NCBI RefSeq assembly: GCF_000426625.1 | Contig: NZ_KE384548.1 | Location: 620,001-684,000, forward strand | Reading direction: 5' to 3' | DNA length: 64,000 bases | DNA from: Psychrilyobacter atlanticus DSM 19335 | Lineage (GTDB): Bacteria > Fusobacteriota > Fusobacteriia > Fusobacteriales > Fusobacteriaceae | Program-made: the position numbers and the translations under genes | The notes under the pieces: generated by a model | Database searches by the model: none | Seen by the model: the letters and a program-made list of their open reading frames with translations, nothing else | Told to the model about the DNA's origin: nothing | Shown: piece by piece, positions 1 to 64,000 of the stretch | Layout: each line of letters starts with the position of its first letter | Numbering within the stretch: position 1 is the first letter of the stretch

Positions 1-30
1 TTTTACTCTGTGATTCTATCCTTTTTCTTT

Positions 31-1242
31 TTAATCCCTCTTAAATTTTCTTTGAAGGATGTTCCCTAGTAATAGAGATGAAATAACAATGCCTATTAAA
101 AATGAACTGTTAAATCCACTTTTTTCGATAATATACCCTAAAATAATCTGAATAAAAAAAGTTGCTATAGTTGCTATACTGCTCACTAAAGAAAAAATTG
201 AAGCTTTATACTTTGAAGGTGCATAGTTATTAATATATGTTGAATTCAGGATATACCCTAGTCCGCTTGCCAGACCAAAAAAAATCAATGCTAATATAAG
301 TGGAACTATACTCTGTACAGTATTGGATATCCTGAAAAAAACAAAGGATAAAGCCATATTAAAAAATATAAAAAAACTAATTTTTTCGGTATTTTCATGA
401 AATAATTTAATAAAATAAGAACCAAAACTCAAAAAAATAGAATATATTCCAAAAAGTACAGGGATATACTTTATATCTCCTAAAATATTTTTTGCAATGG
501 GCTGCCAGGTAAATATAAAAATTGTAAAAAATGTATATATGGCAATATTAATCCATATAATATACCTCAACTTACCCTCCTTTAAGGTCAGCTTGATCAC
601 ATTCATATATATTTTCCTTAACTTATCCGAACTTCCATAATTTTCTTTAAAAAATATGATTACGAAGATAGATATAATTATATCCACTATGGCTGTTAAT
701 AATATTAAATAGCCTATATTTTTAAGTTTCAGATAGATAAATATAATGGGAACAATTAACTTAATAACACTAGAAATTAATTTTGTTCTTAAAAGTGTAT
801 TTTTATAAGCCTCTTTATCCTCTGTATCTCCAAGCCAGGTTATAAGTGAACCGCTGAGCTGGGAACTCCCGATGCCCTTTAAAACATAGGAAAAAATAAG
901 TGACTCAAAAGAAATACCAAAAAACAATATAAAATATGACAAACTGGTGAAAAGTTTCCCCACGATATATATATTTCTTCTCCCATATTTATCCGCCAAT
1001 CCTCCTGTGGGATAATCCAATACAGCTGTTGTTCCTAAATACACTGAAAACAGCAGCCCTATTTGAGAAAAACTCAATCCTTTTTCAATCAGATATAGTG
1101 TTAAAAATGAATTTAACAGGACTCCTAATATTCCTGAAACTCCTACCAAAGTTATATATTTTTTATTCACCCTCTCCAGTGAAAACCTGAATTTCTTCTC
1201 TTTAAAATTTCGACTTATTGACTCTCCGACTGCCCTAATCAT
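31..1242 (-). CDS. MFS transporter, efflux type
   Basis: A 12-helix-type major facilitator carrier of about 403 residues in the inner membrane, probably a drug or small-molecule/proton antiporter; the substrate cannot be read from sequence. The hydrophobic segments are regularly spaced, and the loop between helices 2 and 3 carries the MFS motif A form GGLADKYGRR (about residues 80-89). I chose the ATG at 1242 because GGAG lies 9-10 bases upstream; an in-frame TTG at 1269 would add nine residues but has no clear ribosome binding site. It is followed upstream by another MFS gene of the same strand, separated by a terminator, so the two are probably separate transcripts. Confidence 0.8.
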   Translation of the reverse strand: MIRAVGESISRNFKEKKFRFSLERVNKKYITLVGVSGILGVLLNSFLTLYLIEKGLSFSQIGLLFSVYLGTTAVLDYPTGGLADKYGRRNIYIVGKLFTSLSYFILFFGISFESLIFSYVLKGIGSSQLSGSLITWLGDTEDKEAYKNTLLRTKLISSVIKLIVPIIFIYLKLKNIGYLILLTAIVDIIISIFVIIFFKENYGSSDKLRKIYMNVIKLTLKEGKLRYIIWINIAIYTFFTIFIFTWQPIAKNILGDIKYIPVLFGIYSIFLSFGSYFIKLFHENTEKISFFIFFNMALSFVFFRISNTVQSIVPLILALIFFGLASGLGYILNSTYINNYAPSKYKASIFSLVSSIATIATFFIQIILGYIIEKSGFNSSFLIGIVISSLLLGNILQRKFKRD

Positions 1243-1305
1243 GATCCATACTCCTTCTATAAATATCAAGTTTTTTTATAAATTCAGTGATATTATCCTT
1301 TCTTC

Positions 1306-1332
1306 AAAAAAAGAGAGTATCCCACTCTCTTT
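1306..1332 (-). terminator. Intrinsic terminator of the second MFS gene
   Basis: Perfect 9-bp stem AAAGAGAGT/ACTCTCTTT with a 5-base loop. Read on the minus strand it is followed by a T run (A run at 1306-1312 on the plus strand). It lies about 120 bases past the stop of the MFS gene at 1454-2692. Confidence 0.75.
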
Positions 1333-1453
1333 ACTTAAAGAGTATCCTATTTTATTAATTTCAACTAATTTCTTTGTAAAACATTAAACTTTGGAATTTT
1401 AATTCATTGTTTTTTCCAAGAGATATAAGAAATTCTTTTCAATGAAAACTCCC

Positions 1454-2692
1454 CTATTTGAAAATTGCCCCTACATTCCCCTCCTCTATACCTATTTCTT
1501 TTTGAGGAGTTAACAGTAAAAATACCAATGATACTGCTATGGGAATTACCCCTAAAATTATACTGTAACTTGGTGTACTCATATCGATGATTTTCCCAGA
1601 TAATAATAGTGCTATAGGCATTATTGTTTTTATAATTCCAATGAACAGACCTATTACCTGTCCTCTGATATTATCCGGTATCTCCTGCTGAAAATAAGTC
1701 AATAAGGGGATATCTACCAAAGCAATCACTCCTCCTGTGAGGAACATTCCAATGGCATAGATTGTTGTTGTTCCCATCTGCTCTAAACTCACAGATATTG
1801 GAATTAAGAATAAAATATTTACTCCTATAAATCCAATAAATAATACTTTTATTAGTTTAAGTGTCAATTTGAGGTTAAATTTCCCCATTATCATAGCTAC
1901 AATTATCAATCCTATGGAAAACATAGACTGTATCCCACCTAAGACCTTACTTCCATATTGAAAATAATTTGTAATGAGATATGGAATAGGAACTATTATT
2001 GCCATGGGAAATGAAAAATTTAAAATGACTAATAAAACAACATATTTTTTTAATTTTTTATCTAGCATCATATATCTGAAACCTTTGGTCAAAGACATCT
2101 TCTCTTTTTTCTCTGTTTCTGTTTTGACTTCTTCTATACTTAAGAATATTTCTGTAATCATAGAAAATAAAAACGAAATCCCATTGAATAAAACAAAGCT
2201 TCTTATATCAATAAATGCATATATCAGTCCTCCTAAGAATGGCCCCGCTATCCTGCTTCCAGAACTGATTATAGATGATAAAGAATTAGCCTTTACCAGC
2301 CAATCCTTTTCAAACATCTGAGGTTTCCCACTTTCAAACCCTATGGATACAAGAAGAGAAAATATACTGGTAAGTACAGTACCTGTGTAGATTAAAGTGA
2401 TGCTATCTATATAGTTCCACATGTAGAAGATTCCAAACATCAAAAGAGCATTTAAGAGGTCTCCTAGGATTATCAGTTTTTTCTTGGAGTACCGGTCTAC
2501 AAATATCCCAAAAATCGGTGATAAAACAACAACCGGTATTGTGTATAATATTATATTAAAAGCATACGATGTCCCCTGATGGGTTACATCTAATAAATAC
2601 ATCCCTGTGGCAAATGAAAATAATACCGATCCCAGTAGAGATATAAATATCCCCGGAAAATATATCAATTTATTTTTTAAATAACTATTCAT
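1454..2692 (-). CDS. MFS transporter, macrolide-efflux (Mef-like) type
   Basis: A 412-residue integral membrane carrier with two six-helix bundles. Motif A appears as FGIFVDRYSK at residues 61-70, the variant common in the MFS subgroup that contains macrolide efflux proteins, so a role in export of an antibiotic or lipid-like compound is likely but inferred. The ATG start is preceded by GGGAGGAAAGAG, a good ribosome binding site. It sits beside a MerR-type regulator-methyltransferase and an ABC-2 exporter, a neighbourhood typical of resistance or self-protection genes. It is not a close copy of the MFS protein at 31-1242. Confidence 0.82.
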   Translation of the reverse strand: MNSYLKNKLIYFPGIFISLLGSVLFSFATGMYLLDVTHQGTSYAFNIILYTIPVVVLSPIFGIFVDRYSKKKLIILGDLLNALLMFGIFYMWNYIDSITLIYTGTVLTSIFSLLVSIGFESGKPQMFEKDWLVKANSLSSIISSGSRIAGPFLGGLIYAFIDIRSFVLFNGISFLFSMITEIFLSIEEVKTETEKKEKMSLTKGFRYMMLDKKLKKYVVLLVILNFSFPMAIIVPIPYLITNYFQYGSKVLGGIQSMFSIGLIIVAMIMGKFNLKLTLKLIKVLFIGFIGVNILFLIPISVSLEQMGTTTIYAIGMFLTGGVIALVDIPLLTYFQQEIPDNIRGQVIGLFIGIIKTIMPIALLLSGKIIDMSTPSYSIILGVIPIAVSLVFLLLTPQKEIGIEEGNVGAIFK

Positions 2693-2792
2693 CTCTTTCC
2701 TCCCTAATATTTTATTGTCTTAACCTCATTATAGAATATAGAGGTAAGGCAACCGCAACAGCTAAAATAAAGAAAATTAATAATAAAAATGC

Positions 2793-2820
2793 TAAAAGGT
2801 AGGGTTAACCCTACCTTTTA
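2793..2820 (-). terminator. Intrinsic terminator of the MerR-methyltransferase gene
   Basis: Near-perfect palindrome TAAAAGGTAGGG-TTAA-CCCTACCTTTTA. The last codons and stop of the gene at 2811-4037 form part of the stem. Confidence 0.75.
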
Positions 2821-4037
2821 CCAAAATATAGATATGTTGAAATTATTTCTCCGGGAACGGTAAAATCCTCATATTTCCCTAATTCTCCATCAATAAAAAA
2901 GGAAGGGAGGTGCTTTTGGGATAAAACCTTATAATTCATTTCAAATAGCTTAGTTTCAATATTTTTTAAGATTAAATATTTCCTGAAATCTGGTTTGATA
3001 AGTGAATTATTTTTAAATTTTTCAAAGATAATATACCCACTTAAAAGAGATGAGTTATTTTTTAAATATCTATCTACTTTTTCCATAAGAAACTCTTTAT
3101 TTCTAAAGGAAAAATTACTGCTGGTTAGATAATCTACGAGAATGTCAATACTAGCTGTCTTTATTGGCATCTCTTTAAAATCTGAACAGATAAAAATTAT
3201 ATTTTTCTTAAGTCCTTTATTTTCAAGGTTTTTTTTTAGAAAAACTTGTGAATCAAAATTTAAATCTACAGAAATATAAGTAGTGTCTTCACTTAGATCA
3301 TCATAGATATTATTCAGAAAAAAACCTATTCCACTTCCTATCTCCAATAAAATCTTGTTTCTAAAAAAATTGTTGGGGATTATATTAGAAAACCACTCTG
3401 AGTTTTTATAAACATTCTCTAATAACTCATCCCTGGTATTATCAATATAATTTAATAAAAAGTCTTTAGGATAATCATAGTTACTTTCAAAAGGAGTATG
3501 AGAAACAATAAGAATTCCATTTTTAATTAGATACTCTTTTTGACAGCTGCATTTTAAAACCCCTTCTAAAATTTGATTATCTTCTATATTTCCCCTATAA
3601 ATTTCGAGATCAGACTGACAGACAGGACACTGTAATAGATGAAGACTGTTTAAAGGGATACCTATCTTTATTTTAGAGTTTTCCTCTTGTAGAAGTAAAC
3701 TTTCAATTTCCTTGTTAAGCTCTTTATCAATTTCTTTTAGAGATTTAATTTTTTCTTTTATTTCCCCGCTTTTTTGGAGGTAGTATTTTTTATATAAATA
3801 AGAACTGGTTTTTGAATCAAGGTTTCCTAGTTTTTTAGTTAAAATAATATTTTTAATCTCACTTAAGGTAAAGTTTAAAGATTTTAGACGTAGAATCTGA
3901 TCTAGTGTTTTCTGATCATTACCAGTAAAATTATATTGGTTATTTATTTTTTTAGGGTTAAGAATTCCAAGATCTATATAATGTCTGATCGTATCCTTAG
4001 TCAAGTTATTTTGTTTTGTAAAATTTCCTATTTTCAT
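2811..4037 (-). CDS. MerR-type DNA-binding domain fused to Zn-finger SAM methyltransferase
   Basis: A 408-residue fusion. Residues 1-70 are a MerR winged helix (KDTIRHYIDLGIL, then the second-helix LSEIKNII). Residues 90-120 are charged and helical, as in the MerR dimerisation coil. Residues 137-165 carry a CPVC...CSC metal-binding knuckle like that of the 23S rRNA methyltransferase RlmA group. Residues 229-240 hold the SAM-binding loop LLEIGSGIGFF of a Rossmann methyltransferase. The arrangement suggests an effector-sensing regulator whose output is methylation, or an rRNA methyltransferase that acquired its own DNA-binding switch; which of the two is not decidable here. The start has AAGGAG five bases upstream. 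The adjacent ABC-2 exporter and MFS gene make a drug-response role plausible. Confidence 0.8.
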   Translation of the reverse strand: MKIGNFTKQNNLTKDTIRHYIDLGILNPKKINNQYNFTGNDQKTLDQILRLKSLNFTLSEIKNIILTKKLGNLDSKTSSYLYKKYYLQKSGEIKEKIKSLKEIDKELNKEIESLLLQEENSKIKIGIPLNSLHLLQCPVCQSDLEIYRGNIEDNQILEGVLKCSCQKEYLIKNGILIVSHTPFESNYDYPKDFLLNYIDNTRDELLENVYKNSEWFSNIIPNNFFRNKILLEIGSGIGFFLNNIYDDLSEDTTYISVDLNFDSQVFLKKNLENKGLKKNIIFICSDFKEMPIKTASIDILVDYLTSSNFSFRNKEFLMEKVDRYLKNNSSLLSGYIIFEKFKNNSLIKPDFRKYLILKNIETKLFEMNYKVLSQKHLPSFFIDGELGKYEDFTVPGEIISTYLYFGKR

Positions 4038-4061
4038 ATAGTTCTCCTTATATATTGGATC

Positions 4062-4805
4062 TTAATAATTATTATCTATCCCATATTTTTTACCACTTTT
4101 ATAGATCTTTCTGTATATTACTAATCCCAGTATAAAATAGATCATACTTACAAAAATCAACCTGACAATCAAATCTACAGGGGTTTCTCCATAATCAATG
4201 ATACTTTTAGTTGCTTTTATAGCCAGTGCTAAAGGCTGAAAATTATTAATCCACTGAATGACCTTAGGAAGACTTGAGTTAGGAACAACTCCCCCGCTGG
4301 TAAAAAGAAGTATATAAGAAATAATAGATACAAAGTTTCCTATCTTTGCCGTTTTTATTGTCATACTCGTAATTATATAACCAAGACCTTGAAGAGCTAT
4401 GAAAAGCGAAAGACTTATCAATATAATTTTCCGATCAAAGTAAAGCTTGAGCTGGATAGTCAAAATCCCTATCAAAATAACAAAACATATTTGAAATAAA
4501 GAAAATCCCAGCCAAAAGATATTTCGATAAGTTATTATTTTTAAAAAAGAAACTGGTTTTAAAAGCAGCTGCTGAAGAGTTCCTGTTTGTTTCTCTTGAG
4601 ATGTTGAAATAGATCCATTGGATATGATCCCGCTGGCTAAATACCAATAAATAAAAGTCAGATAGTAACTTTTTGAATGATCTCCTAATCCCTGCATAAG
4701 TCCAAAAAATATAATTGTTGTCATCAGCATTTCACTGATATATCCGGCACTGTATGCCTTTATTTCTAAAATACACCTTTTGCACTCAGTTAAAAATATT
4801 CTCAT
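4062..4805 (-). CDS. ABC-2 type transporter permease
   Basis: A 247-residue membrane protein with six predicted helices and the ABC-2 permease signature: an amphipathic N-terminus, a conserved SQEKQTGTLQQLLLKP-like cytoplasmic segment and a late FTSGGVVPNSSLP stretch before the last helices. It pairs with the ATPase gene immediately upstream (its start overlaps the ATPase stop by 4 bases), so the two subunits are translationally coupled and form one exporter. The substrate is unknown; drug, lipid or polysaccharide precursors are usual for this family. Confidence 0.88.
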   Translation of the reverse strand: MRIFLTECKRCILEIKAYSAGYISEMLMTTIIFFGLMQGLGDHSKSYYLTFIYWYLASGIISNGSISTSQEKQTGTLQQLLLKPVSFLKIITYRNIFWLGFSLFQICFVILIGILTIQLKLYFDRKIILISLSLFIALQGLGYIITSMTIKTAKIGNFVSIISYILLFTSGGVVPNSSLPKVIQWINNFQPLALAIKATKSIIDYGETPVDLIVRLIFVSMIYFILGLVIYRKIYKSGKKYGIDNNY

Positions 4806-5743
4806 TTCTTTTCTCCCTTACTTAAGTTTATAATTGCATTTTCAAGTTCATTTTGTGTTAAAGAAAAATCCAGTATTTCATACCTATGCTTTATAAGATC
4901 AGCTAAAATTTCATTGGAGTCATTCTTTTCGTCTATATAGATCTTAGTAATCTCATTTAAATAACTCTGCTTTAGAGATATAAACTCCTTTTCATTTTTT
5001 AAGACACCTTTCACACTGATTACTTTTTTAGATTTTGCAAATTTCTTTTTGAATTCATCGATATGAGCACAAAACTCTATCTCTCCATTATTTAAATAAG
5101 CTATCCTATCTGAAACTTCATCTACAGTAGATACTTCATGGGAAGTTAAGATTATTGAAATATTATGATTTTTAGACAGTCCTTTCAATTTTTTAATTAA
5201 TTCCTTAGTGGAGATTAGATCAAGACCTAAAGTGGGTTCATCTAAAAATAAAACCTTAGGAGTTCCCAATAGGGCTACTCCAATTCCTAACTTTTGTTTC
5301 ATTCCAGTGGAAAGATCTCCAGCTTTTTTATTTCGATGCTCATAAAGATCTAATTCTTTTAAAAGGCTTCCCCCTTTCTCTTTTATCTCACGTTTTTTTA
5401 GGCCTAAAAGTCCGCCATAATAATATAAATTATCCATTGCAGTAATATAGCTGTATAAATTATTCTGTCCCTCTAAAATAACTCCTAGATCTTTATAGAG
5501 ATTATGTCCATAGGATAAAACCTCTTTGTTATTAAACTTTATACTTCCTGAATCATAACTTATAAGCCCCATCATTGTTTTTAACAGTGTTGATTTTCCG
5601 GCTCCATTTTTTCCTATAACAGTTATAATCTCTCCCCTTTTTATTTCAAGATTTATATTTTTCAATACTTCTTTTTTTCTGTAGCTTTTTTTTAAATTTT
5701 TTATTCTATAAATTGATTGATTTTCGTCGTTCATTGAATTCAT
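4802..5743 (-). CDS. ABC transporter ATP-binding protein
   Basis: ATPase subunit of the ABC-2 exporter, about 313 residues. Walker A GKNGAGKST (about 44-52), signature LSTGMKQKLG, Walker B VLFLDEPTLGLD and the switch histidine in LTSHE are all present, followed by a C-terminal extension of about 90 residues common in drug/polysaccharide exporters. An open frame continues upstream to 5806, but those codons overlap a consensus promoter (-35 at 5798-5803, -10 at 5775-5780), so translation must begin downstream. The ATG at 5743 has GGGGG 9-13 bases ahead; an ATG nine bases later is an alternative. Confidence 0.88.
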   Translation of the reverse strand: MNSMNDENQSIYRIKNLKKSYRKKEVLKNINLEIKRGEIITVIGKNGAGKSTLLKTMMGLISYDSGSIKFNNKEVLSYGHNLYKDLGVILEGQNNLYSYITAMDNLYYYGGLLGLKKREIKEKGGSLLKELDLYEHRNKKAGDLSTGMKQKLGIGVALLGTPKVLFLDEPTLGLDLISTKELIKKLKGLSKNHNISIILTSHEVSTVDEVSDRIAYLNNGEIEFCAHIDEFKKKFAKSKKVISVKGVLKNEKEFISLKQSYLNEITKIYIDEKNDSNEILADLIKHRYEILDFSLTQNELENAIINLSKGEKK

Positions 5744-5774
5744 TTTGGTGGGCCCCCTTTTTAGCTTCATCATG

Positions 5775-5803
5775 TTTATACGATTATTTTTTTGAGTTGT
5801 CAA
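5775..5803 (-). promoter_or_regulatory. Sigma-70 promoter of the ABC exporter operon
   Basis: TTGACA (5798-5803), exactly 17 bases, then TATAAA (5775-5780), reading on the minus strand. It leaves a 5' leader of only about 25 bases before the ATG at 5743 and shows that the longer upstream open frame is not coding. Confidence 0.75.
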
Positions 5804-5920
5804 CAAAATATTTTTATTTGAATTGTTTCTTTAAAAAAAAATATGTAATAATTTTCAAAAATTATCGTATTTTACTTATTATTTAAAACTACATGAATGA
5901 TTTACTCATCAAGAAAAATA

Positions 5921-5961
5921 GATAAATTAAAAAGGGTTCCTAAGAACCCTTTTAATTTATC
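5921..5961 (-). terminator. Intrinsic terminator of ptsG
   Basis: A very long stem: GATAAATTAAAA plus AGGGTTC pairs with GAACCCT plus TTTAATTTATC around a CTAA loop, directly at the ptsG stop. Confidence 0.85.
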
Positions 5962-5964
5962 TAT

Positions 5965-7449
5965 TTACATACCTTTTAAATCTTGTGCTATAAATTGAGC
6001 TTTTGCTCCAAAGATTGCTTGAACACCATTTGTACCAACTTTAAGTACTCCTGAAGCTCCTAATCTTTTTAATTCTTTATCGTTTACTGCGTTTACATCT
6101 TTAACTTCTAATCTAAGTCTTGTAATACAAGCATCGATTGTAACTAAGTTATCTTTACCACCTAAAGCAGCCATAACTAAGATAGATAGTTCACTTCCGC
6201 TTACTTTTACTTCTTCTTCTAATTCTTCATCTTCTCTACCTGGAGTTTTAAGATCGAATTTTCTGATAACAGCTCTGAATAGGAAGTAATAAACAACAGC
6301 TAAGACTAACCCTACAACTATTACCATATACCAGTTGTTGTCGAAATCTCCTCTGATTCCTGGTAAAAGTCCGAATAAAACATAGTCGATAGCTCCACCT
6401 GAGAATGTCATACCGATTCTAACATTTAACATATTCATTACCATAAATGATGTCGCTGCGATTACACAGTGAATACCATATAAAACTGGTGCTACGAATA
6501 AGAATGCGAATTCAATTGGTTCAGTGATACCTGTTAAAAATGATGTTAATGCTGCTGAGAATAAGATACCTCCAGCTAATTTTCTTCTTTCAGGTTTTGC
6601 TTCATGATACATAGCTAATGCTGCTGCTGGTAGTCCAAACATCATGAATGGGAATTTACCAGTCATAAATTTACCTGCACCTACATAAGTATCAGATGAG
6701 AAGTTTCTAACTCCATCATTAAACATTGCAAACCAAATTCTGTTATCTCCTTGAACTAATTGACCAGCGGCATTTGTATATTCACCGAATTGGAACCAGA
6801 ATGGAGAATAGAAGATATGGTGTAATCCGAATGGGATTAATGCTCTTTCTATTAGACCAAATATAAATGTTGATAAGTTTGAGTTATTAGGATCATTGGC
6901 TATCATAGATAATGATTCTAATCCACCTTGGATTGGTACCCAGATATAAGGCATGATCATACCAACGATAAATCCTACTACAGCTGCCATGATAGGAACT
7001 AATCTTTTACCTGCAAAGAATCCTAAGAATGGAGGTAATTCTGTTTTATGGAACTTATTATACATAGTCGCTCCGATAATACCTGCAATAAGACCACCGA
7101 ATACTCCAGTTTGAAGTGTAGGTGTACCAAGAACTAAAGCGAATGCTTTATTCCCTGCTTCTACTCCTGCTGCTGCATCAGTTAAACTTCCCATAGTAAC
7201 GTTCATAATTAACATAGCGACAATACCTGCTAAACCAGCGACTCCATCTCCACCTGCTAAACCTATAGCTGCTCCTACTGCAAACAGTAATGGTAGATTT
7301 CCAAATATAACGTCACCTGCATTCTTCATTAATGGTATATCCGCATGTGCTCCTACTGCTAAGAATATACCGGCTGCTGGTAATATTGCGATAGGTGTCA
7401 TTAGTGCTTTTCCGACTCTTGATAATTGTGCAAACATTTTCATCTTCAT
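5965..7449 (-). CDS. ptsG: PTS glucose-type permease, EIICB
   Basis: Membrane sugar channel and phosphotransfer subunit of the phosphoenolpyruvate:sugar phosphotransferase system, 494 residues. The EIIC domain (about 1-390) shows [12 protein letters not shown] near the start, [11 protein letters not shown] and GEYTNAAGQ, and the signature GITEPIEF. The linker LKTPGRED and the EIIB domain (about 420-494) follow, with the phosphorylated cysteine in DACITRLRL. These features match PtsG better than NagE. There is no EIIA domain, so a separate Crr-type EIIA must serve it. The start follows TTAGGAGGAA; a second ATG two codons on is possible. Its 5' leader is long (about 175 bases from the promoter at 7633-7661), leaving room for post-initiation control. 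Confidence 0.88.
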
Positions 7450-7632
7450 TTCCTCCTAAATTATATATTTTAGTGATAATAATTATCTACAAATTTAAAC
7501 TTGTTTTCCTTCCTAGAAAATAAAAATCCTTTAAAATTATTACATTTTTGATGTTAATGTGTATATTTTTGATTTATTTTTTATCTAGTTGTTCTAATTG
7601 GGAACTTTCAAGTCTTTTTTGCTTCATGCTTT

Positions 7633-7661
7633 AGAATAAAACTTTTTTAGAAAAAAGTCAA
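7633..7661 (-). promoter_or_regulatory. Promoter of ptsG
   Basis: TTGACT (7656-7661), 17-base spacer, TATTCT (7633-7638) on the minus strand. The 7450-7871 gap between ptsG and the divergent transposase-like gene otherwise contains A/T-rich tracts. I could not identify a convincing antiterminator or catabolite-control site in it. Confidence 0.65.
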
Positions 7662-7786
7662 CATTTTTTTTGAAAAAAAATGAGCCTTTTTTCAAAAAAA
7701 TGAAAAAGAATCACTATTTTATTGACGTAGATAGGTTATTATTAAAAAATAATAATTAAGCGGTTGTTAACATTTTATATAAAAAT

Positions 7787-7815
7787 TTGACTTATTTATT
7801 TAATTATCATAAAAT
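7787..7815 (+). promoter_or_regulatory. Promoter of the transposase-like gene
   Basis: TTGACT (7787-7792), 17-base spacer, TAAAAT (7810-7815), about 57 bases before the ATG. An apparently functional promoter argues that the gene is expressed rather than dead. Confidence 0.6.
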
Positions 7816-7871
7816 CAAGATAAAATGATTAGTTATCAACTGTTTTGTACGAATTAAGATTAGGAGTAGTT

Positions 7872-8951
7872 ATGAAAAAAGATAAGTATAGTATAATAGA
7901 GCCTTTTTTAAAAAAGGAAAAAAAATTGAAAGAACTCAGCAGTGAACATGATATCCCATATAGTACCCTTAAGAGGTGGATAAAGGCATATAAGGAATTT
8001 GGTACCAAAGGTCTCTCTAAAAAAATTAGGAGTGATAAGGATAGTTTTAGAAAAGCTGATGATGAAACTATGGAATATATAATGAAAGAACATAAAAAAA
8101 ATCCAAACATAAATATAACAACTCTTTATAATAATTATTTAGCTGCTTTTAAAAATAAAAATATCACTAAGTTAAGTTACAATACTATATATAGAATGGC
8201 TACTAATTTAGACCCATTCAGTCAAAAATATGTAAATAAGAACTTAACTAATATAAAGAAGCCAAATGATATATATAGGGTATCCACTGAGAAATTGCAC
8301 ATTAAAAATTTAAATATTAATGAAGGTATTGCTACCATAGTGATCGTATATGATGTTTATGATGATAGTATATTAAACTATAAGATATATACTGGAGAAG
8401 TCATGGAAGAACACTATCTCATGCTTATTAGGGAGACCATTATAAAAAACAGGGTAGAAGACTATTTAGTAAAGCCTAAAAATATATTTATAGATGATTT
8501 TAAGATGAAAAATAAAGAAAAGTTTTTTAAAATTTTGAAGGAATTAAACATAAATATTAATGGGACTCTAGAAAAAAATAAAGAGATAACAAAATTTGTT
8601 AGATTTTTAGAAAAAGATATTATAAATATTTTTAAGGGGGAACCACTTTCTATTAAATATTTAAATTATAATCTTGAAAAATATATATGTAACGGTGTTT
8701 TAAAAAATATTCCAGAGGGGAATAAATTATTCGATCTTAATAAATTAGATTTTTTGTTCGAAAGTGCAGATAGAAAGATTCAAAATTATGGAATACGTTT
8801 TAAAAATAATTTATACAGTGATGAAGTATTGAAAGCATATATAGGGAAAATAGTAACTTTAAGATATAATACTTTTGATCTAAATGTTTTAAAGATATAC
8901 CAAAATAATAAATATTTATTTTCTGTATACCTAACTGATGCATTGATTTAA
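7872..8951 (+). CDS. Mu/IS481-type transposase-like protein, probably catalytically inactive
   Basis: About 359 residues laid out like MuA/TniA-family transposases. There is an N-terminal helix-turn-helix (LSSEHDIPYSTLKRWIKAYK), a second HTH-like segment, an RNase H-like core (about 130-260) and a C-terminal Mu-type beta barrel (YGIRFKNNLY, then GKIVTLRY). In the core the usual D-x-T at the first catalytic aspartate reads RVSTEKL, the second aspartate is kept in IFIDDF, and the KG-x-x-E motif for the glutamate reads NKEITKF. Two of three DDE residues therefore appear lost; this is alignment by eye. The frame is intact with a promoter and TAGGAG at the ATG. No terminal repeats or partner ATPase are visible, so it may be a domesticated DNA-binding protein. 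An in-frame TTG at 7845 is a less likely start. Confidence 0.65.
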   Translation: MKKDKYSIIEPFLKKEKKLKELSSEHDIPYSTLKRWIKAYKEFGTKGLSKKIRSDKDSFRKADDETMEYIMKEHKKNPNINITTLYNNYLAAFKNKNITKLSYNTIYRMATNLDPFSQKYVNKNLTNIKKPNDIYRVSTEKLHIKNLNINEGIATIVIVYDVYDDSILNYKIYTGEVMEEHYLMLIRETIIKNRVEDYLVKPKNIFIDDFKMKNKEKFFKILKELNININGTLEKNKEITKFVRFLEKDIINIFKGEPLSIKYLNYNLEKYICNGVLKNIPEGNKLFDLNKLDFLFESADRKIQNYGIRFKNNLYSDEVLKAYIGKIVTLRYNTFDLNVLKIYQNNKYLFSVYLTDALI

Positions 8952-9016
8952 AATCCTTTTTTAAGGTTTTTTTTCTAGAAGGTTAGAGTGTTTTGATAAA
9001 AAAATTGAGTTTAATT

Positions 9017-9050
9017 AAAAAACGTCACGAAATTTTTCGTGACGTTTTTA
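9017..9050. terminator. Bidirectional terminator between convergent genes
   Basis: Perfect stem AACGTCACGAAA/TTTCGTGACGTT with A/T runs on both sides. It serves the first permease-EIIA gene (minus) and the transposase-like gene (plus). The CGTCAC stem recurs behind the paralogous permease at 11173-11205. Confidence 0.85.
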
Positions 9051-9087
9051 ATAAATTTTTATTGCATTAATAATTTATTCAATAGGA

Positions 9088-11046
9088 CTATTTTTCTGTT
9101 TGCAGATTTTTTTGGTAACTCTCATTTTTACTTATTTTTTTCTCTTTTCTTTTCCTAAGTAAAATTAAATCTCTTAAATAGTTTTCATTTTTAGCTTCTA
9201 ACCATTTTTCTTGGAAATTATCATCTTTAATTAATGATGCTATTGATGCCAGAGTCTGTAGATGTAATTTATTTAGTTCAGGGCTGCTGACGAATAAAAA
9301 TACAGCTTTTATCTCTGGGTGTTTTTCACTGAATCTAATTCCATCTTTACATCTAAATACAGCCATATGGAATGAATCTATATCATCTAAAACAATATGT
9401 GGAATAGCTGTAAACCCTGATATTGCAGTGGTTATGTCATTTTCTCTTTCAAAGAAAAGATTTTCTAATTCTAAATTATCTTTCCCTAATATAGTAGAAA
9501 ATTTTTCAGCCTCCACTTTAATCAATTCTTCTAAACTAGTAAAACCTTTTAGATCTACAATGGGAGCATCCATAACTATCTTATCAAATTCTGTAAGTTC
9601 AACATCATCTCTTTGATGAATAATATCCCGTAGTTCACTCTCTAGGCTATGACCTAATTTGAGGTTATCGGTAATTCTGATCAAAAGGTGTAATAATGCA
9701 TATTCCTTATTGGAATTTTTCTTTCCATAGATAAAATAAATAATTAAACTTATAAGGATAAGACCGATACTAGATTCTATGGCAGCGACTCCTAATTGAG
9801 CTATAAAAGATATAAATACAAATATAGTAAATATTTGAACCCATGGGTATAGAGGGGCTATAAAAGATGGTCTATAATTTTCTAAATTACTTTCCCTGAT
9901 GATAATTACCGACAGATTAGTAAGGACATATGTCGTTAGTATTACTGCTGATGCTGTTTTTGCCAATGTTTCTAATGGTAATAATAGTGACCCGACCATA
10001 AGTAATCCTGTAGATATAATAGCTACTGTAGGAGTTTTAAATTTTTCATTTACTCGACCTACAAATGAAGGGAATAATTTATCACGACTGAGAGCCAATG
10101 GATATCTAGAAGCTGCCATGATTCCAGCATTTGCTGTAGAGATAAAGGCTAATAGAGAAGCTACTGTAATAACAATATATCCGGGGTTTCCTGCTAAGAC
10201 CCTTGCAGCATCGGCAATGGGAGTCAGTGAATTTGCTAACTCGTCTCCTGGCAAAACACCTACGGTAACAAATAATGTAGCGGCATATACAAATATTATT
10301 ACAATAATAGAAGAGATTAACCCTTTAGGAATATTTTTCTTAGGGTTTTTAACTTCTTCAGAGACACATGCTACAGTCAATAGTCCTCCGAATGATACAA
10401 AGATAAGAGCAGCACTAGAGACTACAAGACCTGCACCTAAAGCAGAAAAAGGTGAACCTGAACTCACTAAGGTTAATTTGTCGTTTACAACTTCATAAAT
10501 TTGGACAAAGGGATTAAAAAAATCAAGATTGACATTGAACATTCCAACAGCTATAAAAATTCCCATTAATAATAATAAACCTGTCACTATAATAGTTTCA
10601 AATTTACTGGCTGCTTCAACTCCAACAATATTTAAAATTAAAAATACTGTAGTGACTAAAGAGGAGATGATGATCAATGTTTGATGATCCATAGTATCTC
10701 CGTACAATATTCCACCAATAACCCCAGCTATACCAAAGATTGCAAAAGCAGTTTTTAAGCAGATTGCAAACCAGCTGAGTACTCCAGAAATAGTTCCTAT
10801 AAGAGGGCCGAGGGTTCTCATTATAAAAAAGTAGTCTCCACCGGCTTTTGGCATTGCAGTGATCAATTCAATAACAGACAGTGTACCTACAAGTACAATT
10901 AATCCACCTAAGATATAACCTAGAATCATCATTGGACCTGCCTTACTAAAGGCTATTCCAGGTAATATAAATATCCCTGAACTTATCATCGCTCCAGATG
11001 AAATACTAAATACATCCATAAATCCAAGTTCTTTTTTTAGTTCCAT
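9088..11046 (-). CDS. APC-family amino-acid permease fused to PTS EIIA (type 2) domain, copy 1
   Basis: A 652-residue protein. About 430 residues form a 12-helix APC amino-acid/cation permease (start MELKKELGFMDVFSISSGAM, then GGDYFFIMRTLGP). A C-terminal domain (about 465-640) resembles EIIA of the fructose/mannitol PTS, with the phosphorylatable histidine in TAIPHIV and the HLQTLASIASLIKD helix. Fusion suggests that transport is gated by PTS phosphorylation state, which is inference. It is the downstream member of a tandem pair with the gene at 11216-13135; the two align almost without gaps and share promoter and terminator designs, so they arose by duplication. This copy has a short lysine-rich tail the other lacks. 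ATG follows GGGGTGAG. Confidence 0.85.
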   Translation of the reverse strand: MELKKELGFMDVFSISSGAMISSGIFILPGIAFSKAGPMMILGYILGGLIVLVGTLSVIELITAMPKAGGDYFFIMRTLGPLIGTISGVLSWFAICLKTAFAIFGIAGVIGGILYGDTMDHQTLIIISSLVTTVFLILNIVGVEAASKFETIIVTGLLLLMGIFIAVGMFNVNLDFFNPFVQIYEVVNDKLTLVSSGSPFSALGAGLVVSSAALIFVSFGGLLTVACVSEEVKNPKKNIPKGLISSIIVIIFVYAATLFVTVGVLPGDELANSLTPIADAARVLAGNPGYIVITVASLLAFISTANAGIMAASRYPLALSRDKLFPSFVGRVNEKFKTPTVAIISTGLLMVGSLLLPLETLAKTASAVILTTYVLTNLSVIIIRESNLENYRPSFIAPLYPWVQIFTIFVFISFIAQLGVAAIESSIGLILISLIIYFIYGKKNSNKEYALLHLLIRITDNLKLGHSLESELRDIIHQRDDVELTEFDKIVMDAPIVDLKGFTSLEELIKVEAEKFSTILGKDNLELENLFFERENDITTAISGFTAIPHIVLDDIDSFHMAVFRCKDGIRFSEKHPEIKAVFLFVSSPELNKLHLQTLASIASLIKDDNFQEKWLEAKNENYLRDLILLRKRKEKKISKNESYQKNLQTEK

Positions 11047-11079
11047 AATCTCACCCCATTAATATATTTTAATAATCTA

Positions 11080-11107
11080 AGTATACTCTATTTTTGTAAC
11101 ATTTCAA
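11080..11107 (-). promoter_or_regulatory. Promoter of permease-EIIA copy 1
   Basis: TTGAAA (11102-11107), 16-base spacer, TATACT (11080-11085) on the minus strand. The same TTGAAA-16-TATA(C/A)T arrangement precedes copy 2. Confidence 0.6.
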
Positions 11108-11172
11108 ACTATTTTGTTAAGAAAAAACTAATATATTAATGAAAAACTAAGAATTATAAAGTTATTCTAAAT

Positions 11173-11205
11173 AAAAAAACGTCACAAAAATTTAGTGACG
11201 TTTTT
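11173..11205 (-). terminator. Terminator of permease-EIIA copy 2
   Basis: Stem AAAAACGTCAC/GTGACGTTTTT with a 9-base loop, using the same CGTCAC/GTGACG core as the terminator of the paralogue. Confidence 0.8.
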
Positions 11206-11215
11206 CTAAAAATAT

Positions 11216-13135
11216 TTATTTTCTTTTTTTCTTTTTTCTTTTTCTGAGTAAAATTAGATCCCTTAAATAATTCTCGTCTTTAGCCTCTAACCATTTTTCT
11301 TGAAATTTATCATCTTTAATTAATGTTGCTATAGATGCTAGAGTTTGAAGATGTAATTTATTTAATTTAGGACTGCTGACAAATAAAAATACAGCTTTTA
11401 TCTCTGGATGCTCTTCACTAAATTTAATACCATCTTTACATCTGAATACAGCCATATGGAATGTATCTATATCATCTATAACAATGTGTGGAATAGCTGT
11501 AAAGCCGGATATAGCCGTAGTTATTTCATTTTCTCTTTCGAAAAAGAGGTTTTCTAGTTCCAAATGATTTCTCCCTAAGATAGTAGAAAATTTTTCAGCT
11601 TCTAACACGATTAATTCTTCTAAACTAGTAAAACCTTTTAAGTCTACGATGGGAGCTTCTATGACTATCTTATCAAATTCTGTAAGTTCTACATCATCTC
11701 TTTGGTGGATAATATCTCTGAGCTCACTCTCTAAGTTATGTCCTAATTTAAGGTTATCGGTAATTCTAATTAAAAGGTGTAACAGTGCATATTCCTTGCT
11801 AGAATTTTTCTTTCCATAGGTGAAATAGATAATCAAACTTATAAGGACAAGACCGATACTAGATTCTATAGCCGAGATTCCTAATTGAGCTATAAAATAT
11901 GAAAATACAAATATGGTAAATATCTGAATCCATGGATAGAGAGGAGTTATAAAGGAAGGCCTGTAATTAGATAAATTACTTTCTCTGATTATAATCACCG
12001 ATAAATTAGTAAGAATATATGTCATTAATATAACAGCTGATGCTGTTTTAGCTAGTGTTTCAAGTGGTAACAATAAAGATTCGACTATGAGTATCCCAGT
12101 TGATATAATAGCTACTGTAGGAGTTTTAAATTTTTTATTAACCCTCCCTACAAAATTAGGAAATAATTTATCCCGGCTCAATGCCAGTGGATATCTAGAA
12201 GCTGCCATGATCCCTGCATTTGCTGTAGAGATAAAGGCTAAAAGCGATGCTATAGTTAGGACTATATATCCTGGCTTTCCAGCTAATATTCGTGCAGCAT
12301 CGGCAATAGGAGTCAGTGAATTGGCTAGTTCTTTTCCTGGTAATACTCCTACAGTAACAAATAATGTAGCTGCATAAATAACAGTTATAACTGTTATTGA
12401 GGAGATCATTCCTTTAGGAATATTAACTTTTGGATTTTTTACCTCTTCAGAGATAGAAGCAACCTTCAAAAGTCCACCAAAGGATACAAAGATAAAAGCT
12501 GCTGTAGATATTATAACTCCTGCTCCTAAAGATGAAAAAGGTCCGCCACTGGCAACTAATTCCAATTTATTATCCACTAAATCATATATTTGAATAAAAG
12601 GAGTAAAAAAATCAAGATTGATATTAAACATTCCAACAGCTATAAAGAGTCCCATTAATAAGAGTAAGCCTGCAACTAAAATAACCTCAAAGGTACTGGC
12701 TATCTCTACTCCTATAATATTTAAAAATAAAAAGACAGAGGTAACAATAGCCGAGATAATAACCAGAGTATGGTGATCTAGATTATTCCCATAGATAACT
12801 CCGCCTATAACTCCTGCTATACCAAAGATTGCAAAAGCAGTTTTCAAACAGATTGCAAACCAACTGAGGACTCCAGAGATGGTCCCTATGAGAGGGCCCA
12901 AGGTTCTTACGATAAAAAAATAATCTCCACCAGCTTTCGGCATAGCAGTGGTAAGTTCAATAATAGACAATATTCCTGCAAATGCAATTAAACCGCCTAA
13001 TATATAACCTAAAATCATCATTGGCCCTGCCTTACTAAAGGCTATTCCAGGCAATATAAATATTCCTGAACTTATCATTGCTCCAGATGAAATACTAAAT
13101 ACATCCATGTATCCAAGTTCTTTTTTTAGTTCCAC
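11216..13135 (-). CDS. APC-family amino-acid permease fused to PTS EIIA (type 2) domain, copy 2
   Basis: A 639-residue paralogue of the neighbouring permease, with the same APC core and the same C-terminal EIIA-like domain (histidine in TAIPHIVIDD). Differences are scattered conservative substitutions, as expected of an old but maintained duplication. They are concentrated in the middle membrane helices and the loop after helix 6, which could alter substrate choice. Translation starts at a GTG preceded by GAGGTGAT. It has its own promoter (13170-13197) and terminator, so the copies are expressed separately. The substrate amino acid is unknown. Confidence 0.85.
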   Translation of the reverse strand: MELKKELGYMDVFSISSGAMISSGIFILPGIAFSKAGPMMILGYILGGLIAFAGILSIIELTTAMPKAGGDYFFIVRTLGPLIGTISGVLSWFAICLKTAFAIFGIAGVIGGVIYGNNLDHHTLVIISAIVTSVFLFLNIIGVEIASTFEVILVAGLLLLMGLFIAVGMFNINLDFFTPFIQIYDLVDNKLELVASGGPFSSLGAGVIISTAAFIFVSFGGLLKVASISEEVKNPKVNIPKGMISSITVITVIYAATLFVTVGVLPGKELANSLTPIADAARILAGKPGYIVLTIASLLAFISTANAGIMAASRYPLALSRDKLFPNFVGRVNKKFKTPTVAIISTGILIVESLLLPLETLAKTASAVILMTYILTNLSVIIIRESNLSNYRPSFITPLYPWIQIFTIFVFSYFIAQLGISAIESSIGLVLISLIIYFTYGKKNSSKEYALLHLLIRITDNLKLGHNLESELRDIIHQRDDVELTEFDKIVIEAPIVDLKGFTSLEELIVLEAEKFSTILGRNHLELENLFFERENEITTAISGFTAIPHIVIDDIDTFHMAVFRCKDGIKFSEEHPEIKAVFLFVSSPKLNKLHLQTLASIATLIKDDKFQEKWLEAKDENYLRDLILLRKRKKKKRK

Positions 13136-13169
13136 AATATCACCTCGTTTTTTTTATTTTAATAATCTG

Positions 13170-13197
13170 ATTATACTTCATTTTTACGCTATTTCAA
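13170..13197 (-). promoter_or_regulatory. Promoter of permease-EIIA copy 2
   Basis: TTGAAA (13192-13197), 16-base spacer, TATAAT (13170-13175) on the minus strand; the same layout as the promoter of copy 1. Confidence 0.65.
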
Positions 13198-13267
13198 ACG
13201 AAGCTAATGCTAAAATTAGACTGTTAATTATAAAGCTCTTCCCAGATAGAAGGGAATGGAATCAATT

Positions 13268-14881
13268 TTAAAGGTTATTATATTTTTCAACAGACCTGAT
13301 TACAAATAACAGATGTCTGTTTATCCTCCTAAATTTCTCCATTATTCTAAAATAGATATGAATTTCCATAGTATTTTCCTTTTTTTTATTAAATTGTAAG
13401 ATTTGGTTAATATCTTCAGATCTTTTGATGAGATCTTTTATTTTATTGTTATCTGGATATTTTAATAGATCAGAAAATTCAGAATTTATATTATCTATCA
13501 AAGAGTGTATTTTTAAGATAGCCTTTTTTCTGTTAGGATGAAAATGCAGGTCATCTCTTTTCAATTGCAGATATTGTTTAGCTAGACTGGCTTCATAATC
13601 TCCTAAAGACTCATAAAAATTTGCTAATTCTAAATAATATCTCACTTCTAAGACGGATTTATTGGAATCGCTGTGTCTAAGAACAGAGGTCAGTGAATCG
13701 GTTATAATAATCTGAATTTCATCTAATTCCCGTTCAGCTTTAAATAATCCATCCACACATCTATTACATTTTTTTGAATCATCCGACATAAGTATCCCAA
13801 AATCATGAAAAGCAGAAGAATATATATCGTTCATCTTAGAGATTAAAAGTTTAGATTTTTCTAGAACAATAAATGGAACTTTAGCTAAATTGTCGTCATC
13901 AACTTCTAAATTCAAATTTTCTTTACTTTCTGGGACAATATAATTGAGTAGTTTTTCTAATTTAGTTGTAAATGGTAAAAACAATATTGCGATAAAAATA
14001 TTAAATAAAGTATGAGAAATTGCAATATATTTAACTATATTTTCTTCTGGGCTGACTATGGAAGCAACAAATTTAACATAGAAAAAAAATAGTGGAATAA
14101 TGATTGAAACTCCTATTATCTTTATACTGATATGAGCATAAGCTGCTTTTTTAGCGCTGGTAGATCCAGTAAGAGATGCTAGAAAAGCTGTGATAGTAGT
14201 TCCTATGTTTTCTCCTAAGACTAGAGCAACGGCACTGTTAGGACTTAGAAGCCCTTGACTTGCCATAGCCATAGTTATTCCTATAGTAGCTGAAGATGAC
14301 TGTAAAATAGCCGTAAGAAGCGCTCCCATGACAGCAGATAAGATAACACCTTGAAAATTAGAGGCTTCAAATTTACTAAAGAGTTCTATAAATGCAGGAA
14401 GATCTTTAAGGGGTCTGATTCCGAGTTTCATCAGTTCTAATCCAAAGAAGATCATACCGATTCCTAGGATCAAATTGCCTCTTTGCTTCCATCTAGATGA
14501 TCTATGAAAAAGAAAAATAAAGATACCAATTCCTGCTATAGGTAAGCCATATTTACCGATCTTTAAAACTAATAGCCATCCTGTAATAGTAGTTCCTATA
14601 TCTGCACCTAAAATTATGCCTATGGCCTGCCTCAGAGTCATGAGGTTCGCATTTACGAACCCTACTACCATAACCGTTGTGATAGATGAAGATTGAATAA
14701 TGGCTGTGATAGTAGCTCCTACACCTAATCCCATGATTCTATTAGAAGTCATACTATTTATGATGTTTCTTAGTTTCTGCCCCGCTAATTTTTGTATACT
14801 ATCAGACATTCGAAACATCCCATAGAGGAAGATGCTTAATCCACCGATAGTATTAAATAATATCTTTAATGACATCTCCAT
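13268..14881 (-). CDS. Na/Pi cotransporter family protein with PhoU-like domain
   Basis: A 537-residue membrane protein of the NptA/YjbB type, expected to move phosphate with sodium across the inner membrane. Both inverted repeats carry the hallmark QSSS motif (residues 63-66 and 194-197). The C-terminal 190 residues form a helical PhoU-like domain, usual in bacterial members and thought to regulate flux. The start overlaps by 16 bases the end of the HNH endonuclease frame upstream on the same strand, so the two are co-transcribed. Confidence 0.88.
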   Translation of the reverse strand: MEMSLKILFNTIGGLSIFLYGMFRMSDSIQKLAGQKLRNIINSMTSNRIMGLGVGATITAIIQSSSITTVMVVGFVNANLMTLRQAIGIILGADIGTTITGWLLVLKIGKYGLPIAGIGIFIFLFHRSSRWKQRGNLILGIGMIFFGLELMKLGIRPLKDLPAFIELFSKFEASNFQGVILSAVMGALLTAILQSSSATIGITMAMASQGLLSPNSAVALVLGENIGTTITAFLASLTGSTSAKKAAYAHISIKIIGVSIIIPLFFFYVKFVASIVSPEENIVKYIAISHTLFNIFIAILFLPFTTKLEKLLNYIVPESKENLNLEVDDDNLAKVPFIVLEKSKLLISKMNDIYSSAFHDFGILMSDDSKKCNRCVDGLFKAERELDEIQIIITDSLTSVLRHSDSNKSVLEVRYYLELANFYESLGDYEASLAKQYLQLKRDDLHFHPNRKKAILKIHSLIDNINSEFSDLLKYPDNNKIKDLIKRSEDINQILQFNKKKENTMEIHIYFRIMEKFRRINRHLLFVIRSVEKYNNL

Positions 14882-15593
14882 AAGATCACCCCTTTAATAT
14901 CTTTCAAACTTATCTCTAGGCCATTGATATCTACTTTTCCTAAAAAAAATTTATATTTTATTTCCCCGTACATTATTTGCAGATTTTGATCTTTAATATA
15001 GTAGATCTTATAAAAAAAATCTTTTTTTAGCCTGTATTTAGATATTTTTTTCTGATTCCATAAATAATCCAAATAATCTAAATATAGTAAAGCCTTATTT
15101 TTCAGTGTTTTCTCATAGCTCTCTATGAGATTTTCAATATTGATGTTTTTATAATCAGCTGTATGTTTACCTTTGTGAGTACAAATATCATAAGAGGTTT
15201 CCAAAATTTTAAGCTGAGATGGAGTATAGAATTTTGTAGGTAGGAGGCTGCTCTTTTGGTTGTTGCATTTTTTACAGAGGAGAACGGCGTTATATTTATT
15301 ATCTATTTTTAAACCATACCCTAGAGACAGAGGTAGATGATGGTCTATTTGCAGGTTTTTTTTACTTCCGCAATTAAAGCAGCGATGCTCAAATAGATGT
15401 TTTATCCATTGAGAGTCGGCATAGGTAAAATTTGAATCTATAATTTTATGTCTTTCATACCGCTTTCCCTTAACTTTAAATATTTTATTAATTTTTTTTT
15501 CGGTAACACTAAAGGGGATCTTACCTTTAAAATCCCCTTTAATTATTCTATATGCAATTTCTTCTTTTTTTTTAATAAGTTCATCTATCCCAT
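14866..15593 (-). pseudogene. HNH endonuclease with a displaced start codon
   Basis: One open frame runs from just after 15606 down to 14866 and encodes an HNH nuclease. It has a first zinc knuckle CFNCGSK, the catalytic QIDHHLPLS, an asparagine in NKYNAV and a second knuckle LLCKKCNNQ, followed by a basic helical tail of about 110 residues. No ATG, GTG or TTG occurs in this frame before 15204, which lies past the HNH core. A strong ribosome binding site (AGGAGG) is followed 7 bases later by ATGGG at 15593, but that ATG is in another frame and stops after two codons. One extra base after ATGGG would give an intact protein of about 243 residues starting MGIDELIKKK. The cause is a one-base deletion, an assembly error, or use of an ATA/ATT start. 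Confidence 0.7.
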
Positions 15594-15605
15594 AAGGTTT
15601 CCTCC

Positions 15606-16271
15606 TTATATAAATTTATATCCATTTTTTTTCAGCCATCTACGGTAAGATTTTGGGTTTTCTATATATTTGCCTATATATTCCCAATATTCATTGGAAT
15701 GATTAGGGTGTTTTAGATGTCCTAGTTCGTGTACCACCAAATATTCAATAACGTTTAGTGGAACTTTTACAAGGTTAAGGTTGAAAGTAATAGTTCCACT
15801 GGAATAACAGATTCCCCAGGCAGACTTCAATGGTTTAATTTTAATTTTTTTTGGATAAAGTTCCATAAGTTTAGTATATTTTTCAAGGTAGATCTCTAAA
15901 ATCCTTTTTATTTTTTGTTGATACCACTCATTTAAGAGCAAATCAAACCCTTCAGAATTATTGGCAATTATATTTTCCCCTACTACTTTTATAGGAATTT
16001 CAGATTTTTTTATCTTCACTGAATAGAGTTTACCCAAATAATAGGTCCCTGAATTATTGGATGCAGAGGAATATTTTTCCAATTTTTCCTCTATCCAGGC
16101 AGATTTTTCTTCTATTAATTTTAATCCGTAGGAGTAGGATATCCTCATAGGGATACTTAAAATGATCTCCATAGATGGTTTTACCTGAAGGGAAATATTT
16201 TTCTTTTTTTTCTTGATTATTATGAGCTCTCGTTCTTTATTTGCAAGAGTTATCTTATATTTTTTTATCAT
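15606..16271 (-). CDS. YgjP/M48-type metal-dependent hydrolase
   Basis: A 221-residue cytoplasmic zincin of the YgjP (DUF45) family. The zinc-binding and catalytic motif HELGH is at residues 181-185 and the downstream third ligand region HSNEYWEYI follows, with the family's AWGICYSSGTITFN segment just before. The physiological substrate of the family is poorly known. Its start overlaps the preceding methyltransferase stop by four bases (ATGA), and the HNH gene follows within a few bases, so methyltransferase, hydrolase, HNH and Na/Pi genes form one transcript. Confidence 0.85.
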   Translation of the reverse strand: MIKKYKITLANKERELIIIKKKKKNISLQVKPSMEIILSIPMRISYSYGLKLIEEKSAWIEEKLEKYSSASNNSGTYYLGKLYSVKIKKSEIPIKVVGENIIANNSEGFDLLLNEWYQQKIKRILEIYLEKYTKLMELYPKKIKIKPLKSAWGICYSSGTITFNLNLVKVPLNVIEYLVVHELGHLKHPNHSNEYWEYIGKYIENPKSYRRWLKKNGYKFI

Positions 16272-16855
16272 TTTTTCCCTACGAGTAAGAATAATGGATA
16301 TTTTTTATTGTTTTTTTCGATAACAAAAATATTTTCAACTACTTTTATCTCTTTAAATCCTGCATCTTTAAAAATTTTCTCTAAAAATTCATTTGAGAAT
16401 CCCAAGGCATAAATTCCATCCAATGAACTGTGAAATGAACCATCTTCTTCCATCAGATCTGCAATGGCTATCATCCCATTAGGGTTTAAAGAATCATATA
16501 GTTTTTTTGCTAACTTTTCTATATCTTTTATATGGTGCATAACCATAGAACTCATAATAAGATCAAAGGTCGAGGTGATTTCAAATATTCCTGTAAGTTC
16601 TGTAGTTAAATTTTTGTATTTTTTACCTTTTTCTTTTAAAATATCCAACATATTAGGAGCCAGGTCTATACCATGAACTGACCCGATCTTCTCTATTAAT
16701 GGAAAAATTAGTAATCCAGTACCGCATCCAAAGTCTAAAATTCTCATATTTGTATCTAATTTTATATTATTTTTTATTGATTGGGCAATTGCATTGCTAC
16801 GTTCGATTTTTGATTCTGTATCCCAGTCTTTTGCACGTTCATTAAAGTTGCTCAT
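16268..16855 (-). CDS. Class I SAM-dependent methyltransferase
   Basis: A 195-residue Rossmann-fold methyltransferase with motif I ILDFGCGTGLL (about 39-49), an acidic motif II after GIDLAPN, and SSMVMHHIKD at the post-motif. It resembles the Methyltransf_11/UbiE-like small-molecule group; no substrate can be named. It is first in the four-gene minus-strand operon. A good ribosome binding site (GGAGGAG) precedes the ATG. Confidence 0.82.
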   Translation of the reverse strand: MSNFNERAKDWDTESKIERSNAIAQSIKNNIKLDTNMRILDFGCGTGLLIFPLIEKIGSVHGIDLAPNMLDILKEKGKKYKNLTTELTGIFEITSTFDLIMSSMVMHHIKDIEKLAKKLYDSLNPNGMIAIADLMEEDGSFHSSLDGIYALGFSNEFLEKIFKDAGFKEIKVVENIFVIEKNNKKYPLFLLVGKK

Positions 16856-16898
16856 ATTTACTCCTCCTAATTATTTTTCTAGTATAATTATACAATAA

Positions 16899-16935
16899 AA
16901 AAGCCATAAACAAATGATTTTGTTTATGGCTTTAA
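16899..16935 (-). terminator. Terminator of the AGCS symporter gene
   Basis: Perfect stem AAAGCCATAAACAAA / TTTGTTTATGGCTTT around a short loop with flanking A/T runs, just past the symporter stop. Confidence 0.85.
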
Positions 16936-16945
16936 ATTTTAAATA

Positions 16946-18472
16946 TTATGAGATTTCTAATTCTACCTCTGTTGGTTCTAAATCTCTACCTTTTATTCTT
17001 ATATCATCCCAAAGTTTAAAGTCACCTTGAATTCCAATTTTATTAGGATCAAAATCCCAATCGTCTTGAGTTCCATTTTTCATTCTAGATTTATAATCTT
17101 TTAAACAGATTATAGTTGGTTTAAACATAACTAAGATACCTACTATATTAACCCAAGCCATCATTCCTACACCAATGTCACCCAATGTCCAAGCTAGACC
17201 ACCAGACATGATTGTACCTAAGAATGTGAATCCTAAAAATACGATAGTTAATATCTTTCTAATTTTTTTACCAGAAGCTTCATCTCCAAATAGATAGACT
17301 GCAGCTGAGTCACCATTCCAGAAATAAGCTAATATTGTTGTAAAGGCAAAGAACATGATAGCTATTGCTACGATATATGCTCCATAACCAATACCAGCAT
17401 CTAATGCCGCAGTTGTGTTAAGAGGACCAATAGTTGAAACTGTCATTTCAGCAGAAGATCCAAATCCTGAGTAGATCTCTTTTCCAGTAGGGCTGAAAAC
17501 TTTATAAGCGCCTGTTATGATGATCATCAATGCAGTTGCAGTACATACAAATACAGAATCTATATAGATAGAGAAAGCTTGAATTAATCCTTGTTTAGCA
17601 GGATGTGAAGTATCAGCGGCAGCGGCAGATGCAGGACCGGTACCTTGACCAGCTTCATTAGAGTAAATTCCTCTTTTAACTCCCCACATAACAGCAGTAC
17701 CTACGATACCAGCAAAGGCTTCTTCTTGACCAAATGCAGATCTAACGATTAGTGCTAATGATGGAACAATATCTCCAGCATTTAAAGCTAATACAATAAG
17801 AGCTACGATAATATAAGCTATAGCCATAAATGGAACTACTACACCGGCAAATTTCGCTATTCTTTTTGCACCACCAAATATAATTATTGATAATAATGTA
17901 ACGATTGCTAATCCAGTTACCCATGTAGGGATTCCAGTAGCTGTCTGCATAGATCCTGCAATTACATTAGATTGTACAGAAGGCATAAATAATGACATAC
18001 CGGCTACAGTTACAATGGCAAATAAGTTACCATACCAAGCTTTACCACCTAAGAAACCTTTTTTAAAGTAGTAAGCTGGACCTCCCCTGTATCCTCCTTC
18101 GATTTGTTCTTTATATAGTTGTCCTAGTGTAGATTCAACATATGATGACGCTGCACCTAAAAGTGATATAACCCATAACCAGAAGATAGATCCTGGACCA
18201 CCTAAAGCAATAGCTGTAGCAACTCCTGCAATATTTCCTGTTCCGACCCTCCCAGAAACCGACATACACATTGCCTCAAATCCACTTATTGAGTCTTTTG
18301 ATCTTTCACCTGGTTTAACATCTTTTCCTAATAATAGTCTTATCATTTCTTTTACCATAAAAAATTGTGCTCCTCCAATCTTTAGAGTGAAGAATAGTCC
18401 TGCTCCTAGACAAAGATAGACTAGTAGCGGTGACCAAATAATACCATTTAACTGATTAATAAAACTTTCCAT
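16946..18472 (-). CDS. Sodium:alanine/glycine symporter (AGCS family)
   Basis: A 508-residue inner-membrane symporter using the Na+ gradient to import alanine or glycine. Family signatures seen are GRVGTGNIAGVATAIALGGP near helix 3, the NEAGQGTGPASAAAADTSHP segment, and the characteristic loop PAYYFKKG. Length and helix pattern are normal for AGCS. The ATG follows GGAGG, with a consensus promoter at 18561-18589 and a leader of about 80 bases. A second, divergent AGCS protein is encoded at 56460-57902. Confidence 0.92.
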   Translation of the reverse strand: MESFINQLNGIIWSPLLVYLCLGAGLFFTLKIGGAQFFMVKEMIRLLLGKDVKPGERSKDSISGFEAMCMSVSGRVGTGNIAGVATAIALGGPGSIFWLWVISLLGAASSYVESTLGQLYKEQIEGGYRGGPAYYFKKGFLGGKAWYGNLFAIVTVAGMSLFMPSVQSNVIAGSMQTATGIPTWVTGLAIVTLLSIIIFGGAKRIAKFAGVVVPFMAIAYIIVALIVLALNAGDIVPSLALIVRSAFGQEEAFAGIVGTAVMWGVKRGIYSNEAGQGTGPASAAAADTSHPAKQGLIQAFSIYIDSVFVCTATALMIIITGAYKVFSPTGKEIYSGFGSSAEMTVSTIGPLNTTAALDAGIGYGAYIVAIAIMFFAFTTILAYFWNGDSAAVYLFGDEASGKKIRKILTIVFLGFTFLGTIMSGGLAWTLGDIGVGMMAWVNIVGILVMFKPTIICLKDYKSRMKNGTQDDWDFDPNKIGIQGDFKLWDDIRIKGRDLEPTEVELEIS

Positions 18473-18560
18473 AAAATACCTCCGTTTAAATACAATTTAA
18501 AATAATTGAAATTCGATCTGAATAATTGGAACGATAGTCTTTATCATTGGTAACAATTAA

Positions 18561-18589
18561 AGGATAGCACCCTATAAATAAGATGTCAA
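18561..18589 (-). promoter_or_regulatory. Promoter of the AGCS symporter gene
   Basis: TTGACA (18584-18589), 17-base spacer, TATCCT (18561-18566) on the minus strand. Just downstream, an imperfect inverted repeat (about 18525-18560) could be an operator; this is unproven. The 18473-18861 gap contains this promoter, the terminator at 18738-18776 and nothing else I recognise. Confidence 0.65.
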
Positions 18590-18737
18590 ACCTAAAAAGA
18601 AACACTTTATTTGTTTTTAGGACAGGAACGTTTTGAAGTCTTTTATGAGTTAGTGAATTTTTTATTTTAATTTTAATGTAGAAAACGTCAGTTTGGATAA
18701 CGTTTTTGTTGTAGGAAAGGGTGAGGAATAAGAAAAA

Positions 18738-18776
18738 AAAAGAGAAATGCCTACTAATTAATAGGCATTTCTCTTT
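18738..18776 (-). terminator. Terminator of the acyl-ligase/acyltransferase gene
   Basis: Perfect stem AAAAGAGAAATGCCTA/TAGGCATTTCTCTTTT with an 8-base loop, about 85 bases past the gene's stop. Confidence 0.8.
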
Positions 18777-18861
18777 TAATTTAAATTTTCTTATATAGTG
18801 AATTAAATAACAATCTTGTTGAATTATTTAATTTTTTTTACTCCCTCAAAAAAATTAAAGT

Positions 18862-21330
18862 TTAATTCTTTTCTAGGTATTTTTTAACTAGGTTTTCACT
18901 ATTTTTTACAATCTCATCGATCTCTAAATCCTTAGGAAATAGAGGAGGAAGGAATGTTAAGTCAACATTTGTAGCTTTTGGAAACTTACTTCCAATAGGC
19001 ATAGATTTGTAGGCTCCGTCGATAACAAATGGCTGAACTGGTATATCTAGAGTTTTACTCAGTATAGCAAAAGCCTTTTTAAATTCTGCCATTTCCCCAT
19101 CTCTACTTCTAGCCCCTTCAGGGAAGATAACTAGGTTTTTTCCTTGACGAAGAACCATAGCAGCAGTCTGTAAAGTTTCACTTAAGTTATTATCTAAATC
19201 TAAAAGGATTATATTTCCATGATCAGCACCCCATTTTTTCAATGAACCGTTAAAATGTTTAGAGATAGCTAAGTAATAGGTATTTTCTAAAATTTTCTTA
19301 TCCATAGCTGTATTGAGTATAAAACCATCTAAGAAACTTTGATGGTTTCCTATGAAAATTGCAGGCTGATTGGTTATATTTTCTAAACCACTTTTATTTA
19401 TTTTGATGTAACCTTTAAAAAATGGAGTCAGGATACATTTTGCAAATTTTAAAGCGGCACTAGATTTAGGAATGAAGACATCGATATCTTTATTTAATAT
19501 TTTAGACCAATCATTTTCTTTCTCTGTGATTTCGACACCTTTTTCATGTAAAAATTTTGATAGATCATATAGAGTAGGGTACTGAGAAAGTTCCTCTTCC
19601 ATAATGATAACATTAAATGTATTTCCAACAAATGACAATAATTCAACAAAATCCAATGAATCCATACCTAGATCTAATTCAAAATGATCTTTTGGTGTAG
19701 AAGAGACCCCTTTCAAATTTTCTATAAATTTTTTCAATATTAAGTATTCTTTTGTAGTTGGTTCTGCTATTTTCTCTACAACTCTTTTTTTCTCTTCTAA
19801 GAGATCTTTCAACTTAAATCTTCTAAGTTTTCCGAGCCTTGTTTTAGGCAGTTCTTCCTGTACAATTTTGATATCTAATATTTTTCTATAACTAGGAGCT
19901 TCGATATTATATGGATCTATAACATTCCATTTAATAGCTTCACTTATATTTTTTATACCCTCTTGCTCAATGATGGCAAAATTAGGGTATACAATTGCAA
20001 CTAGATGATTTTTATGTTCAGTAACAGCTAATTCAGAAATTAAATTAGTTTTTTTCATAATACTATCTTCAATATCCTGCGGGTTGATGTTTTTTCCGTT
20101 TGGAAGAACGATCATCTCTTTTTTTCTACCTATAATATAGAGGTAACTATCTTTTATCTCCCCTAAATCTCCAGTATGAAACCAGCCATCTTTATCTATT
20201 ACTTCTGCTGTAGCTTCTGGTTTGTTATAATATCCCTTCATTACGTTTTTTCCACGGGCAATGATTTCACCATCATCAGCTATTTTTAATTCAATCCCCG
20301 GGAGTGCTCCACCACACGATCCAGGCCTTATATCATCATATCTATTGAATGTAAGGATTGGAGATGTTTCAGTAAGACCATAACCTTCTAGCATCCTAAA
20401 TCCCAGAGTATTAAAATCTTTAACTATCTGTGGATCTATCTTAGCTCCTCCAGAAACCATAATATGCATGTGTCCGCCAAAACCATCCTGTACTTTTTTG
20501 AATATCTTTCTACCAAGCTCTATATTGTTTGTTTTAGAAACAATTTTAAAGAGGGTTCTAGGAATAAAACTTGAATTTATTTTTTCCATTATTCCCTTAT
20601 GAAACATCTCCCATAATCTAGGAACCCCTATAAATAATGTAATCTTATATTCCTGCAATGCACCTTTAATGGCAGCAGAGGAAAGATCATCTAAGATAAT
20701 AACTGTACCTCCAATCTTTATAGGAAGGATCAGATTTCCCATAAGTGGAAGGACATGGTGCATGGGTAAAAGGGCCAAGATTCGATCAACTTCACGGTAT
20801 AAGCCAACTTTAGCAATATTATCGATATTGGAAAGGAGGTTATCCATAGTAAGCATAACTCCCTTAGGGTCTCCAGTAGTACCTGAAGTATAAAGGAGTA
20901 GGACAGTTCGATCTCCCACAGGAGCTTCGATATAGTCTTTTCTACCTATGTAATTTTCAGGAACTTTCACTTCATCTAAATTGATGATTGGGATATCTAA
21001 TCCGGATATTTTAAGTGCTTCTGTAGCGACTTCTAAGTTTTTATTACTGGTATATAGATACTTTGGTTGTGCATCGGTTAAAAAATATGCGATTTCAGCA
21101 GCACTACTTCCAGCATCTACATTGATGGAAATTCCTTTTTTTTCCCAGATTGAAAATACAGCATATGCGATCTCAGGTCGATTTTCCAAAAATACTAATA
21201 CCTTATCCTCTGGATGTTCTAATTTTAACATATCTGAATAATATAAAATTCTTCTTACTAATTCTTTATACGTAATTTCAGTTCCCTTGTATATTAGGGC
21301 TGGTTTGTCTCTTGAAATAATAAATTTCAT
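18862..21330 (-). CDS. AMP-dependent acyl ligase - acyl carrier protein - PlsC acyltransferase fusion
   Basis: An 822-residue three-domain lipid enzyme. Residues 1-515 are an AMP-forming ligase with YTSGTTGDPKG (147-157), YGLTETSP (317-324) and the hinge GRKKEMIVLPNGK. Residues about 530-600 are an ACP with GMDSLDF, Ser558 being the expected phosphopantetheine site. Residues about 640-822 are a PlsC acyltransferase with NHQSFLD (662-668) and FPEGARSRDG (736-745). The likely job is to activate a free fatty acid, load it on the built-in ACP and pass it to a glycerophospholipid acceptor, as in Aas-type lysophospholipid recycling but with its own carrier. The order of events is inference. The start lacks competitors, and a promoter is probably in the 21331-21555 gap shared with lon. 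Confidence 0.88.
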   Translation of the reverse strand: MKFIISRDKPALIYKGTEITYKELVRRILYYSDMLKLEHPEDKVLVFLENRPEIAYAVFSIWEKKGISINVDAGSSAAEIAYFLTDAQPKYLYTSNKNLEVATEALKISGLDIPIINLDEVKVPENYIGRKDYIEAPVGDRTVLLLYTSGTTGDPKGVMLTMDNLLSNIDNIAKVGLYREVDRILALLPMHHVLPLMGNLILPIKIGGTVIILDDLSSAAIKGALQEYKITLFIGVPRLWEMFHKGIMEKINSSFIPRTLFKIVSKTNNIELGRKIFKKVQDGFGGHMHIMVSGGAKIDPQIVKDFNTLGFRMLEGYGLTETSPILTFNRYDDIRPGSCGGALPGIELKIADDGEIIARGKNVMKGYYNKPEATAEVIDKDGWFHTGDLGEIKDSYLYIIGRKKEMIVLPNGKNINPQDIEDSIMKKTNLISELAVTEHKNHLVAIVYPNFAIIEQEGIKNISEAIKWNVIDPYNIEAPSYRKILDIKIVQEELPKTRLGKLRRFKLKDLLEEKKRVVEKIAEPTTKEYLILKKFIENLKGVSSTPKDHFELDLGMDSLDFVELLSFVGNTFNVIIMEEELSQYPTLYDLSKFLHEKGVEITEKENDWSKILNKDIDVFIPKSSAALKFAKCILTPFFKGYIKINKSGLENITNQPAIFIGNHQSFLDGFILNTAMDKKILENTYYLAISKHFNGSLKKWGADHGNIILLDLDNNLSETLQTAAMVLRQGKNLVIFPEGARSRDGEMAEFKKAFAILSKTLDIPVQPFVIDGAYKSMPIGSKFPKATNVDLTFLPPLFPKDLEIDEIVKNSENLVKKYLEKN

Positions 21331-21555
21331 GATATTCCTCCTAAATTATTGATAAACATTTTAACTTATTATACTATATTTATTGATGTAAAACAAACAT
21401 ACCCAAGGAAAAATAAGAATAAAGGTGTTATTTTATTTTTCTGGAAATTTATATGGAACTAAATATAAAATTTTTAATTAATTTAATAGGAAATTATAAG
21501 GAAATAAAGTATAGTCTATTAATCAAATAAAATGATTCATAAGGGGGGGCTGACC

Positions 21556-23925
21556 ATGTATGCTCAAGAAAATGATAGTCAATTAATTAATGTAGAGCAC
21601 ATCTTGCCAGAAAATTTAACGATTTTGCCAATGCTAACAAGACCAATATTTCCAAACATTATGATCCCTATAACTTTTTCAGGGGAGGTTTTTTTAAAAA
21701 CTATTAAAATGGTAGAGGAAACAGAAAATAAATTATTAGGTTTAGTTTTTGTAAAGGAATTAAATCAATTTGATATTTTTAAATCAGAGTTATATGAAGT
21801 TGGAACAGTGGTAAAAATACATAAGATAACACCACTTTCAGCTAATACAATTCAGATAATAGTTCAGGGGTTAAATAGATTTGAACTATTAAAAGTAATC
21901 AAAAAAGACCCTAATACAGTCTGGAATGTAAAATATGACAAAGGTGAGGAGGGACCTCCAAACGATGAAATACGTGCTTATATGCTGGCAATCATGTCAT
22001 CTTTAAAGGAAATTTTTAAAGTTAATCCAATCTTGCAGGAGGAACTAAAGTTACTGATGACTCAGGTGAATTATGAAAAACCAGGTGTCCTCATGGATCT
22101 TATTACATCTATGCTGAAAACAGAAAATAAAAATCTGCAAGAAGTACTGGAAGAGTGGGATCTAGCCAAGAGAAGCAGACTGCTGTTAACAATGCTGAAA
22201 AAAGAACTAGAGATATCACATCTTCAGCAAAAACTTCAAAAACAAATTGAAGAAAAAGTAAGTAAACAGCAAAAAGAATATTTTTTAAGGGAACAATTAA
22301 AGTTGATCAAAAAAGAACTGGGAATGGAAAAAGATGATAAAGAGAGTGAAGTTGAAAAGATATTACAAATATTGGAAGGGAAAACTCTAAGTGAAGAAGC
22401 ATTAAAAACTGTAGAGGAACAAATAGAAAAACTAAAATTATTGGACAGCCATTCTCCGGAACATAATGTGGTAAGATCTTATCTTTTAGCCATAGCGGAG
22501 TTACCATGGGGGATCTATTCAAAAGATAGTTTGGATATAAATAAATCGAGAAAAAAACTGGATGAAGATCACTATGGATTACAGGATGTAAAAAGTAATA
22601 TATTAGAATTTATTAGTACTATTATGAAAACGGGAACGGTAAGTGGAGCTATCCTTTGTTTAGTAGGACCTCCAGGAGTGGGGAAAACTTCCATTGGAAA
22701 ATCAATTGCCAATGCATTAAATCGTGAATTTTTTAGATTTTCTGTAGGTGGTATGAAGGATGAAGCGGAGATAAAAGGTCATAGAAGAACTTATATAGGT
22801 GCTATGCCAGGGAAGATACTACAGGCTATTAAGAAAGTCGGAACAGCAAATCCAATAATAATGTTAGATGAGATAGATAAAATAGGGAACAGTTATCAAG
22901 GGGATCCAGCATCGGCTCTCTTAGAGGTATTAGATCCAGAGCAAAATGTTGAATTTTTAGATCATTATTTAGATGTCAGGTTTGATCTATCTAAAATTTT
23001 ATTTATAACTACGGCCAATCAGTTAGATACTATCCCTAGACCACTCTTAGACAGGATGGAAATAATTCAACTTCCAGGTTATATATTAGAAGAAAAAGAG
23101 GAGATAGCAAAAAAATATTTAATTCCTCATCAAATGTTAGAACATGGATTAACAAAAAAAGAAATATCAATATCAGCTCCAACATTAAGAGAAATTATTG
23201 ATAAATATGCTCGGGAAGCAGGAGTAAGGGGGCTAGAAAAAAATATTAAAAAAATTATGAGAAAAGCTACTCTGAAAATTGCCGAAGGTGAAGAAAAGAA
23301 AATAAGTGTAAATAAAAAAAATATGGAAGAATTTTTAGGTAAACCAATTTTCACCACCGAGGAATTATATAATAAAAACGTCCCTGGGGTGACTTTAGGG
23401 CTGGCTTGGACATCTATGGGAGGAGTTACTTTATACATAGAGGCAAGCGTTATAGGTCATCAAGGTGGGTTTAAGCAAACAGGTCAATTGGGAGATGTAA
23501 TGAAAGAATCCTCAATTATAGCCTATTCATACATCAAATCTTTAATGTGTAAAGAAGACTGTGATAAAGATAAGAAAGACTTCTTTGATAAACATAGTAT
23601 CCATCTCCATGTACCTGAAGGTGCTACTCCAAAAGATGGACCTTCTGCCGGTGTGACTATGGCACTTGCTTTATATTCACTGGCTAAAAATAAACCAATC
23701 AAAAATAATATAGCTATGACTGGAGAGATAACTCTAACTGGAAAAGTATTACCTATTGGAGGAATAAGGGAAAAAACAATAGCTGCAAGAAGGGTAGGAA
23801 TAGATACATTGTTAATTCCAAAAGATAATAAAACTGATTTTGAGAGATTACCTAATTATATAAAAGAAGGAATAACAGTGCATTATGCTGATTATTTTGA
23901 AGATATATTAAAAGTTGTATTTTAA
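21556..23925 (+). CDS. lon: ATP-dependent protease Lon
   Basis: Cytoplasmic AAA+ serine protease for damaged and regulatory proteins, about 789 residues. It has the N-terminal substrate-binding LON domain (ILPMLTRPIFPNIMIP), a coiled segment rich in K/E/Q, Walker A GPPGVGKTS, Walker B IIMLDEIDK, and the P domain with catalytic serine in KDGPSAGVTMA and lysine in IREKTIAARR. I place the start at the ATG at 21556, which follows AAGGGGGGG; an in-frame ATG at 21532 lies ahead of that site and is unlikely. It is monocistronic, closed by a long terminator hairpin. Confidence 0.93.
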   Translation: MYAQENDSQLINVEHILPENLTILPMLTRPIFPNIMIPITFSGEVFLKTIKMVEETENKLLGLVFVKELNQFDIFKSELYEVGTVVKIHKITPLSANTIQIIVQGLNRFELLKVIKKDPNTVWNVKYDKGEEGPPNDEIRAYMLAIMSSLKEIFKVNPILQEELKLLMTQVNYEKPGVLMDLITSMLKTENKNLQEVLEEWDLAKRSRLLLTMLKKELEISHLQQKLQKQIEEKVSKQQKEYFLREQLKLIKKELGMEKDDKESEVEKILQILEGKTLSEEALKTVEEQIEKLKLLDSHSPEHNVVRSYLLAIAELPWGIYSKDSLDINKSRKKLDEDHYGLQDVKSNILEFISTIMKTGTVSGAILCLVGPPGVGKTSIGKSIANALNREFFRFSVGGMKDEAEIKGHRRTYIGAMPGKILQAIKKVGTANPIIMLDEIDKIGNSYQGDPASALLEVLDPEQNVEFLDHYLDVRFDLSKILFITTANQLDTIPRPLLDRMEIIQLPGYILEEKEEIAKKYLIPHQMLEHGLTKKEISISAPTLREIIDKYAREAGVRGLEKNIKKIMRKATLKIAEGEEKKISVNKKNMEEFLGKPIFTTEELYNKNVPGVTLGLAWTSMGGVTLYIEASVIGHQGGFKQTGQLGDVMKESSIIAYSYIKSLMCKEDCDKDKKDFFDKHSIHLHVPEGATPKDGPSAGVTMALALYSLAKNKPIKNNIAMTGEITLTGKVLPIGGIREKTIAARRVGIDTLLIPKDNKTDFERLPNYIKEGITVHYADYFEDILKVVF

Positions 23926-23939
23926 AATCTTAACTTAAT

Positions 23940-23987
23940 AAAAATCGTATTAATTTGAGAGGGTTATCTTTAATTAATACGATTTTT
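23940..23987 (+). terminator. Terminator of lon
   Basis: A 16-bp perfect stem (AAAAATCGTATTAATT against its complement at 23972-23987) with a 16-base loop and terminal T run. Confidence 0.85.
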
Positions 23988-24088
23988 AAATATAAACGCT
24001 ATAAAGTCCGATAATAATAGATTATAAAATTAAATTTCAAAACAAAAATAATTTATATTATAATACTAAAAAAGATGGAGGTTAAATA

Positions 24089-24385
24089 ATGATATTAGTT
24101 CACGAAAAATTAAAAAAATATATGACTAAAAAAAATCTTAATATTATAAAAATTTCTATTAAAACAGCCACAAGCGGTTGATGTGCTGGAGCACAGTCGC
24201 TTCAGGTTGAAGCAATAAAAGAGATGGAGAATGAAAATGGATTTACTAAATACGAAGTAGATGATCTGAATATATATATCTATGATGGACTGAAATTAGA
24301 AGATAAAGTAGAGGTTAGATATTTATATTCCATACCTATAATAGGAACTGTCCTCAGTGCTTCTGGGTTAAGACTGAAAAATTAA
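24089..24385 (+). CDS. Small selenoprotein with UC motif (HesB/IscA-like or CC/Se-motif family)
   Basis: A 98-codon gene interrupted in frame by TGA at 24179-24181 (codon 31). Read as selenocysteine it gives the motif TATSG-U-CAGAQS, where a redox U-C pair replaces the C-C of related proteins. The frame is open on both sides, has GGAGG 7 bases before the ATG, and continues 67 codons after the TGA to a TAA. Downstream text (YEVDDLNIYIYDGL, then SASGLRL) resembles small HesB/IscA-like proteins, several of which are known selenoproteins. A hairpin with a GGT loop lies 23 bases after the TGA, at the distance expected of a bacterial SECIS element. A role in redox or Fe-S chemistry is likely. The selA/B/C/D machinery must lie elsewhere. 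The alternative, a nonsense-mutated gene, fits the evidence less well. Confidence 0.78.
24199..24213 (+). promoter_or_regulatory. Bacterial SECIS element candidate
   Basis: GCTTCA-GGT-TGAAGC: six perfect base pairs closing a three-base loop with two leading G residues, beginning 17 bases after the in-frame TGA. Bacterial SECIS hairpins bind SelB through a guanosine in a small apical loop located roughly 16-37 bases from the UGA. A second hairpin (TGTGC-TGGA-GCACA, 24182-24195, with AAGCG/CGCTT outside it) starts immediately after the TGA and competes. Confidence 0.65.
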
Positions 24386-24423
24386 AAATAAAGAAGTAAG
24401 ATATTTTAAATATTTTTTTTAAT

Positions 24424-24456
24424 AAGGGAGCTTTTGGGCTTCTTTATTTTTTTATT
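24424..24456 (+). terminator. Probable terminator after the selenoprotein gene
   Basis: GGGAGC-TTTTG-GGCTTC (with one G-U pair) followed by a long T-rich tract. The stem is modest. Confidence 0.45.
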
Positions 24457-24528
24457 TTCTTGGAAAATCTAAATTTGATTACAAAAAATATGAGCTGAAA
24501 AAATCTAAATTTACTATAGGGGGGAATC

Positions 24529-25350
24529 ATGGAGAAAAAGATAGAAAAAAAAGATATAGTTTTGAAAAAGCGAGATCTTCAAGGGTATAAGGGTAATTAT
24601 GGACATGTGATAGTGATAGGAGGGAGCAGAGGGTTTACAGGAGCGCCTGTGATTACAGCTAATTCCGCAGTGAGATCAGGGGCTGGTTTGGTAACTCTTT
24701 GTATAGAAAATGAGATCGAAACTATGGTGGCATCCAACCTTTTAGAAGCTATGACCTGTGTTTTTTCATATGAAATAAGATTTAAAAAGTTACTAAATAC
24801 TGCTACTGTAGTAGCTATAGGACCAGGGATGGGAATAGAGAAAACTTTAAATGTTTTAACACATACTCTAGATAACTCTGCATGTCCCTTGGTAATAGAT
24901 GCCGATGGAATAAATGTATTGAATAAAAATATGGAATTGTTAAAAGGAAAAAAAGTAGTTTTAACTCCTCATTTAGGAGAATTTTCAAGGTTGACAGGGT
25001 TAGATATAGAAGAGATAAAAAAAGATAGATTAAATATCGCTAAAGAATTTGCCGCAGTTCACAATGTAGTTTTACTTTTGAAAGGATATAGAACTCTTAT
25101 TACTGATGGGAAGGAAACATATATAAATACAAGTGGAAATTCTGCCATGGCAAATGGAGGTATGGGGGATTCTCTTACTGGGATAATTGCCTCTTTGATA
25201 GCACAGGGTTATGATCTGTTAGAAGCTGCTTATATGGGGGCTTATATCCATGGTTATATAGGAGAGGAGTTATCCAAGGAAAGATTTTGTGTCACAGCAA
25301 GGGATATAATAGAATGTCTTCCTATATATATGAAAAAGTTTCAAAAATAA
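24529..25350 (+). CDS. nnrD: ADP-dependent NAD(P)H-hydrate dehydratase
   Basis: A 273-residue ribokinase-fold repair enzyme that converts damaged NADHX/NADPHX back to NAD(P)H using ADP. Signature segments are GNYGHVIVIGGSRGFTGAP, SGAGLVTL, LTPHLGEFSRLTG and the phosphate-binding NGGMGDSLTGIIA. It is the stand-alone dehydratase form; the N-terminal epimerase (NnrE) domain found in many bacteria is absent, so the epimerase should be encoded elsewhere. The ATG follows a strong GGGGGG site. Confidence 0.92.
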   Translation: MEKKIEKKDIVLKKRDLQGYKGNYGHVIVIGGSRGFTGAPVITANSAVRSGAGLVTLCIENEIETMVASNLLEAMTCVFSYEIRFKKLLNTATVVAIGPGMGIEKTLNVLTHTLDNSACPLVIDADGINVLNKNMELLKGKKVVLTPHLGEFSRLTGLDIEEIKKDRLNIAKEFAAVHNVVLLLKGYRTLITDGKETYINTSGNSAMANGGMGDSLTGIIASLIAQGYDLLEAAYMGAYIHGYIGEELSKERFCVTARDIIECLPIYMKKFQK

Positions 25351-25477
25351 AAGGAGGAATTTAATAAAAATAGGATTCTTTTCCTGCTTTTTTGATAAAT
25401 ATAATAATTATGCTTGTAATTTAAATTAATTTACAAGTATACTATAAGTATAATTAAATTGCTGTAGGGGAGAAAAT

Positions 25478-26986
25478 ATGCTGAGGATAAAGAGTTTAAC
25501 GGTTGTGAGTGTTTCTAGTCTAATAGTTTTTATATTTATGTTTATTTATTTAAAAAAATCAATCGACACAGATTATAAAAATTTAGAAATAATTAGATCA
25601 GAGTCTGTATATCATCTGATAGATCAGGAGTTTCAAGGGGTGTATAAAAATTTAGAAAAACTCAACACTGACTGGAGTAAGTGGGATGATACCTACGAAT
25701 TTATAGGGGGAGATAATAAAGTAAGGGGAAAATTTATAGAACGTAACTTAGAATATGGAGTACCGTACGGAATATTGTCAGACTTAAATTTAAATTTTAT
25801 TATTTTTATAGATGATGAGGGACAAATTTTATATCAACAGGGTTATGATAATTTATCTGGAAATAAAATATCTGAAGAAAAAATTTATAGGATAACAAAA
25901 ACAATATCAAAGTATAATGAAAAAACAGGTATGCTAGCTGGTGATAATGAAGAAGTTATTGTTTTTTCTAATCTGAAGATAACCGATAGTCAGGAAGTAA
26001 AAAAATCAAAAGGTAATTTAATAATGGGTTATTTTTTAAATAGAAACAGGGTTATGGCTATCGAAGAAAAATTAGGAATCCAATTTGGTATGGCAGGAAC
26101 TTCAGAAATTTTTGAAACCCCCTATAAAATTAATATAGGTAGAAATAAAATATATAATAAACTATATATACCAGACCTCTCAGGGGGAAGTGTTATTTTT
26201 AATAATGAAAGAGATGCTGATATATTAATTTTAGGGAAAAAAAATATAAAAAAATATGTGATTGTGTTATTTGTTAATTTTATAATCCTGATATCTGCGA
26301 TCTATATCTTTATGGAATATATTATAGTGAGAAGATTAAGAAAGATGGATCAGTCTGTAAGGGAAATTATAGAATGTCAAGATTTGGGGAAACGTCTTAA
26401 GATCAATGGCAGAGATGAAATTGGAAACTTGGGAGAAAATATAAACAATTTATTGGAAGACCTTGAGATTATGAAGGCAAAATTATATAATTTAGCCACC
26501 TATGATGTGATGACTGGAATTTTAAATAGACATACGGGATTAGAGAAGCTAGAAAGAAATTTTAAAATGAGTCAAAATAATAATAAAATTTTTACAATTG
26601 CTTTTATAGATATAAATGATTTAAAATATGTAAATGACAGGTATTCCCATGAAGAGGGAGATAAATTGATTAAAAACATTGTAAAAATTATAGAAAATAG
26701 TTTGAAATCAGAAGATATTTTTTTAAGGTTTGGAGGAGATGAATTTATTCTGGGATTTAACAGATTAAACTTATTAGAAGTAAATCTATTATTTAATGAA
26801 ATTGAAGAAAAATTAGAAAATTACGATAATAAATCCAAAAAAGAATATACACATAGTATAAGTGTAGGAGTAGTAGAATGTCGAGAAAATAAAACTTTAG
26901 ATGAATATGTCAATATAGCAGATATCAATATGTATGAAAACAAAAGATATAAAAAGAAATTTCCTGAAAGAAAATATGTAAAATAA
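25478..26986 (+). CDS. CHASE4-HAMP-GGDEF diguanylate cyclase
   Basis: A 502-residue membrane signalling enzyme. An N-terminal transmembrane helix (about 8-27) precedes an extracytoplasmic CHASE4-type sensor (about 35-250; WSKWDDTYEF is the typical mark). A second helix (about 263-285), a HAMP linker and a GGDEF domain (about 340-500) follow. The active site reads RFGGDEF intact, so the protein should make cyclic di-GMP. The inhibitory RxxD site five residues upstream is not present (KSED), so product feedback is probably absent. The start follows GTAGGGGAG. The HD-GYP protein at 33939-36158 could degrade the messenger. Confidence 0.87.
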   Translation: MLRIKSLTVVSVSSLIVFIFMFIYLKKSIDTDYKNLEIIRSESVYHLIDQEFQGVYKNLEKLNTDWSKWDDTYEFIGGDNKVRGKFIERNLEYGVPYGILSDLNLNFIIFIDDEGQILYQQGYDNLSGNKISEEKIYRITKTISKYNEKTGMLAGDNEEVIVFSNLKITDSQEVKKSKGNLIMGYFLNRNRVMAIEEKLGIQFGMAGTSEIFETPYKINIGRNKIYNKLYIPDLSGGSVIFNNERDADILILGKKNIKKYVIVLFVNFIILISAIYIFMEYIIVRRLRKMDQSVREIIECQDLGKRLKINGRDEIGNLGENINNLLEDLEIMKAKLYNLATYDVMTGILNRHTGLEKLERNFKMSQNNNKIFTIAFIDINDLKYVNDRYSHEEGDKLIKNIVKIIENSLKSEDIFLRFGGDEFILGFNRLNLLEVNLLFNEIEEKLENYDNKSKKEYTHSISVGVVECRENKTLDEYVNIADINMYENKRYKKKFPERKYVK

Positions 26987-27015
26987 AAAAAGAGGTATTT
27001 TTATACCTCTTTTTA
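26985..27015. terminator. Bidirectional terminator between GGDEF gene and pyrB
   Basis: Stem AAAAAGAGGTAT/ATACCTCTTTTT between convergent genes, with T runs on both strands. Confidence 0.85.
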
Positions 27016-27025
27016 CATGGAAAAA

Positions 27026-28048
27026 TTATTTTTCACAATAAAAACACACTTTTTCCCCTTTGAGATCTATCCACTTTCCTCCTAAATTCTCTATCTGTGA
27101 GATACATTTAAGATTTTCACATTTTTTATCTATTCCATCATATAGAGGTTTAGTGTGATCTTTCATAAGTAAACTCATGATGGCCTGTCTGACGAAAACA
27201 CCATTTTTAGCCTGGGAAAAATAAATGGCATTGGGAGTAGAGTCTAAATTTGTATGGATCTCTCCAACCCTAGGCAGCGGATGGAGAATTTTTAAATCAG
27301 GCTTGGATATTTTTAAAATTTCTTTATCTATTTGATATTTACCGGCACATTTTTTAAAATCTCTGGGATCATCAAATCTTTCCTCTTGTATTCTGGTCAT
27401 ATACAGGATATCTGTATCCCCCATGATAGATTCATAGTTTTCTAAAACCTCATATTCCAAAGAAAGAGAATCTAAGATGTAAGATGGTATCTGCATCTCA
27501 GGAGGGGCTATAAAATAAATTTTATTTCCCCTAAATTTGTCCAGTGCCTTAGCCAGTGAATGAACAGTTCTACCATATTTAAGGTCTCCTACAAATGCAA
27601 CCTCTAAATTATCTAGTCTTCCTTTTTCCTTTTGTATAGTATAGAGATCGAGTAAAGTCTGGGTAGGATGCTGGTTAGCTCCATCACCTGCATTTATTAC
27701 AGGTATATCTAATATTTCGCTGGCTCTTTTGGCTGTTCCCTCATAGGGACTCCTGATTGCCATAATATCTGTATAGAGGCCCATCATGGTAAGGGTATCA
27801 GAGATTGTTTCTCCTTTTTTTAGGGAATTATTCCCTCCTCCATCTAACTCTATTACCTTCCCTCCTAATCTATACATAGCACTGATAAAAGATAATTTAG
27901 TCCGGGTAGATGGTTCAAAAAAAACAGTGGATAAAATTTTATTCTCTAACTCAGAAGGTTTAGGGTCATTTTCCAACTCTCTTGCTTTATCTAAGATATT
28001 TAAGATATCTTTTACTGTTAAATTATTTAATGATAGTATTTCTTTCAA
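27026..28048 (-). CDS. pyrB: Aspartate carbamoyltransferase with a C-terminal zinc-ribbon tail
   Basis: Second step of UMP synthesis: carbamoyl phosphate plus aspartate to carbamoyl aspartate. Carbamoyl-phosphate-binding STRTKLSF and HPTQTLLDLYT and the aspartate-loop region HPLPRVGEI are all present. After the normal catalytic chain (about 305 residues) comes a tail with CENLKCISQ and CFYCEK, the four-cysteine zinc site of the PyrI regulatory chain, but no nucleotide-binding domain of PyrI. It thus looks like PyrB fused to only the zinc half of PyrI. I choose the TTG at 28048 (about 340 residues) because AAGGAGG sits five bases upstream; the frame stays open to 28123 without such a site. Last gene of carA-carB-pyrB. 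Confidence 0.9.
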   Translation of the reverse strand: MKEILSLNNLTVKDILNILDKARELENDPKPSELENKILSTVFFEPSTRTKLSFISAMYRLGGKVIELDGGGNNSLKKGETISDTLTMMGLYTDIMAIRSPYEGTAKRASEILDIPVINAGDGANQHPTQTLLDLYTIQKEKGRLDNLEVAFVGDLKYGRTVHSLAKALDKFRGNKIYFIAPPEMQIPSYILDSLSLEYEVLENYESIMGDTDILYMTRIQEERFDDPRDFKKCAGKYQIDKEILKISKPDLKILHPLPRVGEIHTNLDSTPNAIYFSQAKNGVFVRQAIMSLLMKDHTKPLYDGIDKKCENLKCISQIENLGGKWIDLKGEKVCFYCEK

Positions 28049-28198
28049 ATTTTCCTCCTTATTTTCCTTTCCTTTAATGATTTTTCTAAAGGAACATAAA
28101 TTATATATTATGAAAGAGGTCATTATACAACCTCTTTCAAATTTATTATTAAATTTTATTTTTCCTGCTATAGATAGAATATCGGATAGTGGAGTTGT

Positions 28199-31100
28199 TT
28201 AGATTTTACTTATATCAAAGATATCTAAGTCTCTGGTATCTACATCTTTTTCCATGATATTTAATACTGCATTTAGTGTATCCAGTGAAGTTAGTACTTC
28301 TACACCATATTCTATAGCAGTTCTTCTTATCTTAAACCCATCTCTTTGAGCATCATTTGCTTTTGTAGGAGTGTTGATAAGGAGATCTATTTGTTGAGTC
28401 TTTAATTTATCGATTATATTAGGAGATGCTTCATTTATTTTATTAACAGTCTCACATGCTACACCATTATTATTTAGATATTCAGCAGTCCCACCAGTTC
28501 CAATCATTGTACACCCTTGATTTATAAGTCTTTTAGCCAGGCTTAAAAATTCATCTTTATCGCTTCCTTTTATAGTAGCTAAAACTCTTTTATTCTTAAT
28601 TTCATGGATTCTGTATCCTCCTACAAGGCCCTTGTAGATAGCTTCATCCATATTGTTTCCTATTCCTAATACTTCTCCTGTAGATTTCATCTCAGGTCCT
28701 AATGATACTTCTACACCACCAAGTTTTTCAGTAGAGAATACTGGGACCTTTACTGCTACTAGATCCGGTTTCTTGTATATACCTGTACCGTATGGTAGAT
28801 CTGCTAATTTTTGCCCTAGCATTACTTTTGTTGCCAGTTCGATCATTGGAACACCAGCTACTTTCGAGATGTAAGGTACCGTTCTAGATGATCTAGGGTT
28901 TACTTCTATTATATATAGTTTATTTTCATAAGCTATAAATTGTATATTCATCATTCCTATTATATTTAACTCTTTAGCTAATTTTCTAGTGATATCTAAG
29001 ATCTCTTCTTCTGTTCCTTCATATAGGTTTTGTTGTGGATAAACTGTAATTGAGTCACCAGAATGTATTCCTGCTCTCTCTAAATGTTCCATGATTCCAG
29101 GGATAAGAACGTCTTCACCATCACAGATTGCATCTACTTCGATCTCTACACCATTTAAGTATTTATCTACTAATACTGGATTTTTAGGATCTCTAATGAA
29201 AGAAGCTTCTAAGTAACCTTTTAAGTTTTCCTCTAAGTAACAGATCTCCATCCCTTGTCCGCCCAATACATATGAAGGTCTTACTAATACCGGATATTTT
29301 ACTTTTTCAGCTTCTGCTATACCATCTTCAGTATTCCAAACAGCTCTTCCCTTTGGTCTATTTATATCTAATTTTTCCAATATAGCTTCAAATCTTTCTC
29401 TATCTTCAGCAGCATCTATCATCTCAGCAGAAGTACCGATTATATTGATTCCTAAATCTGCCAGATCATTTGCTAATTTTATAGCAGTCTGCCCACCAAA
29501 TTGTAAGATAACTCCCTCTGGGTTCTCTTTTTCAATGATATTCATTACATCTTCTAATACCAATGGTTCAAAGTATAGTTTATCAGCTGTTGAGAAATCT
29601 GTTGAAACAGTCTCAGGGTTATTGTTTATAATGATTGTCTCTATATCTAAATTTTGTAATGCTTTTACTGTGTGTACTGTACAGTAGTCAAATTCAATTC
29701 CCTGTCCTATTCTGATAGGCCCAGATCCAATAACTATAACTTTTCTTCTGTCTGATATTTCTACTTCATCATGCATGTCATAAGTTGAGTAGTAATAAGA
29801 TGAAGAAGCTTCAAATTCTCCTGCGCAGGTATCTACCATCTTGTATACAGGCATAACGTTTAACTCTTTTCTTTTAGCGACTATATCATCTTCGCTTATT
29901 CCCATAAATTTTGCCATTGCTCTGTCTGAGAAACCTTTCTTCTTCCAGTTTCTAAGATTTTTAGGAGTAAGGTCAGATAATTTAGTTTTCTTTAAAACTT
30001 CTTCTTGATTTACTATCCACTGTAATTTTTCCATGAAGAATGGATCCATTCCGGTAATCTTTTGTAACATAGTCTTTGTATATCCACGTCTCAGCATCTC
30101 AGCTAGATCAAATATTCTTTCATCGTCTGGGCTTACTACTCTCTTCTTTAATTCTTGCATAGATCTAATTGTAGATGCTTTATGTTCTAAACCATATTGT
30201 CCGATCTCTAGTGATCTAACACCTTTTAAAAATGCCGCTTCAAAGTTGTTTCCAATAGCCATGATCTCTCCAGTAGCCATCATCTTTGTACCTAATTTTC
30301 TGTCAGCCTTCTCAAATTTATCAAATGGCCACTTTGGAATCTTTACTACTATATAATCCAGTGCTGGTTCAAAACAAGCATATGTTTTTCCTGTAACTTC
30401 ATTTTTTACTTCATCCAGGGTATATCCTAATGATAATTTTGCTGCTACCCTTGCAATTGGATATCCAGTAGCTTTAGAAGCTAGTGCAGATGATCTAGAT
30501 ACTCTAGGGTTGATCTCAATAATTGCATATTCAAATGAATCAGGGTTAAGAGCGAACTGTACATTACACCCTCCTACAATTCCTATCTCATCTATTATGT
30601 TAAGTGCAGATGTTCTCAACATTTGATATTCTTTGTCAGATAATGTTTGAGATGGTGCTACTACTATACTATCTCCTGTATGAATTCCAACTGGGTCGAT
30701 ATTCTCCATATTACATACTGTAATTCTATTTCCATTTATATCTCTCATTACCTCATATTCTACTTCTTTCCAACCAAGGATCGATTTTTCAACTAATACT
30801 TGTCCTACTCTAGATAAAACCAGTCCTTTTAATAAGATGTCTTCTAATTCTTGAGGATTATTTGCCATCCCTCCTCCAGTACCACCTAATGTGTATGCAG
30901 GTCTTACAATTAATGGATATCCTATTTTTGCAGCGAACTCCAATCCATCTTCTAGGTTCTCAACTATCATACTCTCTATAGTAGGTTCCCCTATCTTATT
31001 CATGGCATCTCTAAATAGGTCTCTGTCTTCTCCCCTTTTAATAGAATCAATAGTTGTTCCCAATACCTTTATATTGTGTTCTGTTAATATTCCACTGTCT

Positions 31101-31405
31101 TCTAATTCTACTGCCATGTTAAGAGCAGTTTGTCCACCCATTCCAACTAAGATTGAATCTGGTTTTTCCTTTATGATTACCTTAGTTACAAATTCCAATG
31201 TAATAGGCTCTATATATATTCTATCAGCGACACTTTTATCGGTCATTATCGTAGCGGGGTTAGAGTTTATTAATACTACTTCTATTCCCTCTTCCTTTAA
31301 TGCTTCACAAGCCTGGGTTCCAGAATAATCAAATTCAGCAGCTTGTCCTATTACAATTGGTCCTGATCCTATTACAAGGGTTTTCTTTATATTTTTATCT
31401 AACAT
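28199..31405 (-). CDS. carB: Carbamoyl-phosphate synthase large subunit
   Basis: About 1068 residues, normal for CarB. It makes carbamoyl phosphate from ammonia (delivered by CarA), bicarbonate and two ATP. Two homologous ATP-grasp halves are visible, each opening with a GSGPI-x-IGQ motif ([19 protein letters not shown] at the start and [17 protein letters not shown] in mid-protein). The C-terminal MGS-like allosteric domain ([20 protein letters not shown]) follows, where UMP or ornithine usually bind. The start is the ATG at 31405 with TGGAGG 7 bases upstream rather than the longer frame at 31420. It lies 92 bases after carA on the same transcript. Confidence 0.95.
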
Positions 31406-31497
31406 TGAGTTAACCTCCATATATTTAAATTAGTAATTACTAATTTGTTTCTAGTATATTATCTTTCTTCTGTATAACCATTAATTGTTTACTCTGT

Positions 31498-32559
31498 CTA
31501 TCCCAGCATTTTAATAAAATCATCGAATACATATTGAGAATCTTCCGGTCCCGGTGCTGCTTCTGGATGATACTGTACCGATGCTATCTTATTCTTGTAG
31601 TCTTTCATCCCCTCTACTGAGTTATCATTTAAGTTTATTTGAGTGATCTCTACACCTTCTGGCATCTTGTCTACCACATACCCATGATTTTGAGATGTGA
31701 TAAAGATCTTATTTTTTTCCAAGTCTTTTACCGGATGGTTAGCTCCTCTATGACCAAACTTTAATTTATTAGTGGAACCTCCTAATGCCCAAGCCAATAG
31801 CTGGTGTCCTAAACATATTCCGATTATAGGAGTTTTTCCAATCATTTTCTTTATTTCGTTTATTACGTCTGTAAGATCAGCGGGATCTCCAGGCCCATTA
31901 GATAAAAATACACCATCTAGGTCATAGGATAAGATCTCCTCAGCAGTTGTATTCCATGGGAATATAGTTAAGTCACAGTTTCTCTTGTGGAATGATCTGA
32001 TGATATTTTGTTTGATACCAAAATCAATCATTCCGATTTTTTTATTTACTTTTTCAGCACCACATGGAGCTTCATAGATCTCTTTTGTACTTACTGTACT
32101 TACTGCGTCTATATTTGAAAAATCATTCATTGTATTTTTGATTTCTTTTTGTGTAAGCTCGTCTACAGTGATGATAGCTTTCATAGATCCGTTATCTCTT
32201 ATGATCTTAGTCAGGTGTCTTGTATCTATACCTTTAAATCCCATTATCTTATGTTGTTTTAGATAACCATCTAATGTCATCTCACATCTAAAGTTGTTTG
32301 GTAATTTAGCAGGTTCTTTTATTACAAATCCTCTTACCTTTGCACCATTACTCTCTAAGTCATCTAGGTTAAGACCATAGTTTCCTATCATTGGATAAGT
32401 CATTACAACTATTTGTCCATAATAAGATGGATCAGTAAGAACTTCTTGATACCCTGTCATAGATGTATTAAACACCAACTCTCCTACAGCTTCCTCTGTG
32501 TAACCAAAAGCTTTTCCTTCAAATACCATTCCATTTTCTAATATCAATTTTGCCTTCAT
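31498..32559 (-). CDS. carA: Carbamoyl-phosphate synthase small subunit (glutaminase)
   Basis: A 353-residue class I amidotransferase that hydrolyses glutamine and channels ammonia to CarB. The N-terminal CarA-specific domain (FNTSMTGYQEVLTDPSYYGQ) is followed by the glutaminase with oxyanion segment LSNGPGDP, nucleophile cysteine in GICLGHQ and catalytic HPE in QYHPEA. First structural gene of the carA-carB-pyrB operon. Its ATG follows TAGGAGGCGTT, almost the same ribosome binding site as the leader frame upstream. An intrinsic terminator and a leader reading frame separate it from the promoter. Confidence 0.95.
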   Translation of the reverse strand: MKAKLILENGMVFEGKAFGYTEEAVGELVFNTSMTGYQEVLTDPSYYGQIVVMTYPMIGNYGLNLDDLESNGAKVRGFVIKEPAKLPNNFRCEMTLDGYLKQHKIMGFKGIDTRHLTKIIRDNGSMKAIITVDELTQKEIKNTMNDFSNIDAVSTVSTKEIYEAPCGAEKVNKKIGMIDFGIKQNIIRSFHKRNCDLTIFPWNTTAEEILSYDLDGVFLSNGPGDPADLTDVINEIKKMIGKTPIIGICLGHQLLAWALGGSTNKLKFGHRGANHPVKDLEKNKIFITSQNHGYVVDKMPEGVEITQINLNDNSVEGMKDYKNKIASVQYHPEAAPGPEDSQYVFDDFIKMLG

Positions 32560-32590
32560 AACGCCTCCTAGGTTCTCATAAGTTTATGCT

Positions 32591-32633
32591 AAAAAAAAAG
32601 AATAATAACTAAAATAGATTAGTCATTATTCTT
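32591..32633 (-). terminator. Attenuator terminator upstream of carA
   Basis: Read on the minus strand: AAGAATAATGACT, a 10-base loop, AGTTATTATTCTT, then nine T. The pairing is complete with one G-U. The terminator lies between the promoter and carA, so the operon is expressed only if it is bypassed. The first base of the leader stop codon (TAA, 32621-32619) is the last base of the ascending arm, so a ribosome at the stop would prevent folding. Confidence 0.85.
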
Positions 32634-32777
32634 TAGAATAAAATTATTATTAAAATTTAAAAACAAAGATACAGCTCCATATGCTATATAGGGAACATCT
32701 TTTAAAAATAAAAATTTGTTAAATTGAAATATATTGTTAAAATTAATTGGTATTACTAATAGTCTATTATTTTTCAA
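32619..32777 (-). CDS. Leader peptide of the carA-carB-pyrB operon
   Basis: A 52-codon frame starting at TTG (32777) with GGAGG eight bases upstream. Peptide beginning MKNNRLLVIP, with the central block KDVPYIAYGAV and ending in KNND. It is rich in Phe, Ile, Leu and Asn because its mRNA is U/A-rich. The block DVPY-x3-GAV recurs in the leader of the other pyrimidine operon (37984-38127), with similar distances to the stop (16 versus 15 codons after the valine). The stop overlaps the attenuator. The likely role is in cis: coupling translation of the leader to transcription of car-pyrB. No family is known to me. Confidence 0.72.
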   Translation of the reverse strand: MKNNRLLVIPINFNNIFQFNKFLFLKDVPYIAYGAVSLFLNFNNNFILKNND

Positions 32778-32807
32778 ATTTAACGCCTCCTAAAATTTTC
32801 TTATATC

Positions 32808-32836
32808 AGAATATCAAAAATAATTGAATGTGTCAA
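32808..32836 (-). promoter_or_regulatory. Promoter of the carA-carB-pyrB operon
   Basis: TTGACA (32831-32836), 17-base spacer, TATTCT (32808-32813) on the minus strand; transcription would start about 25 bases before the leader TTG. The 32560-32919 gap is accounted for by this promoter, the leader frame and the attenuator. Confidence 0.75.
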
Positions 32837-32919
32837 TATTTATTTTTGAATTCCCTCGGATATTGGTGTAACATGATATATAGCCTAAAATAATTTTAAA
32901 TAGCAAAGGAGGAGTAAAG

Positions 32920-33900
32920 ATGAAGAAGATATGTATTTTTTTGTTTATGATTTTAATTTCAGTTTTCAGTTTTTCAGAGTCGGAAAATATTTTTGGTAAA
33001 TTCGCAATTGGAGAAAATGTAGTTGTAAATGATGTTGATGAAGGGGATTTAGTTGTAGCAGGTAGAGAAGTCCTGATAGACAGGAATTTCTCTAAACGTG
33101 TAATTATTGCTGGGGAAAGAATTACAATAAAAAGCAGATCGAAAGAGGTTTATTTAGCAGGGAAATATATTAAAATAGATGGAGGAGTAGAAGAAAATTT
33201 AAATATAATGGCTAAAAGTTTATATATAAATGCTCCTGTAGGTGGAGATGTCAGGATGGTTGTTGAAAATGCAGTTGTCTCAGAAGGAGCAGTTATAAAT
33301 GGTGATATTGAGATAGATGGAAATCTTTTGATATCTAAAGGGGCAGTTGTTAAAGGGAATATTTATTATGATGATCAATTGCCTGTTATAGAAGGTCGTG
33401 TAATGGGAGAACTTGTAAAGAAAACAGATAAAAATTATTCCTATGAAAGACACCTTACTTTTCTTCCATTTAAACTGTTTTCGGTATTTTATTTATTTAT
33501 ACTCACCTATATAATTTTTAAACTAAAAAAAGAGTTAGGAAGGGAAAGACTAGAAAGATATTTAAATAATAAAAGTTTAATTCTATTCAATGGATTTGCA
33601 GGCTTGGTACTTATCCCTGCAGCTGTAATACTACTCTTTATCACAATTTTAGGATTTCCTGTAGGAGTCTTATTGATATTATTCTATTTTATATTGATGT
33701 TCTTGGCTATCCCTATAGCAAATCTAATAATAGCTGCTAAATATTTTGATGAGATAAATTTTCTCAAACTTCTACTAACTAGTTTTATTATAACAATTTT
33801 AATAAATTTACCATTTGTAGGCTGGTTGATAAAATTATTCTTAATCTTACTTGGGTTAGGAAGCATAATAGATAGTTTTAAAAATAAAATCAGATTATAA
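32920..33900 (+). CDS. Bactofilin-like polymer-forming domain with C-terminal membrane region
   Basis: A 326-residue protein with an N-terminal signal peptide (KKICIFLFMILISVFSF). A beta-helical region of short hydrophobic-glycine repeats follows (about 30-165; for example GDVRMVVENAVVSEGAVING), like bactofilins and polymer-forming cytoskeletal proteins. Four or so transmembrane helices come last (about 185-320). The signal peptide places the beta helix outside the cytoplasm, unlike classic bactofilins, so it may be an envelope scaffold; this is inference. The start follows AAAGGAGGAG. It is transcribed alone, divergent from the car operon. Confidence 0.7.
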   Translation: MKKICIFLFMILISVFSFSESENIFGKFAIGENVVVNDVDEGDLVVAGREVLIDRNFSKRVIIAGERITIKSRSKEVYLAGKYIKIDGGVEENLNIMAKSLYINAPVGGDVRMVVENAVVSEGAVINGDIEIDGNLLISKGAVVKGNIYYDDQLPVIEGRVMGELVKKTDKNYSYERHLTFLPFKLFSVFYLFILTYIIFKLKKELGRERLERYLNNKSLILFNGFAGLVLIPAAVILLFITILGFPVGVLLILFYFILMFLAIPIANLIIAAKYFDEINFLKLLLTSFIITILINLPFVGWLIKLFLILLGLGSIIDSFKNKIRL

Positions 33901-33903
33901 TAA

Positions 33904-33940
33904 AAAAGAGGAGAGACGACCCAGAAGGGTCGTCCTCTTT
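33904..33940. terminator. Bidirectional terminator between bactofilin-like and HD-GYP genes
   Basis: Stem AAAGAGGA plus GACGACCC paired with GGGTCGTC plus CTCTTT around an AGAA loop, between convergent genes. Confidence 0.85.
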
Positions 33941-36158
33941 ATTTTATGTGTTCCCTATTGGATTCAAAGATTAGATTAAATTTTTCATTATGTTTTATAA
34001 ATATATTTACAATCTCAGGATCAAAATGTTTTCCGCTTTCCTCTGAAATGATTCCCATAGATTTCTCATGGGTAAACCCGTCTTTGTAGGATCTTTTTTG
34101 CCGGAGTGCATCATAGACATCAGAAAGAGCAACGATTCTTGCTTCTAAAGGAATTTCTTTCCCCTTTAACCCCTCTAAATACCCCATACCATTCCATTTC
34201 TCATGGTGATAAAGTGCTATATTCTCTACCATAAGAGGGAGGTTAGCGTCTTTTATAAGATTATATCCTATCTTTACATGTTCTTTCATAGATTTAAATT
34301 CTTCTTCAGATAACCTGCCTTTTTTCTTTAAAATACCATCATGTACTCCTATCTTCCCTATGTCATGGAGGGAGGCATAGAAACCAATATCTTTAATAAA
34401 GTTTTTGTGACACCTGAGCTTTTCTGCAATTAATCTTGAATATTCATTGACCCTTCTTATATGATTACCGGTGTCTTCATCATTATAGTAATTAGCATTT
34501 TCAAGAGTAGTAACTAGGGATAGAGTGATTTTTTGCAGGGCTACCTTTCTATTTGTAACATTCCTATAGGAAATAAGGGTAATACTCAATATAACTAGGG
34601 AAATAACTAATATAAATATAGAAACCTTATAATCACTGGTAAAACTACTATAGTGAGCATTCCACTTTTTCATCAAAAATTTATTTTCTATATGAAGCTT
34701 AGAGAATATCTTATTTAAAACACTATAAAGTTCAGGGTTGTCTTTACTTACAGCAAAGGAAACCTCATAAATTTTATCGGTAACTCCAGCAATCTTTATA
34801 TCGTTTATTTTGATACCAGAAAGGCGATTTTCAATAGTTTTCATATCTCCTACCAAGAAATCAACTTTACCCTCTCTCAAGAGGTTGAAAGATTCTCCTA
34901 GGGAGGTAGTGTTAATATAGGTTGCACTATTCAGGTGCTCTTTTAAATAACTGATATAATATGCACCTTTAATTACTGCTATAGTAGTATTTTCCAAATC
35001 TGAAATCTCATCTATAAATCCACCTGATTGCCGGTTATAAACACTTAAATTAAAGGAGTAATATGGTTCCGGGAATAAGAATTTTTTTTCTCGTTCAGGG
35101 GTTTTAATTAAAAGAGGGAGGATAAAATCTTTGTGGGTATGGGAGTCCTCATAAATTTTATCTTCCTTCACTATATATTCTACATCTATATTTTCATTTA
35201 ATATGTTTTTTATAGATTTTATATAGTCGATTGTAAGCCCCTTTAGATCACCTTTGGAATCTCTAGAATAGTAAGGGTAATAATTATCATCTTTTAAAAG
35301 GACTAACTGTAATTTTGAAAGGTGGCTTAAAAATTCCCTTTCCTGAGAACTGAAATGGATACTGTTTTTTTTATACTGCAGGAGGTAATGTCCTATAAGT
35401 TGTGATCTATCCTCATCACTATACAGATCTATAAGTTTATTAAAAATATCTTTTAGGGGACTGTATTCTTTTTTTATGGCAAATTTGAGATTGGAATGAA
35501 TATCAGGTAATAAAATATTAAGTTTAATAGTAGTATTTAAGTCGATAAAATTACTATTTTTTTCTATTTCACCTATATATAACAATGACTCATTTTCATT
35601 TAATTTTTTGAACGCTTGCTTTCTATCTTTTACAAAAATAGGCGTTATGTTTAAATAACCGTATTTATCTATAAAATCATCATATAATTTATCTCCCTTT
35701 AAAAAAATGATTTTTCTATCTTTTAAATCTAAGATTTTTTTTATGTCCTGCTGTCCCATAACTGCTGTATTAAAATCATAGATGGGGTTAGAAAAAACAT
35801 AATAATTCTGCAAGTCCTTTTTTTCTAACATATCAAAGATTATTGTTCCTTCTCCCCTTTCTTTGAGTTTAGACAACTCGAAGATCTCTTTGGGAATTAT
35901 ATTTAAGTTAAGACCAAAACTTTTATTCATCCCTTGGGTGATCTTAGGGTAGAGTCCTCTTTGATTTTTTTCAAGATCGTAAAAAAATAAAAAATTGTCA
36001 GAATTTTCTACAAATACGTCTATTTTTTTACCTTCTATTTCCTTTAAAAAAGTTATCTCCTTTTCTGAAAGAGAGATTTTAGATAGATCAATTTCAGATT
36101 TTGAATAAAGATTAGTTCCTAAAAAAAATATAACCAAAAACATTATATATTTATTCAT
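33939..36158 (-). CDS. Two periplasmic solute-binding (SBP_bac_3) domains, membrane helix and HD-GYP phosphodiesterase
   Basis: A 739-residue transmembrane sensor. After a signal peptide, two amino-acid-binding-protein-like domains (about 40-265 and 270-500) would face the periplasm. One helix (about 508-530) and an HD-GYP domain (about 550-735) follow. The metal-binding HD is in SLHDIGKIG, with later ligands in EHVKIG, LYHHEKWNG and SDVYDAL. The GYP element reads GYLEGLKG (Leu for Pro), so c-di-GMP specificity is probable rather than certain. It is likely to couple an extracellular amino acid or similar ligand to cyclic dinucleotide breakdown, the counterpart of the GGDEF protein at 25478-26986. 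Confidence 0.85.
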   Translation of the reverse strand: MNKYIMFLVIFFLGTNLYSKSEIDLSKISLSEKEITFLKEIEGKKIDVFVENSDNFLFFYDLEKNQRGLYPKITQGMNKSFGLNLNIIPKEIFELSKLKERGEGTIIFDMLEKKDLQNYYVFSNPIYDFNTAVMGQQDIKKILDLKDRKIIFLKGDKLYDDFIDKYGYLNITPIFVKDRKQAFKKLNENESLLYIGEIEKNSNFIDLNTTIKLNILLPDIHSNLKFAIKKEYSPLKDIFNKLIDLYSDEDRSQLIGHYLLQYKKNSIHFSSQEREFLSHLSKLQLVLLKDDNYYPYYSRDSKGDLKGLTIDYIKSIKNILNENIDVEYIVKEDKIYEDSHTHKDFILPLLIKTPEREKKFLFPEPYYSFNLSVYNRQSGGFIDEISDLENTTIAVIKGAYYISYLKEHLNSATYINTTSLGESFNLLREGKVDFLVGDMKTIENRLSGIKINDIKIAGVTDKIYEVSFAVSKDNPELYSVLNKIFSKLHIENKFLMKKWNAHYSSFTSDYKVSIFILVISLVILSITLISYRNVTNRKVALQKITLSLVTTLENANYYNDEDTGNHIRRVNEYSRLIAEKLRCHKNFIKDIGFYASLHDIGKIGVHDGILKKKGRLSEEEFKSMKEHVKIGYNLIKDANLPLMVENIALYHHEKWNGMGYLEGLKGKEIPLEARIVALSDVYDALRQKRSYKDGFTHEKSMGIISEESGKHFDPEIVNIFIKHNEKFNLIFESNREHIK

Positions 36159-36223
36159 TTTTCTCCTCCTTTTATTTTTCCTAGTAAATAAAATTTACTA
36201 AGAAATAAAAAATTTCCTAGTTA

Positions 36224-36260
36224 GAATAAAAAAAGGAACCTGAGGTTCCACTTTTTATTC
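36224..36260 (-). terminator. Terminator of the GAF/fRMsr gene
   Basis: GGAACC-TGA-GGTTCC core extended by A/T pairing (GAATAAAAA with TTTTTATTC), just beyond the stop. Confidence 0.75.
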
Positions 36261-36272
36261 TTATAATATATA

Positions 36273-36740
36273 TTATATATTGCTGTTAGCTATTAAAATC
36301 ATAACTAATTTTTCTAAATTAATTTTATCTTCCTCAGAAAATCTATTCAATTTTGGACTGTCTATATCCAATACCCCAATTAATCTATTTTCTTTTATCA
36401 GTGGAATTACAATCTCTGAGTTAGATGCTAAATCACAGGCTATATGACCAGGGAATTTATGTACATCAGGGACTACATATGTAACTTTGTCTCTTGCAGA
36501 ACTTCCGCAGACTCCCTTTCCCAACTCAATTTTAGTAGTAGCTGTAAGACCTTGAAAGGGTCCTAAAATCAATTTCTCATTTTTCCATAAGTAAAACCCT
36601 GCCCAGTTTAGATCCTCAATATTATTAAAGATCAGGGAAGAAATATTGGCACAGTTGGCAATAAAATCGTCTTCAGTTTCAGTTAAATTTTTAGCTAAGT
36701 TTAAAAGGTAGGTATAACTTTTAACGGGATTACTATTCAT
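36273..36740 (-). CDS. GAF-domain free methionine-(R)-sulfoxide reductase
   Basis: A 155-residue single GAF domain matching fRMsr, which reduces free L-methionine-R-sulfoxide in the cytoplasm. Signature segments are LNWAGFYLW, LGPFQGLTA, GKGVCGSSA (Cys78) and DVHKFPGHIACD (Cys102). In the E. coli enzyme three cysteines take part, spaced 10 and 24 residues. Here the spacing 78-102 is kept, but the position ten residues before Cys78 is threonine (Thr68), so one resolving cysteine is missing and recycling may differ. Neighbouring desulfoferrodoxin suggests a shared oxidative-stress theme. Confidence 0.88.
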   Translation of the reverse strand: MNSNPVKSYTYLLNLAKNLTETEDDFIANCANISSLIFNNIEDLNWAGFYLWKNEKLILGPFQGLTATTKIELGKGVCGSSARDKVTYVVPDVHKFPGHIACDLASNSEIVIPLIKENRLIGVLDIDSPKLNRFSEEDKINLEKLVMILIANSNI

Positions 36741-36794
36741 GATGTCTACAACTCCTTAATTTTTAGTTTAAGTGAGTATATCATAATTTATAAA

Positions 36795-36820
36795 AAAAAG
36801 AGAGATATATCTCTCTTTTT
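36795..36820 (-). terminator. Terminator of the YchJ-like gene
   Basis: AAAAAGAGAGATATATCTCTCTTTTT, a self-complementary stem with flanking A/T runs. Confidence 0.65.
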
Positions 36821-36862
36821 CTCTGTATTTACCTTGGGTAAAAAATACAGTAAATGTTCTAT

Positions 36863-37348
36863 TTAGTTTTTCCCACAACATTTTTTATACTTTTTACCTG
36901 ATCCACATGGACATGGGTCATTTCTACCAATTTTAACTTCTTTTTTGATAGTCTTTTGTGTAGATAATGCTGAATCATACATCCATGCTCCATCTATCTT
37001 TTTAAATACTGATCTTTCATGGTGAAACAATGTTTCTCCCTCTTCTAAATAGTGACCTTTAAATTCTACAATACCTTCAGAATCGTCAGCTCCTCCATCT
37101 ACAGTTTCAATTATTTCTAATTTATTCCACTCTGTAGATTCAGACCAGTGTTTGATCTCTTCTTTACTAAGAGTTCCACGTGTTTTAGGATTATGTGTAT
37201 TATAAACATAATCTACTTCTCCTACAACATAAGCTGTATATCTAGATCTCATTGTATCTTCAGCAGTAATTGGTGTTTTCTCACCTAATATATATGGCTT
37301 ACAACATTCTTCATAACTTAATTCTTTTCCACAAGGGCAGTTTTTCAT
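36863..37348 (-). CDS. YchJ-family protein with SEC-C metal-binding motifs
   Basis: A 161-residue protein with a cysteine cluster at each end: [13 protein letters not shown] at the N-terminus and the SEC-C motif [18 protein letters not shown] at the C-terminus (zinc binding, as at the tail of SecA). An NTF2-like YchJ domain lies between them ([31 protein letters not shown]). The biochemical role of the family is unknown. The ATG follows TAGGAGGAAA. Confidence 0.88.
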
Positions 37349-37533
37349 TTATTTTCCTCCTAAATATTATGCATAATTGCTTATAATTATACCATATGTA
37401 GAGTAAATTTCCTAAGAGTTCCTATAGATAGACAGAAGAGCATAAATATTAAAAAAAAATTAAAATTTAATTAGAAAAAAGATGAAAATAGAGTATACTA
37501 GGACAAGGAGACAAAAAAATCAGGGGGGTAAAA

Positions 37534-37911
37534 ATGACTAAGAAATTAGAGGTTTTTAAATGTGAAATATGCGGTAATATTGTAGAGGTAGTTCATACAG
37601 GAGCTGGAGTATTAAGCTGTTGTGGAAAAGAGATGGTTTTACAAATAGAGAACACAAGAGATGCTGCTGTAGAAAAGCACATACCGAAAGTTATTAAATT
37701 AAGTGATGGTTATGAGGTTCAAGTGGGGTCGACTCTTCATCCTATGACAGAAGATCATTATATTGAATGGATAGAATTAATAGTGGATGGTTGTGTATCT
37801 ACTCAATTTTTAAAACCGGGAGATCTGCCAAAAGTTACTTTTAAAGCATGTTATGGAGAAAAAGCAGAGGCTAGAGCTTATTGCAATCTTCATGGACACT
37901 GGAAAAAATAA
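37534..37911 (+). CDS. dfx: Desulfoferrodoxin (superoxide reductase)
   Basis: A 125-residue two-iron protein that reduces superoxide to peroxide in anaerobes. The N-terminal desulforedoxin centre has CEICG and the adjacent pair in LSCCGKEM. The C-terminal superoxide-reductase site has histidines in VEKHIP, STLHPMTEDHYIEW and the cysteine and histidine of CNLHGHW. Length and motif order are those of class I (2Fe) desulfoferrodoxin. The ATG follows GGGGGG. It ends just 9 bases before the promoter of the pyrK leader. Confidence 0.95.
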   Translation: MTKKLEVFKCEICGNIVEVVHTGAGVLSCCGKEMVLQIENTRDAAVEKHIPKVIKLSDGYEVQVGSTLHPMTEDHYIEWIELIVDGCVSTQFLKPGDLPKVTFKACYGEKAEARAYCNLHGHWKK

Positions 37912-37920
37912 AGAAATTCC

Positions 37921-37949
37921 TTGACAGTTCCTTATGGCTGTGGTAATAT
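37921..37949 (+). promoter_or_regulatory. Promoter of the pyrK-pyrD-pyrF-pyrC-pyrE operon
   Basis: TTGACA (37921-37926), exactly 17 bases, TAATAT (37944-37949). Transcription would begin near 37956, about 28 bases before the leader ATG. Confidence 0.8.
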
Positions 37950-37983
37950 CTCTAAAAGATAAAAAAAGAGAGGGAGGAATAAG

Positions 37984-38127
37984 ATGAAATTTTTAACGAT
38001 AAATAATAATTCTATAAATTTCATGGATAAATTTCTTATTTTTTTAACTGATGTTCCCTATGTTATATTTGGAGCAGTCAATTCAATTTTTAATTTTTAT
38101 ATTTATAATAGTGGGAATAAAAACTAA
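37984..38127 (+). CDS. Leader peptide of the pyrK-pyrE operon
   Basis: A 47-codon frame with GGGAGGA upstream of its ATG. Peptide beginning MKFLTINNNS, containing KFLIFLTDVPYVIFGAV and ending NSGNKN. The DVPY-x3-GAV block, the preceding KFL and a following NF match the leader of the car operon. The codons GAT GTT CCC TAT are identical in both, while the alanine and valine codons of GAV differ at the third base. The TAA stop overlaps the attenuator at the same geometry as in the other leader. It is probably a cis-acting attenuation leader. Confidence 0.75.
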   Translation: MKFLTINNNSINFMDKFLIFLTDVPYVIFGAVNSIFNFYIYNSGNKN

Positions 38128-38154
38128 TATTTTAGTTTTTATTCCTTTTTTTTT
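38114..38154 (+). terminator. Attenuator terminator upstream of pyrK
   Basis: GGAATAAAAACT, an 8-base loop, AGTTTTTATTCC (12 perfect pairs), then nine T. The first base of the leader TAA stop is the last base of the ascending arm. It lies between promoter and pyrK, so it gates the operon. Confidence 0.88.
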
Positions 38155-38186
38155 AAAATTAATATGAGAGTATCTAGGAGGAATAT

Positions 38187-38984
38187 ATGTTTTTAGAAGA
38201 TGTTAAGGTAATAGAGAATATACAAATAGCAGATAATTATTATTTAATGAGGGTAGAAGGAACAAAAATACCTCAACATTCTAAACCAGGTCAGTTTTTT
38301 ATGCTCCAATGCAAAGACAACTCAAAAGTTTTAAGAAGACCGATAAGTTTACATAATGTAGATGGAAATATTTTAGAGTTTTACTATGAAGCTTTGGGAA
38401 AAGGAACTAAAGAATTTACTAGATTATCCATAGGTGAAACTATAAATATCCAAGGACCTTTAGGAAATGGTTATGATACAGATCTTAAGGGAAAAAATAT
38501 AGTAGTAATCGGTGGAGGAATGGGGATGGCTCCAATCAAATATCTCATTAAAGATTTGAAAGATAACAATGATATCACCTTTATCGGTGGAGGAAGAAAT
38601 GCAGGAGCTGTAAAAATAATAGAAAAATTCGATTTTAAAAATATTCAACTAAAGGTAGCTACCGATGACGGTAGTGTAGGAATAAAAGGAAACACTGTAG
38701 ATATACTAAAGAAAATACTAAAAGATGAGAATAAAAATATAGACATAATCTATACATGCGGACCACATCCTATGATGGAGGCAGTGGCAAAAGTAGCACA
38801 GGAAAATAATATAAGATGCCAAATATCTTTAGAAGAAAGGATGGCATGTGGAATAAAAGCCTGTGTAGGATGTTCCATATTGACTAAAAAAGGAATGAAA
38901 AAAGTTTGTTACGATGGGCCGGTATTTGAAAGTACAGATATAGTAGACGTAGATGTGGTAGATCCAAATGGAGGATGTAAATAA
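38187..38984 (+). CDS. pyrK: Dihydroorotate dehydrogenase electron-transfer subunit
   Basis: A 265-residue iron-sulfur flavoprotein that passes electrons from dihydroorotate oxidation (via PyrD) to NAD+. The FAD-binding segment RRPISLHN, nucleotide-binding GGGMGMAPIKYL and a C-terminal [2Fe-2S] site with CGIKACVGC and a later cysteine in KVCYDGP are visible. The start has TAGGAGG upstream, 32 bases after the attenuator T run. Its stop and the pyrD start overlap by one base. Confidence 0.93.
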   Translation: MFLEDVKVIENIQIADNYYLMRVEGTKIPQHSKPGQFFMLQCKDNSKVLRRPISLHNVDGNILEFYYEALGKGTKEFTRLSIGETINIQGPLGNGYDTDLKGKNIVVIGGGMGMAPIKYLIKDLKDNNDITFIGGGRNAGAVKIIEKFDFKNIQLKVATDDGSVGIKGNTVDILKKILKDENKNIDIIYTCGPHPMMEAVAKVAQENNIRCQISLEERMACGIKACVGCSILTKKGMKKVCYDGPVFESTDIVDVDVVDPNGGCK

Positions 38985-39952
38985 TGAGTAATAGATTAAA
39001 TATAAGTTTTTTAGGAAAGAAATTAAATAACCCTATAATGACAGCATCAGGATGTTTTGGGTATGGACTGGAATATAAAGATTATTTTAATCCCAATGAA
39101 TTAGGAGCTGCTGTATTAAAAGGAATTACTATGGAACCTAGAAATGGAAATCCCGGTACCAGAATTGCTGAAACACCATCTGGTATGTTAAATTCAGTTG
39201 GATTGGAAAACCCAGGTATTGAAGAATTTAAAAAGATAATCCCGTCTATAAAAAAAGAGCTTAATATTCCCCTGGTAGCAAATATAAATGGGAAGATTTT
39301 GGAAGAATACATAGCAATCGCTAAAGAAGTTGAACAAATAGAAGAGATAGAGATGGTAGAACTAAATATTTCTTGCCCCAATGTTAAGGATGGGGGGATG
39401 GCCTTTGGAGCTAATCCAGAGATGGCAAGATTAGTAACCCGTGAGGTAAGAAAAGTATTAAGTAAACCTATGATTGTAAAATTATCCCCAAATGTAACTA
39501 ATATAGTAGAGATTGCAAAAATAGTAGAGGAAGAGGGAGCAAATGGTGTAGCTCTTATCAACACACTATTAGGAATGGCAGTAGATATAAGAAAAAGAAA
39601 ACCAATTTTAGGAAATATAATGGGTGGATTATCAGGGCCTGCAGTAAAACCAGTAGCACTCCGAATGATATACCAGGTTTCTCAGGCAGTATCTATCCCG
39701 GTTCTTGGAATGGGAGGGATATCTTCTACAGAGGATGCAATTGAATTTATTATGGTAGGAGCCAGTGCTATATCATTAGGAACAGGGATGTTTGCTAACC
39801 CGACACTACCGATAGAGATAAAAAAAGGATTAGAAAAATACTGTATAGAAAATAACATAGATAATATCAGTGAAATTGTAGGAGCGGCCCATCCTGATGG
39901 AGGAGCAGCTTATAGAAGTAGACTAGGAGGGAATAATGAAATTAAAGGCTAA
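38984..39952 (+). CDS. pyrD: Dihydroorotate dehydrogenase, NAD-dependent catalytic subunit (class 1B)
   Basis: A 322-residue FMN TIM barrel converting dihydroorotate to orotate with PyrK as partner. The active-site cysteine is in ELNISCPNV, the substrate loop in NSVGLENPG, and the FMN phosphate site in GMGGISS and SLGTGMF. The pyrK neighbour confirms the class 1B heterotetramer rather than the quinone-linked enzyme. It overlaps pyrF by 17 bases. Confidence 0.94.
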   Translation: MSNRLNISFLGKKLNNPIMTASGCFGYGLEYKDYFNPNELGAAVLKGITMEPRNGNPGTRIAETPSGMLNSVGLENPGIEEFKKIIPSIKKELNIPLVANINGKILEEYIAIAKEVEQIEEIEMVELNISCPNVKDGGMAFGANPEMARLVTREVRKVLSKPMIVKLSPNVTNIVEIAKIVEEEGANGVALINTLLGMAVDIRKRKPILGNIMGGLSGPAVKPVALRMIYQVSQAVSIPVLGMGGISSTEDAIEFIMVGASAISLGTGMFANPTLPIEIKKGLEKYCIENNIDNISEIVGAAHPDGGAAYRSRLGGNNEIKG

Positions 39953-40655
39953 AGATAGATTAATAGTAGCATTAGATTATAAAACGTTGGATGAGGTAAA
40001 GGATATAGTAAATGAAATTGGAGATGCTGTATCTACATATAAGGTAGGTTTAGAATTATTCTTAAATACTCGTGGAGAAGCGGTAGATTATCTTCATAGT
40101 ATAGATAAAAAAGTATTTTTAGATCTGAAGTTTCATGATATCCCAAATACAACAACGATGGCATCGATGTTTGCAAATAAACAAGAGGTATTTATGTTTA
40201 ATGTCCATGCAGGTGGAGGGCCTACTATGATGAAGTCCGTTGCAGATATGCTGAAAGAAAATAATTCTGACTCAATAGCAATAGCAGTGACTATATTGAC
40301 ATCATTTACAGAGGAAGAGTCAGCATCACATTTTAAAAGTAATTTAAATATCAGTGAATTAGCTAATCACTGGGCTGAAGAAACTAAGGAATCAGGATTA
40401 CATGGAGTAGTGTGTTCTCCCTTGGAAGCCAAGAAGATAAAGGAACTTTGTGGTGAAAACTTCTATACAATCTGTCCGGGAGTGAGACCACTATGGGCAG
40501 CTTCTAATGACCAAAAAAGAATTATGACTCCTAAGATGGCTGTTGAAAATGGTGCTGATTTCTTAGTAGTAGGAAGACCAATAACTAAATCAGAGAATCC
40601 AGTCCATGCAGCTAAATTAATATTAGAAGAAATCCAGGAAGGGTTAAATAATTAA
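39936..40655 (+). CDS. pyrF: Orotidine-5'-phosphate decarboxylase
   Basis: A 239-residue TIM barrel performing the last step to UMP. It has the catalytic K/D cluster DLKFHDIPNT, the phosphate-binding GVRPLWAASNDQKR region and VVGRPITKS. The start lies inside pyrD, next to an AGGAGGG site, indicating coupled translation. Confidence 0.94.
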   Translation: MKLKAKDRLIVALDYKTLDEVKDIVNEIGDAVSTYKVGLELFLNTRGEAVDYLHSIDKKVFLDLKFHDIPNTTTMASMFANKQEVFMFNVHAGGGPTMMKSVADMLKENNSDSIAIAVTILTSFTEEESASHFKSNLNISELANHWAEETKESGLHGVVCSPLEAKKIKELCGENFYTICPGVRPLWAASNDQKRIMTPKMAVENGADFLVVGRPITKSENPVHAAKLILEEIQEGLNN

Positions 40656-40722
40656 TTTTTAAGAAATTTAGACTTTTAGATTTAAAATTAAAGTAGCTCA
40701 AAAGAACGGGGAGGAGTTAAAT

Positions 40723-41976
40723 TTGTTAATAAAAAATGCCAGAATAAATACTATAGACAATGAATATGAGATAAAAGATATCTATATAAAAGATGGTAAG
40801 ATTGCTGAAATAGGGTCTGATGTCAACAGTTTAAATATAATTAGAGAGACATTTTTATCCTCAGATGAAAATATAAAAAAATTAGAAATTATAGATTTAA
40901 AGGGAAAGAAATATCTTATCCCGGGAGTTATAGACCCTCATGTACATATGAGAGATCCGGGACTGACTCATAAAGAAGATTTATATACAGGGTCAAGAGC
41001 GTGTGCCAAAGGTGGGATTACCACTTTTATAGATATGCCAAATACAATACCTACAACTACAAATTTGAGTGCACTTCAAGATAAAAAAGATCTGGCTTCA
41101 ATTAAATCACTTGTAAACTATGGATTTCATTTTGGAGGTACCAGTACAGACAACAGTGATATTATCCCTAGTGAAGGAGTAGCTTCTACCAAAGTCTTTA
41201 TGAATATATCTACAGGAAAGATGTTAGTAGAAAAAGATGAAGTTTTAAAAAATATATTTTTAAAATCAAAAATGGTATCTGTTCATGCTGAAGGAGAGAT
41301 GGTAGAAAAAGCCATTACCTATAATGAAAAATATGGAAAAAAACTATACCTTTGTCATATATCAAATGAAAAAGAGTTGGATATTATCAGGAAAAACAGG
41401 GAAATCGCTACAAAGAAAATATATACAGAGGTAACTCCACACCATCTTTTCCTCAGTGAAAATGATATAAAGGGAAAAAATGAAATGTTATTCAGAATGA
41501 AACCGGAATTAAAAACAAACGATGATATAGAAGCTTTATGGAAAGCTATAAATGATGGAACTATTGACACAATCGGTACAGATCATGCACCTCACCTTCT
41601 TTCAGAGAAGTTAGAAAAGGTAACATTTGGAATCCCGGGAGTGGAAAACTCATTACCGTTGATGTTAGATGCTGTATCTAAAGAAAAGATCACTTTATCT
41701 AAATTGATAGAACTTATGTCTAAAAACCCAAGTAAAATATTTGGTATAAAGGACAGAGGAGAAATTAAAGAAGGTTACTATGGGGATCTGGTAGTAGTAG
41801 ACCTAGAAAAGAAATTTACCTTAGAAAATAAAACTACATTATCAAAATGCGGATGGACTCCATTTGATGGATATACAGGATTTGGTAAAATTGAAACTAC
41901 GATAGTTAATGGAACAATAGTATATAATAAAAATCAAATAATTGAGAATACAGGGAGTGAGATTGAATATGAGTAA
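40723..41976 (+). CDS. pyrC: Dihydroorotase
   Basis: A 417-residue amidohydrolase closing carbamoyl aspartate to dihydroorotate. Metal ligands are in DPHVHMRDPG, HAEGE, CHISNE and DHAPH. It is the longer type I form with a composite beta-sandwich. The start is TTG, with GGGGAGGAG seven or more bases upstream; no better ATG is near. It overlaps pyrE by 8 bases. Confidence 0.94.
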   Translation: MLIKNARINTIDNEYEIKDIYIKDGKIAEIGSDVNSLNIIRETFLSSDENIKKLEIIDLKGKKYLIPGVIDPHVHMRDPGLTHKEDLYTGSRACAKGGITTFIDMPNTIPTTTNLSALQDKKDLASIKSLVNYGFHFGGTSTDNSDIIPSEGVASTKVFMNISTGKMLVEKDEVLKNIFLKSKMVSVHAEGEMVEKAITYNEKYGKKLYLCHISNEKELDIIRKNREIATKKIYTEVTPHHLFLSENDIKGKNEMLFRMKPELKTNDDIEALWKAINDGTIDTIGTDHAPHLLSEKLEKVTFGIPGVENSLPLMLDAVSKEKITLSKLIELMSKNPSKIFGIKDRGEIKEGYYGDLVVVDLEKKFTLENKTTLSKCGWTPFDGYTGFGKIETTIVNGTIVYNKNQIIENTGSEIEYE

Positions 41977-42592
41977 TGCAAAAAAAGTAGCTAGAGCACT
42001 ATTAAAAGTAGAAGCGGTGAGATTAAACGTAGCAGAGCCATTTACATTTGTATCAGGGATAAAATCTCCTATATACTGTGACAATAGAAAAGTTATTGGT
42101 TTCCCAGAGGAAAGAACGGATATAGTAGATGCTTTTATAGAGGCTTTAAAAGATAAAGACTTTGATATCCTAGCAGGAACTGCAACAGCAGGAATTCCAT
42201 GGGCAGCATTTATCGCAGAAAAGATGAATAAACCAATGGCTTATATCAGATCTAAACCCAAAGCTCATGGAGCAGGAAAACAAATAGAAGGAGCCGATGT
42301 AGAAGGTAAAAAAATAATTGTAATAGAAGATCTTATCTCTACTGGAGGAAGTTGTATTTCGGCACTTGAAGCCGCAAGGAGAGAGGGAGCTAAAGATGTA
42401 GAAGTTATGGCTATATTCTCATATGAGTTTAAAAAGGCATATGACAGATTTGAAGAAGCTGACTGTAAATGGGAAACTCTTTCTGGATTTCCTGATTTAA
42501 TAGAATTAGCAGTTGAAGAAAATTATCTTTCTTCTAAAGATGCAGAAGAAGCCAGCCAATGGAATAAATCTCCAAATACTTGGAAAAAATAA
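41969..42592 (+). CDS. pyrE: Orotate phosphoribosyltransferase
   Basis: A 207-residue enzyme that couples orotate to PRPP. The PRPP-binding loop is VIEDLISTGGS, and the family-typical SPIYCDNRK and GTATAGIPWA are present. The ATG at 41969 lies inside the end of pyrC with a GGGAG site, preferred over the upstream in-frame 41942. Last gene of the operon; with carA, carB and pyrB it completes the six-step UMP pathway in this window. Confidence 0.94.
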   Translation: MSNAKKVARALLKVEAVRLNVAEPFTFVSGIKSPIYCDNRKVIGFPEERTDIVDAFIEALKDKDFDILAGTATAGIPWAAFIAEKMNKPMAYIRSKPKAHGAGKQIEGADVEGKKIIVIEDLISTGGSCISALEAARREGAKDVEVMAIFSYEFKKAYDRFEEADCKWETLSGFPDLIELAVEENYLSSKDAEEASQWNKSPNTWKK

Positions 42593-42604
42593 TTTTACAA
42601 CATT

Positions 42605-42639
42605 AGACTCTATAATTTAAATTATAGGGTCTTTTTTTA
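42605..42639 (+). terminator. Terminator of the pyrK-pyrE operon
   Basis: AGACTCTATAAT-TTAA-ATTATAGGGTCT (one G-U) followed by seven T. A partial second copy (CTATAATTTAAATTATGG plus T run) lies at 42808-42835. Confidence 0.85.
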
Positions 42640-42853
42640 TTTGTGCTAATTACAACTGATACTAGTAATTTAAATACCAATTGTCGCTGAGAAAAGTTAG
42701 TGGTAAAAAAGGTTAGAGGTTTTAACTAATAATTATAGTTCTCTGACAAGTTGCTCTTATTTTCATTTTAATATAATTCATGAAAATTGGATTATTGAAT
42801 CAACTTGCCTATAATTTAAATTATGGAGTTTTTTTAATATATGGAATAAATAA

Positions 42854-42971
42854 GAAGCTCTAAACATCAATAAAATCAATGTTTTTCATCAAATACTCGA
42901 TTTAAGGGTGTAGTAAAACAAAAGGCAGACACTTGCACCCTTAAACCTCTTATAATCGAAATAAGAGCTTC
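42854..42971. repeat. Nested inverted repeats in the pyrE-recombinase gap
   Basis: Outer arms GAAGCTCT (42854-42861) and AGAGCTTC (42964-42971) enclose inner arms TTTAAGGGTG (42901-42910) and CACCCTTAAA (42936-42945), all perfect. The 42640-43070 stretch has no plausible gene besides this structure and the partial terminator copy at 42808-42835. It could be a recombination site, a MITE-like remnant or a structured RNA; its proximity to a tyrosine recombinase is suggestive only. Confidence 0.5.
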
Positions 42972-43070
42972 ATTGTTTTTTATTCGTTTCCAAACTATAG
43001 TCCGATTAATTAGAGTATGGAATATTTTGAAATTTGGAAAATGTTTTTATTTTAAAATTTGAATGAGAAT

Positions 43071-43232
43071 ATGGAAGAATTCATAAATAACTCTGTATTC
43101 CCTGTTTTTATAATGGAACATTCGTTTTTTGAAGAAGAAGTGAAGGCTTTTATCCCTTTATTTTCAAGGATCTATTCCGAAAGTTCCAAAATAAACATTT
43201 TGGAACTTTCGTTGAAATATAGTGGGTTTTAG
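43071..43232 (+). CDS. Possible small ORF upstream of the recombinase
   Basis: A 53-codon frame beginning MEEFINNSVFPVF, acidic in its middle part and without recognisable family. The ribosome binding site (GAG) is weak. The 14-6-14 palindrome falls inside its last third, which makes true coding less likely. It may be a recombinase-associated small protein or chance. Confidence 0.25.
   Translation: MEEFINNSVFPVFIMEHSFFEEEVKAFIPLFSRIYSESSKINILELSLKYSGF
43178..43211. repeat. Perfect 14-6-14 palindrome, candidate recombinase core site
   Basis: CGAAAGTTCCAAAA (43178-43191), six-base centre TAAACA, TTTTGGAACTTTCG (43198-43211). Two perfect inverted arms with a 6-base spacer is the geometry of Xer/tyrosine-recombinase core sites (dif has 11-6-11). 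It lies about 100 bases before the recombinase gene, so it may be the recombination site or an autoregulatory operator. There is no T run, which speaks against a terminator. Confidence 0.5.
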
Positions 43233-43308
43233 GGTATGATATAGTAAGTAGAAAAATTTGACTTAAAAGTTAAAATAAAACTAAATAAAAAATTATAGGA
43301 GAAAATTT

Positions 43309-44040
43309 ATGGATATAAATCAATTGGATGCTCTGAGAAAAAAATTAGAAGAAAATAAAGATGATGTAGTAATCAGTATGTTGTTAGAAGATAAGATAAA
43401 GGAATTAGAAAAACAGCTAAAAAAAGGAAAGAAGAAAAGATCTGTAAACAGGGAAATTAAATATTTAACTAACGCAGAATTTGATAAATTAATGTTATCT
43501 TTTAAAAAAGCGGAAAAATTATTTTTGTTGGATAAAAAGAAACAAAAATTTAAATTTTATGAAAGAGATAAGTTAATTTTTCTCCTTGCTTATGAGTGCG
43601 GGTTGAGAGCAAGTGAAATTTCTAACTTAAAAAAGGAAGATTTTCATGAAAATAGTAAAGAATTATTTTGCAGAAGATTGAAGGGAAGTAGAAATAATAC
43701 TATTCGTTTGACGAGAGGGACAAGCAAATTATTAAGCGAATATATAGGTTATGAAAACAACTCAAATTATATATTTTTAAGCAGAAAATCTACACCTCTC
43801 AGTCGTCAGCACCTCACCAGATTATGTAAGAAATATTTTGATCTGGCGGATATCCCAAAAGAAAAACAACACTTCCATACTTTAAAACATACAGCTGGAG
43901 TACATTTAGCTGATTGCGGACTTGATATAAAGGAAGTTCAGTACATTTTGGGCCACAGAAATGTAGAAAATACTATGATATATTTCGATTTCACATCTAA
44001 ACAACAAGAAGTTTTATATGGTAAATTAGGAAGAGATTAA
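43309..44040 (+). CDS. Small tyrosine recombinase (Xer/integrase family)
   Basis: A 243-residue DNA strand-exchange enzyme. The catalytic domain shows Arg100 in CGLRASEI, Lys125 in RRLKGS, His190 and Lys193 in HTLKHTAG, His216 in ILGHRN and nucleophile Tyr225 in TMIYFDF. The second catalytic Arg of the usual HxxR is Lys here. The N-terminal part is a short charged helical stretch of about 50 residues rather than a full core-binding domain, so it is smaller than XerC/XerD (about 300). The ATG follows ATAGGAG. No adjacent phage genes are seen, and the palindrome upstream is a candidate substrate. Confidence 0.85.
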   Translation: MDINQLDALRKKLEENKDDVVISMLLEDKIKELEKQLKKGKKKRSVNREIKYLTNAEFDKLMLSFKKAEKLFLLDKKKQKFKFYERDKLIFLLAYECGLRASEISNLKKEDFHENSKELFCRRLKGSRNNTIRLTRGTSKLLSEYIGYENNSNYIFLSRKSTPLSRQHLTRLCKKYFDLADIPKEKQHFHTLKHTAGVHLADCGLDIKEVQYILGHRNVENTMIYFDFTSKQQEVLYGKLGRD

Positions 44041-44092
44041 GCGGTCATCAGAATAAAAATTATCCCATGTAATTTAGTATAAATAAAATAAA

Positions 44093-44118
44093 AAAAAGGA
44101 GATAAAATCTCCTTTTTA
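44093..44118. terminator. Bidirectional terminator between recombinase and HU genes
   Basis: AAAAAGGAGAT-AAA-ATCTCCTTTTT between convergent genes with A/T runs on both sides. Confidence 0.8.
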
Positions 44119-44124
44119 ATTTTT

Positions 44125-44400
44125 TTAGTTCATCTTGTCGTTTAATTTTTTTCCAGCTTTAAACTTAACAGCTTTCTTAGCAGGAATAGTGATTTCTTCA
44201 CCAGTTTTAGGATTTCTTCCTTTTCTTTCAGCTCTTGCAACTACTTCAAATTTTCCCCATCCGATAAAGTTAACTTCATCTCCGTTTAATAATACTTCCT
44301 CAACAGTTGTCATGAACGTATCTAATTTTCTTTCAGCTTCTGCCTTAGATTCAAAATTTCCTCTCTCTGCAAATAATGCTACGAATTCTTTTTTAGTCAT
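44125..44400 (-). CDS. hup: HU-type DNA-binding protein
   Basis: A 91-residue histone-like protein that bends and compacts DNA. The HU signature is complete: GWGKFEVVARAERKGRNPKTG followed by the arm EITIPAKKAVKFKAGK. The start is the ATG at 44400, five bases after GGGAGGT; an upstream in-frame start at 44415 precedes this site and is unlikely. Promoter at 44458-44486. Confidence 0.95.
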   Translation of the reverse strand: MTKKEFVALFAERGNFESKAEAERKLDTFMTTVEEVLLNGDEVNFIGWGKFEVVARAERKGRNPKTGEEITIPAKKAVKFKAGKKLNDKMN

Positions 44401-44457
44401 TTTAATACCTCCCATTTTTTATCCCTTATAAAACAAGGGCTTCAATGCCTCTATCAA

Positions 44458-44486
44458 TTTATACCATATTTAATAGAGGATTTCAA
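44458..44486 (-). promoter_or_regulatory. Promoter of the HU gene
   Basis: TTGAAA (44481-44486), 17-base spacer, TATAAA (44458-44463) on the minus strand, giving a leader of about 55 bases. Confidence 0.6.
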
Positions 44487-44667
44487 CTTTTTTATATAAT
44501 TATTATTCTGTTTATTCTCAATAAATAAATAATTTTTCCTCTAATATTGTATATTTTTTTAAAATAATAGTATGAAAATATCGAAATCGGTGGTATATAA
44601 TATATTATAAAACACAATATTTAGTAAAAAGCATAAAATAAAAACTATATAATGGGGTGAAATTATT

Positions 44668-46920
44668 TTGAACGAGGTGAAGTGGCTAGGAGAAGAAAAT
44701 ATTTTAGGACAGGATATTTGGAGAAAAAAATATAAATATAGTGATGAAACTTTTAAAGAATGGCTGGAGAGAATTTCTAATGGTAATCTTTTGTTGAAAG
44801 AAGCTATAGTTAATAAGGAATTTATTTTTGCAGGAAGGATATTAGCCAATAGGGGGCTACACAAGTTAGGAAGAAAGATAACTTATTCAAACTGTTATGT
44901 GTTAACTCCTCCTGAAGATAACTTAGAATCGATATTTGAAACAGCAAAAAAATTGGCTCGTACTTTTTCCTATGGTGGTGGATGCGGGATCGATATATCC
45001 AACCTAAGACCCAGGGGAACTGTGGTTAATAATTCGGCTATGGAAACTACAGGATCTGTATCTTTTATGGATCTATATAACCTTACTACAGAGATCATAG
45101 GACAAAATGGGAGGAGAGGGGCACTGATGCTCTCCCTTTCGATTGATCATCCGGATATTCAAGATTTTATAGGGATAAAGGGAGATCTTTCAAAAGTCCA
45201 GAAGGCTAACATTTCAGTTCGGATGACCAATGAATTTATGGAAAAAGTAAAAAAAGATGAATTGTTTACATTAAAATTTGAAGTTTTAGATACAGATCAG
45301 GTCATGGAAAAGGAAGTTAGAGCTAGAGAGCTATTCAAGGAATTGGCACGTCAAAATTGGAATTATGCTGAACCAGGGATGTTATTTTGGGATAGAATAT
45401 CAAACTGGAATCTTCTCAGTGAAGATGAAAATTTTGAATTTGCAGGAACCAATCCTTGTGCAGAGGAACCTCTTCCTGCAGGAGGAAGCTGTTTATTAGG
45501 ATCATTGGTTCTTCCTAGTTTTTTAAATAAGACAAAAGATGAGTTTGAGTTTGATAGATTGAAAAAAGCTGTAAGGATAGGAGTAAGAGCCCTCAATGAA
45601 GTTTTAGATGAAGGCTTACCCTTACATCCATTAAAGGAGCAAAGGGAATCAGTTGCTGACTGGAGACAGATAGGGTTAGGTATCTTAGGAGTAGGAGACC
45701 TCCTTATCCAGATGGACCTCAGATACGGTTCTCCTGAATCTATAGAGTTTTGTGATACCTTGGGGAAGGTCATTATCACTGAAGCTCTAAAAGAGAGTGC
45801 TATTCTTGCAAAAGAAGATGGATCTTACCCTAAATTTGATTTAGAGACAATTTTAAAGTCACCGTTTTTAATTGAAAACTCCGATGATGAAGTTATAGAA
45901 TTAATTAAAAAATATGGACTCCGAAATTCTCAGTTACTCACCATAGCTCCTACAGGGTCTATCGGTACTATGTTACAGATGAGCACTGGAATCGAACCTA
46001 ACTTTGCCTTTTCCTATATAAGAAAGACTGAAAGTTTACATGGGGAAGATGTATTTTATGAAGTATTTGCTCCAATTGCAAAACAATATATGGAAAGATA
46101 CGATATCCAGAGTATCGAAGATCTGCCTGAATCTTTTATAACAGCTCAAAATTTAGATCCTATTGAAAGATTGGAAATGCAGGCTACTTGGCAGAACAGG
46201 ATAGATGCCAGTATCTCCTCCACTGTAAATTTAATAAATAAAACTACTATTGAAGAGGTTGAAAATATCTATCTAAAAGCTTGGGAGTTAGGATTAAAAG
46301 GAGTTACAGTATATCGATCTGGATGTGCTCGTGAAGGAATCCTGACATTGGGAAATAAGGAGGAAGATGAGACCTTAGAACTATCCAGGGGAGAATTAAA
46401 AAGTATAGCTGAAGATACAATATATTACCCTAAAAACTTACGAATTGGCTGTGGAAAATTAAAGGTAATGATTGGATATTCTCCAAGTGAAAATAAGATT
46501 CAGGACCTGTATGTAATAAGAAGTGGATCTGGAGGTTGTGAAAAAAATATTCAAGCTGTAGCCATATTTATGTCCGGGATGCTCAGGTTAGGAGGAAACT
46601 TATTTATGCTGGAGAAATCTATTGAAGGTATCAGTGGCTGTCCTGCTTTTGCAGGAGGAAATGCTGTAGGAAAAAAATTATCTAAAGGTGATACCTGTCC
46701 ACTTGCGATCTTAAATGTATTAAAGGAATTTGAAACTGAAATGGGATTAAAAGACTATGAAGCTGCACAGGCCTTTATAAAGCAGAAAGAGGAGAAACTT
46801 AATGAAGAAACCGATGAAGTAAGCACTCACAATGCAGTCTGCCCTGAGTGCGGGGAAAAATTAGAGATCTCTGGTGGATGTTATTCTTGTAGAGCTTGTG
46901 GGTATTCAAAATGTGATTAA
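44668..46920 (+). CDS. nrdJ: Adenosylcobalamin-dependent (class II) ribonucleotide reductase
   Basis: A 750-residue enzyme making deoxyribonucleotides with coenzyme B12 as radical source, independent of oxygen. Redox cysteine in SNCYVL, radical-site motif NPCAEEPL, phosphate loop APTGSIGTM and the second redox cysteine in GSCLLGSL are present. After the barrel come a TSCPD-type domain (IRSGSGGCEKNIQAVAIFM) and a C-terminal zinc ribbon CPECGEKL...CRACGYSKCD. The start is TTG with GGGGTGA eight bases upstream. No cobalamin riboswitch is visible in the short 5' region shared with HU. Confidence 0.92.
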   Translation: MNEVKWLGEENILGQDIWRKKYKYSDETFKEWLERISNGNLLLKEAIVNKEFIFAGRILANRGLHKLGRKITYSNCYVLTPPEDNLESIFETAKKLARTFSYGGGCGIDISNLRPRGTVVNNSAMETTGSVSFMDLYNLTTEIIGQNGRRGALMLSLSIDHPDIQDFIGIKGDLSKVQKANISVRMTNEFMEKVKKDELFTLKFEVLDTDQVMEKEVRARELFKELARQNWNYAEPGMLFWDRISNWNLLSEDENFEFAGTNPCAEEPLPAGGSCLLGSLVLPSFLNKTKDEFEFDRLKKAVRIGVRALNEVLDEGLPLHPLKEQRESVADWRQIGLGILGVGDLLIQMDLRYGSPESIEFCDTLGKVIITEALKESAILAKEDGSYPKFDLETILKSPFLIENSDDEVIELIKKYGLRNSQLLTIAPTGSIGTMLQMSTGIEPNFAFSYIRKTESLHGEDVFYEVFAPIAKQYMERYDIQSIEDLPESFITAQNLDPIERLEMQATWQNRIDASISSTVNLINKTTIEEVENIYLKAWELGLKGVTVYRSGCAREGILTLGNKEEDETLELSRGELKSIAEDTIYYPKNLRIGCGKLKVMIGYSPSENKIQDLYVIRSGSGGCEKNIQAVAIFMSGMLRLGGNLFMLEKSIEGISGCPAFAGGNAVGKKLSKGDTCPLAILNVLKEFETEMGLKDYEAAQAFIKQKEEKLNEETDEVSTHNAVCPECGEKLEISGGCYSCRACGYSKCD

Positions 46921-46985
46921 ATTTTGATTAAGTTGAAAACCTCTTACTTTTATAGTATTATATAAAAAAGAGTAGGAGGTTTAAT

Positions 46986-47438
46986 ATGAAAATTTTGGTT
47001 ATAAATGGTCCCAATATAAATATGTTGGGCATTAGAGAGAAAAATATATATGGAAATCTGTCATATCCTAAATTAGTAGAGATGATAGAAGAAAAATCTA
47101 AAAAATTAAAGATACAAGTTGAGTGTTTTCAAAATAATATTGAGGGTGAAATAATCAATAAAATTCAAAGTGGATATGGTGAATACGATGGAATTATAAT
47201 AAATCCTGCAGCATATACCCACTATAGTATTGCTATCTTAGATGCGATCAAATCGGTATCAATACCAACGATAGAAGTCCACCTAAGCAATATACACTCT
47301 AGGGAAGAGTTTAGACACCGTTCTGTTACAGCTTCTGCATGTGTAGGACAGATATCTGGATTCGGTCCCTATGGTTACCTTATGGCATTAGATTATTTTA
47401 ATGAGACAGGAGTTGTTGATGAAAAAATTTGTAATTAA
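46986..47438 (+). CDS. aroQ: 3-dehydroquinate dehydratase, type II
   Basis: A 150-residue dodecameric shikimate-pathway enzyme. Active-site segments are INGPNINMLGIREKNIYG (Arg and Tyr), INPAAYTHYS, EVHLSNIHSREEFRHRS and the conserved glycine-tyrosine end GFGPYGYLMALDY. The start follows GTAGGAGG. It overlaps the next gene by 20 bases, so the two are translated from one mRNA. Confidence 0.95.
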   Translation: MKILVINGPNINMLGIREKNIYGNLSYPKLVEMIEEKSKKLKIQVECFQNNIEGEIINKIQSGYGEYDGIIINPAAYTHYSIAILDAIKSVSIPTIEVHLSNIHSREEFRHRSVTASACVGQISGFGPYGYLMALDYFNETGVVDEKICN

Positions 47439-47961
47439 GGCAGATATTATCTTTATAGTTTTATTCATTGGATTTCTTTCTTTTTTTACATTTTTCAAGA
47501 TAAAAAACAGCTATACTCTGTCACCCTTACCTAGTACAAATAAGAACCTTACTCTGATTAGGAGATCTGTAGATGATTTCTATAGTACCTATAAGAGATA
47601 TCCTAGTGAGGAAGAGATAAATGGCTGTGATGAAGAAAAAAAATTCTTCTCTATTTTAGCTGATAATAGTAACAGTGGATTTCACCTCTTAAAGAATTTT
47701 GAATTCCCAGGGACTCCGGCATATACAAAGGAAGTAGATGGTATACCTGTAGAGATAGAAACAAACAACAGTATTAAAATTTGTAATAAATTAGAAAATT
47801 TAGGTTTAGCTAATGAGTTTTATTCTTCAAATGGTGGATGGATCTATTCACCGAAAAACGGTGAACTCAGAGCAAACCTTCAAGATCGTCAGGCTAAAGA
47901 TAAAAAAACAGCTCCTAGTAGACCTAAATGGGGCAACAACATAGATTGGTATTATAAATAG
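47419..47961 (+). CDS. Pseudopilin-like protein with one N-terminal membrane helix
   Basis: A 180-residue protein with a single hydrophobic helix (about 9-30) and a soluble extracytoplasmic part. The C-terminal stretch SNGGWIYSPKNGELRANL resembles the end of type II secretion or competence pseudopilins, but no prepilin peptidase motif (GFTLIE-like) is present, so it is not a classic pilin. I take the ATG at 47419, seven bases after AGGAG and inside aroQ, rather than the frame start at 47401. The basic tail contains KDKKTAPSRPKW. Function unknown. Confidence 0.65.
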   Translation: MKKFVIKADIIFIVLFIGFLSFFTFFKIKNSYTLSPLPSTNKNLTLIRRSVDDFYSTYKRYPSEEEINGCDEEKKFFSILADNSNSGFHLLKNFEFPGTPAYTKEVDGIPVEIETNNSIKICNKLENLGLANEFYSSNGGWIYSPKNGELRANLQDRQAKDKKTAPSRPKWGNNIDWYYK

Positions 47962-47983
47962 GAGGGGTAACCCTCCTATTTAT
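47957..47983. terminator. Bidirectional terminator between pseudopilin-like and OLD nuclease genes
   Basis: AAATAGGAGGG-GTAA-CCCTCCTATTT; the stops of both convergent genes lie within the hairpin region. Confidence 0.8.
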
Positions 47984-49334
47984 ATATCTTTAAAATTTTC
48001 TTTTTTAATTCATCTGGAACTATATAACTACTGCTAGAGATGTTTTTTATAGCAGTAAAAGGTTTATGTCTATAGTTTTTCTTAACCCTATCCTTCCCCT
48101 CAAGTTCCTCTTCTATATCATTTGTAAACTCAACTATCTCTCCTATCTTTTTACTGATTAATCTCCTGATCCCCTTATTTTGTCTCCTACTGACAAGACG
48201 TGTCTCTTCATCTCTCCAAAGATGTTCATCTTTATCATATACAGCTACATATGGTATTTTATATTGATTTAATAATCTTATAAATTGAGGAATACTGCTC
48301 TTACTTCCACATTCCACAATGGAGTATTCATATTTGTAGACTCCTAATTTTTTTGCTAAAAACGGTATAATAATCTTATCCGTCTGCCCCTCTACTAAGA
48401 TCACTTTTTTAGCAAAGAAAAGTTCTCCCCTGTCAGGGTTCATCCAATAGTTCATATTGAAATTTTTAATCTCGTCTCCTTTAAATAGATCACCCTTATG
48501 CTGCATTACGTGGGTCCCGTCATCATTTTTTCTAACTAAACATATAGATTTATAATTATTTAGCTCTATAAATGAACTAGAATGGGTAGTTACATAGATC
48601 TGGCCGCCATACCTGGAAATATTTGTCATAACCGAGTGCAGTTCCCTTTCAGCTTGTGGGTGAAGGTATAGTTCTGGTTCTTCATACATAATAATTGTAT
48701 TTCCTAATAAGTTATACCGAGTACTCTTTGTTACGCTGGCTATTCTCCTCATTATCCTGAACATTACTTCCCTTTGAAGACCTCTACTGGCATATCTTTC
48801 TTCTAGATACTGCATCTCTAAATCTAATTTTTCTATTAATTTTTCTACATAAACAAGTTTATTATTGTTACTTAAAACCAATATAATTTTTTCATATATA
48901 TCTAAGATTGTCTTATTAGACGAAGCAGAAAATGATGGAACAAATATGATCTCTATATTTTCCCTTATATAATACTCTAAGTGCTTTGATAAAGGTTGGA
49001 ATTCATTATTGTTTTTTTTATAAAAATACTCTTTTTTATCTTCAGAAAGAACTTTTTTTATTACAATTTCGTCCTCTGAATTTTTAATATCTTTAAAAAC
49101 ATTCAACTCTTTTAATCTCAAACTGTCAAAGGTGAGGATAAGTTCTGTAGGAGTATTCATATGATAACTATGTTTATTTTTAAAAGTAATCTTATCAAAA
49201 AATAGGAGTATAGCAGATAAAATATTTGATTTACCGTGGTTACTCTGTCCTATGAATAATAAGAAGTTTTCAAAATCTATATGAGTTTCCTCTATAGATT
49301 TCCAATTTTTAATTGTTAAGGTTTTAATATGCAT
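47976..49334 (-). CDS. OLD-family ATPase/TOPRIM nuclease
   Basis: A 452-residue protein with an SMC-like ABC ATPase N-terminus (Walker A GQSNHGKS at 29-36; Walker B IIMYEEPELYLHP). A C-terminal TOPRIM nuclease domain follows (VILVEGQTDK with the metal-binding Glu; AVYDKDEH with the DxD pair). This is the class 1 OLD arrangement, seen in phage P2 Old, in GajA of the Gabija defence system and in retron- or stand-alone nucleases. No UvrD-like GajB or other defence gene is adjacent, so it is a solitary OLD. A role in phage defence or DNA repair is inference. Confidence 0.87.
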   Translation of the reverse strand: MHIKTLTIKNWKSIEETHIDFENFLLFIGQSNHGKSNILSAILLFFDKITFKNKHSYHMNTPTELILTFDSLRLKELNVFKDIKNSEDEIVIKKVLSEDKKEYFYKKNNNEFQPLSKHLEYYIRENIEIIFVPSFSASSNKTILDIYEKIILVLSNNNKLVYVEKLIEKLDLEMQYLEERYASRGLQREVMFRIMRRIASVTKSTRYNLLGNTIIMYEEPELYLHPQAERELHSVMTNISRYGGQIYVTTHSSSFIELNNYKSICLVRKNDDGTHVMQHKGDLFKGDEIKNFNMNYWMNPDRGELFFAKKVILVEGQTDKIIIPFLAKKLGVYKYEYSIVECGSKSSIPQFIRLLNQYKIPYVAVYDKDEHLWRDEETRLVSRRQNKGIRRLISKKIGEIVEFTNDIEEELEGKDRVKKNYRHKPFTAIKNISSSSYIVPDELKKKILKIYK

Positions 49335-49473
49335 CTATTTCCTCCTATTATTAAACTCATTACTAGTATACCTAATGTTTCATAGAAATGCTAGAAATAC
49401 TAAATTTTAAAAGGTTTTAAAAGATTTATTTAGTATATAGAAAAAGACTATAAGGCTACTAGGAGGTAGGAAT

Positions 49474-50379
49474 ATGAAGATAGGTATTATAGGTTTGGGT
49501 AAGATGGGAGGAAAGATTGCACAGAGGTTATTAAAGTATAATCACCAGGTTTTCGTGTATGGACACCATCAGGATAAGGTTGATTTTATGGTAAAAAATG
49601 GCGGAATAGGATTTGATGATATGGATAGATTTATAGAAGAGATAAATACCCACGAAACTCCTATAGTTTGGGTTATGATCCCATCTGGAGATCCTACAAA
49701 CAATGTTTTAATGGAACTTGGGAAAAAATTAAAAAAAGGTGCCATAATCATAGATGGTGGCAACTCCAATTATAAAGATAGCATCAATACAGCAGCACTA
49801 TTAAAGACAAAATCAATAAATCTATTAGATATAGGAACCAGTGGAGGCCTTTGGGGATTTGAAAATGGATATTGTTTGATGGCTGGAGGAGAAAAAGAAC
49901 CCTTTGATGCAATAGTTCCTATCCTAAAAGACCTCAGTGCTCCAGAGGGATATGAATATATGGGTAGGAGCGGCAGTGGCCATTTTGTAAAGATGATACA
50001 CAATGGTATTGAGTATGGGATGATGCAGGCCTATGCCGAAGGATTTGAGATCTTAAAATCTAAGGAAGAATTTAATATAAACCTTGATAAGGTTTCAAAC
50101 GTATGGCAGCATGGGAGTATTATCGAGTCTTTCTTATTAAATCTAACCAGGGATATGTTTAAAAATGATCCTGATCTAAACAATGTCAAAGGCTGGGTAG
50201 AGGATTCAGGAGAAGGACGTTGGACAGTATTGGAAGCATTGGAAAACAATGTTTCTGCACCTGTAATAACCCTGTCACTACTGCAAAGGTTCAGGTCTAG
50301 AAAAGAGGAAACGTTCAGTGATAAAGTTTTGGCAAGTTTGAGGAAGGAGTTCGGAGGGCATAGTATAAAGGAGAAGTAG
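49474..50379 (+). CDS. gnd: 6-phosphogluconate dehydrogenase, decarboxylating (short form)
   Basis: A 301-residue member of the short GntZ/YqeC-type group (classic Gnd has about 470). It oxidises 6-phosphogluconate to ribulose-5-phosphate and CO2. The Rossmann motif IGLGKMGGKIAQRL is at the start, substrate segment IDGGNSNYKDS follows, and the catalytic lysine lies in GHFVKMIHNGIEYGMMQA. First gene of gnd-zwf-pgl; the ATG follows TAGGAGGT. Confidence 0.92.
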   Translation: MKIGIIGLGKMGGKIAQRLLKYNHQVFVYGHHQDKVDFMVKNGGIGFDDMDRFIEEINTHETPIVWVMIPSGDPTNNVLMELGKKLKKGAIIIDGGNSNYKDSINTAALLKTKSINLLDIGTSGGLWGFENGYCLMAGGEKEPFDAIVPILKDLSAPEGYEYMGRSGSGHFVKMIHNGIEYGMMQAYAEGFEILKSKEEFNINLDKVSNVWQHGSIIESFLLNLTRDMFKNDPDLNNVKGWVEDSGEGRWTVLEALENNVSAPVITLSLLQRFRSRKEETFSDKVLASLRKEFGGHSIKEK

Positions 50380-50389
50380 GAGGAATCGA

Positions 50390-51895
50390 ATGGATTTAGA
50401 TATGAAAACATTATGTGACCTAGGGGGTATTGAGGTAAATACCCAGCCTTTTATTTTAATTATTTTTGGAGGTGGAGGAGATTTAAGTCAGAAAAAATTA
50501 CTTCCAGCCCTTTATAATCTCTTTAAATTAGATAAATTAAATAATGACTCCTATATTCTTTCCTATGGCAGAAAAGAAAGAACTCAAGCTGAATATAGGA
50601 CCTTGGTAAAAACTTCTGTTGAGAAAACTTTTAAAGGAAAAAAAGTAAATATTGAGAATAGTTTTTTAGAAAAATTTAGCTATTTCAATGGAGACTCTGA
50701 AAAATTAGAGGGTATAGATAATATAAATAAATATATTTGTAAATTTAAAGGTATAAAAAAATATCAAATAATATTTTATCTGGCGACTCCTCCAAATTTA
50801 GCAAAAAATATCTTAAAGTTAATTCAAAATCTGGAACTTTGTGACAAACCTTTCAAAAAGAAGATTGTCATGGAGAAACCTTTTGGGATAGATACCGTAT
50901 CTGCAATAAATTTAAATGATAATCTGCATAAAATATTTAAAGAGGATGAAATTTACAGGATCGATCATTATCTGGGTAAGGAAACTGTTCAAAACATCTT
51001 ATTTTTCAGATTTGGAAACAGTATATTTGAACCTCTATGGAATAGAAGTTATATAGATCATATTCAAATTACAGTAGCAGAAGATATCGGGATTGGATCT
51101 CGTGGAAGTTTTTATGAAAAAGCCGGTGTTTTAAAAGATATCATTCAAAATCACATGATGCAGCTTATAGCACTGGTATCTATGGAGCCACCTACTAACT
51201 TTGAAGCTGACTGTATAAGAGATGAAAAAGTAAAGATATTTAAAAACATTTCCAGTATGAGTGAGGAGTATATGGCCGAGAACTTAGTTTTAGGCCAGTA
51301 TGGACATGGGAAAATAAAACAGGAAGATGTTGCAGGATATAGAGATGAAAAAAATGTATCTAAAGATTCAAATATGGGGACCTTTTTCTCAGGTAAATTC
51401 CATGTAGATAATTGGCGTTGGGCAGGAGTTCCATTTTATGTAAGAGCAGGAAAAAGGCTGAATAAAAAATTAACTGAAATAGTAATCACTTTTAAAACTC
51501 CACCATTAAAATTATTTGGAAATACTTGCAGAGATATACTTGCCAATGAGCTTATTTTCTCTATCCAACCTGAGGAAAAGATATCTCTATCGATAAATAT
51601 GAAATATCCCGGAGTTGAAAATTACCCTCATCCAGTAGAGATGAACTTTAATTATTCTAAATTAGACACAATCTCCCTCACTGCCTATGAAAGACTGATC
51701 GTTGACTGTATAAAAGGGGACCTAACATTATTTGCCAGACAGGATGGTATAGAGGAGATGTGGAAAGTCATAGATCCTATAGTGAAATATTTCAATAAAA
51801 TAAACTTTAAATTCCCAAATTATCCTGCTGGTAGTTGGGGACCTGTGGAAAGTAGACACTTATTGGAAAAAGATAATAGGAAGTGGAGAATATGA
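50390..51895 (+). CDS. zwf: Glucose-6-phosphate 1-dehydrogenase
   Basis: A 501-residue entry enzyme of the oxidative pentose-phosphate pathway, making NAD(P)H. The nucleotide-binding loop is GGGGDLSQKKL (commonly GASGDL), the active site RIDHYLGKE, and FYVRAGKRL is the late substrate region. It starts 11 bases after gnd with AGGAGG in between. Its stop overlaps the pgl start (ATGA). Confidence 0.95.
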   Translation: MDLDMKTLCDLGGIEVNTQPFILIIFGGGGDLSQKKLLPALYNLFKLDKLNNDSYILSYGRKERTQAEYRTLVKTSVEKTFKGKKVNIENSFLEKFSYFNGDSEKLEGIDNINKYICKFKGIKKYQIIFYLATPPNLAKNILKLIQNLELCDKPFKKKIVMEKPFGIDTVSAINLNDNLHKIFKEDEIYRIDHYLGKETVQNILFFRFGNSIFEPLWNRSYIDHIQITVAEDIGIGSRGSFYEKAGVLKDIIQNHMMQLIALVSMEPPTNFEADCIRDEKVKIFKNISSMSEEYMAENLVLGQYGHGKIKQEDVAGYRDEKNVSKDSNMGTFFSGKFHVDNWRWAGVPFYVRAGKRLNKKLTEIVITFKTPPLKLFGNTCRDILANELIFSIQPEEKISLSINMKYPGVENYPHPVEMNFNYSKLDTISLTAYERLIVDCIKGDLTLFARQDGIEEMWKVIDPIVKYFNKINFKFPNYPAGSWGPVESRHLLEKDNRKWRI

Positions 51896-52536
51896 CCCCT
51901 ATCAAAATATTTGAATCTGAAAGATCCATGGCTATAAATGCTATAGGCATAATAAAGTTTGAATTAGAGAGAAAAAAAAAATTATCCATAGCTTTTTCTG
52001 GGGGTAAAACCCCCATTAGATTCTTTCAATTACTGGCTTTAGAAGATATAAATTGGAAAAATATAAATATTTTTTTAGTAGATGAACGATGGGTCCCATT
52101 AGATAATTCGGATAGTAACTATCAGATGATAAATACGTTTTTATTAAAAGATATTGCCATTCCAAATAAAAATATCCATCATATACACTATTTTTCATCT
52201 ATAGAAATGTCTAGAAAAAAGTATGAAGAGGATCTTTTAAAACATTTTAAAGGAGATATAATATTTGATCTGATATTTTTAGGAGTAGGAAATGATGGTC
52301 ATACGGCATCTATCTTTGAAAAAAATGAAGTAGATTTACTAGAGAGTGTTATTGTGACATCAAGTAGGAGACACTCTCATAAGAGGATCTCCTTAGGGAT
52401 GTCTTTGATTAATAGAGCTAAAAGAAAAATATTTTTATTGGGGCCTGAAAAAATATTGGTTATAGAATCCTCTACTTCTAAAGATCTTCCTATATCTAAG
52501 GTTGTAGATCCAGAGTTTTTATCCTATATAAAATAA
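51892..52536 (+). CDS. pgl: 6-phosphogluconolactonase
   Basis: A 214-residue DevB-type lactonase that hydrolyses the zwf product. Family segments are AFSGGKTPIRFF, VDERWVPLDNSDSNY and GVGNDGHTASIF. The ATG at 51892 shares bases with the zwf stop and follows AAGTGGAG; an in-frame GTG nine bases earlier is the alternative. It completes a gnd-zwf-pgl operon that converts glucose-6-phosphate to ribulose-5-phosphate. Confidence 0.94.
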   Translation: MTPIKIFESERSMAINAIGIIKFELERKKKLSIAFSGGKTPIRFFQLLALEDINWKNINIFLVDERWVPLDNSDSNYQMINTFLLKDIAIPNKNIHHIHYFSSIEMSRKKYEEDLLKHFKGDIIFDLIFLGVGNDGHTASIFEKNEVDLLESVIVTSSRRHSHKRISLGMSLINRAKRKIFLLGPEKILVIESSTSKDLPISKVVDPEFLSYIK

Positions 52537-52549
52537 ATTAAAAAGAAGA

Positions 52550-52573
52550 GGGAGCAATTAAATAATTGCTCCC
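52550..52573. terminator. Bidirectional terminator between pgl and the DUF2628 gene
   Basis: GGGAGCAATT-AAAT-AATTGCTCCC, perfect 10-bp stem between convergent genes. T runs are short. Confidence 0.7.
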
Positions 52574-52577
52574 TAAA

Positions 52578-53063
52578 TTATAGACTAAATATTGTATTTA
52601 CAACAAAATAAACTATAATACCTATTATTACAGCCCTTTTATCAGTTCCGCCAATAGATTTCATCTCATTTTCCATATCCTCACTAGAAATAGATCTACT
52701 TTCTATAATAGTTTTTGATTTTAAATATCTTCTATACACAAGATTATGAAGTAACCCTCCTGAAAGTAATCCAATAAATAATGATGCTCCTCCTACCATT
52801 TCAGCTAGATTTGGCATATATTTACTTACGGCACCTCCTAGGATGTGTACCAATAAAAAATAAGATATCCCTTCAAGGTAGCACTTTCTATAGAGTAAAT
52901 ATAACCAGTTCCCTAAAAATGCCCACCAAGACCATTTCCATGAAAATCCTCCCGAAAGATCTCCCTTTTCAAAGGAGTCTTTATACCAGTTTAAAGTTTT
53001 TTTAGTTTTTTCCAGACTTTCTTTCTCGCCAATATAGGCACTTATCAGTCTCTCTTTATCCAC
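52578..53063 (-). CDS. DUF2628-like small membrane protein
   Basis: A 161-residue protein with a soluble N-terminus, an aromatic-rich segment FSWKWSWWAFLGNWLYLLYR typical of DUF2628 proteins, and three to four membrane helices. The function of the family is unknown. It directly follows the metallophosphoesterase (adjoining stop and start), so the two are co-expressed. Confidence 0.75.
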   Translation of the reverse strand: MDKERLISAYIGEKESLEKTKKTLNWYKDSFEKGDLSGGFSWKWSWWAFLGNWLYLLYRKCYLEGISYFLLVHILGGAVSKYMPNLAEMVGGASLFIGLLSGGLLHNLVYRRYLKSKTIIESRSISSEDMENEMKSIGGTDKRAVIIGIIVYFVVNTIFSL

Positions 53064-53794
53064 TATTCTTCCTCCTTATGCCGTTGATATACGGCTGTTT
53101 TTAATTCTTTTATATATTCTGTTTTTTTAGGCATATCTGTAGCACTTGCATCAGCGATCGATTTTTCTACATCGTAGGGAACTCTCACCAAAGATGTCAA
53201 TATAGGTGAAGATTTCGCTGATTGATAATGTCCTTCTATTATAGCATAAGATGCTTGAGGAATTTCCAATGGATTTCCTACACTACCTACATTAAATAAA
53301 CTTTTCCCACGAAAATTATCTATAAATGCTCCATGAATATCTCCATATCCCACTATATCCGAAGTTGTTTTAAGATCACTAGGAGACTCAAATAATTCTA
53401 GTTTTTCATCTATAGTATTAGTGATATATGTTCTTTGAAAAAGATCTTTAGGTGAGGCATGAAATAATCTTACTAATTTACCACTGATATAAAACTCCAA
53501 ATATAGGGGGAGACTTTTCATATATTCAAGTCTTTCCTCCCCTAACTCATTTTGATGCCACTCTAATTCCTTAGAAATATTTTCCTTAGTAACATAATAA
53601 TCCCAGTTTCCTTTGACAACCCATTCACAATTTTTTCTTACTGTGTCAACTACACTTGCTGAGCTGGGACCTTTTCCTATAAGGTCTCCTAAACAAAATA
53701 TTCTTTCTATACCTCTTTTTTTGATATCTTGCAGTACCGCTGAAAGAGCAGGTAAATTGCCGTGTATATCTGAAATAATAGCTATTTTTTCCAT
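53063..53794 (-). CDS. Metallophosphoesterase (calcineurin-like, YfcE/ApaH type)
   Basis: A 243-residue cytoplasmic phosphoesterase with the full metal-site series: SDIHGNLPAL, CLGDLIGKGP, KGNWDYY, LFHASP and GYGDIHGAF. Such proteins hydrolyse phosphodiesters, phosphoproteins or dinucleotide polyphosphates; the exact substrate is not readable. The ATG at 53794 follows GGGGTGGAG; an in-frame GTG nine bases upstream falls within that site. Confidence 0.87.
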   Translation of the reverse strand: MEKIAIISDIHGNLPALSAVLQDIKKRGIERIFCLGDLIGKGPSSASVVDTVRKNCEWVVKGNWDYYVTKENISKELEWHQNELGEERLEYMKSLPLYLEFYISGKLVRLFHASPKDLFQRTYITNTIDEKLELFESPSDLKTTSDIVGYGDIHGAFIDNFRGKSLFNVGSVGNPLEIPQASYAIIEGHYQSAKSSPILTSLVRVPYDVEKSIADASATDMPKKTEYIKELKTAVYQRHKEEE

Positions 53795-53819
53795 ATTCTC
53801 CACCCCTACTTTATCTATA

Positions 53820-53851
53820 TAAAAAAAACTGTAAGTATCTACAGTTTTTTT
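53820..53851 (-). terminator. Terminator of the 115-residue hypothetical gene
   Basis: AAAAAAACTGTA-AGTATC-TACAGTTTTTTT, perfect stem immediately past the stop at 53858. Confidence 0.8.
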
Positions 53852-53857
53852 TATATC

Positions 53858-54205
53858 TTATTTTTCAAATAAATCTTTTCTATTATTATCCAAGAACTCC
53901 TCTAATTTTAAAATTCTTTTTTTAGATGCTTTGCATTTGTGGAATTTATAGAGGAAGTAATTTACTATGTCTTCCCTTGTCCCCAAAGAAAAATCTGAAA
54001 AAATCTCCATTAAAACATCGCTTCTTTTTAAAAATTTGGTATTTTTTTCTTTTTTCATATTTGCTAGATGTCTTTCAAAGCTAAAAGGCAGCTCTTTTTT
54101 AAAACGTCTAAAATAATGATAGACAATGTTGTCATTAAAATCTTCAAAATTATTTTTATTAATTTCAGATACTAATTCCATTACTTTTCCCCATTTTTCT
54201 GTCAT
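53858..54205 (-). CDS. Hypothetical protein
   Basis: A 115-residue, highly charged, probably all-helical soluble protein without signal peptide or membrane segment. I do not recognise a family. Start MTEKWGKVMELV at 54205, chosen because GAGGGGGAT lies just upstream; the frame is open to 54220. It has its own terminator, and the phosphoesterase beyond has a separate start region, so it is probably monocistronic. Codon use looks like that of its neighbours. Confidence 0.7.
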   Translation of the reverse strand: MTEKWGKVMELVSEINKNNFEDFNDNIVYHYFRRFKKELPFSFERHLANMKKEKNTKFLKRSDVLMEIFSDFSLGTREDIVNYFLYKFHKCKASKKRILKLEEFLDNNRKDLFEK

Positions 54206-54304
54206 AATATCCCCCTCCATTGATAAATAAAATAAAACCCGATACTATTTATATACCTCAGTTTCAATGATTTATCAAGGGTTTAATTAAGTTTTATTAA
54301 TTCA

Positions 54305-54345
54305 GAAAAAAACCACCTATTCAAATTTATTGAATAGATGGCTGT
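54305..54345 (-). terminator. Terminator of the 5'-nucleotidase gene (repeat copy A)
   Basis: Minus strand: CCATCTATTCAA-TAAAT-TTGAATAGGTGG then seven T. Nearly identical to the hairpin at 56244-56284. Confidence 0.8.
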
Positions 54346-54354
54346 ATATTGACT

Positions 54355-56154
54355 TTATTTCTTGATATCTTCTAGAGTAATAGAAGATATATTTGTTGCT
54401 CTTCCCTTGTTATGCAGGTTTATTTTATCTTGGTTTAATAGTTTTTCAGCTAACTTACTCTCTTTATTATCAGGCAACCCGATAATTTTCCAGTTATTAC
54501 TAGCTTCTATATCTATTATTCCACCTTTGACATCTTTAATATACTTCATTGTCATATATCTAATTGTACCATCCATCTCACCATACACTTCTTTGGAATC
54601 CCATGTTTTTTTAATATTAGTTCTGCCTTCTAGAGCACCACCCTTACCTAACATTCTCTCCATTCTGTATGAGTTCATTCCCAGCTTAATCTTTGTATTA
54701 TCTTTGATAGGAGTTCCATTTAGAAGAGTTAAATTTTTAATTCTATCTCCTGATTTCTCTCTGACATCGATATCATAAGTAACTCCTTTGGCAAAATCAA
54801 AGGTAGCATATTTTTCACTTCTTCTATCTAAATCAAAACTGATCAGTAGATCTCCATCTTTTATAGTGTTGTAATAAGCTGCCGACCATTCTAAATAATC
54901 CTTTAAATCTTTACCAGTAACTTCATATACAGTTATCTCTCCCCCTGTATATCTATAGTTAAAGTTGATATCCTTTTTCTTAATCAGTCCCTTGTCCAAG
55001 TTAGCATGTTCCTGGTCCACTGAAAGTGCAATTACGTCCACTCCGCTTTCTTTGGCAAAATAGAATCCTACTTCTCCAAATAGAGTAGCTAAACCTGTAT
55101 CTTTTGTATAGATAGTAGGAATTCCTTTCAATTCATTTTTAGCCACTAGATCTTTTTTTGTTTCACCTACTACAATATTAGCATCTGCTCTTAATTTATC
55201 ATGAAATCTCTTATAGATTTCTTCAATCTTTTTATCTGATTTTACACCTTTAACTGAAACACTTTCACTACCTTTAGACAATAACTTTACTTTTTTATCT
55301 GTTACATCAAATTTTAAATCTACTACTGAAATATTTTTACCATATTTATATGGTTCAGTAATTAATACACCATTGATAATTTTTTCAGATATATTTTTAT
55401 GGTAATGTCCTGCCAAGATAACATCTATTTCCGGAATTTCATTTGCAACGTCTGTTACTCCTGTTCCTGCTATATTATTTTCATTAGGTAACCCCATATG
55501 AGCTAATAATACGATACTGTCAACACCTTTACTCTTTAATCTTACTATTTCTTTTTTTATCTCTGCGATAGGATCTCTAAATACTAAATCTCTTAAATTG
55601 TCAGTTCCCTCTTCAAATTGCTCTATAAGGGGAGTAGTCACACCAATTATTCCGATTTTAACACCCTCTATCTCTACTATAGTAGATGGCTTATAATAGT
55701 TTTTATTTGATTCCGTATAGACATTTGTAGCTAATATATCTCCATTAAATTGATTAAAAGCTCTATCCAAAAAATCCATCCCAAAGTTAAATTCATGATT
55801 TCCTGGAACTATCATATCATATCCCATAGTATTATAGATTTGCATTATAGGATGCTTATTTTCCTTATAATATATATCATTAAATTTTTCAATTCCATTA
55901 TCCTGTATAGCATCTCCTAGATCAACTAAAACAACATTATCATTCGTTTTTCTATAACCTTTTACAAGTGTTGAGATCTGCGAGTATCCACCTGAATAAT
56001 TTTCCATATCAGTAGAATAATCCCACGGTGAGATCCTTCCATGCACATCAGAAGTTCCTAGGATCTTTACATCCACTTCCTTGGCAAATAACATATTACC
56101 TAAAATTAAACAACCAACCACTAACTTAAACATTTTTTTCATTTTTTTCTTCAC
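54355..56154 (-). CDS. Secreted 5'-nucleotidase / 2',3'-cyclic phosphodiesterase (UshA/CpdB type)
   Basis: A 599-residue periplasmic or surface enzyme releasing phosphate and nucleosides from nucleotides. A signal peptide (VVGCLILGNMLFA) precedes the metallophosphatase domain with DVHGRISPWDY, VDLGDAIQDN, GNHEFNFG, LLAHMG and GHYHKN. A C-terminal 5'-nucleotidase domain follows (about 330-560; YTGGEITVYEVTGKDLKDYL). GCLILG could be read as a weak lipobox. It may feed nucleosides to salvage, complementing the de novo pyrimidine genes. Confidence 0.9.
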   Translation of the reverse strand: MKKKMKKMFKLVVGCLILGNMLFAKEVDVKILGTSDVHGRISPWDYSTDMENYSGGYSQISTLVKGYRKTNDNVVLVDLGDAIQDNGIEKFNDIYYKENKHPIMQIYNTMGYDMIVPGNHEFNFGMDFLDRAFNQFNGDILATNVYTESNKNYYKPSTIVEIEGVKIGIIGVTTPLIEQFEEGTDNLRDLVFRDPIAEIKKEIVRLKSKGVDSIVLLAHMGLPNENNIAGTGVTDVANEIPEIDVILAGHYHKNISEKIINGVLITEPYKYGKNISVVDLKFDVTDKKVKLLSKGSESVSVKGVKSDKKIEEIYKRFHDKLRADANIVVGETKKDLVAKNELKGIPTIYTKDTGLATLFGEVGFYFAKESGVDVIALSVDQEHANLDKGLIKKKDINFNYRYTGGEITVYEVTGKDLKDYLEWSAAYYNTIKDGDLLISFDLDRRSEKYATFDFAKGVTYDIDVREKSGDRIKNLTLLNGTPIKDNTKIKLGMNSYRMERMLGKGGALEGRTNIKKTWDSKEVYGEMDGTIRYMTMKYIKDVKGGIIDIEASNNWKIIGLPDNKESKLAEKLLNQDKINLHNKGRATNISSITLEDIKK

Positions 56155-56243
56155 ATCCTTCTAATTAAGTAGAGACATTATAGCACATCAAGGGGTAAGA
56201 AAAATAGACTAATATTAATTTGTTCTTAATTTATTTTTAATTT

Positions 56244-56284
56244 AGAAAAAAACCACCTATTCAAATTTATTGAATAAGTGGTTT
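56244..56284 (-). terminator. Terminator downstream of the second AGCS gene (repeat copy B)
   Basis: Minus strand: CCACTTATTCAA-TAAAT-TTGAATAGGTGG then seven T; about 30 bases identical or nearly so to the copy at 54305-54345. A further imperfect inverted repeat (GTAGGA...TCCTAC, 56381-56418) lies between it and the AGCS stop. Confidence 0.7.
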
Positions 56285-56459
56285 ATATATTTAATTTGTT
56301 TTTAATTTAGTTATTTTAATTATAGAAAAAATCATAATACTCATACTTATCCATTGAACAAGTAGTGGTAGACACTCGGAGTAGGAAATAAAAGTTCACA
56401 GTAGATTTTTTATCCTACTACATGAAATATTCCAAAAAGAGATTAAGATAATTTTCACC

Positions 56460-57902
56460 TTATTCTTCAACAAGGTTTTGATTTACAAGTTTTTTTGTTT
56501 TATAAATATATTTCTCTTTATAGTCTTTTAATAATTCAAAAAATTTACCACTTAAAATTAAAATTGTAGCAACATTAATAAATGTAGGAATAGCTGTAGT
56601 TATATCAGCTAAAAGCCATACTGTCCCACCTGGCATTCCAGAATAAACTGCTATAACAACCATTAAAAAACCAGGGATAGGATAAAAAATTCTAAAGAAT
56701 TTTAAAATTTTATTTTTTAAAGTTATATTTTTTTTCATTAAATGTCTTAAAATTATTTCATAATATGCATACCAACCTGAAGAAGTAGTCACCCCAAATA
56801 AAAATATTCCAGTTGCCAAAAAAATTCTACTTGATGATCCCATACCTGTTTCAAACGCTGATAAAGTTAAAGATGCTCCTGTTAAGCCACTATTCCAAAC
56901 TCCTGACATTATTATTACAAGAGCTGTAATACTACATACTACCATTGTATCTACAAATACTTCAAATGCTCCCCATAAACCTTGTTTTATAGGGTGACTT
57001 GTTTTCGCTGAAGCATGAATCATTGGTGAACTTCCCCATCCAGCTTCATTACTAAATACAGATCTTGCAATTCCTGTCCTCATTACTGCTATAAATGCTG
57101 CACCTGTAAATCCTCCAACTGCAGCTGTACCGTTAAATGCACCTTCAAATATTAATCCAAATACTTCTGGAAGTTCACTAATGTTAGAAAATATTATGAA
57201 TAATCCTGAACCTACATAAAATAAACACATAAAAGGAACTAATTTCCCTGCTATTTTTCCTAACCCTGAAATTCCTTTAATAATCATAATATAATTAAAA
57301 ACAATATAAATAATACTTGCAGTAATAAGGTTAACACCAAAAGTAGAGCTAACAGCTTCCGAAACTGTGTAATTTTGTACAGTTATAAAGAACGTTGAAA
57401 ATATTCCTCCTCCAAACATAATAGCGAAAACATACCAATATTTAAATCCTTTTTCTTCTCCAAGACCTTTTTCCATATAATAAGTAGGTCCTCCATAAGG
57501 TGAACCATTTTCATCTATATTTCTATAATGCACTCCTAAAGTAACCTCAACCATTTTGATTATCATCCCTAAACTAGCAGCAATCCATAACCAAAATAAT
57601 GCGCCAGGGCCACCTGTAGCTATAGCCGTGGCCACTCCTCCAATATTTCCAACACCAACTGATCCTCCAATTGCAGTACTCACTGCTTGGAAAGGTGTTA
57701 TTAATCCGATTTCTTCTTCCTTGTTTTCATCTTTTTTATTTTTTATTACACTCCCGATAGTATGACTAAATATATGAGTAAAGTACCTTATTTGAAAAAA
57801 TCCACTTTTTACTGTAAAATATATTCCAGTTGTTAATATAGTTAAAATTAAAGGTAATCCCCATAAATACGAAACCAAACTTTCCATAAATGAATTTATC
57901 AT
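56460..57902 (-). CDS. Sodium:amino-acid symporter (AGCS family), second copy
   Basis: A 480-residue Na+-coupled alanine/glycine-type symporter. Signatures are GSVGVGNIGGVATAIATGGP, GGPTYYMEKGLG and the SNEAGWGSSPMIHASAKTSHP segment, where Trp replaces the usual Gln-Gly, so its substrate may differ from that of the AGCS protein at 16946-18472. It lies 12 bases after the amidotransferase-like hydrolase and is probably co-transcribed with it. RBS GGAGG. Confidence 0.92.
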   Translation of the reverse strand: MINSFMESLVSYLWGLPLILTILTTGIYFTVKSGFFQIRYFTHIFSHTIGSVIKNKKDENKEEEIGLITPFQAVSTAIGGSVGVGNIGGVATAIATGGPGALFWLWIAASLGMIIKMVEVTLGVHYRNIDENGSPYGGPTYYMEKGLGEEKGFKYWYVFAIMFGGGIFSTFFITVQNYTVSEAVSSTFGVNLITASIIYIVFNYIMIIKGISGLGKIAGKLVPFMCLFYVGSGLFIIFSNISELPEVFGLIFEGAFNGTAAVGGFTGAAFIAVMRTGIARSVFSNEAGWGSSPMIHASAKTSHPIKQGLWGAFEVFVDTMVVCSITALVIIMSGVWNSGLTGASLTLSAFETGMGSSSRIFLATGIFLFGVTTSSGWYAYYEIILRHLMKKNITLKNKILKFFRIFYPIPGFLMVVIAVYSGMPGGTVWLLADITTAIPTFINVATILILSGKFFELLKDYKEKYIYKTKKLVNQNLVEE

Positions 57903-57914
57903 TGCATTCCTCCT

Positions 57915-58637
57915 TTATTTTTTTGTTACTTCTATGAATTTTTCAAAAATTTTAAGCATATCCTTACTTCCACGAGCAGTCATCATTTCAGGGTGCCATT
58001 GAACTCCTAATAAAAATCTTTCTTCTTTACTTTCAATAGCTTCTATTATTCCATCATTAGTAGTAGCTACAATTTTTAATCCTTTTCCTATTTCATCTAA
58101 CGCTTGATGATGGAATGAATTAGTTATAAGTTCTTCTCCAAATAAATCATTTAAGATACTATTTTTTTTGATATTAATTTTATGTACTTTTAATTCTGGA
58201 AGATAATCTTGATTATGCTTTAATATTTCTTTTGATATGTTCTTTATATCTTGATGGAGTGTTCCACCTTTAAAAACATTAATCATTTGCATCCCACGAC
58301 ATATACCTAAAATAGGCTTATTCATAGACAAAAATTCTTCTAATATTATCCATTCGTTTGTATCTCTTTCAGGAGATACAAGATTAGTTCCCTCTAAAAA
58401 ATCCTGATTATAATACCTTGGATTAATATCCAAGCCTCCGGACATAAGAAGTCCATCAACCAACTCTAATTGTCTTTTAATTACCTCTCTATCATTTAAT
58501 ACCGGTATTATAAGTGGAATTCCACCTGCTTTGACTATTGATTCTGCATAATCAATGCAAACCGTCGTTCGATGATAATGTTTCAATTCTTTCTCTTCTT
58601 CATATGCAGATGTGATTCCAATTATAGGTCTTTTCAT
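57915..58637 (-). CDS. Class I glutamine-amidotransferase-like hydrolase (PuuD/peptidase C26 family)
   Basis: A 240-residue enzyme with the gamma-glutamyl hydrolase layout: MSGGLDINP, nucleophile cysteine in GICRGMQMINV, GGTLHQD, and the His-Glu dyad in GVQWHPEMM. Relatives cleave gamma-glutamyl-GABA or other gamma-glutamyl amides. With an amino-acid symporter downstream and an RpiR regulator upstream it probably releases an amino acid for import or catabolism. The precise substrate is unknown. ATG preceded by GGAGGGGG. Confidence 0.87.
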   Translation of the reverse strand: MKRPIIGITSAYEEEKELKHYHRTTVCIDYAESIVKAGGIPLIIPVLNDREVIKRQLELVDGLLMSGGLDINPRYYNQDFLEGTNLVSPERDTNEWIILEEFLSMNKPILGICRGMQMINVFKGGTLHQDIKNISKEILKHNQDYLPELKVHKINIKKNSILNDLFGEELITNSFHHQALDEIGKGLKIVATTNDGIIEAIESKEERFLLGVQWHPEMMTARGSKDMLKIFEKFIEVTKK

Positions 58638-58724
58638 ATTTCCCCCTCCATAATGTAGTGAATACTATATTAATACAACAAAAATGTAGTGATGTCAATA
58701 AAAAATAAAAAATATTTAAATAAA

Positions 58725-58757
58725 AAATAAAAGCCTGGAAAACCCAGCCTTTTATTT
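58725..58757 (-). terminator. Terminator of the RpiR-family gene
   Basis: AAATAAAAGCCTGG with CCCAGCCTTTTATTT, slightly imperfect stem, just past the stop at 58769. Confidence 0.65.
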
Positions 58758-58768
58758 AAATTTTATTA

Positions 58769-59620
58769 TTACTTTGTATTTAAATATAAAAAATCCATTT
58801 CTACCCTTTTGCTTTCTAATTCTTTATAGATTTTTTCTTTATTTTGCTCTAATAAAGCCATTAATAATATATTACAAAATTCCATTACTACAACATAAGA
58901 ATTAAAGAAACTTTCATTCTCTCCATTAACTTTAAATACAACATCACTAATAAGATTTATTTCAGAAAAAAGACTTCCTGTTACAGTAACTATTTTTGCT
59001 TTTTTAGATTTTGCAATCTCTGCTGCCTTTAATTCATCGATTAATGTTCCAGGAAAAGTAATTATGAGAAGAACATCATCTTCTAAAATATGAGTCAAAT
59101 TTTCGTAAAGGCCTACTCCACCTCCTTGAAGTAATACAATATCTATCATCATTCTCTTCATGTGCCACGATAGAAATTCCGCTACAGCTCTACTTGCTCC
59201 AATACCCATTACATAAACTTTTTTATTTTTTTCTATATAGCTTACAGCTCGATCTAATTCTTCTGGATCTATTTCTCTAAGAAATTCTTCTAACCCTTTA
59301 AGATCTGATTTAACCATTTTATCAACTATATCGTGACTAGTATTAAAGTTATACCAATTTTCTTTGATTCTTTTAGATGGTGTTTTAGCATTGCTTAGTT
59401 CTTTAATTACATATGATTTTAAATCTGAGAAACCTTTAAATCCAATTGACCTTGACGTTCGTATAATAGTGGCATCGCTTACTCCTATTTCTTTTCCCAA
59501 TTCTAAAGCAGATAGTATAGCTACTTTTTGTGGAAACTTCCCCATAAATTCTAGAATCTTTTTCTCTCCTTTTGTTAAACCTTTATAATTATTTTTATAA
59601 TACTTTAAAAAATTTATCAT
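58769..59620 (-). CDS. RpiR-family transcriptional regulator (HTH_6 + SIS)
   Basis: A 283-residue regulator: N-terminal RpiR helix-turn-helix (about 1-77; LGKEIGVSDATIIRTSRSIGFKG in pieces) and a C-terminal SIS sugar-phosphate-binding domain (about 120-250; VYVMGIGASRAVAEF and TFPGTLIDEL). It stands between the minus-strand hydrolase/symporter pair and the plus-strand MFS/aminopeptidase genes and is the obvious candidate to control both. RpiR proteins usually sense phosphosugars, including amino-sugar phosphates. Confidence 0.9.
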   Translation of the reverse strand: MINFLKYYKNNYKGLTKGEKKILEFMGKFPQKVAILSALELGKEIGVSDATIIRTSRSIGFKGFSDLKSYVIKELSNAKTPSKRIKENWYNFNTSHDIVDKMVKSDLKGLEEFLREIDPEELDRAVSYIEKNKKVYVMGIGASRAVAEFLSWHMKRMMIDIVLLQGGGVGLYENLTHILEDDVLLIITFPGTLIDELKAAEIAKSKKAKIVTVTGSLFSEINLISDVVFKVNGENESFFNSYVVVMEFCNILLMALLEQNKEKIYKELESKRVEMDFLYLNTK

Positions 59621-60091
59621 TATACCTCCTCAACTATTTTAAAACAATTAATCCCATTATACCTTAAATAATTGTTTTTATAAAAAAAAGCTAATATTGT
59701 TTGTAAATTCTTTGATTTGATATATATTTTTAAAATATTCATAATGATATCATCTTTAATTTTCCTATTTAATATGCTATCTAATTTATTATTTGAATTT
59801 TGAGTAATAAAAAAACAATAATATTTAATTGATTTTTAAAATGATTGAGATTGTATCGTCTATTTTAAATAAATATACAATAAATAAAGTTCGTAATTAT
59901 AACATATTAGTCTAAAAAAAGATATAACATAAGGTATGGTTGTAACATAAGAAATATATTACAATTTAAAACAAAGTTACTTTAATATAAAATCTATTAC
60001 ATATATAATGCTTTGAAGAATATTGTCGTAATACTTTAATTTATCAAAAAGTAGCTAAAATTGTTAATTAAAATAAAAGGGGGTTATTTAT
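59621..60091. promoter_or_regulatory. Divergent control region between RpiR and MFS genes
   Basis: A 470-base, very A/T-rich gap without a credible gene. The word TAACATA occurs three times (59900, 59925 and 59943), the last two extended to TAACATAAG and 18 bases apart. This could be a regulator-binding array, but such words can arise by chance in this composition. I could not fix a convincing promoter. Confidence 0.35.
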
Positions 60092-61351
60092 GTGAAAAAT
60101 GAAAAAATGAATGGTTTGACCTTACTAATAATTATTGGAGTATCTGCTGGAGGAATGTTTAGTTTACCATATTTACGAGATACGTATTTTGTAGCGTTAA
60201 GAGATGGTCTACGTTTAACAAATACTCAATTTGGAAAATTATTATCAGTGTATAGCATTGTTAGTATTGCTATCAGTATTCCTTGTGGTTGGATAGCAAG
60301 TAAATATTCAGCCAAAAAAATCCTTATAGGAATTGTAGGATTAACTGCACTGTCAGGATATTGGTATGCAACATTCCCAACTTATTTATCTTGTCTAATT
60401 ATTTTTAGCATTTGGGGTTTTACAACTACAATGTATTGGCCATTGTTAACAAAAGCTGCGCTTACAGTAGGAGGAAAAAATGGGAATGTAAAATCTTATG
60501 GAGTTGTTGAATCAACAAGAGCTGCTGCATATGCAATTATAAGTTTTATATCTGTAGGTTTATTCTCTTATTTAGGGTCTCAATCATTAGGAGTTCAAGG
60601 TGTAATTGTATTTTATTCTTCGATATTATTAATAGTAGCAATTGCAGCAGGAGTATTTATAAAGGACGATAAAGAAGATAAGGTTATTCAAAACGAAAAC
60701 ATTGATAAATTTAAACAAGTAATCAGAATATTAAAGAATCCCAATGTTTGGTTACTTGGTATGACTATTTTTATAACATTATCTATGTATATTTGTAGTG
60801 GAATGATTATTCCTTACTTAGAAGAAGTTTGGAAAGTGTCTCCTGAATTTGCTGCAATTTTTGGAATTTTCCGTTCAGCAATTCTCATAACAGCAGCTGG
60901 GTTAATTGGTGGAATAATCTCTAAAAAATTAAATAGTGTAATAAAGATGATTTTTATAGCATATGTTGTTGCCATAGGAGTTACAATAATTTTAATTCTT
61001 ATACCTACACAACCAATGTTTAAAACTGTTTTAATCATTGTTTCTTTGTTATTAATATTTTCTATAGTTATTAATAAAACTATGTATATGGCTCCTACAG
61101 TAGAGATAGGAATTAGACCTGAAGATGTCCCAATGGTTTCAGTAGTATTAAGTATGATTGGGTTCTCATGTGAGATGTTTATGTATACATTAGTAGGTAA
61201 CTTTGTAGATAAAAATCCAGGTATAATTGGTTATAGAAATGTATTTTATCTATTGATTTTTTATGGAATAATAGGTGTAATAATAATGGGAACTTTAAGA
61301 TATAGAATTTCTAATAAGAATAGCAAAGTTCAATCTCAAACATTAAATTAG
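60092..61351 (+). CDS. MFS transporter
   Basis: A 419-residue 12-helix major facilitator protein. Motif A-like GWIASKYSAKK follows helix 2, and a central cytoplasmic loop (about 195-215, DDKEDK) divides the halves. I assign no substrate; the neighbours (M42 aminopeptidase, gamma-glutamyl hydrolase, amino-acid symporter) suggest a peptide or amino-acid derivative. The start is GTG at 60092 with AAGGGGG eight bases upstream; an ATG overlapping it is out of frame and stops at once, and an in-frame ATG follows five codons on. Confidence 0.87.
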   Translation: MKNEKMNGLTLLIIIGVSAGGMFSLPYLRDTYFVALRDGLRLTNTQFGKLLSVYSIVSIAISIPCGWIASKYSAKKILIGIVGLTALSGYWYATFPTYLSCLIIFSIWGFTTTMYWPLLTKAALTVGGKNGNVKSYGVVESTRAAAYAIISFISVGLFSYLGSQSLGVQGVIVFYSSILLIVAIAAGVFIKDDKEDKVIQNENIDKFKQVIRILKNPNVWLLGMTIFITLSMYICSGMIIPYLEEVWKVSPEFAAIFGIFRSAILITAAGLIGGIISKKLNSVIKMIFIAYVVAIGVTIILILIPTQPMFKTVLIIVSLLLIFSIVINKTMYMAPTVEIGIRPEDVPMVSVVLSMIGFSCEMFMYTLVGNFVDKNPGIIGYRNVFYLLIFYGIIGVIIMGTLRYRISNKNSKVQSQTLN

Positions 61352-61402
61352 AAAAATATTGTATAAATGTATTATTTAATGAAATTATATAGGAGGATAA
61401 CA

Positions 61403-62440
61403 ATGAATATAAATAGTGAATACTTATTAAAGAAATTAACAGATATACTAGCAATAGATAGCCCATCAGGAGATTGTATTGAGGTTATAAATTATTTGAA
61501 CAAAAATTTTAAAGATTTAGGACTTACAACAAAAATTTCACCTAAAGGTGCCCTTACAGTAATTATTAAAGGGAGAGATGTAGAAAATCCAGTAGCAGTG
61601 ACTGCACATGTTGATACTCTAGGAGCTATGGTTAAAGAAATAAAACCTAATGGAAGATTAAAACTTACACAAATAGGAGGATATCCTTGGCCGACAATAG
61701 ATGGAGAATATTGTACAATTTCTAGCTTAGATGGGAAAAAATATAGAGGTACAATCCTTTTTGATAAAACTTCGTGTCATATCTATGGTGATATTCCTAG
61801 AACAATGATAAGGAATGAAGAAAATATAGAAGTAAGAATAGATGAATTAGTTTTTTCAAAAAAAGATACTACTAAACTAGGAATAGAGGTAGGAGATTAT
61901 GTATATTTTGATAAAAGAACAGAGATCAGGAAAAATGGTTTTATAAAATCTAGACATTTGGACGATAAAGCTTGTGTAGCAATACTCCTTGAAGTTGCAA
62001 GAAATATTGTTGAAAATAATAATATTCCATCAAAAACAACTTATTTTATCATATCGAATTATGAAGAAGTGGGCCACGGAGGAGCAGGTCTAATAAATAA
62101 TAAAATAAAAGAAGTTATAGCTGTAGATATGGCTACACCTGGAATAGGGCAACAATCAAAAGAACAAGAGGTAACTATATGTGCAAAAGAAAGCACAGGA
62201 CCCTATGATCTAGAATTAAAGAAAAAACTTATAAAAATAGGAAAAGAAAAAAACCTTAATTATAATATCGATGTGTTTAAATACTATAATTCTGATGCGA
62301 GAGTTGCATTGGTTGCAGGAGGGCAGTTTAAGCACGCTCTTATAGGTCCAGGAGTAGACGCATCTCATGCTTACGAAAGGACTCATATACAAGGCCTTGA
62401 AAATACAGTTAAGTTGCTTATAGCATATTTAAACTCTTAA
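61403..62440 (+). CDS. M42-family aminopeptidase
   Basis: A 345-residue cytoplasmic metallo-aminopeptidase of the PepA/FrvX (M42) group. Zinc ligands and catalytic residues are visible in VTAHVDTLGAMV, SRHLDDKA, NYEEVGHGG and VDMATPG, with the last histidine in DASHAYERTH. It probably trims peptides or amino-acid derivatives imported by its neighbour. The ATG at 61403 has AGGAGG seven bases ahead and is preferred over the frame start at 61367. Confidence 0.9.
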   Translation: MNINSEYLLKKLTDILAIDSPSGDCIEVINYLNKNFKDLGLTTKISPKGALTVIIKGRDVENPVAVTAHVDTLGAMVKEIKPNGRLKLTQIGGYPWPTIDGEYCTISSLDGKKYRGTILFDKTSCHIYGDIPRTMIRNEENIEVRIDELVFSKKDTTKLGIEVGDYVYFDKRTEIRKNGFIKSRHLDDKACVAILLEVARNIVENNNIPSKTTYFIISNYEEVGHGGAGLINNKIKEVIAVDMATPGIGQQSKEQEVTICAKESTGPYDLELKKKLIKIGKEKNLNYNIDVFKYYNSDARVALVAGGQFKHALIGPGVDASHAYERTHIQGLENTVKLLIAYLNS

Positions 62441-62554
62441 ACATAAGTAGTATTTAAACTATTCTGTTAGTTTTAAAGTGAAAGGGAAGAGTATTAAAAT
62501 TTAAAAATAATCTTACTTGTAGGTGATTATGACAGATAAAAAGGAGGAGAAATA

Positions 62555-62815
62555 ATGAAAAAAGCAAAAATACAAATAACAGTAGTTAATAGGCTAGGTA
62601 AATGTAAGTGTCACCGTGGACATCAAATTGGAGATTCTTTTGATTATGATACACAACGAGGTGAGATCTGCCCTATGGCAATGCATATAGCATTTCCGTA
62701 TATTGATATTCTCAGATATGGTGGATCTCTTCCAGCTAATAAAGATGGAAAAAATTATTTTTGTTGCTCAGATGTAGATGTAATCAATGTTTTTAGTCTT
62801 GAAATTACAAAATAA
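62555..62815 (+). CDS. TIGR04076-type small cysteine-containing protein
   Basis: An 86-residue protein with the layout of TIGR04076 family members: KCKCHRGHQIGDSF, then EICPMAMHIAFPYIDILRYGG, and a closing YFCCSDVDVINVFSLEI. Cysteines and His-Gly suggest metal or redox chemistry, but no function is established for the family. The ATG follows AAGGAGGAG. It lies about 110 bases after the aminopeptidase and may be part of the same transcript. Confidence 0.8.
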   Translation: MKKAKIQITVVNRLGKCKCHRGHQIGDSFDYDTQRGEICPMAMHIAFPYIDILRYGGSLPANKDGKNYFCCSDVDVINVFSLEITK

Positions 62816-62918
62816 AATAAATCTTATCTATATGTTCTTTTAAAATCCAAAATAATTTAAGATTATGTTAATTTTTTATTGTCATCATTAATTTTGGCGT
62901 AATAATTATAGAAAAATA

Positions 62919-62965
62919 TAAAAGGGCATTTCGATCTAATCAATCGGTCTGCCTTTTCTTTACAA
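62919..62965 (+). terminator. Terminator after the TIGR04076-type gene
   Basis: AAAAGGGCA...CGAT-CTAATCA-ATCG...TGCCTTTT, an interrupted stem followed by T-rich sequence about 105 bases beyond the stop. The stretch from here to 63140 holds no gene I can see. Confidence 0.55.
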
Positions 62966-63139
62966 TATTCCTTATTTTGATTTTTAGATTAAATAAAATA
63001 ATTATTATAATACATAATATCTGTATATATCAACCCTTACTGGCAGAAATTAGAATTTATATAAATTAAAAAGTTGTAAATTAGTACATAATCATAAATT
63101 TAAATATATATTTATAAAAAAAAGAGAAAAGTTAAACCA

Positions 63140-63330
63140 TCAAATGCTAAAAGTATTATATTTGATAGAGGAAAAAACTTGCTAAATGGGAAGAGATGGA
63201 CAAATCTACTAAAATTGGTATATTCTTTAGCGAGCCTAGTTCAGCAAGGCAGGAATTGTTAAAAAAATCTGCCTAAATCAACAGACCTATCAAAACATAG
63301 CCAAAAAAGAGGGTGTCCAGAAAAGTCTGC
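63140..63330 (+). mobile_element. Decayed IS30-family transposase fragment
   Basis: Pieces of the IS30 catalytic core appear in shifting plus-strand frames: SIIFDRGKN (usually T-x-DNGKEF), then WEEM...GIFFSEPSSARQ (usually YFADPYSSWQRG), then NLPKSTDLSK (usually PKGTDF). At least two frameshifts and a stop interrupt them, and there is no start. This is a relic without function. Confidence 0.6.
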
Positions 63331-63372
63331 AAAGAGAAAATAGTTCCTATGATAATTTTTAACACGATAAAA

Positions 63373-64000
63373 AGGGGCTGTTGCAAGTTTTGTGTAAACT
63401 CTAAAAATTAATGTAAAATTTCTATAAAATGGAGAGGTGTAATTGCTTTAATTACTGTTTCTCCTTTTTTACATAGTAGAACTTTCTTTTTTGTGTGTCA
63501 AGAGCAGAGCCTAAAATTAGCCTCTTTAAAAAGGTGTATTTTAGATTGTACTTACTTTAATCTTTTTTCAAAAAATATTTGTAATTGAGAGTGAATTACA
63601 CCCCAGTTTCTTCGGCGTCCTGTCCATTTTCGTGTAATATCCATTGTAGTGAGATAAAGAAGCTTAAATAAACTATCATCTGTAGGAAATACAGATCTAC
63701 TTTTACTTGCTTTTCTTAGCGGCCTATTAAACCCCTCTATTCTTTAATTCATTCATTTAAAGTAGCTAGAACTTAGTACTTTCATTTTCACCAACCCACA
63801 TCCATAAAATTTCTTTCATTCCATCCATATTAATTCCAATAGCGATATAGACAGCCTTTTTAACTATGCGCCCTTCACTTCGAACGTTGTAATGAATTGC
63901 ATCCATAAAAACTACAGCATATGTGTCTTCTAATGGCCTATCTTGCCATTCTTTAGCTATAGGAAAGATCTTATCAGAATTCTACTAATAGAACTTTTGG
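63373..64000 (-). mobile_element. Decayed IS256-family element, truncated by the window edge
   Basis: On the minus strand, transposase text runs from the window end: DKIFPIAKEWQDRPLEDTYA, then VVFMDAIHYNVRSEGR and VKKAVYIAIGINMDGMKE, to a stop. It resumes in another frame with NELKNRGV and jumps to RKASKSRSVFPTDDSLFKL and ITRKWTGRRRNWGVI, ending near 63552. The central part with the remaining catalytic residues is deleted. The GGGGCTGTTGCAAGTTTTGTG sequence near 63375 resembles an IS256-type terminal repeat and probably marks the element's end. It is inactive. Confidence 0.72.

Follow-up and report, generated by a model that had tools for sequence, protein, structure and literature searches.

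Candidate translation-coupled, UTP-sensitive attenuators in the leaders of the pyrimidine operons of Psychrilyobacter atlanticus and its relatives

The window analysed here, a 64,000-nucleotide stretch of the genome of Psychrilyobacter atlanticus DSM 19335, contains two pyrimidine operons, carA-carB-pyrB and pyrK-pyrD-pyrF-pyrC-pyrE. The pyrK leader is built from the same parts as the carA leader, namely a promoter, a leader ORF and a terminator. The features are as follows.

32808..32836, minus strand: promoter of the carA-carB-pyrB operon, TTGACA (32836-32831), 17-nt spacer, TATTCT (32813-32808); position and quality conserved across relatives
32786..32791, minus strand: Shine-Dalgarno sequence of the carA leader, AGGAGG, scored 6/6 from sequence
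32619..32777, minus strand: predicted carA leader ORF, MKNNRLLVIPINFNNIFQFNKFLFLKDVPYIAYGAVSLFLNFNNNFILKNND, 52 codons from a TTG start to the stop TAA at 32621-32619, supported by the frame test and codon comparison
32665..32702, minus strand: Psychrilyobacter-specific hairpin block (AAAGAU-GUUCC ... GGAGC-UGU-AUCUUU), coding KDVPYIAYGAVSL
32635..32664, minus strand: U-rich stretch between hairpin block and terminator, seen in the composition profile; proposed UTP-sensitive pausing region
32591..32634, minus strand: carA intrinsic terminator (attenuator), dG -15.7; arm 32634-32619, loop 32618-32613, arm 32612-32597, T tract 32599-32591
31498..32559, minus strand: carA, first gene of the regulated operon
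27026-32559, minus strand: operon carA-carB-pyrB
37921..37949, plus strand: promoter of the pyrKDFCE operon, TTGACA-17-TAATAT
37984..38127, plus strand: predicted pyrK leader ORF, MKFLTINNNSINFMDKFLIFLTDVPYVIFGAVNSIFNFYIYNSGNKN, 47 codons, ATG start
38113..38154, plus strand: pyrK attenuator, dG -16.3; arm 38113-38127, loop 38128-38131, arm 38132-38146, then a T tract
38187..42592, plus strand: second regulated operon, pyrK-pyrD-pyrF-pyrC-pyrE

The promoter, the leader with its own ribosome binding site and the complete intrinsic terminator that an initial annotation had described upstream of carA are all present. The terminator hairpin comprises 16 pairs and a 6-nt loop followed by a tract of 9 T, and no dinucleotide shuffle gave a terminator as strong (0/300 for the carA leader and 0/300 for the pyrK leader). 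The same annotation had the ascending arm ending on the first base of the leader TAA, and this has to be corrected: the whole TAA lies inside the arm, which ends on its last base. The pyrK leader does share this register, as had been claimed, its arm likewise ending with the final A of the TAA. A gene at 32920-33900 on the plus strand, which diverges from the carA promoter, encodes a secreted or membrane protein without an NCBIfam match.

The carA, pyrB and pyrK regions of about 75 Fusobacteriota genomes were then compared, with operon heads located in each; genus labels (g4, g13 and so on) are those of the genome collection used, and some pyrB heads that were cut short by start assignment were not counted as positive. 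In a frame test made without selection for open frames, we took terminator-bearing heads, chose the start with the best Shine-Dalgarno sequence and located the first in-frame stop. Of 50 non-redundant leaders, 40 have that stop inside the terminator hairpin; when the same starts are read in the two remaining frames, 3 of 100 do. Among the ten exceptions, three come from genomes with PyrR and four (L054, L065, L111, L123) read on through the hairpin, as E. coli pyrL does. Together with Shine-Dalgarno scores of 5-6/6, the frame test points to predicted translation of the leaders from a ribosome binding site of their own, with an intrinsic terminator inside the coding region or immediately at its 3' end.

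A detector for leader plus terminator gives a positive call at 65 of 117 pyrimidine heads, compared with 9 of 393 other heads. Of 14 Fusobacteriaceae genera, 12 have the arrangement, at carAB and pyrB/pyrK operons. Outside the family it occurs in genus f4g25, which belongs to another family of the same order, and a single pyrB leader of this kind (L142) was found in a further family of the class. A-T-rich DNA abounds in stop codons and T tracts, and U-rich stretches too come cheaply there, so a chance ORF beside an ordinary terminator might be proposed; the controls allow for A-T richness, and the shuffles, the frame counts and the spread over 12 of 14 genera speak so strongly against coincidence that we give it almost no weight.

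A promoter with a score of 10/12 or better, at a distance that hardly varies, precedes 70% of the leaders and 3% of shuffles, and the interval from the end of the -10 box to the leader start, about 30-45 nt, is nearly constant among relatives. By count alone, promoter matches are not significant (79 found vs 74 expected). Runs of 6-9 A lie shortly 3' of the -10 box, in the initially transcribed part of the leader, at 37950-37975 and in many relatives (e.g. GATAAAAAAAGAG).

The base-exact geometry emphasised in the initial annotation holds within Psychrilyobacter and breaks down in other genera. There, the stop lies mostly about -4 to +24 relative to the start of the arm, or past the hairpin (10th-90th percentile -1 to +21). 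As the stop position varies between genera, the functional rule is that the stop lies in the ascending arm or beyond it, whatever its exact register.

Peptides of the leaders differ between genera, and what is retained while the peptide sequence drifts is a frame open exactly up to the terminator, together with U richness. The U-rich tracts reported earlier are borne out by the composition profile, and in the 60 nt 5' of the arm the T fraction is 0.51-0.56, compared with 0.38 for other 5' intergenic DNA and 0.27 for genes. Counts of T:A at synonymous third positions are 264:172 in leaders vs 12111:19226 in genes. Composition and synonymous-site bias thus both mark a U-rich region ahead of the terminator, for which we propose a role in polymerase pausing. 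Phe makes up 19% of leader residues vs 3.6% in genes, as might be expected if Phe-rich codons served amino-acid attenuation of the pheA kind. However, Ile, Leu, Asn, Ser and Tyr are also enriched, in every case by way of codons that contain U, and since synonymous third positions share the bias, a Phe-rich peptide does not by itself account for it. With no antiterminator and with downstream genes that are not for Phe synthesis, attenuation by Phe codons is hardly credible. The U enrichment could serve weak RNA structure as well.

Within Psychrilyobacter, synonymous change is about 0.4 where the leaders begin, drops to 0.1-0.2 over their 3' half and is finally 0 at the end, a gradient pointing to selection at the RNA level. 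No structure was found in general in the 110 nt 5' of the arm (mean z -0.16), nor was an upstream pairing partner of the ascending arm (mean z of the best duplex -0.01 over 52 leaders). One of these 52 leaders falls below p 0.05 for an upstream duplex, which is about chance level; the leader concerned is that of pyrK in the window itself (p 0.04). PyrR-type attenuators of genus g4 served as positive controls and gave z of -2.9, -3.8 and -1.3, two of the three having an upstream partner. The leaders thus lack the antiterminator that, in amino-acid attenuation, forms in mutual exclusion with the terminator. Since nothing upstream pairs with the ascending arm, either the hairpin forms or it does not, and a ribosome at the leader end could prevent its formation.

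PyrR systems typically place a terminator 5' of a pyrimidine operon, and a PyrR-dependent or riboswitch-type attenuator has accordingly to be weighed. The initial annotation had recognised no PyrR-binding structure, and our searches agree: among 4227 Rfam families, none matches the window at gathering thresholds and none matches the carA leader up to E 1. The motif TCCNGNGAGGY, which we take to be the PyrR loop, is found in 0 of 126 Fusobacteriota heads. PyrR itself is absent from the Psychrilyobacter genome, and among the Fusobacteriota searched genus g4 (G016-G018) is alone in giving matches to the PyrR profile NF003549 above the curated cut-off. In that genus, the PyrR gene lies inside the pyrimidine gene cluster (L098, L099, L103), the RF00515 PyrR RNA site is detected in two of the three clusters (L098, L103), providing a positive control, and the leader arrangement is absent; PyrR has apparently taken the place of the leader attenuator. 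For the leaders described here, with neither an antiterminator nor a regulatory protein site, control by PyrR or a riboswitch is very improbable.

The carA heads of Clostridium (L153-L175, L184, L207, L221) were considered as attenuators of the same kind and rejected. In them GGTCCTGTGAGGCCAGAAAGGAG, which is similar to the PyrR loop, stands ahead of a mini-ORF and a strong terminator. They contain GGTCCTGTGAGGCCAGAAAGG, a PyrR-loop-like motif, and at T 0.36 are less U-rich, and for these two reasons we regard them as probably PyrR-type; RF00515 was not called in the four loci scanned (L155, L161, L164, L170).

Taken together, the sequence comparison shows a leader ORF, a terminator, U enrichment, linkage to pyrimidine genes, and the absence of PyrR and of an antiterminator. 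From these we infer that the switch is ribosome occupancy and that UTP is the signal, and consider it probable (roughly 0.75) that both pyrimidine operons are under translation-coupled, UTP-sensitive transcription attenuation of the pyrBI or rph-pyrE kind. RNA polymerase would start about 25 nt 5' of the short leader ORF and then transcribe the U-rich stretch. When UTP is plentiful, polymerase would outrun the leader ribosome, the hairpin would form and transcription would end. When UTP is low, polymerase would pause in the U-rich stretch and the first ribosome would close the gap; halted at a stop codon inside the ascending arm, it would cover the arm so that no hairpin could form, and read-through would enter carA-carB-pyrB or pyrKDFCE. 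Given the known ribosome footprint, a ribosome standing at the stop would be expected to shield the arm.

The initial annotation had also reasoned by analogy with pyrBI. That reading stands as far as its comparative predictions are concerned, notably the tie of the arrangement to pyrimidine operons and the presence of PyrR and its RNA site instead in one genus, while the UTP response is a matter of interpretation and the stress on exact register fails outside the genus. Against it, the carA leader starts with TTG, and no leader is detectable at a few heads (genus g13; L083, L133).

A translation-coupled attenuator might instead read general translation capacity or polymerase speed, with the U-rich stretch merely keeping the leader RNA unstructured. 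Ribosome-occupancy geometry does not by itself name the signal, and the RNA 5' of the arm is indeed unstructured in most genera. Against a general signal, the arrangement is nearly confined to pyrimidine heads, PyrR substitutes for the leader in one genus, and the bias is toward U, not A, with T:A going from 0.69 in genes to about 1.5. We hold this explanation to be unlikely, though it is the strongest of the alternatives.

The hairpin block encodes DVPYxx[FY]GA and is common to both Psychrilyobacter leaders, carA and pyrK. As RNA it is a GUUCC/GGARC hairpin, the outer helix of which differs between the two leaders, and the U-rich stretch adjoins it directly on the 3' side. Pairing is mostly kept among variants in which a residue changes (GGAGC, GGAAC, GGAGU), and is weakened by GGATC in L086. 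A phylum-wide search found the exact DVPY pattern only in the same genus, so the motif is not the general feature. The block could act as a pausing element ahead of the U-rich stretch, or could simply be what a leader duplication left behind.

The same block could be taken as an arrest sequence, making these leaders nascent-peptide arrest or metabolite-sensing peptides, since it is shared by both leaders and is kept in L113 while the remaining peptide has changed. However, it is absent from other genera that have the same arrangement, and its residues vary (GA, GT, GS, GV). Its synonymous sites are less variable than those at the leader start, a constraint that points to RNA, and a stall 5' of the arm would promote termination, whereas a starvation signal should do the opposite. 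An arrest peptide is therefore improbable. Returning to UTP-sensitive attenuation, a more specific version is that the block is a dedicated polymerase-pausing hairpin that sets the UTP set point of both operons, and that control in the family evolved independently of proteobacterial pyrBI; we offer this tentatively, and judge it rather doubtful.

In E. coli it is established that low UTP slows transcription so that the ribosome closes up and read-through follows (PMC7818426, PMC5021804). E. coli rph-pyrE is UTP-regulated by pausing and attenuation (PMC7818426), and for pyrE the distance from stop codon to attenuator matters for read-through (PMC2784333). The Fusobacteriaceae leaders resemble E. 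coli pyrBI, with its leader pyrL, in having a promoter, a leader predicted to be translated as pyrL is, a U-rich stretch and a terminator in the leader region, with no regulatory protein and with pyrimidine genes downstream. In pyrL, too, a hairpin-forming stretch, CGCGTCTGAAAAAAGACGCTGG, precedes the T-rich stretch and may be a pause hairpin. The stop is usually inside the hairpin in Fusobacteriaceae, whereas that of pyrL lies about 40 nt past the arm start; the pyrL geometry recurs in the pyrB leaders L065, L111 and L123, in which the frame reads through the whole terminator. There is no sequence similarity to pyrBI, and the Fusobacteriaceae leaders have A-T-rich stems and stand before carAB and pyrB or pyrK operons. 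They share with rph-pyrE a predicted translation end close to the terminator but have a dedicated leader where E. coli translates a full gene, rph. B. subtilis-type PyrR attenuators (RF00515), which are present in the related genus g4, also place a terminator 5' of pyrimidine operons, but the Fusobacteriaceae leaders have neither PyrR nor its binding loop nor an antiterminator, and carry a dedicated, putatively translated leader instead.

UTP-sensitive attenuation is control without a sensor protein or an aptamer and, to our knowledge, is known experimentally only from enteric bacteria. No report on pyrimidine attenuation in Fusobacteria was found in the open-access literature. Judged on sequence, this appears to be a known kind of control in a phylum with no earlier report in the literature searched. 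If our reading is correct, such attenuation arises and persists outside Proteobacteria, on nearly every Fusobacteriaceae pyrimidine operon. It would supply the missing pyrimidine control for a family without PyrR, plus one genus with PyrR in its place. The leaders, dozens of them and unrelated in sequence, preserve nothing but an open frame, U richness and a terminator, and as a natural library they would then allow one to ask what amount of U, at what distance from the arm, determines the response.

Attenuators are not found at every pyrimidine-related gene. In genus g13, carA has no attenuator either, and the pyrB heads L128, L129 and L138 show a terminator between the end of the upstream gene and pyrB, without a leader. 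Second copies of carA that sit in arginine operons, directly 3' of argC and argJ (genes named from sequence), have no attenuator there. In the Psychrilyobacter genome, no such dedicated leader was seen at the salvage genes upp and five xanthine/uracil permeases. At L224 in the same genome (G000:C2, about 870000), a terminator lies 5' of a uracil/xanthine permease gene and its ascending arm contains the stop codon of the upstream gene, a layout like that of rph-pyrE.

Follow-up and report, generated by a model that had tools for sequence, protein, structure and literature searches.

Translated leaders ending inside intrinsic terminators precede both pyrimidine operons of Psychrilyobacter and probably form pyrBI-type attenuators

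The window (the whole stretch of 64,000 nucleotides of Psychrilyobacter atlanticus DSM 19335 that was analysed) contains two operons encoding pyrimidine synthesis enzymes (NCBIfam), pyrK-pyrD-pyrF-pyrC-pyrE on the forward strand (38187–42592) and carA-carB-pyrB on the reverse strand (27026–32559). Each is preceded by a leader reading frame with a Shine-Dalgarno sequence and a promoter-like sequence. The pyrK leader (37984–38127, forward strand) has 47 codons plus a stop, starts at an ATG preceded by GAGGGAGGAA and encodes the peptide MKFLTINNNSINFMDKFLIFLTDVPYVIFGAVNSIFNFYIYNSGNKN; a scan placed TTGACA-17-TAATAT upstream of it (37921–37949, forward strand; 10/12 matches, the second hexamer being preceded by TG). 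The carA leader (32777–32619, reverse strand) has 52 codons plus a stop, starts at a TTG preceded by AGGAGG and encodes (M)KNNRLLVIPINFNNIFQFNKFLFLKDVPYIAYGAVSLFLNFNNNFILKNND, and the scan placed TTGACA-17-TATTCT upstream of it (32808–32836, reverse strand). The leader lengths of 47 and 52 residues proposed in an initial annotation of this DNA were thus borne out, with a Shine-Dalgarno sequence before each, as were the 15 and 16 codons that it counted from the valine to the stop. All eight Psychrilyobacter genomes (Fusobacteriaceae) have both leaders, each lying with its ribosome-binding site between the promoter and the first gene, and the frame and start codon of each, including the TTG of the carA leader, are kept in 8/8. 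This conservation indicates that the frames are translated.

The arrangement of pyrB varies in the family. In Psychrilyobacter (window 27026–42592) it is joined to carAB, so that the second operon begins with pyrK; pyrB precedes pyrK in most other Fusobacteriaceae genera examined. At its C terminus the PyrB of the window (27026–28123, reverse strand) has a short tail rich in Cys, CENLKC...CFYC, which weakly matches the PyrI metal-binding domain (E 0.0084, under the Pfam cut-off); such a tail is also present in other genera.

Both leader frames end within an intrinsic terminator. That of the pyrK leader (38113–38154, forward strand) has a 15 bp stem and a U-tract, and the leader stop TAA lies inside its 5′ arm, 15 nt into the 34-nt stem-loop. 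That of the carA leader (32598–32633, reverse strand) also holds the TAA in its 5′ arm. In all 16 Psychrilyobacter leaders the TAA falls 14–15 nt into a stem-loop of 32–36 nt, the end of which is 32–41 nt from the start codon of the structural gene. The initial annotation had placed the leader frame correctly, but the terminator with the stop in its 5′ arm was absent from it. The RNA 5′ of the terminator stem is 41–51% U in the Psychrilyobacter leaders (about 45%), and the U fraction reaches 0.50 over the 70 nt 5′ of the stem in the pyrK leader; the coding-sequence mean is 28% (2896 70-nt windows of the coding sequence of the window). The U-rich stretch of the pyrK leader that runs from a conserved core to the terminator (38087–38112, forward strand) is presumed to be a region of UTP-sensitive RNA polymerase pausing. 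U-rich short frames are easier to obtain in AT-rich genomes, and this counts against reading the leaders as attenuators.

The two leader peptides share the pattern FLxDVPY-x3-G. Its core codons lie at 38050–38073 (forward strand; GATGTTCCCTAT...GGA) in the pyrK leader and at 32676–32699 (reverse strand) in the carA leader. The similarity of the two peptides is beyond chance, since their ungapped BLOSUM62 score of 65 was reached by 0/5000 shuffles, and leaders from other genera scored 46–48 at best. It rests on the DVPYxxxG core, because once this is masked the remaining similarity is ordinary (583/3000 shuffles equally good). DVPY, with G at +7, occurs in 16/16 leaders (eight genomes, both operons). 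The initial annotation had described the shared motif as DVPY-x3-GAV; DVPY and the G stand, but the GAV does not, positions +8 and +9 giving seven variants (GAV, GAI, GVI, GSL, GTL, GTA and GAT). Neither did the motif extend to related genera, where that annotation had proposed to look for it: a strict-pattern search of 98 genomes of the class found a DVPY leader in no genus but Psychrilyobacter. A leader-alignment scan of genome contigs confirmed no relative; it also missed the DVPY leaders of five Psychrilyobacter records (L111–L115) and is therefore not evidence of absence elsewhere. Within the genus, the matches listed contained no zero-mismatch copies of the block beyond those at carA and pyrK, and matches with two mismatches were just moderately above control. 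The leader peptides had no match in Pfam or NCBIfam, and no such leader was found in the stretches read upstream of uracil permease genes. The DVPY block is real, and it is genus-specific.

We examined whether the block is constrained as RNA or as peptide. Pooled over all genome pairs, synonymous differences were 0.48 in the carA gene and 0.51 in the pyrK gene; they were 0.22 (carA leader) and 0.08 (pyrK leader) in leader codons 0–9, and 0.16 and 0.075, respectively, in leader codons 10–23. Gene windows of equal length were as conserved as the core in 2/341 cases for carA and 0/181 for pyrK, and as conserved as the downstream stretch in 0/337 and 0/177. Non-synonymous differences were not much rarer than synonymous ones in the leader stretches; the carA gene had 0.031 versus 0.484. 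The core valine is encoded by GTT (26% of valine codons) in 16/16 leaders and the proline by the rare CCC (9% of proline codons) in 14/16, and the 12-nt block GATGTTCCYTAT is almost invariant, including bases outside the stem of the possible hairpin considered below. Because synonymous sites are unusually conserved and GTT and CCC are used so consistently, the sequence is under constraint as nucleic acid (RNA or DNA), and these patterns point to selection on the DVPY block that is at least partly at the RNA level. The core peptide may be under an additional constraint, since its D, V, P, Y and G never change and the sole two codon changes are synonymous (CCC to CCT). The comparison of synonymous with non-synonymous change proposed in the initial annotation thus gave a divided answer: synonymous sites are constrained (0.08–0.22 versus about 0.5), as expected of conservation at the nucleotide level without codon structure, but the five core residues are invariant too. 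In every genome D lies 26 residues from the stop in the carA leader and 25 in the pyrK leader. The residues at the stop, in the ends ILKNND and NSGNKN, follow the sequence of the terminator stem and differ between the leaders.

A hairpin over DVPY is plausible. GUUCC could pair with GGAGC at 38053–38075 (forward strand) in the pyrK core, where a U-run follows after 12 nt, and at 32674–32696 (reverse strand) in the carA core. In general form the element is GUUCC-13-GGARC with a weak stem of 5–6 bp, its pairing is kept in 94% of the cells compared (three one-sided wobble-type variants, no double-sided changes), and a U-run starts 11–12 nt after it in 13/16 leaders. Between 4 and 76% of synonymous recodings were as stable; the energy is unexceptional, and we therefore treat the hairpin as possible only. 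It resembles the trp and his leader pause hairpins of E. coli in being a leader-frame hairpin with a presumed pause 11–12 nt later, but differs from them in its stem of 5–6 bp and in a stability within that of chance recoding. The recoding comparison does not establish it as a pause element. In one other genus (g9) a strong but unrelated hairpin occupies this leader position, and several genera have no upstream hairpin.

We analysed the same architecture across the class by extracting carA, together with the sequence upstream of it, from those genomes that carry the gene. Among 15 genera tested with a pyrimidine-type carA (MK[AG]KLILENG), a leader frame and terminator precede the gene in 13, namely 12 genera of Fusobacteriaceae and Sebaldella; none was detected in g13 or g20, which also have the pyrimidine-type carA. 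These leaders have a Shine-Dalgarno sequence and about 32–71 codons, and end in or beside the terminator. Their peptides are unrelated between genera; what recurs is the U-richness (genus means of 0.39–0.60 over the 70 nt before the terminator, 13 genera) and the position of the stop, which in the other genera lies mostly −7 to +51 relative to the start of the stem. In two Cetobacterium MAGs of one genus (L118, L122) the frame crosses the terminator and stops 9–10 nt before carA. No U-rich leader was found before carA genes of the second type (MYGALYLEDG). Of 22 genomes in which pyrB leads the second unit, 17 yielded a leader frame, and at four more of the 22 pyrB loci a terminator was visible, the extracted locus ending before a frame could start.

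Several further leaders were observed in this survey. Three genomes of one genus (G026, G027 and G029; g5) have two pyrimidine-type carA copies each, every copy with its own leader and terminator. Many Clostridium carA genes (L129–L156 and others) follow a conserved leader frame of another kind, for example MLYLYSQNNCIAMSVRAFSNTDIKYIRIVGREL, whose final codons fall within the 5′ arm of a long hairpin resembling a terminator; a loose filter matched 26/64 loci, and this may be another attenuator with the same logic. A uracil/xanthine permease at two loci (L220, L222) has, about 330 nt upstream, a conserved, structured-looking leader followed by a terminator-like hairpin, a possible purine-type riboswitch.

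PyrR (NF003549) was absent from 8/8 Psychrilyobacter genomes, and within Fusobacteriaceae it was present only in G016–G018, of one genus (g4). In G016, the sole PyrR genome with its carA upstream region read, neither a terminator nor a leader was found before carA, which suggests an exchange of control systems. However, Leptotrichiaceae and others have neither PyrR nor a recognised leader, so PyrR absence alone predicts little. Rfam searches, at the gathering threshold and to E 1, gave no relevant family and no PyrR-binding RNA motif. As in PyrR-dependent attenuation of Bacillus, a leader terminator would attenuate pyr operons here; unlike in that system, the leaders are translated, and there is no PyrR gene or match to a PyrR-binding RNA.

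Taken as a whole, the anatomy argues that both pyrimidine operons probably each have a transcription attenuator that depends on the ribosome, like that of E. coli pyrBI (pyrL). Attenuation of this type is known from enteric bacteria. The PyrL leader has 44 codons, and the E. coli frame continues through the terminator to stop before the gene. Like pyrBI of E. coli and Salmonella, the operons described here have a translated leader of similar size (47–52 versus 44 codons), a U-rich transcript, an intrinsic terminator before the pyrimidine genes and a frame that reaches it. The Cetobacterium MAG genus matches pyrL further, its frame passing through the terminator to stop about 10 nt before the gene; in most genera here the stop is instead inside the 5′ arm, whereas that of pyrL is beyond the terminator. 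Unlike the enteric system, this one lies in another phylum, has the attenuator on two operons of one genome and, in Psychrilyobacter, has a 12-nt block common to both leaders. In E. coli pyrL, with ample UTP the polymerase runs through and terminates, and with little UTP it pauses where the template calls for U, and the ribosome coupled to it keeps the terminator from forming (PMC10135430, PMC5021804). The pyrL transcript is reported to be 49% U (PMC10135430), and its pause is reported to be independent of NusA or a hairpin (PMC9291695).

On this model, the leader frame would be translated directly behind RNA polymerase. With ample UTP the polymerase would move fast over the U-rich leader and the ribosome would lag, letting the terminator hairpin form before the structural genes. 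With low UTP the polymerase would slow in the U-rich stretch and the ribosome would catch up; standing at the stop codon in the 5′ arm, it would block the hairpin, and carAB-pyrB and pyrKDFCE would be transcribed. The DVPY-x3-G block would be a genus-specific stretch of conserved RNA located some 50 nt before the terminator; it may form a weak pause hairpin that gives the ribosome time to close the gap. As far as the sequence can tell, every part of the E. coli mechanism is supplied at both operons; UTP sensing, polymerase pausing, ribosome coupling and the role of the hairpin are what we infer. The initial annotation had proposed a dedicated pyrimidine-control leader that coordinates the two halves of the pathway, perhaps acting through a nascent peptide. 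The presence of a leader before each operon in all genomes of the genus agrees with this, but the peptide part is weakened. Its further statement of knowing no described equivalent is not supported, since the E. coli pyrBI (pyrL) attenuator has this anatomy. The open literature searched yielded no paper on attenuation of pyr genes in fusobacteria.

The alternatives mostly concern what the block does. TnaC is a nascent-peptide attenuator that responds to tryptophan, and the leader peptides could act similarly, with DVPY in the exit tunnel 25–26 residues upstream when the ribosome is at the stop and with release sensitive to pyrimidines. A ribosome stalled at DVPY itself would be 51–54 nt upstream of the terminator stem, too far to cover it, and DVPY could therefore act only from the exit tunnel. 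The invariance of DVPY and G (16/16, both codon changes synonymous), the fixed D-to-stop distances (26 and 25) and the block being the sole feature common to both operons would suit such a mechanism; TnaC likewise has a conserved residue block in the tunnel. We nevertheless consider it unlikely, and the evidence leans against a regulatory nascent peptide, because the synonymous sites of the block are constrained like its amino acids (pS 0.08–0.22 versus 0.48–0.51 in the genes; GTT in 16/16, rare CCC in 14/16), GAV varies, the stop-adjacent residues differ between the leaders, and sister genera with the same architecture have unrelated peptides without DVPY. In all these respects, conserved synonymous sites, unconserved stop-adjacent residues and no conserved-peptide homologue in other genera, the leaders are unlike TnaC and other nascent-peptide attenuators. 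The specific version in which DVPYxxxG stalls the ribosome at the stop codon of each leader until release is promoted by a pyrimidine nucleotide is quite unlikely; if true, the leader peptide would be a nascent-peptide sensor of pyrimidines.

Other accounts place the function of the block in nucleic acid or give it none. Pairing of the core GUUCCC with GGGAAU in the terminator 5′ arm, the ribosome position picking the fold, appeared in the minimum-energy fold of 6/8 pyrK leaders (leader ending before the terminator 3′ arm) but in 0/8 carA leaders, where another local hairpin, UUAUUC-UAAA-GAAUAA, was found. Such an antiterminator is therefore not the shared feature; as a shared fold it was rejected, and as a switch it is very improbable. 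That GATGTTCCYTAT is almost invariant over 12 nt, bases outside the stem included, would fit a site bound, as RNA or DNA, by an unnamed pyrimidine regulator, but the block sits within a translated frame, ungapped in codon register, and it matches no known family and has no candidate protein, making this reading distinctly doubtful. The genus-specific block could also be a chance or historical similarity, one leader having been copied onto or converted by that of the other operon without drift yet, and the leaders of one genome (G058) do share more flank, AAATCTTC...GTTAT. This too is improbable, given that both leader families carry the block in 8/8 species despite about 50–70% synonymous-site difference in the genes, while the remaining leader sequence has diverged.

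If the pyrBI-type reading is true, this form of attenuation is the rule throughout a family of a second phylum, with each pyrimidine unit under its own attenuator and PyrR replaced. The unrelated leader peptides on one architecture would then be a natural experiment on what an attenuator requires, which in that case would be RNA rich in U and a stop codon within the terminator, and no given peptide. The Psychrilyobacter block turns the question of RNA element versus peptide into one testable by synonymous recoding.
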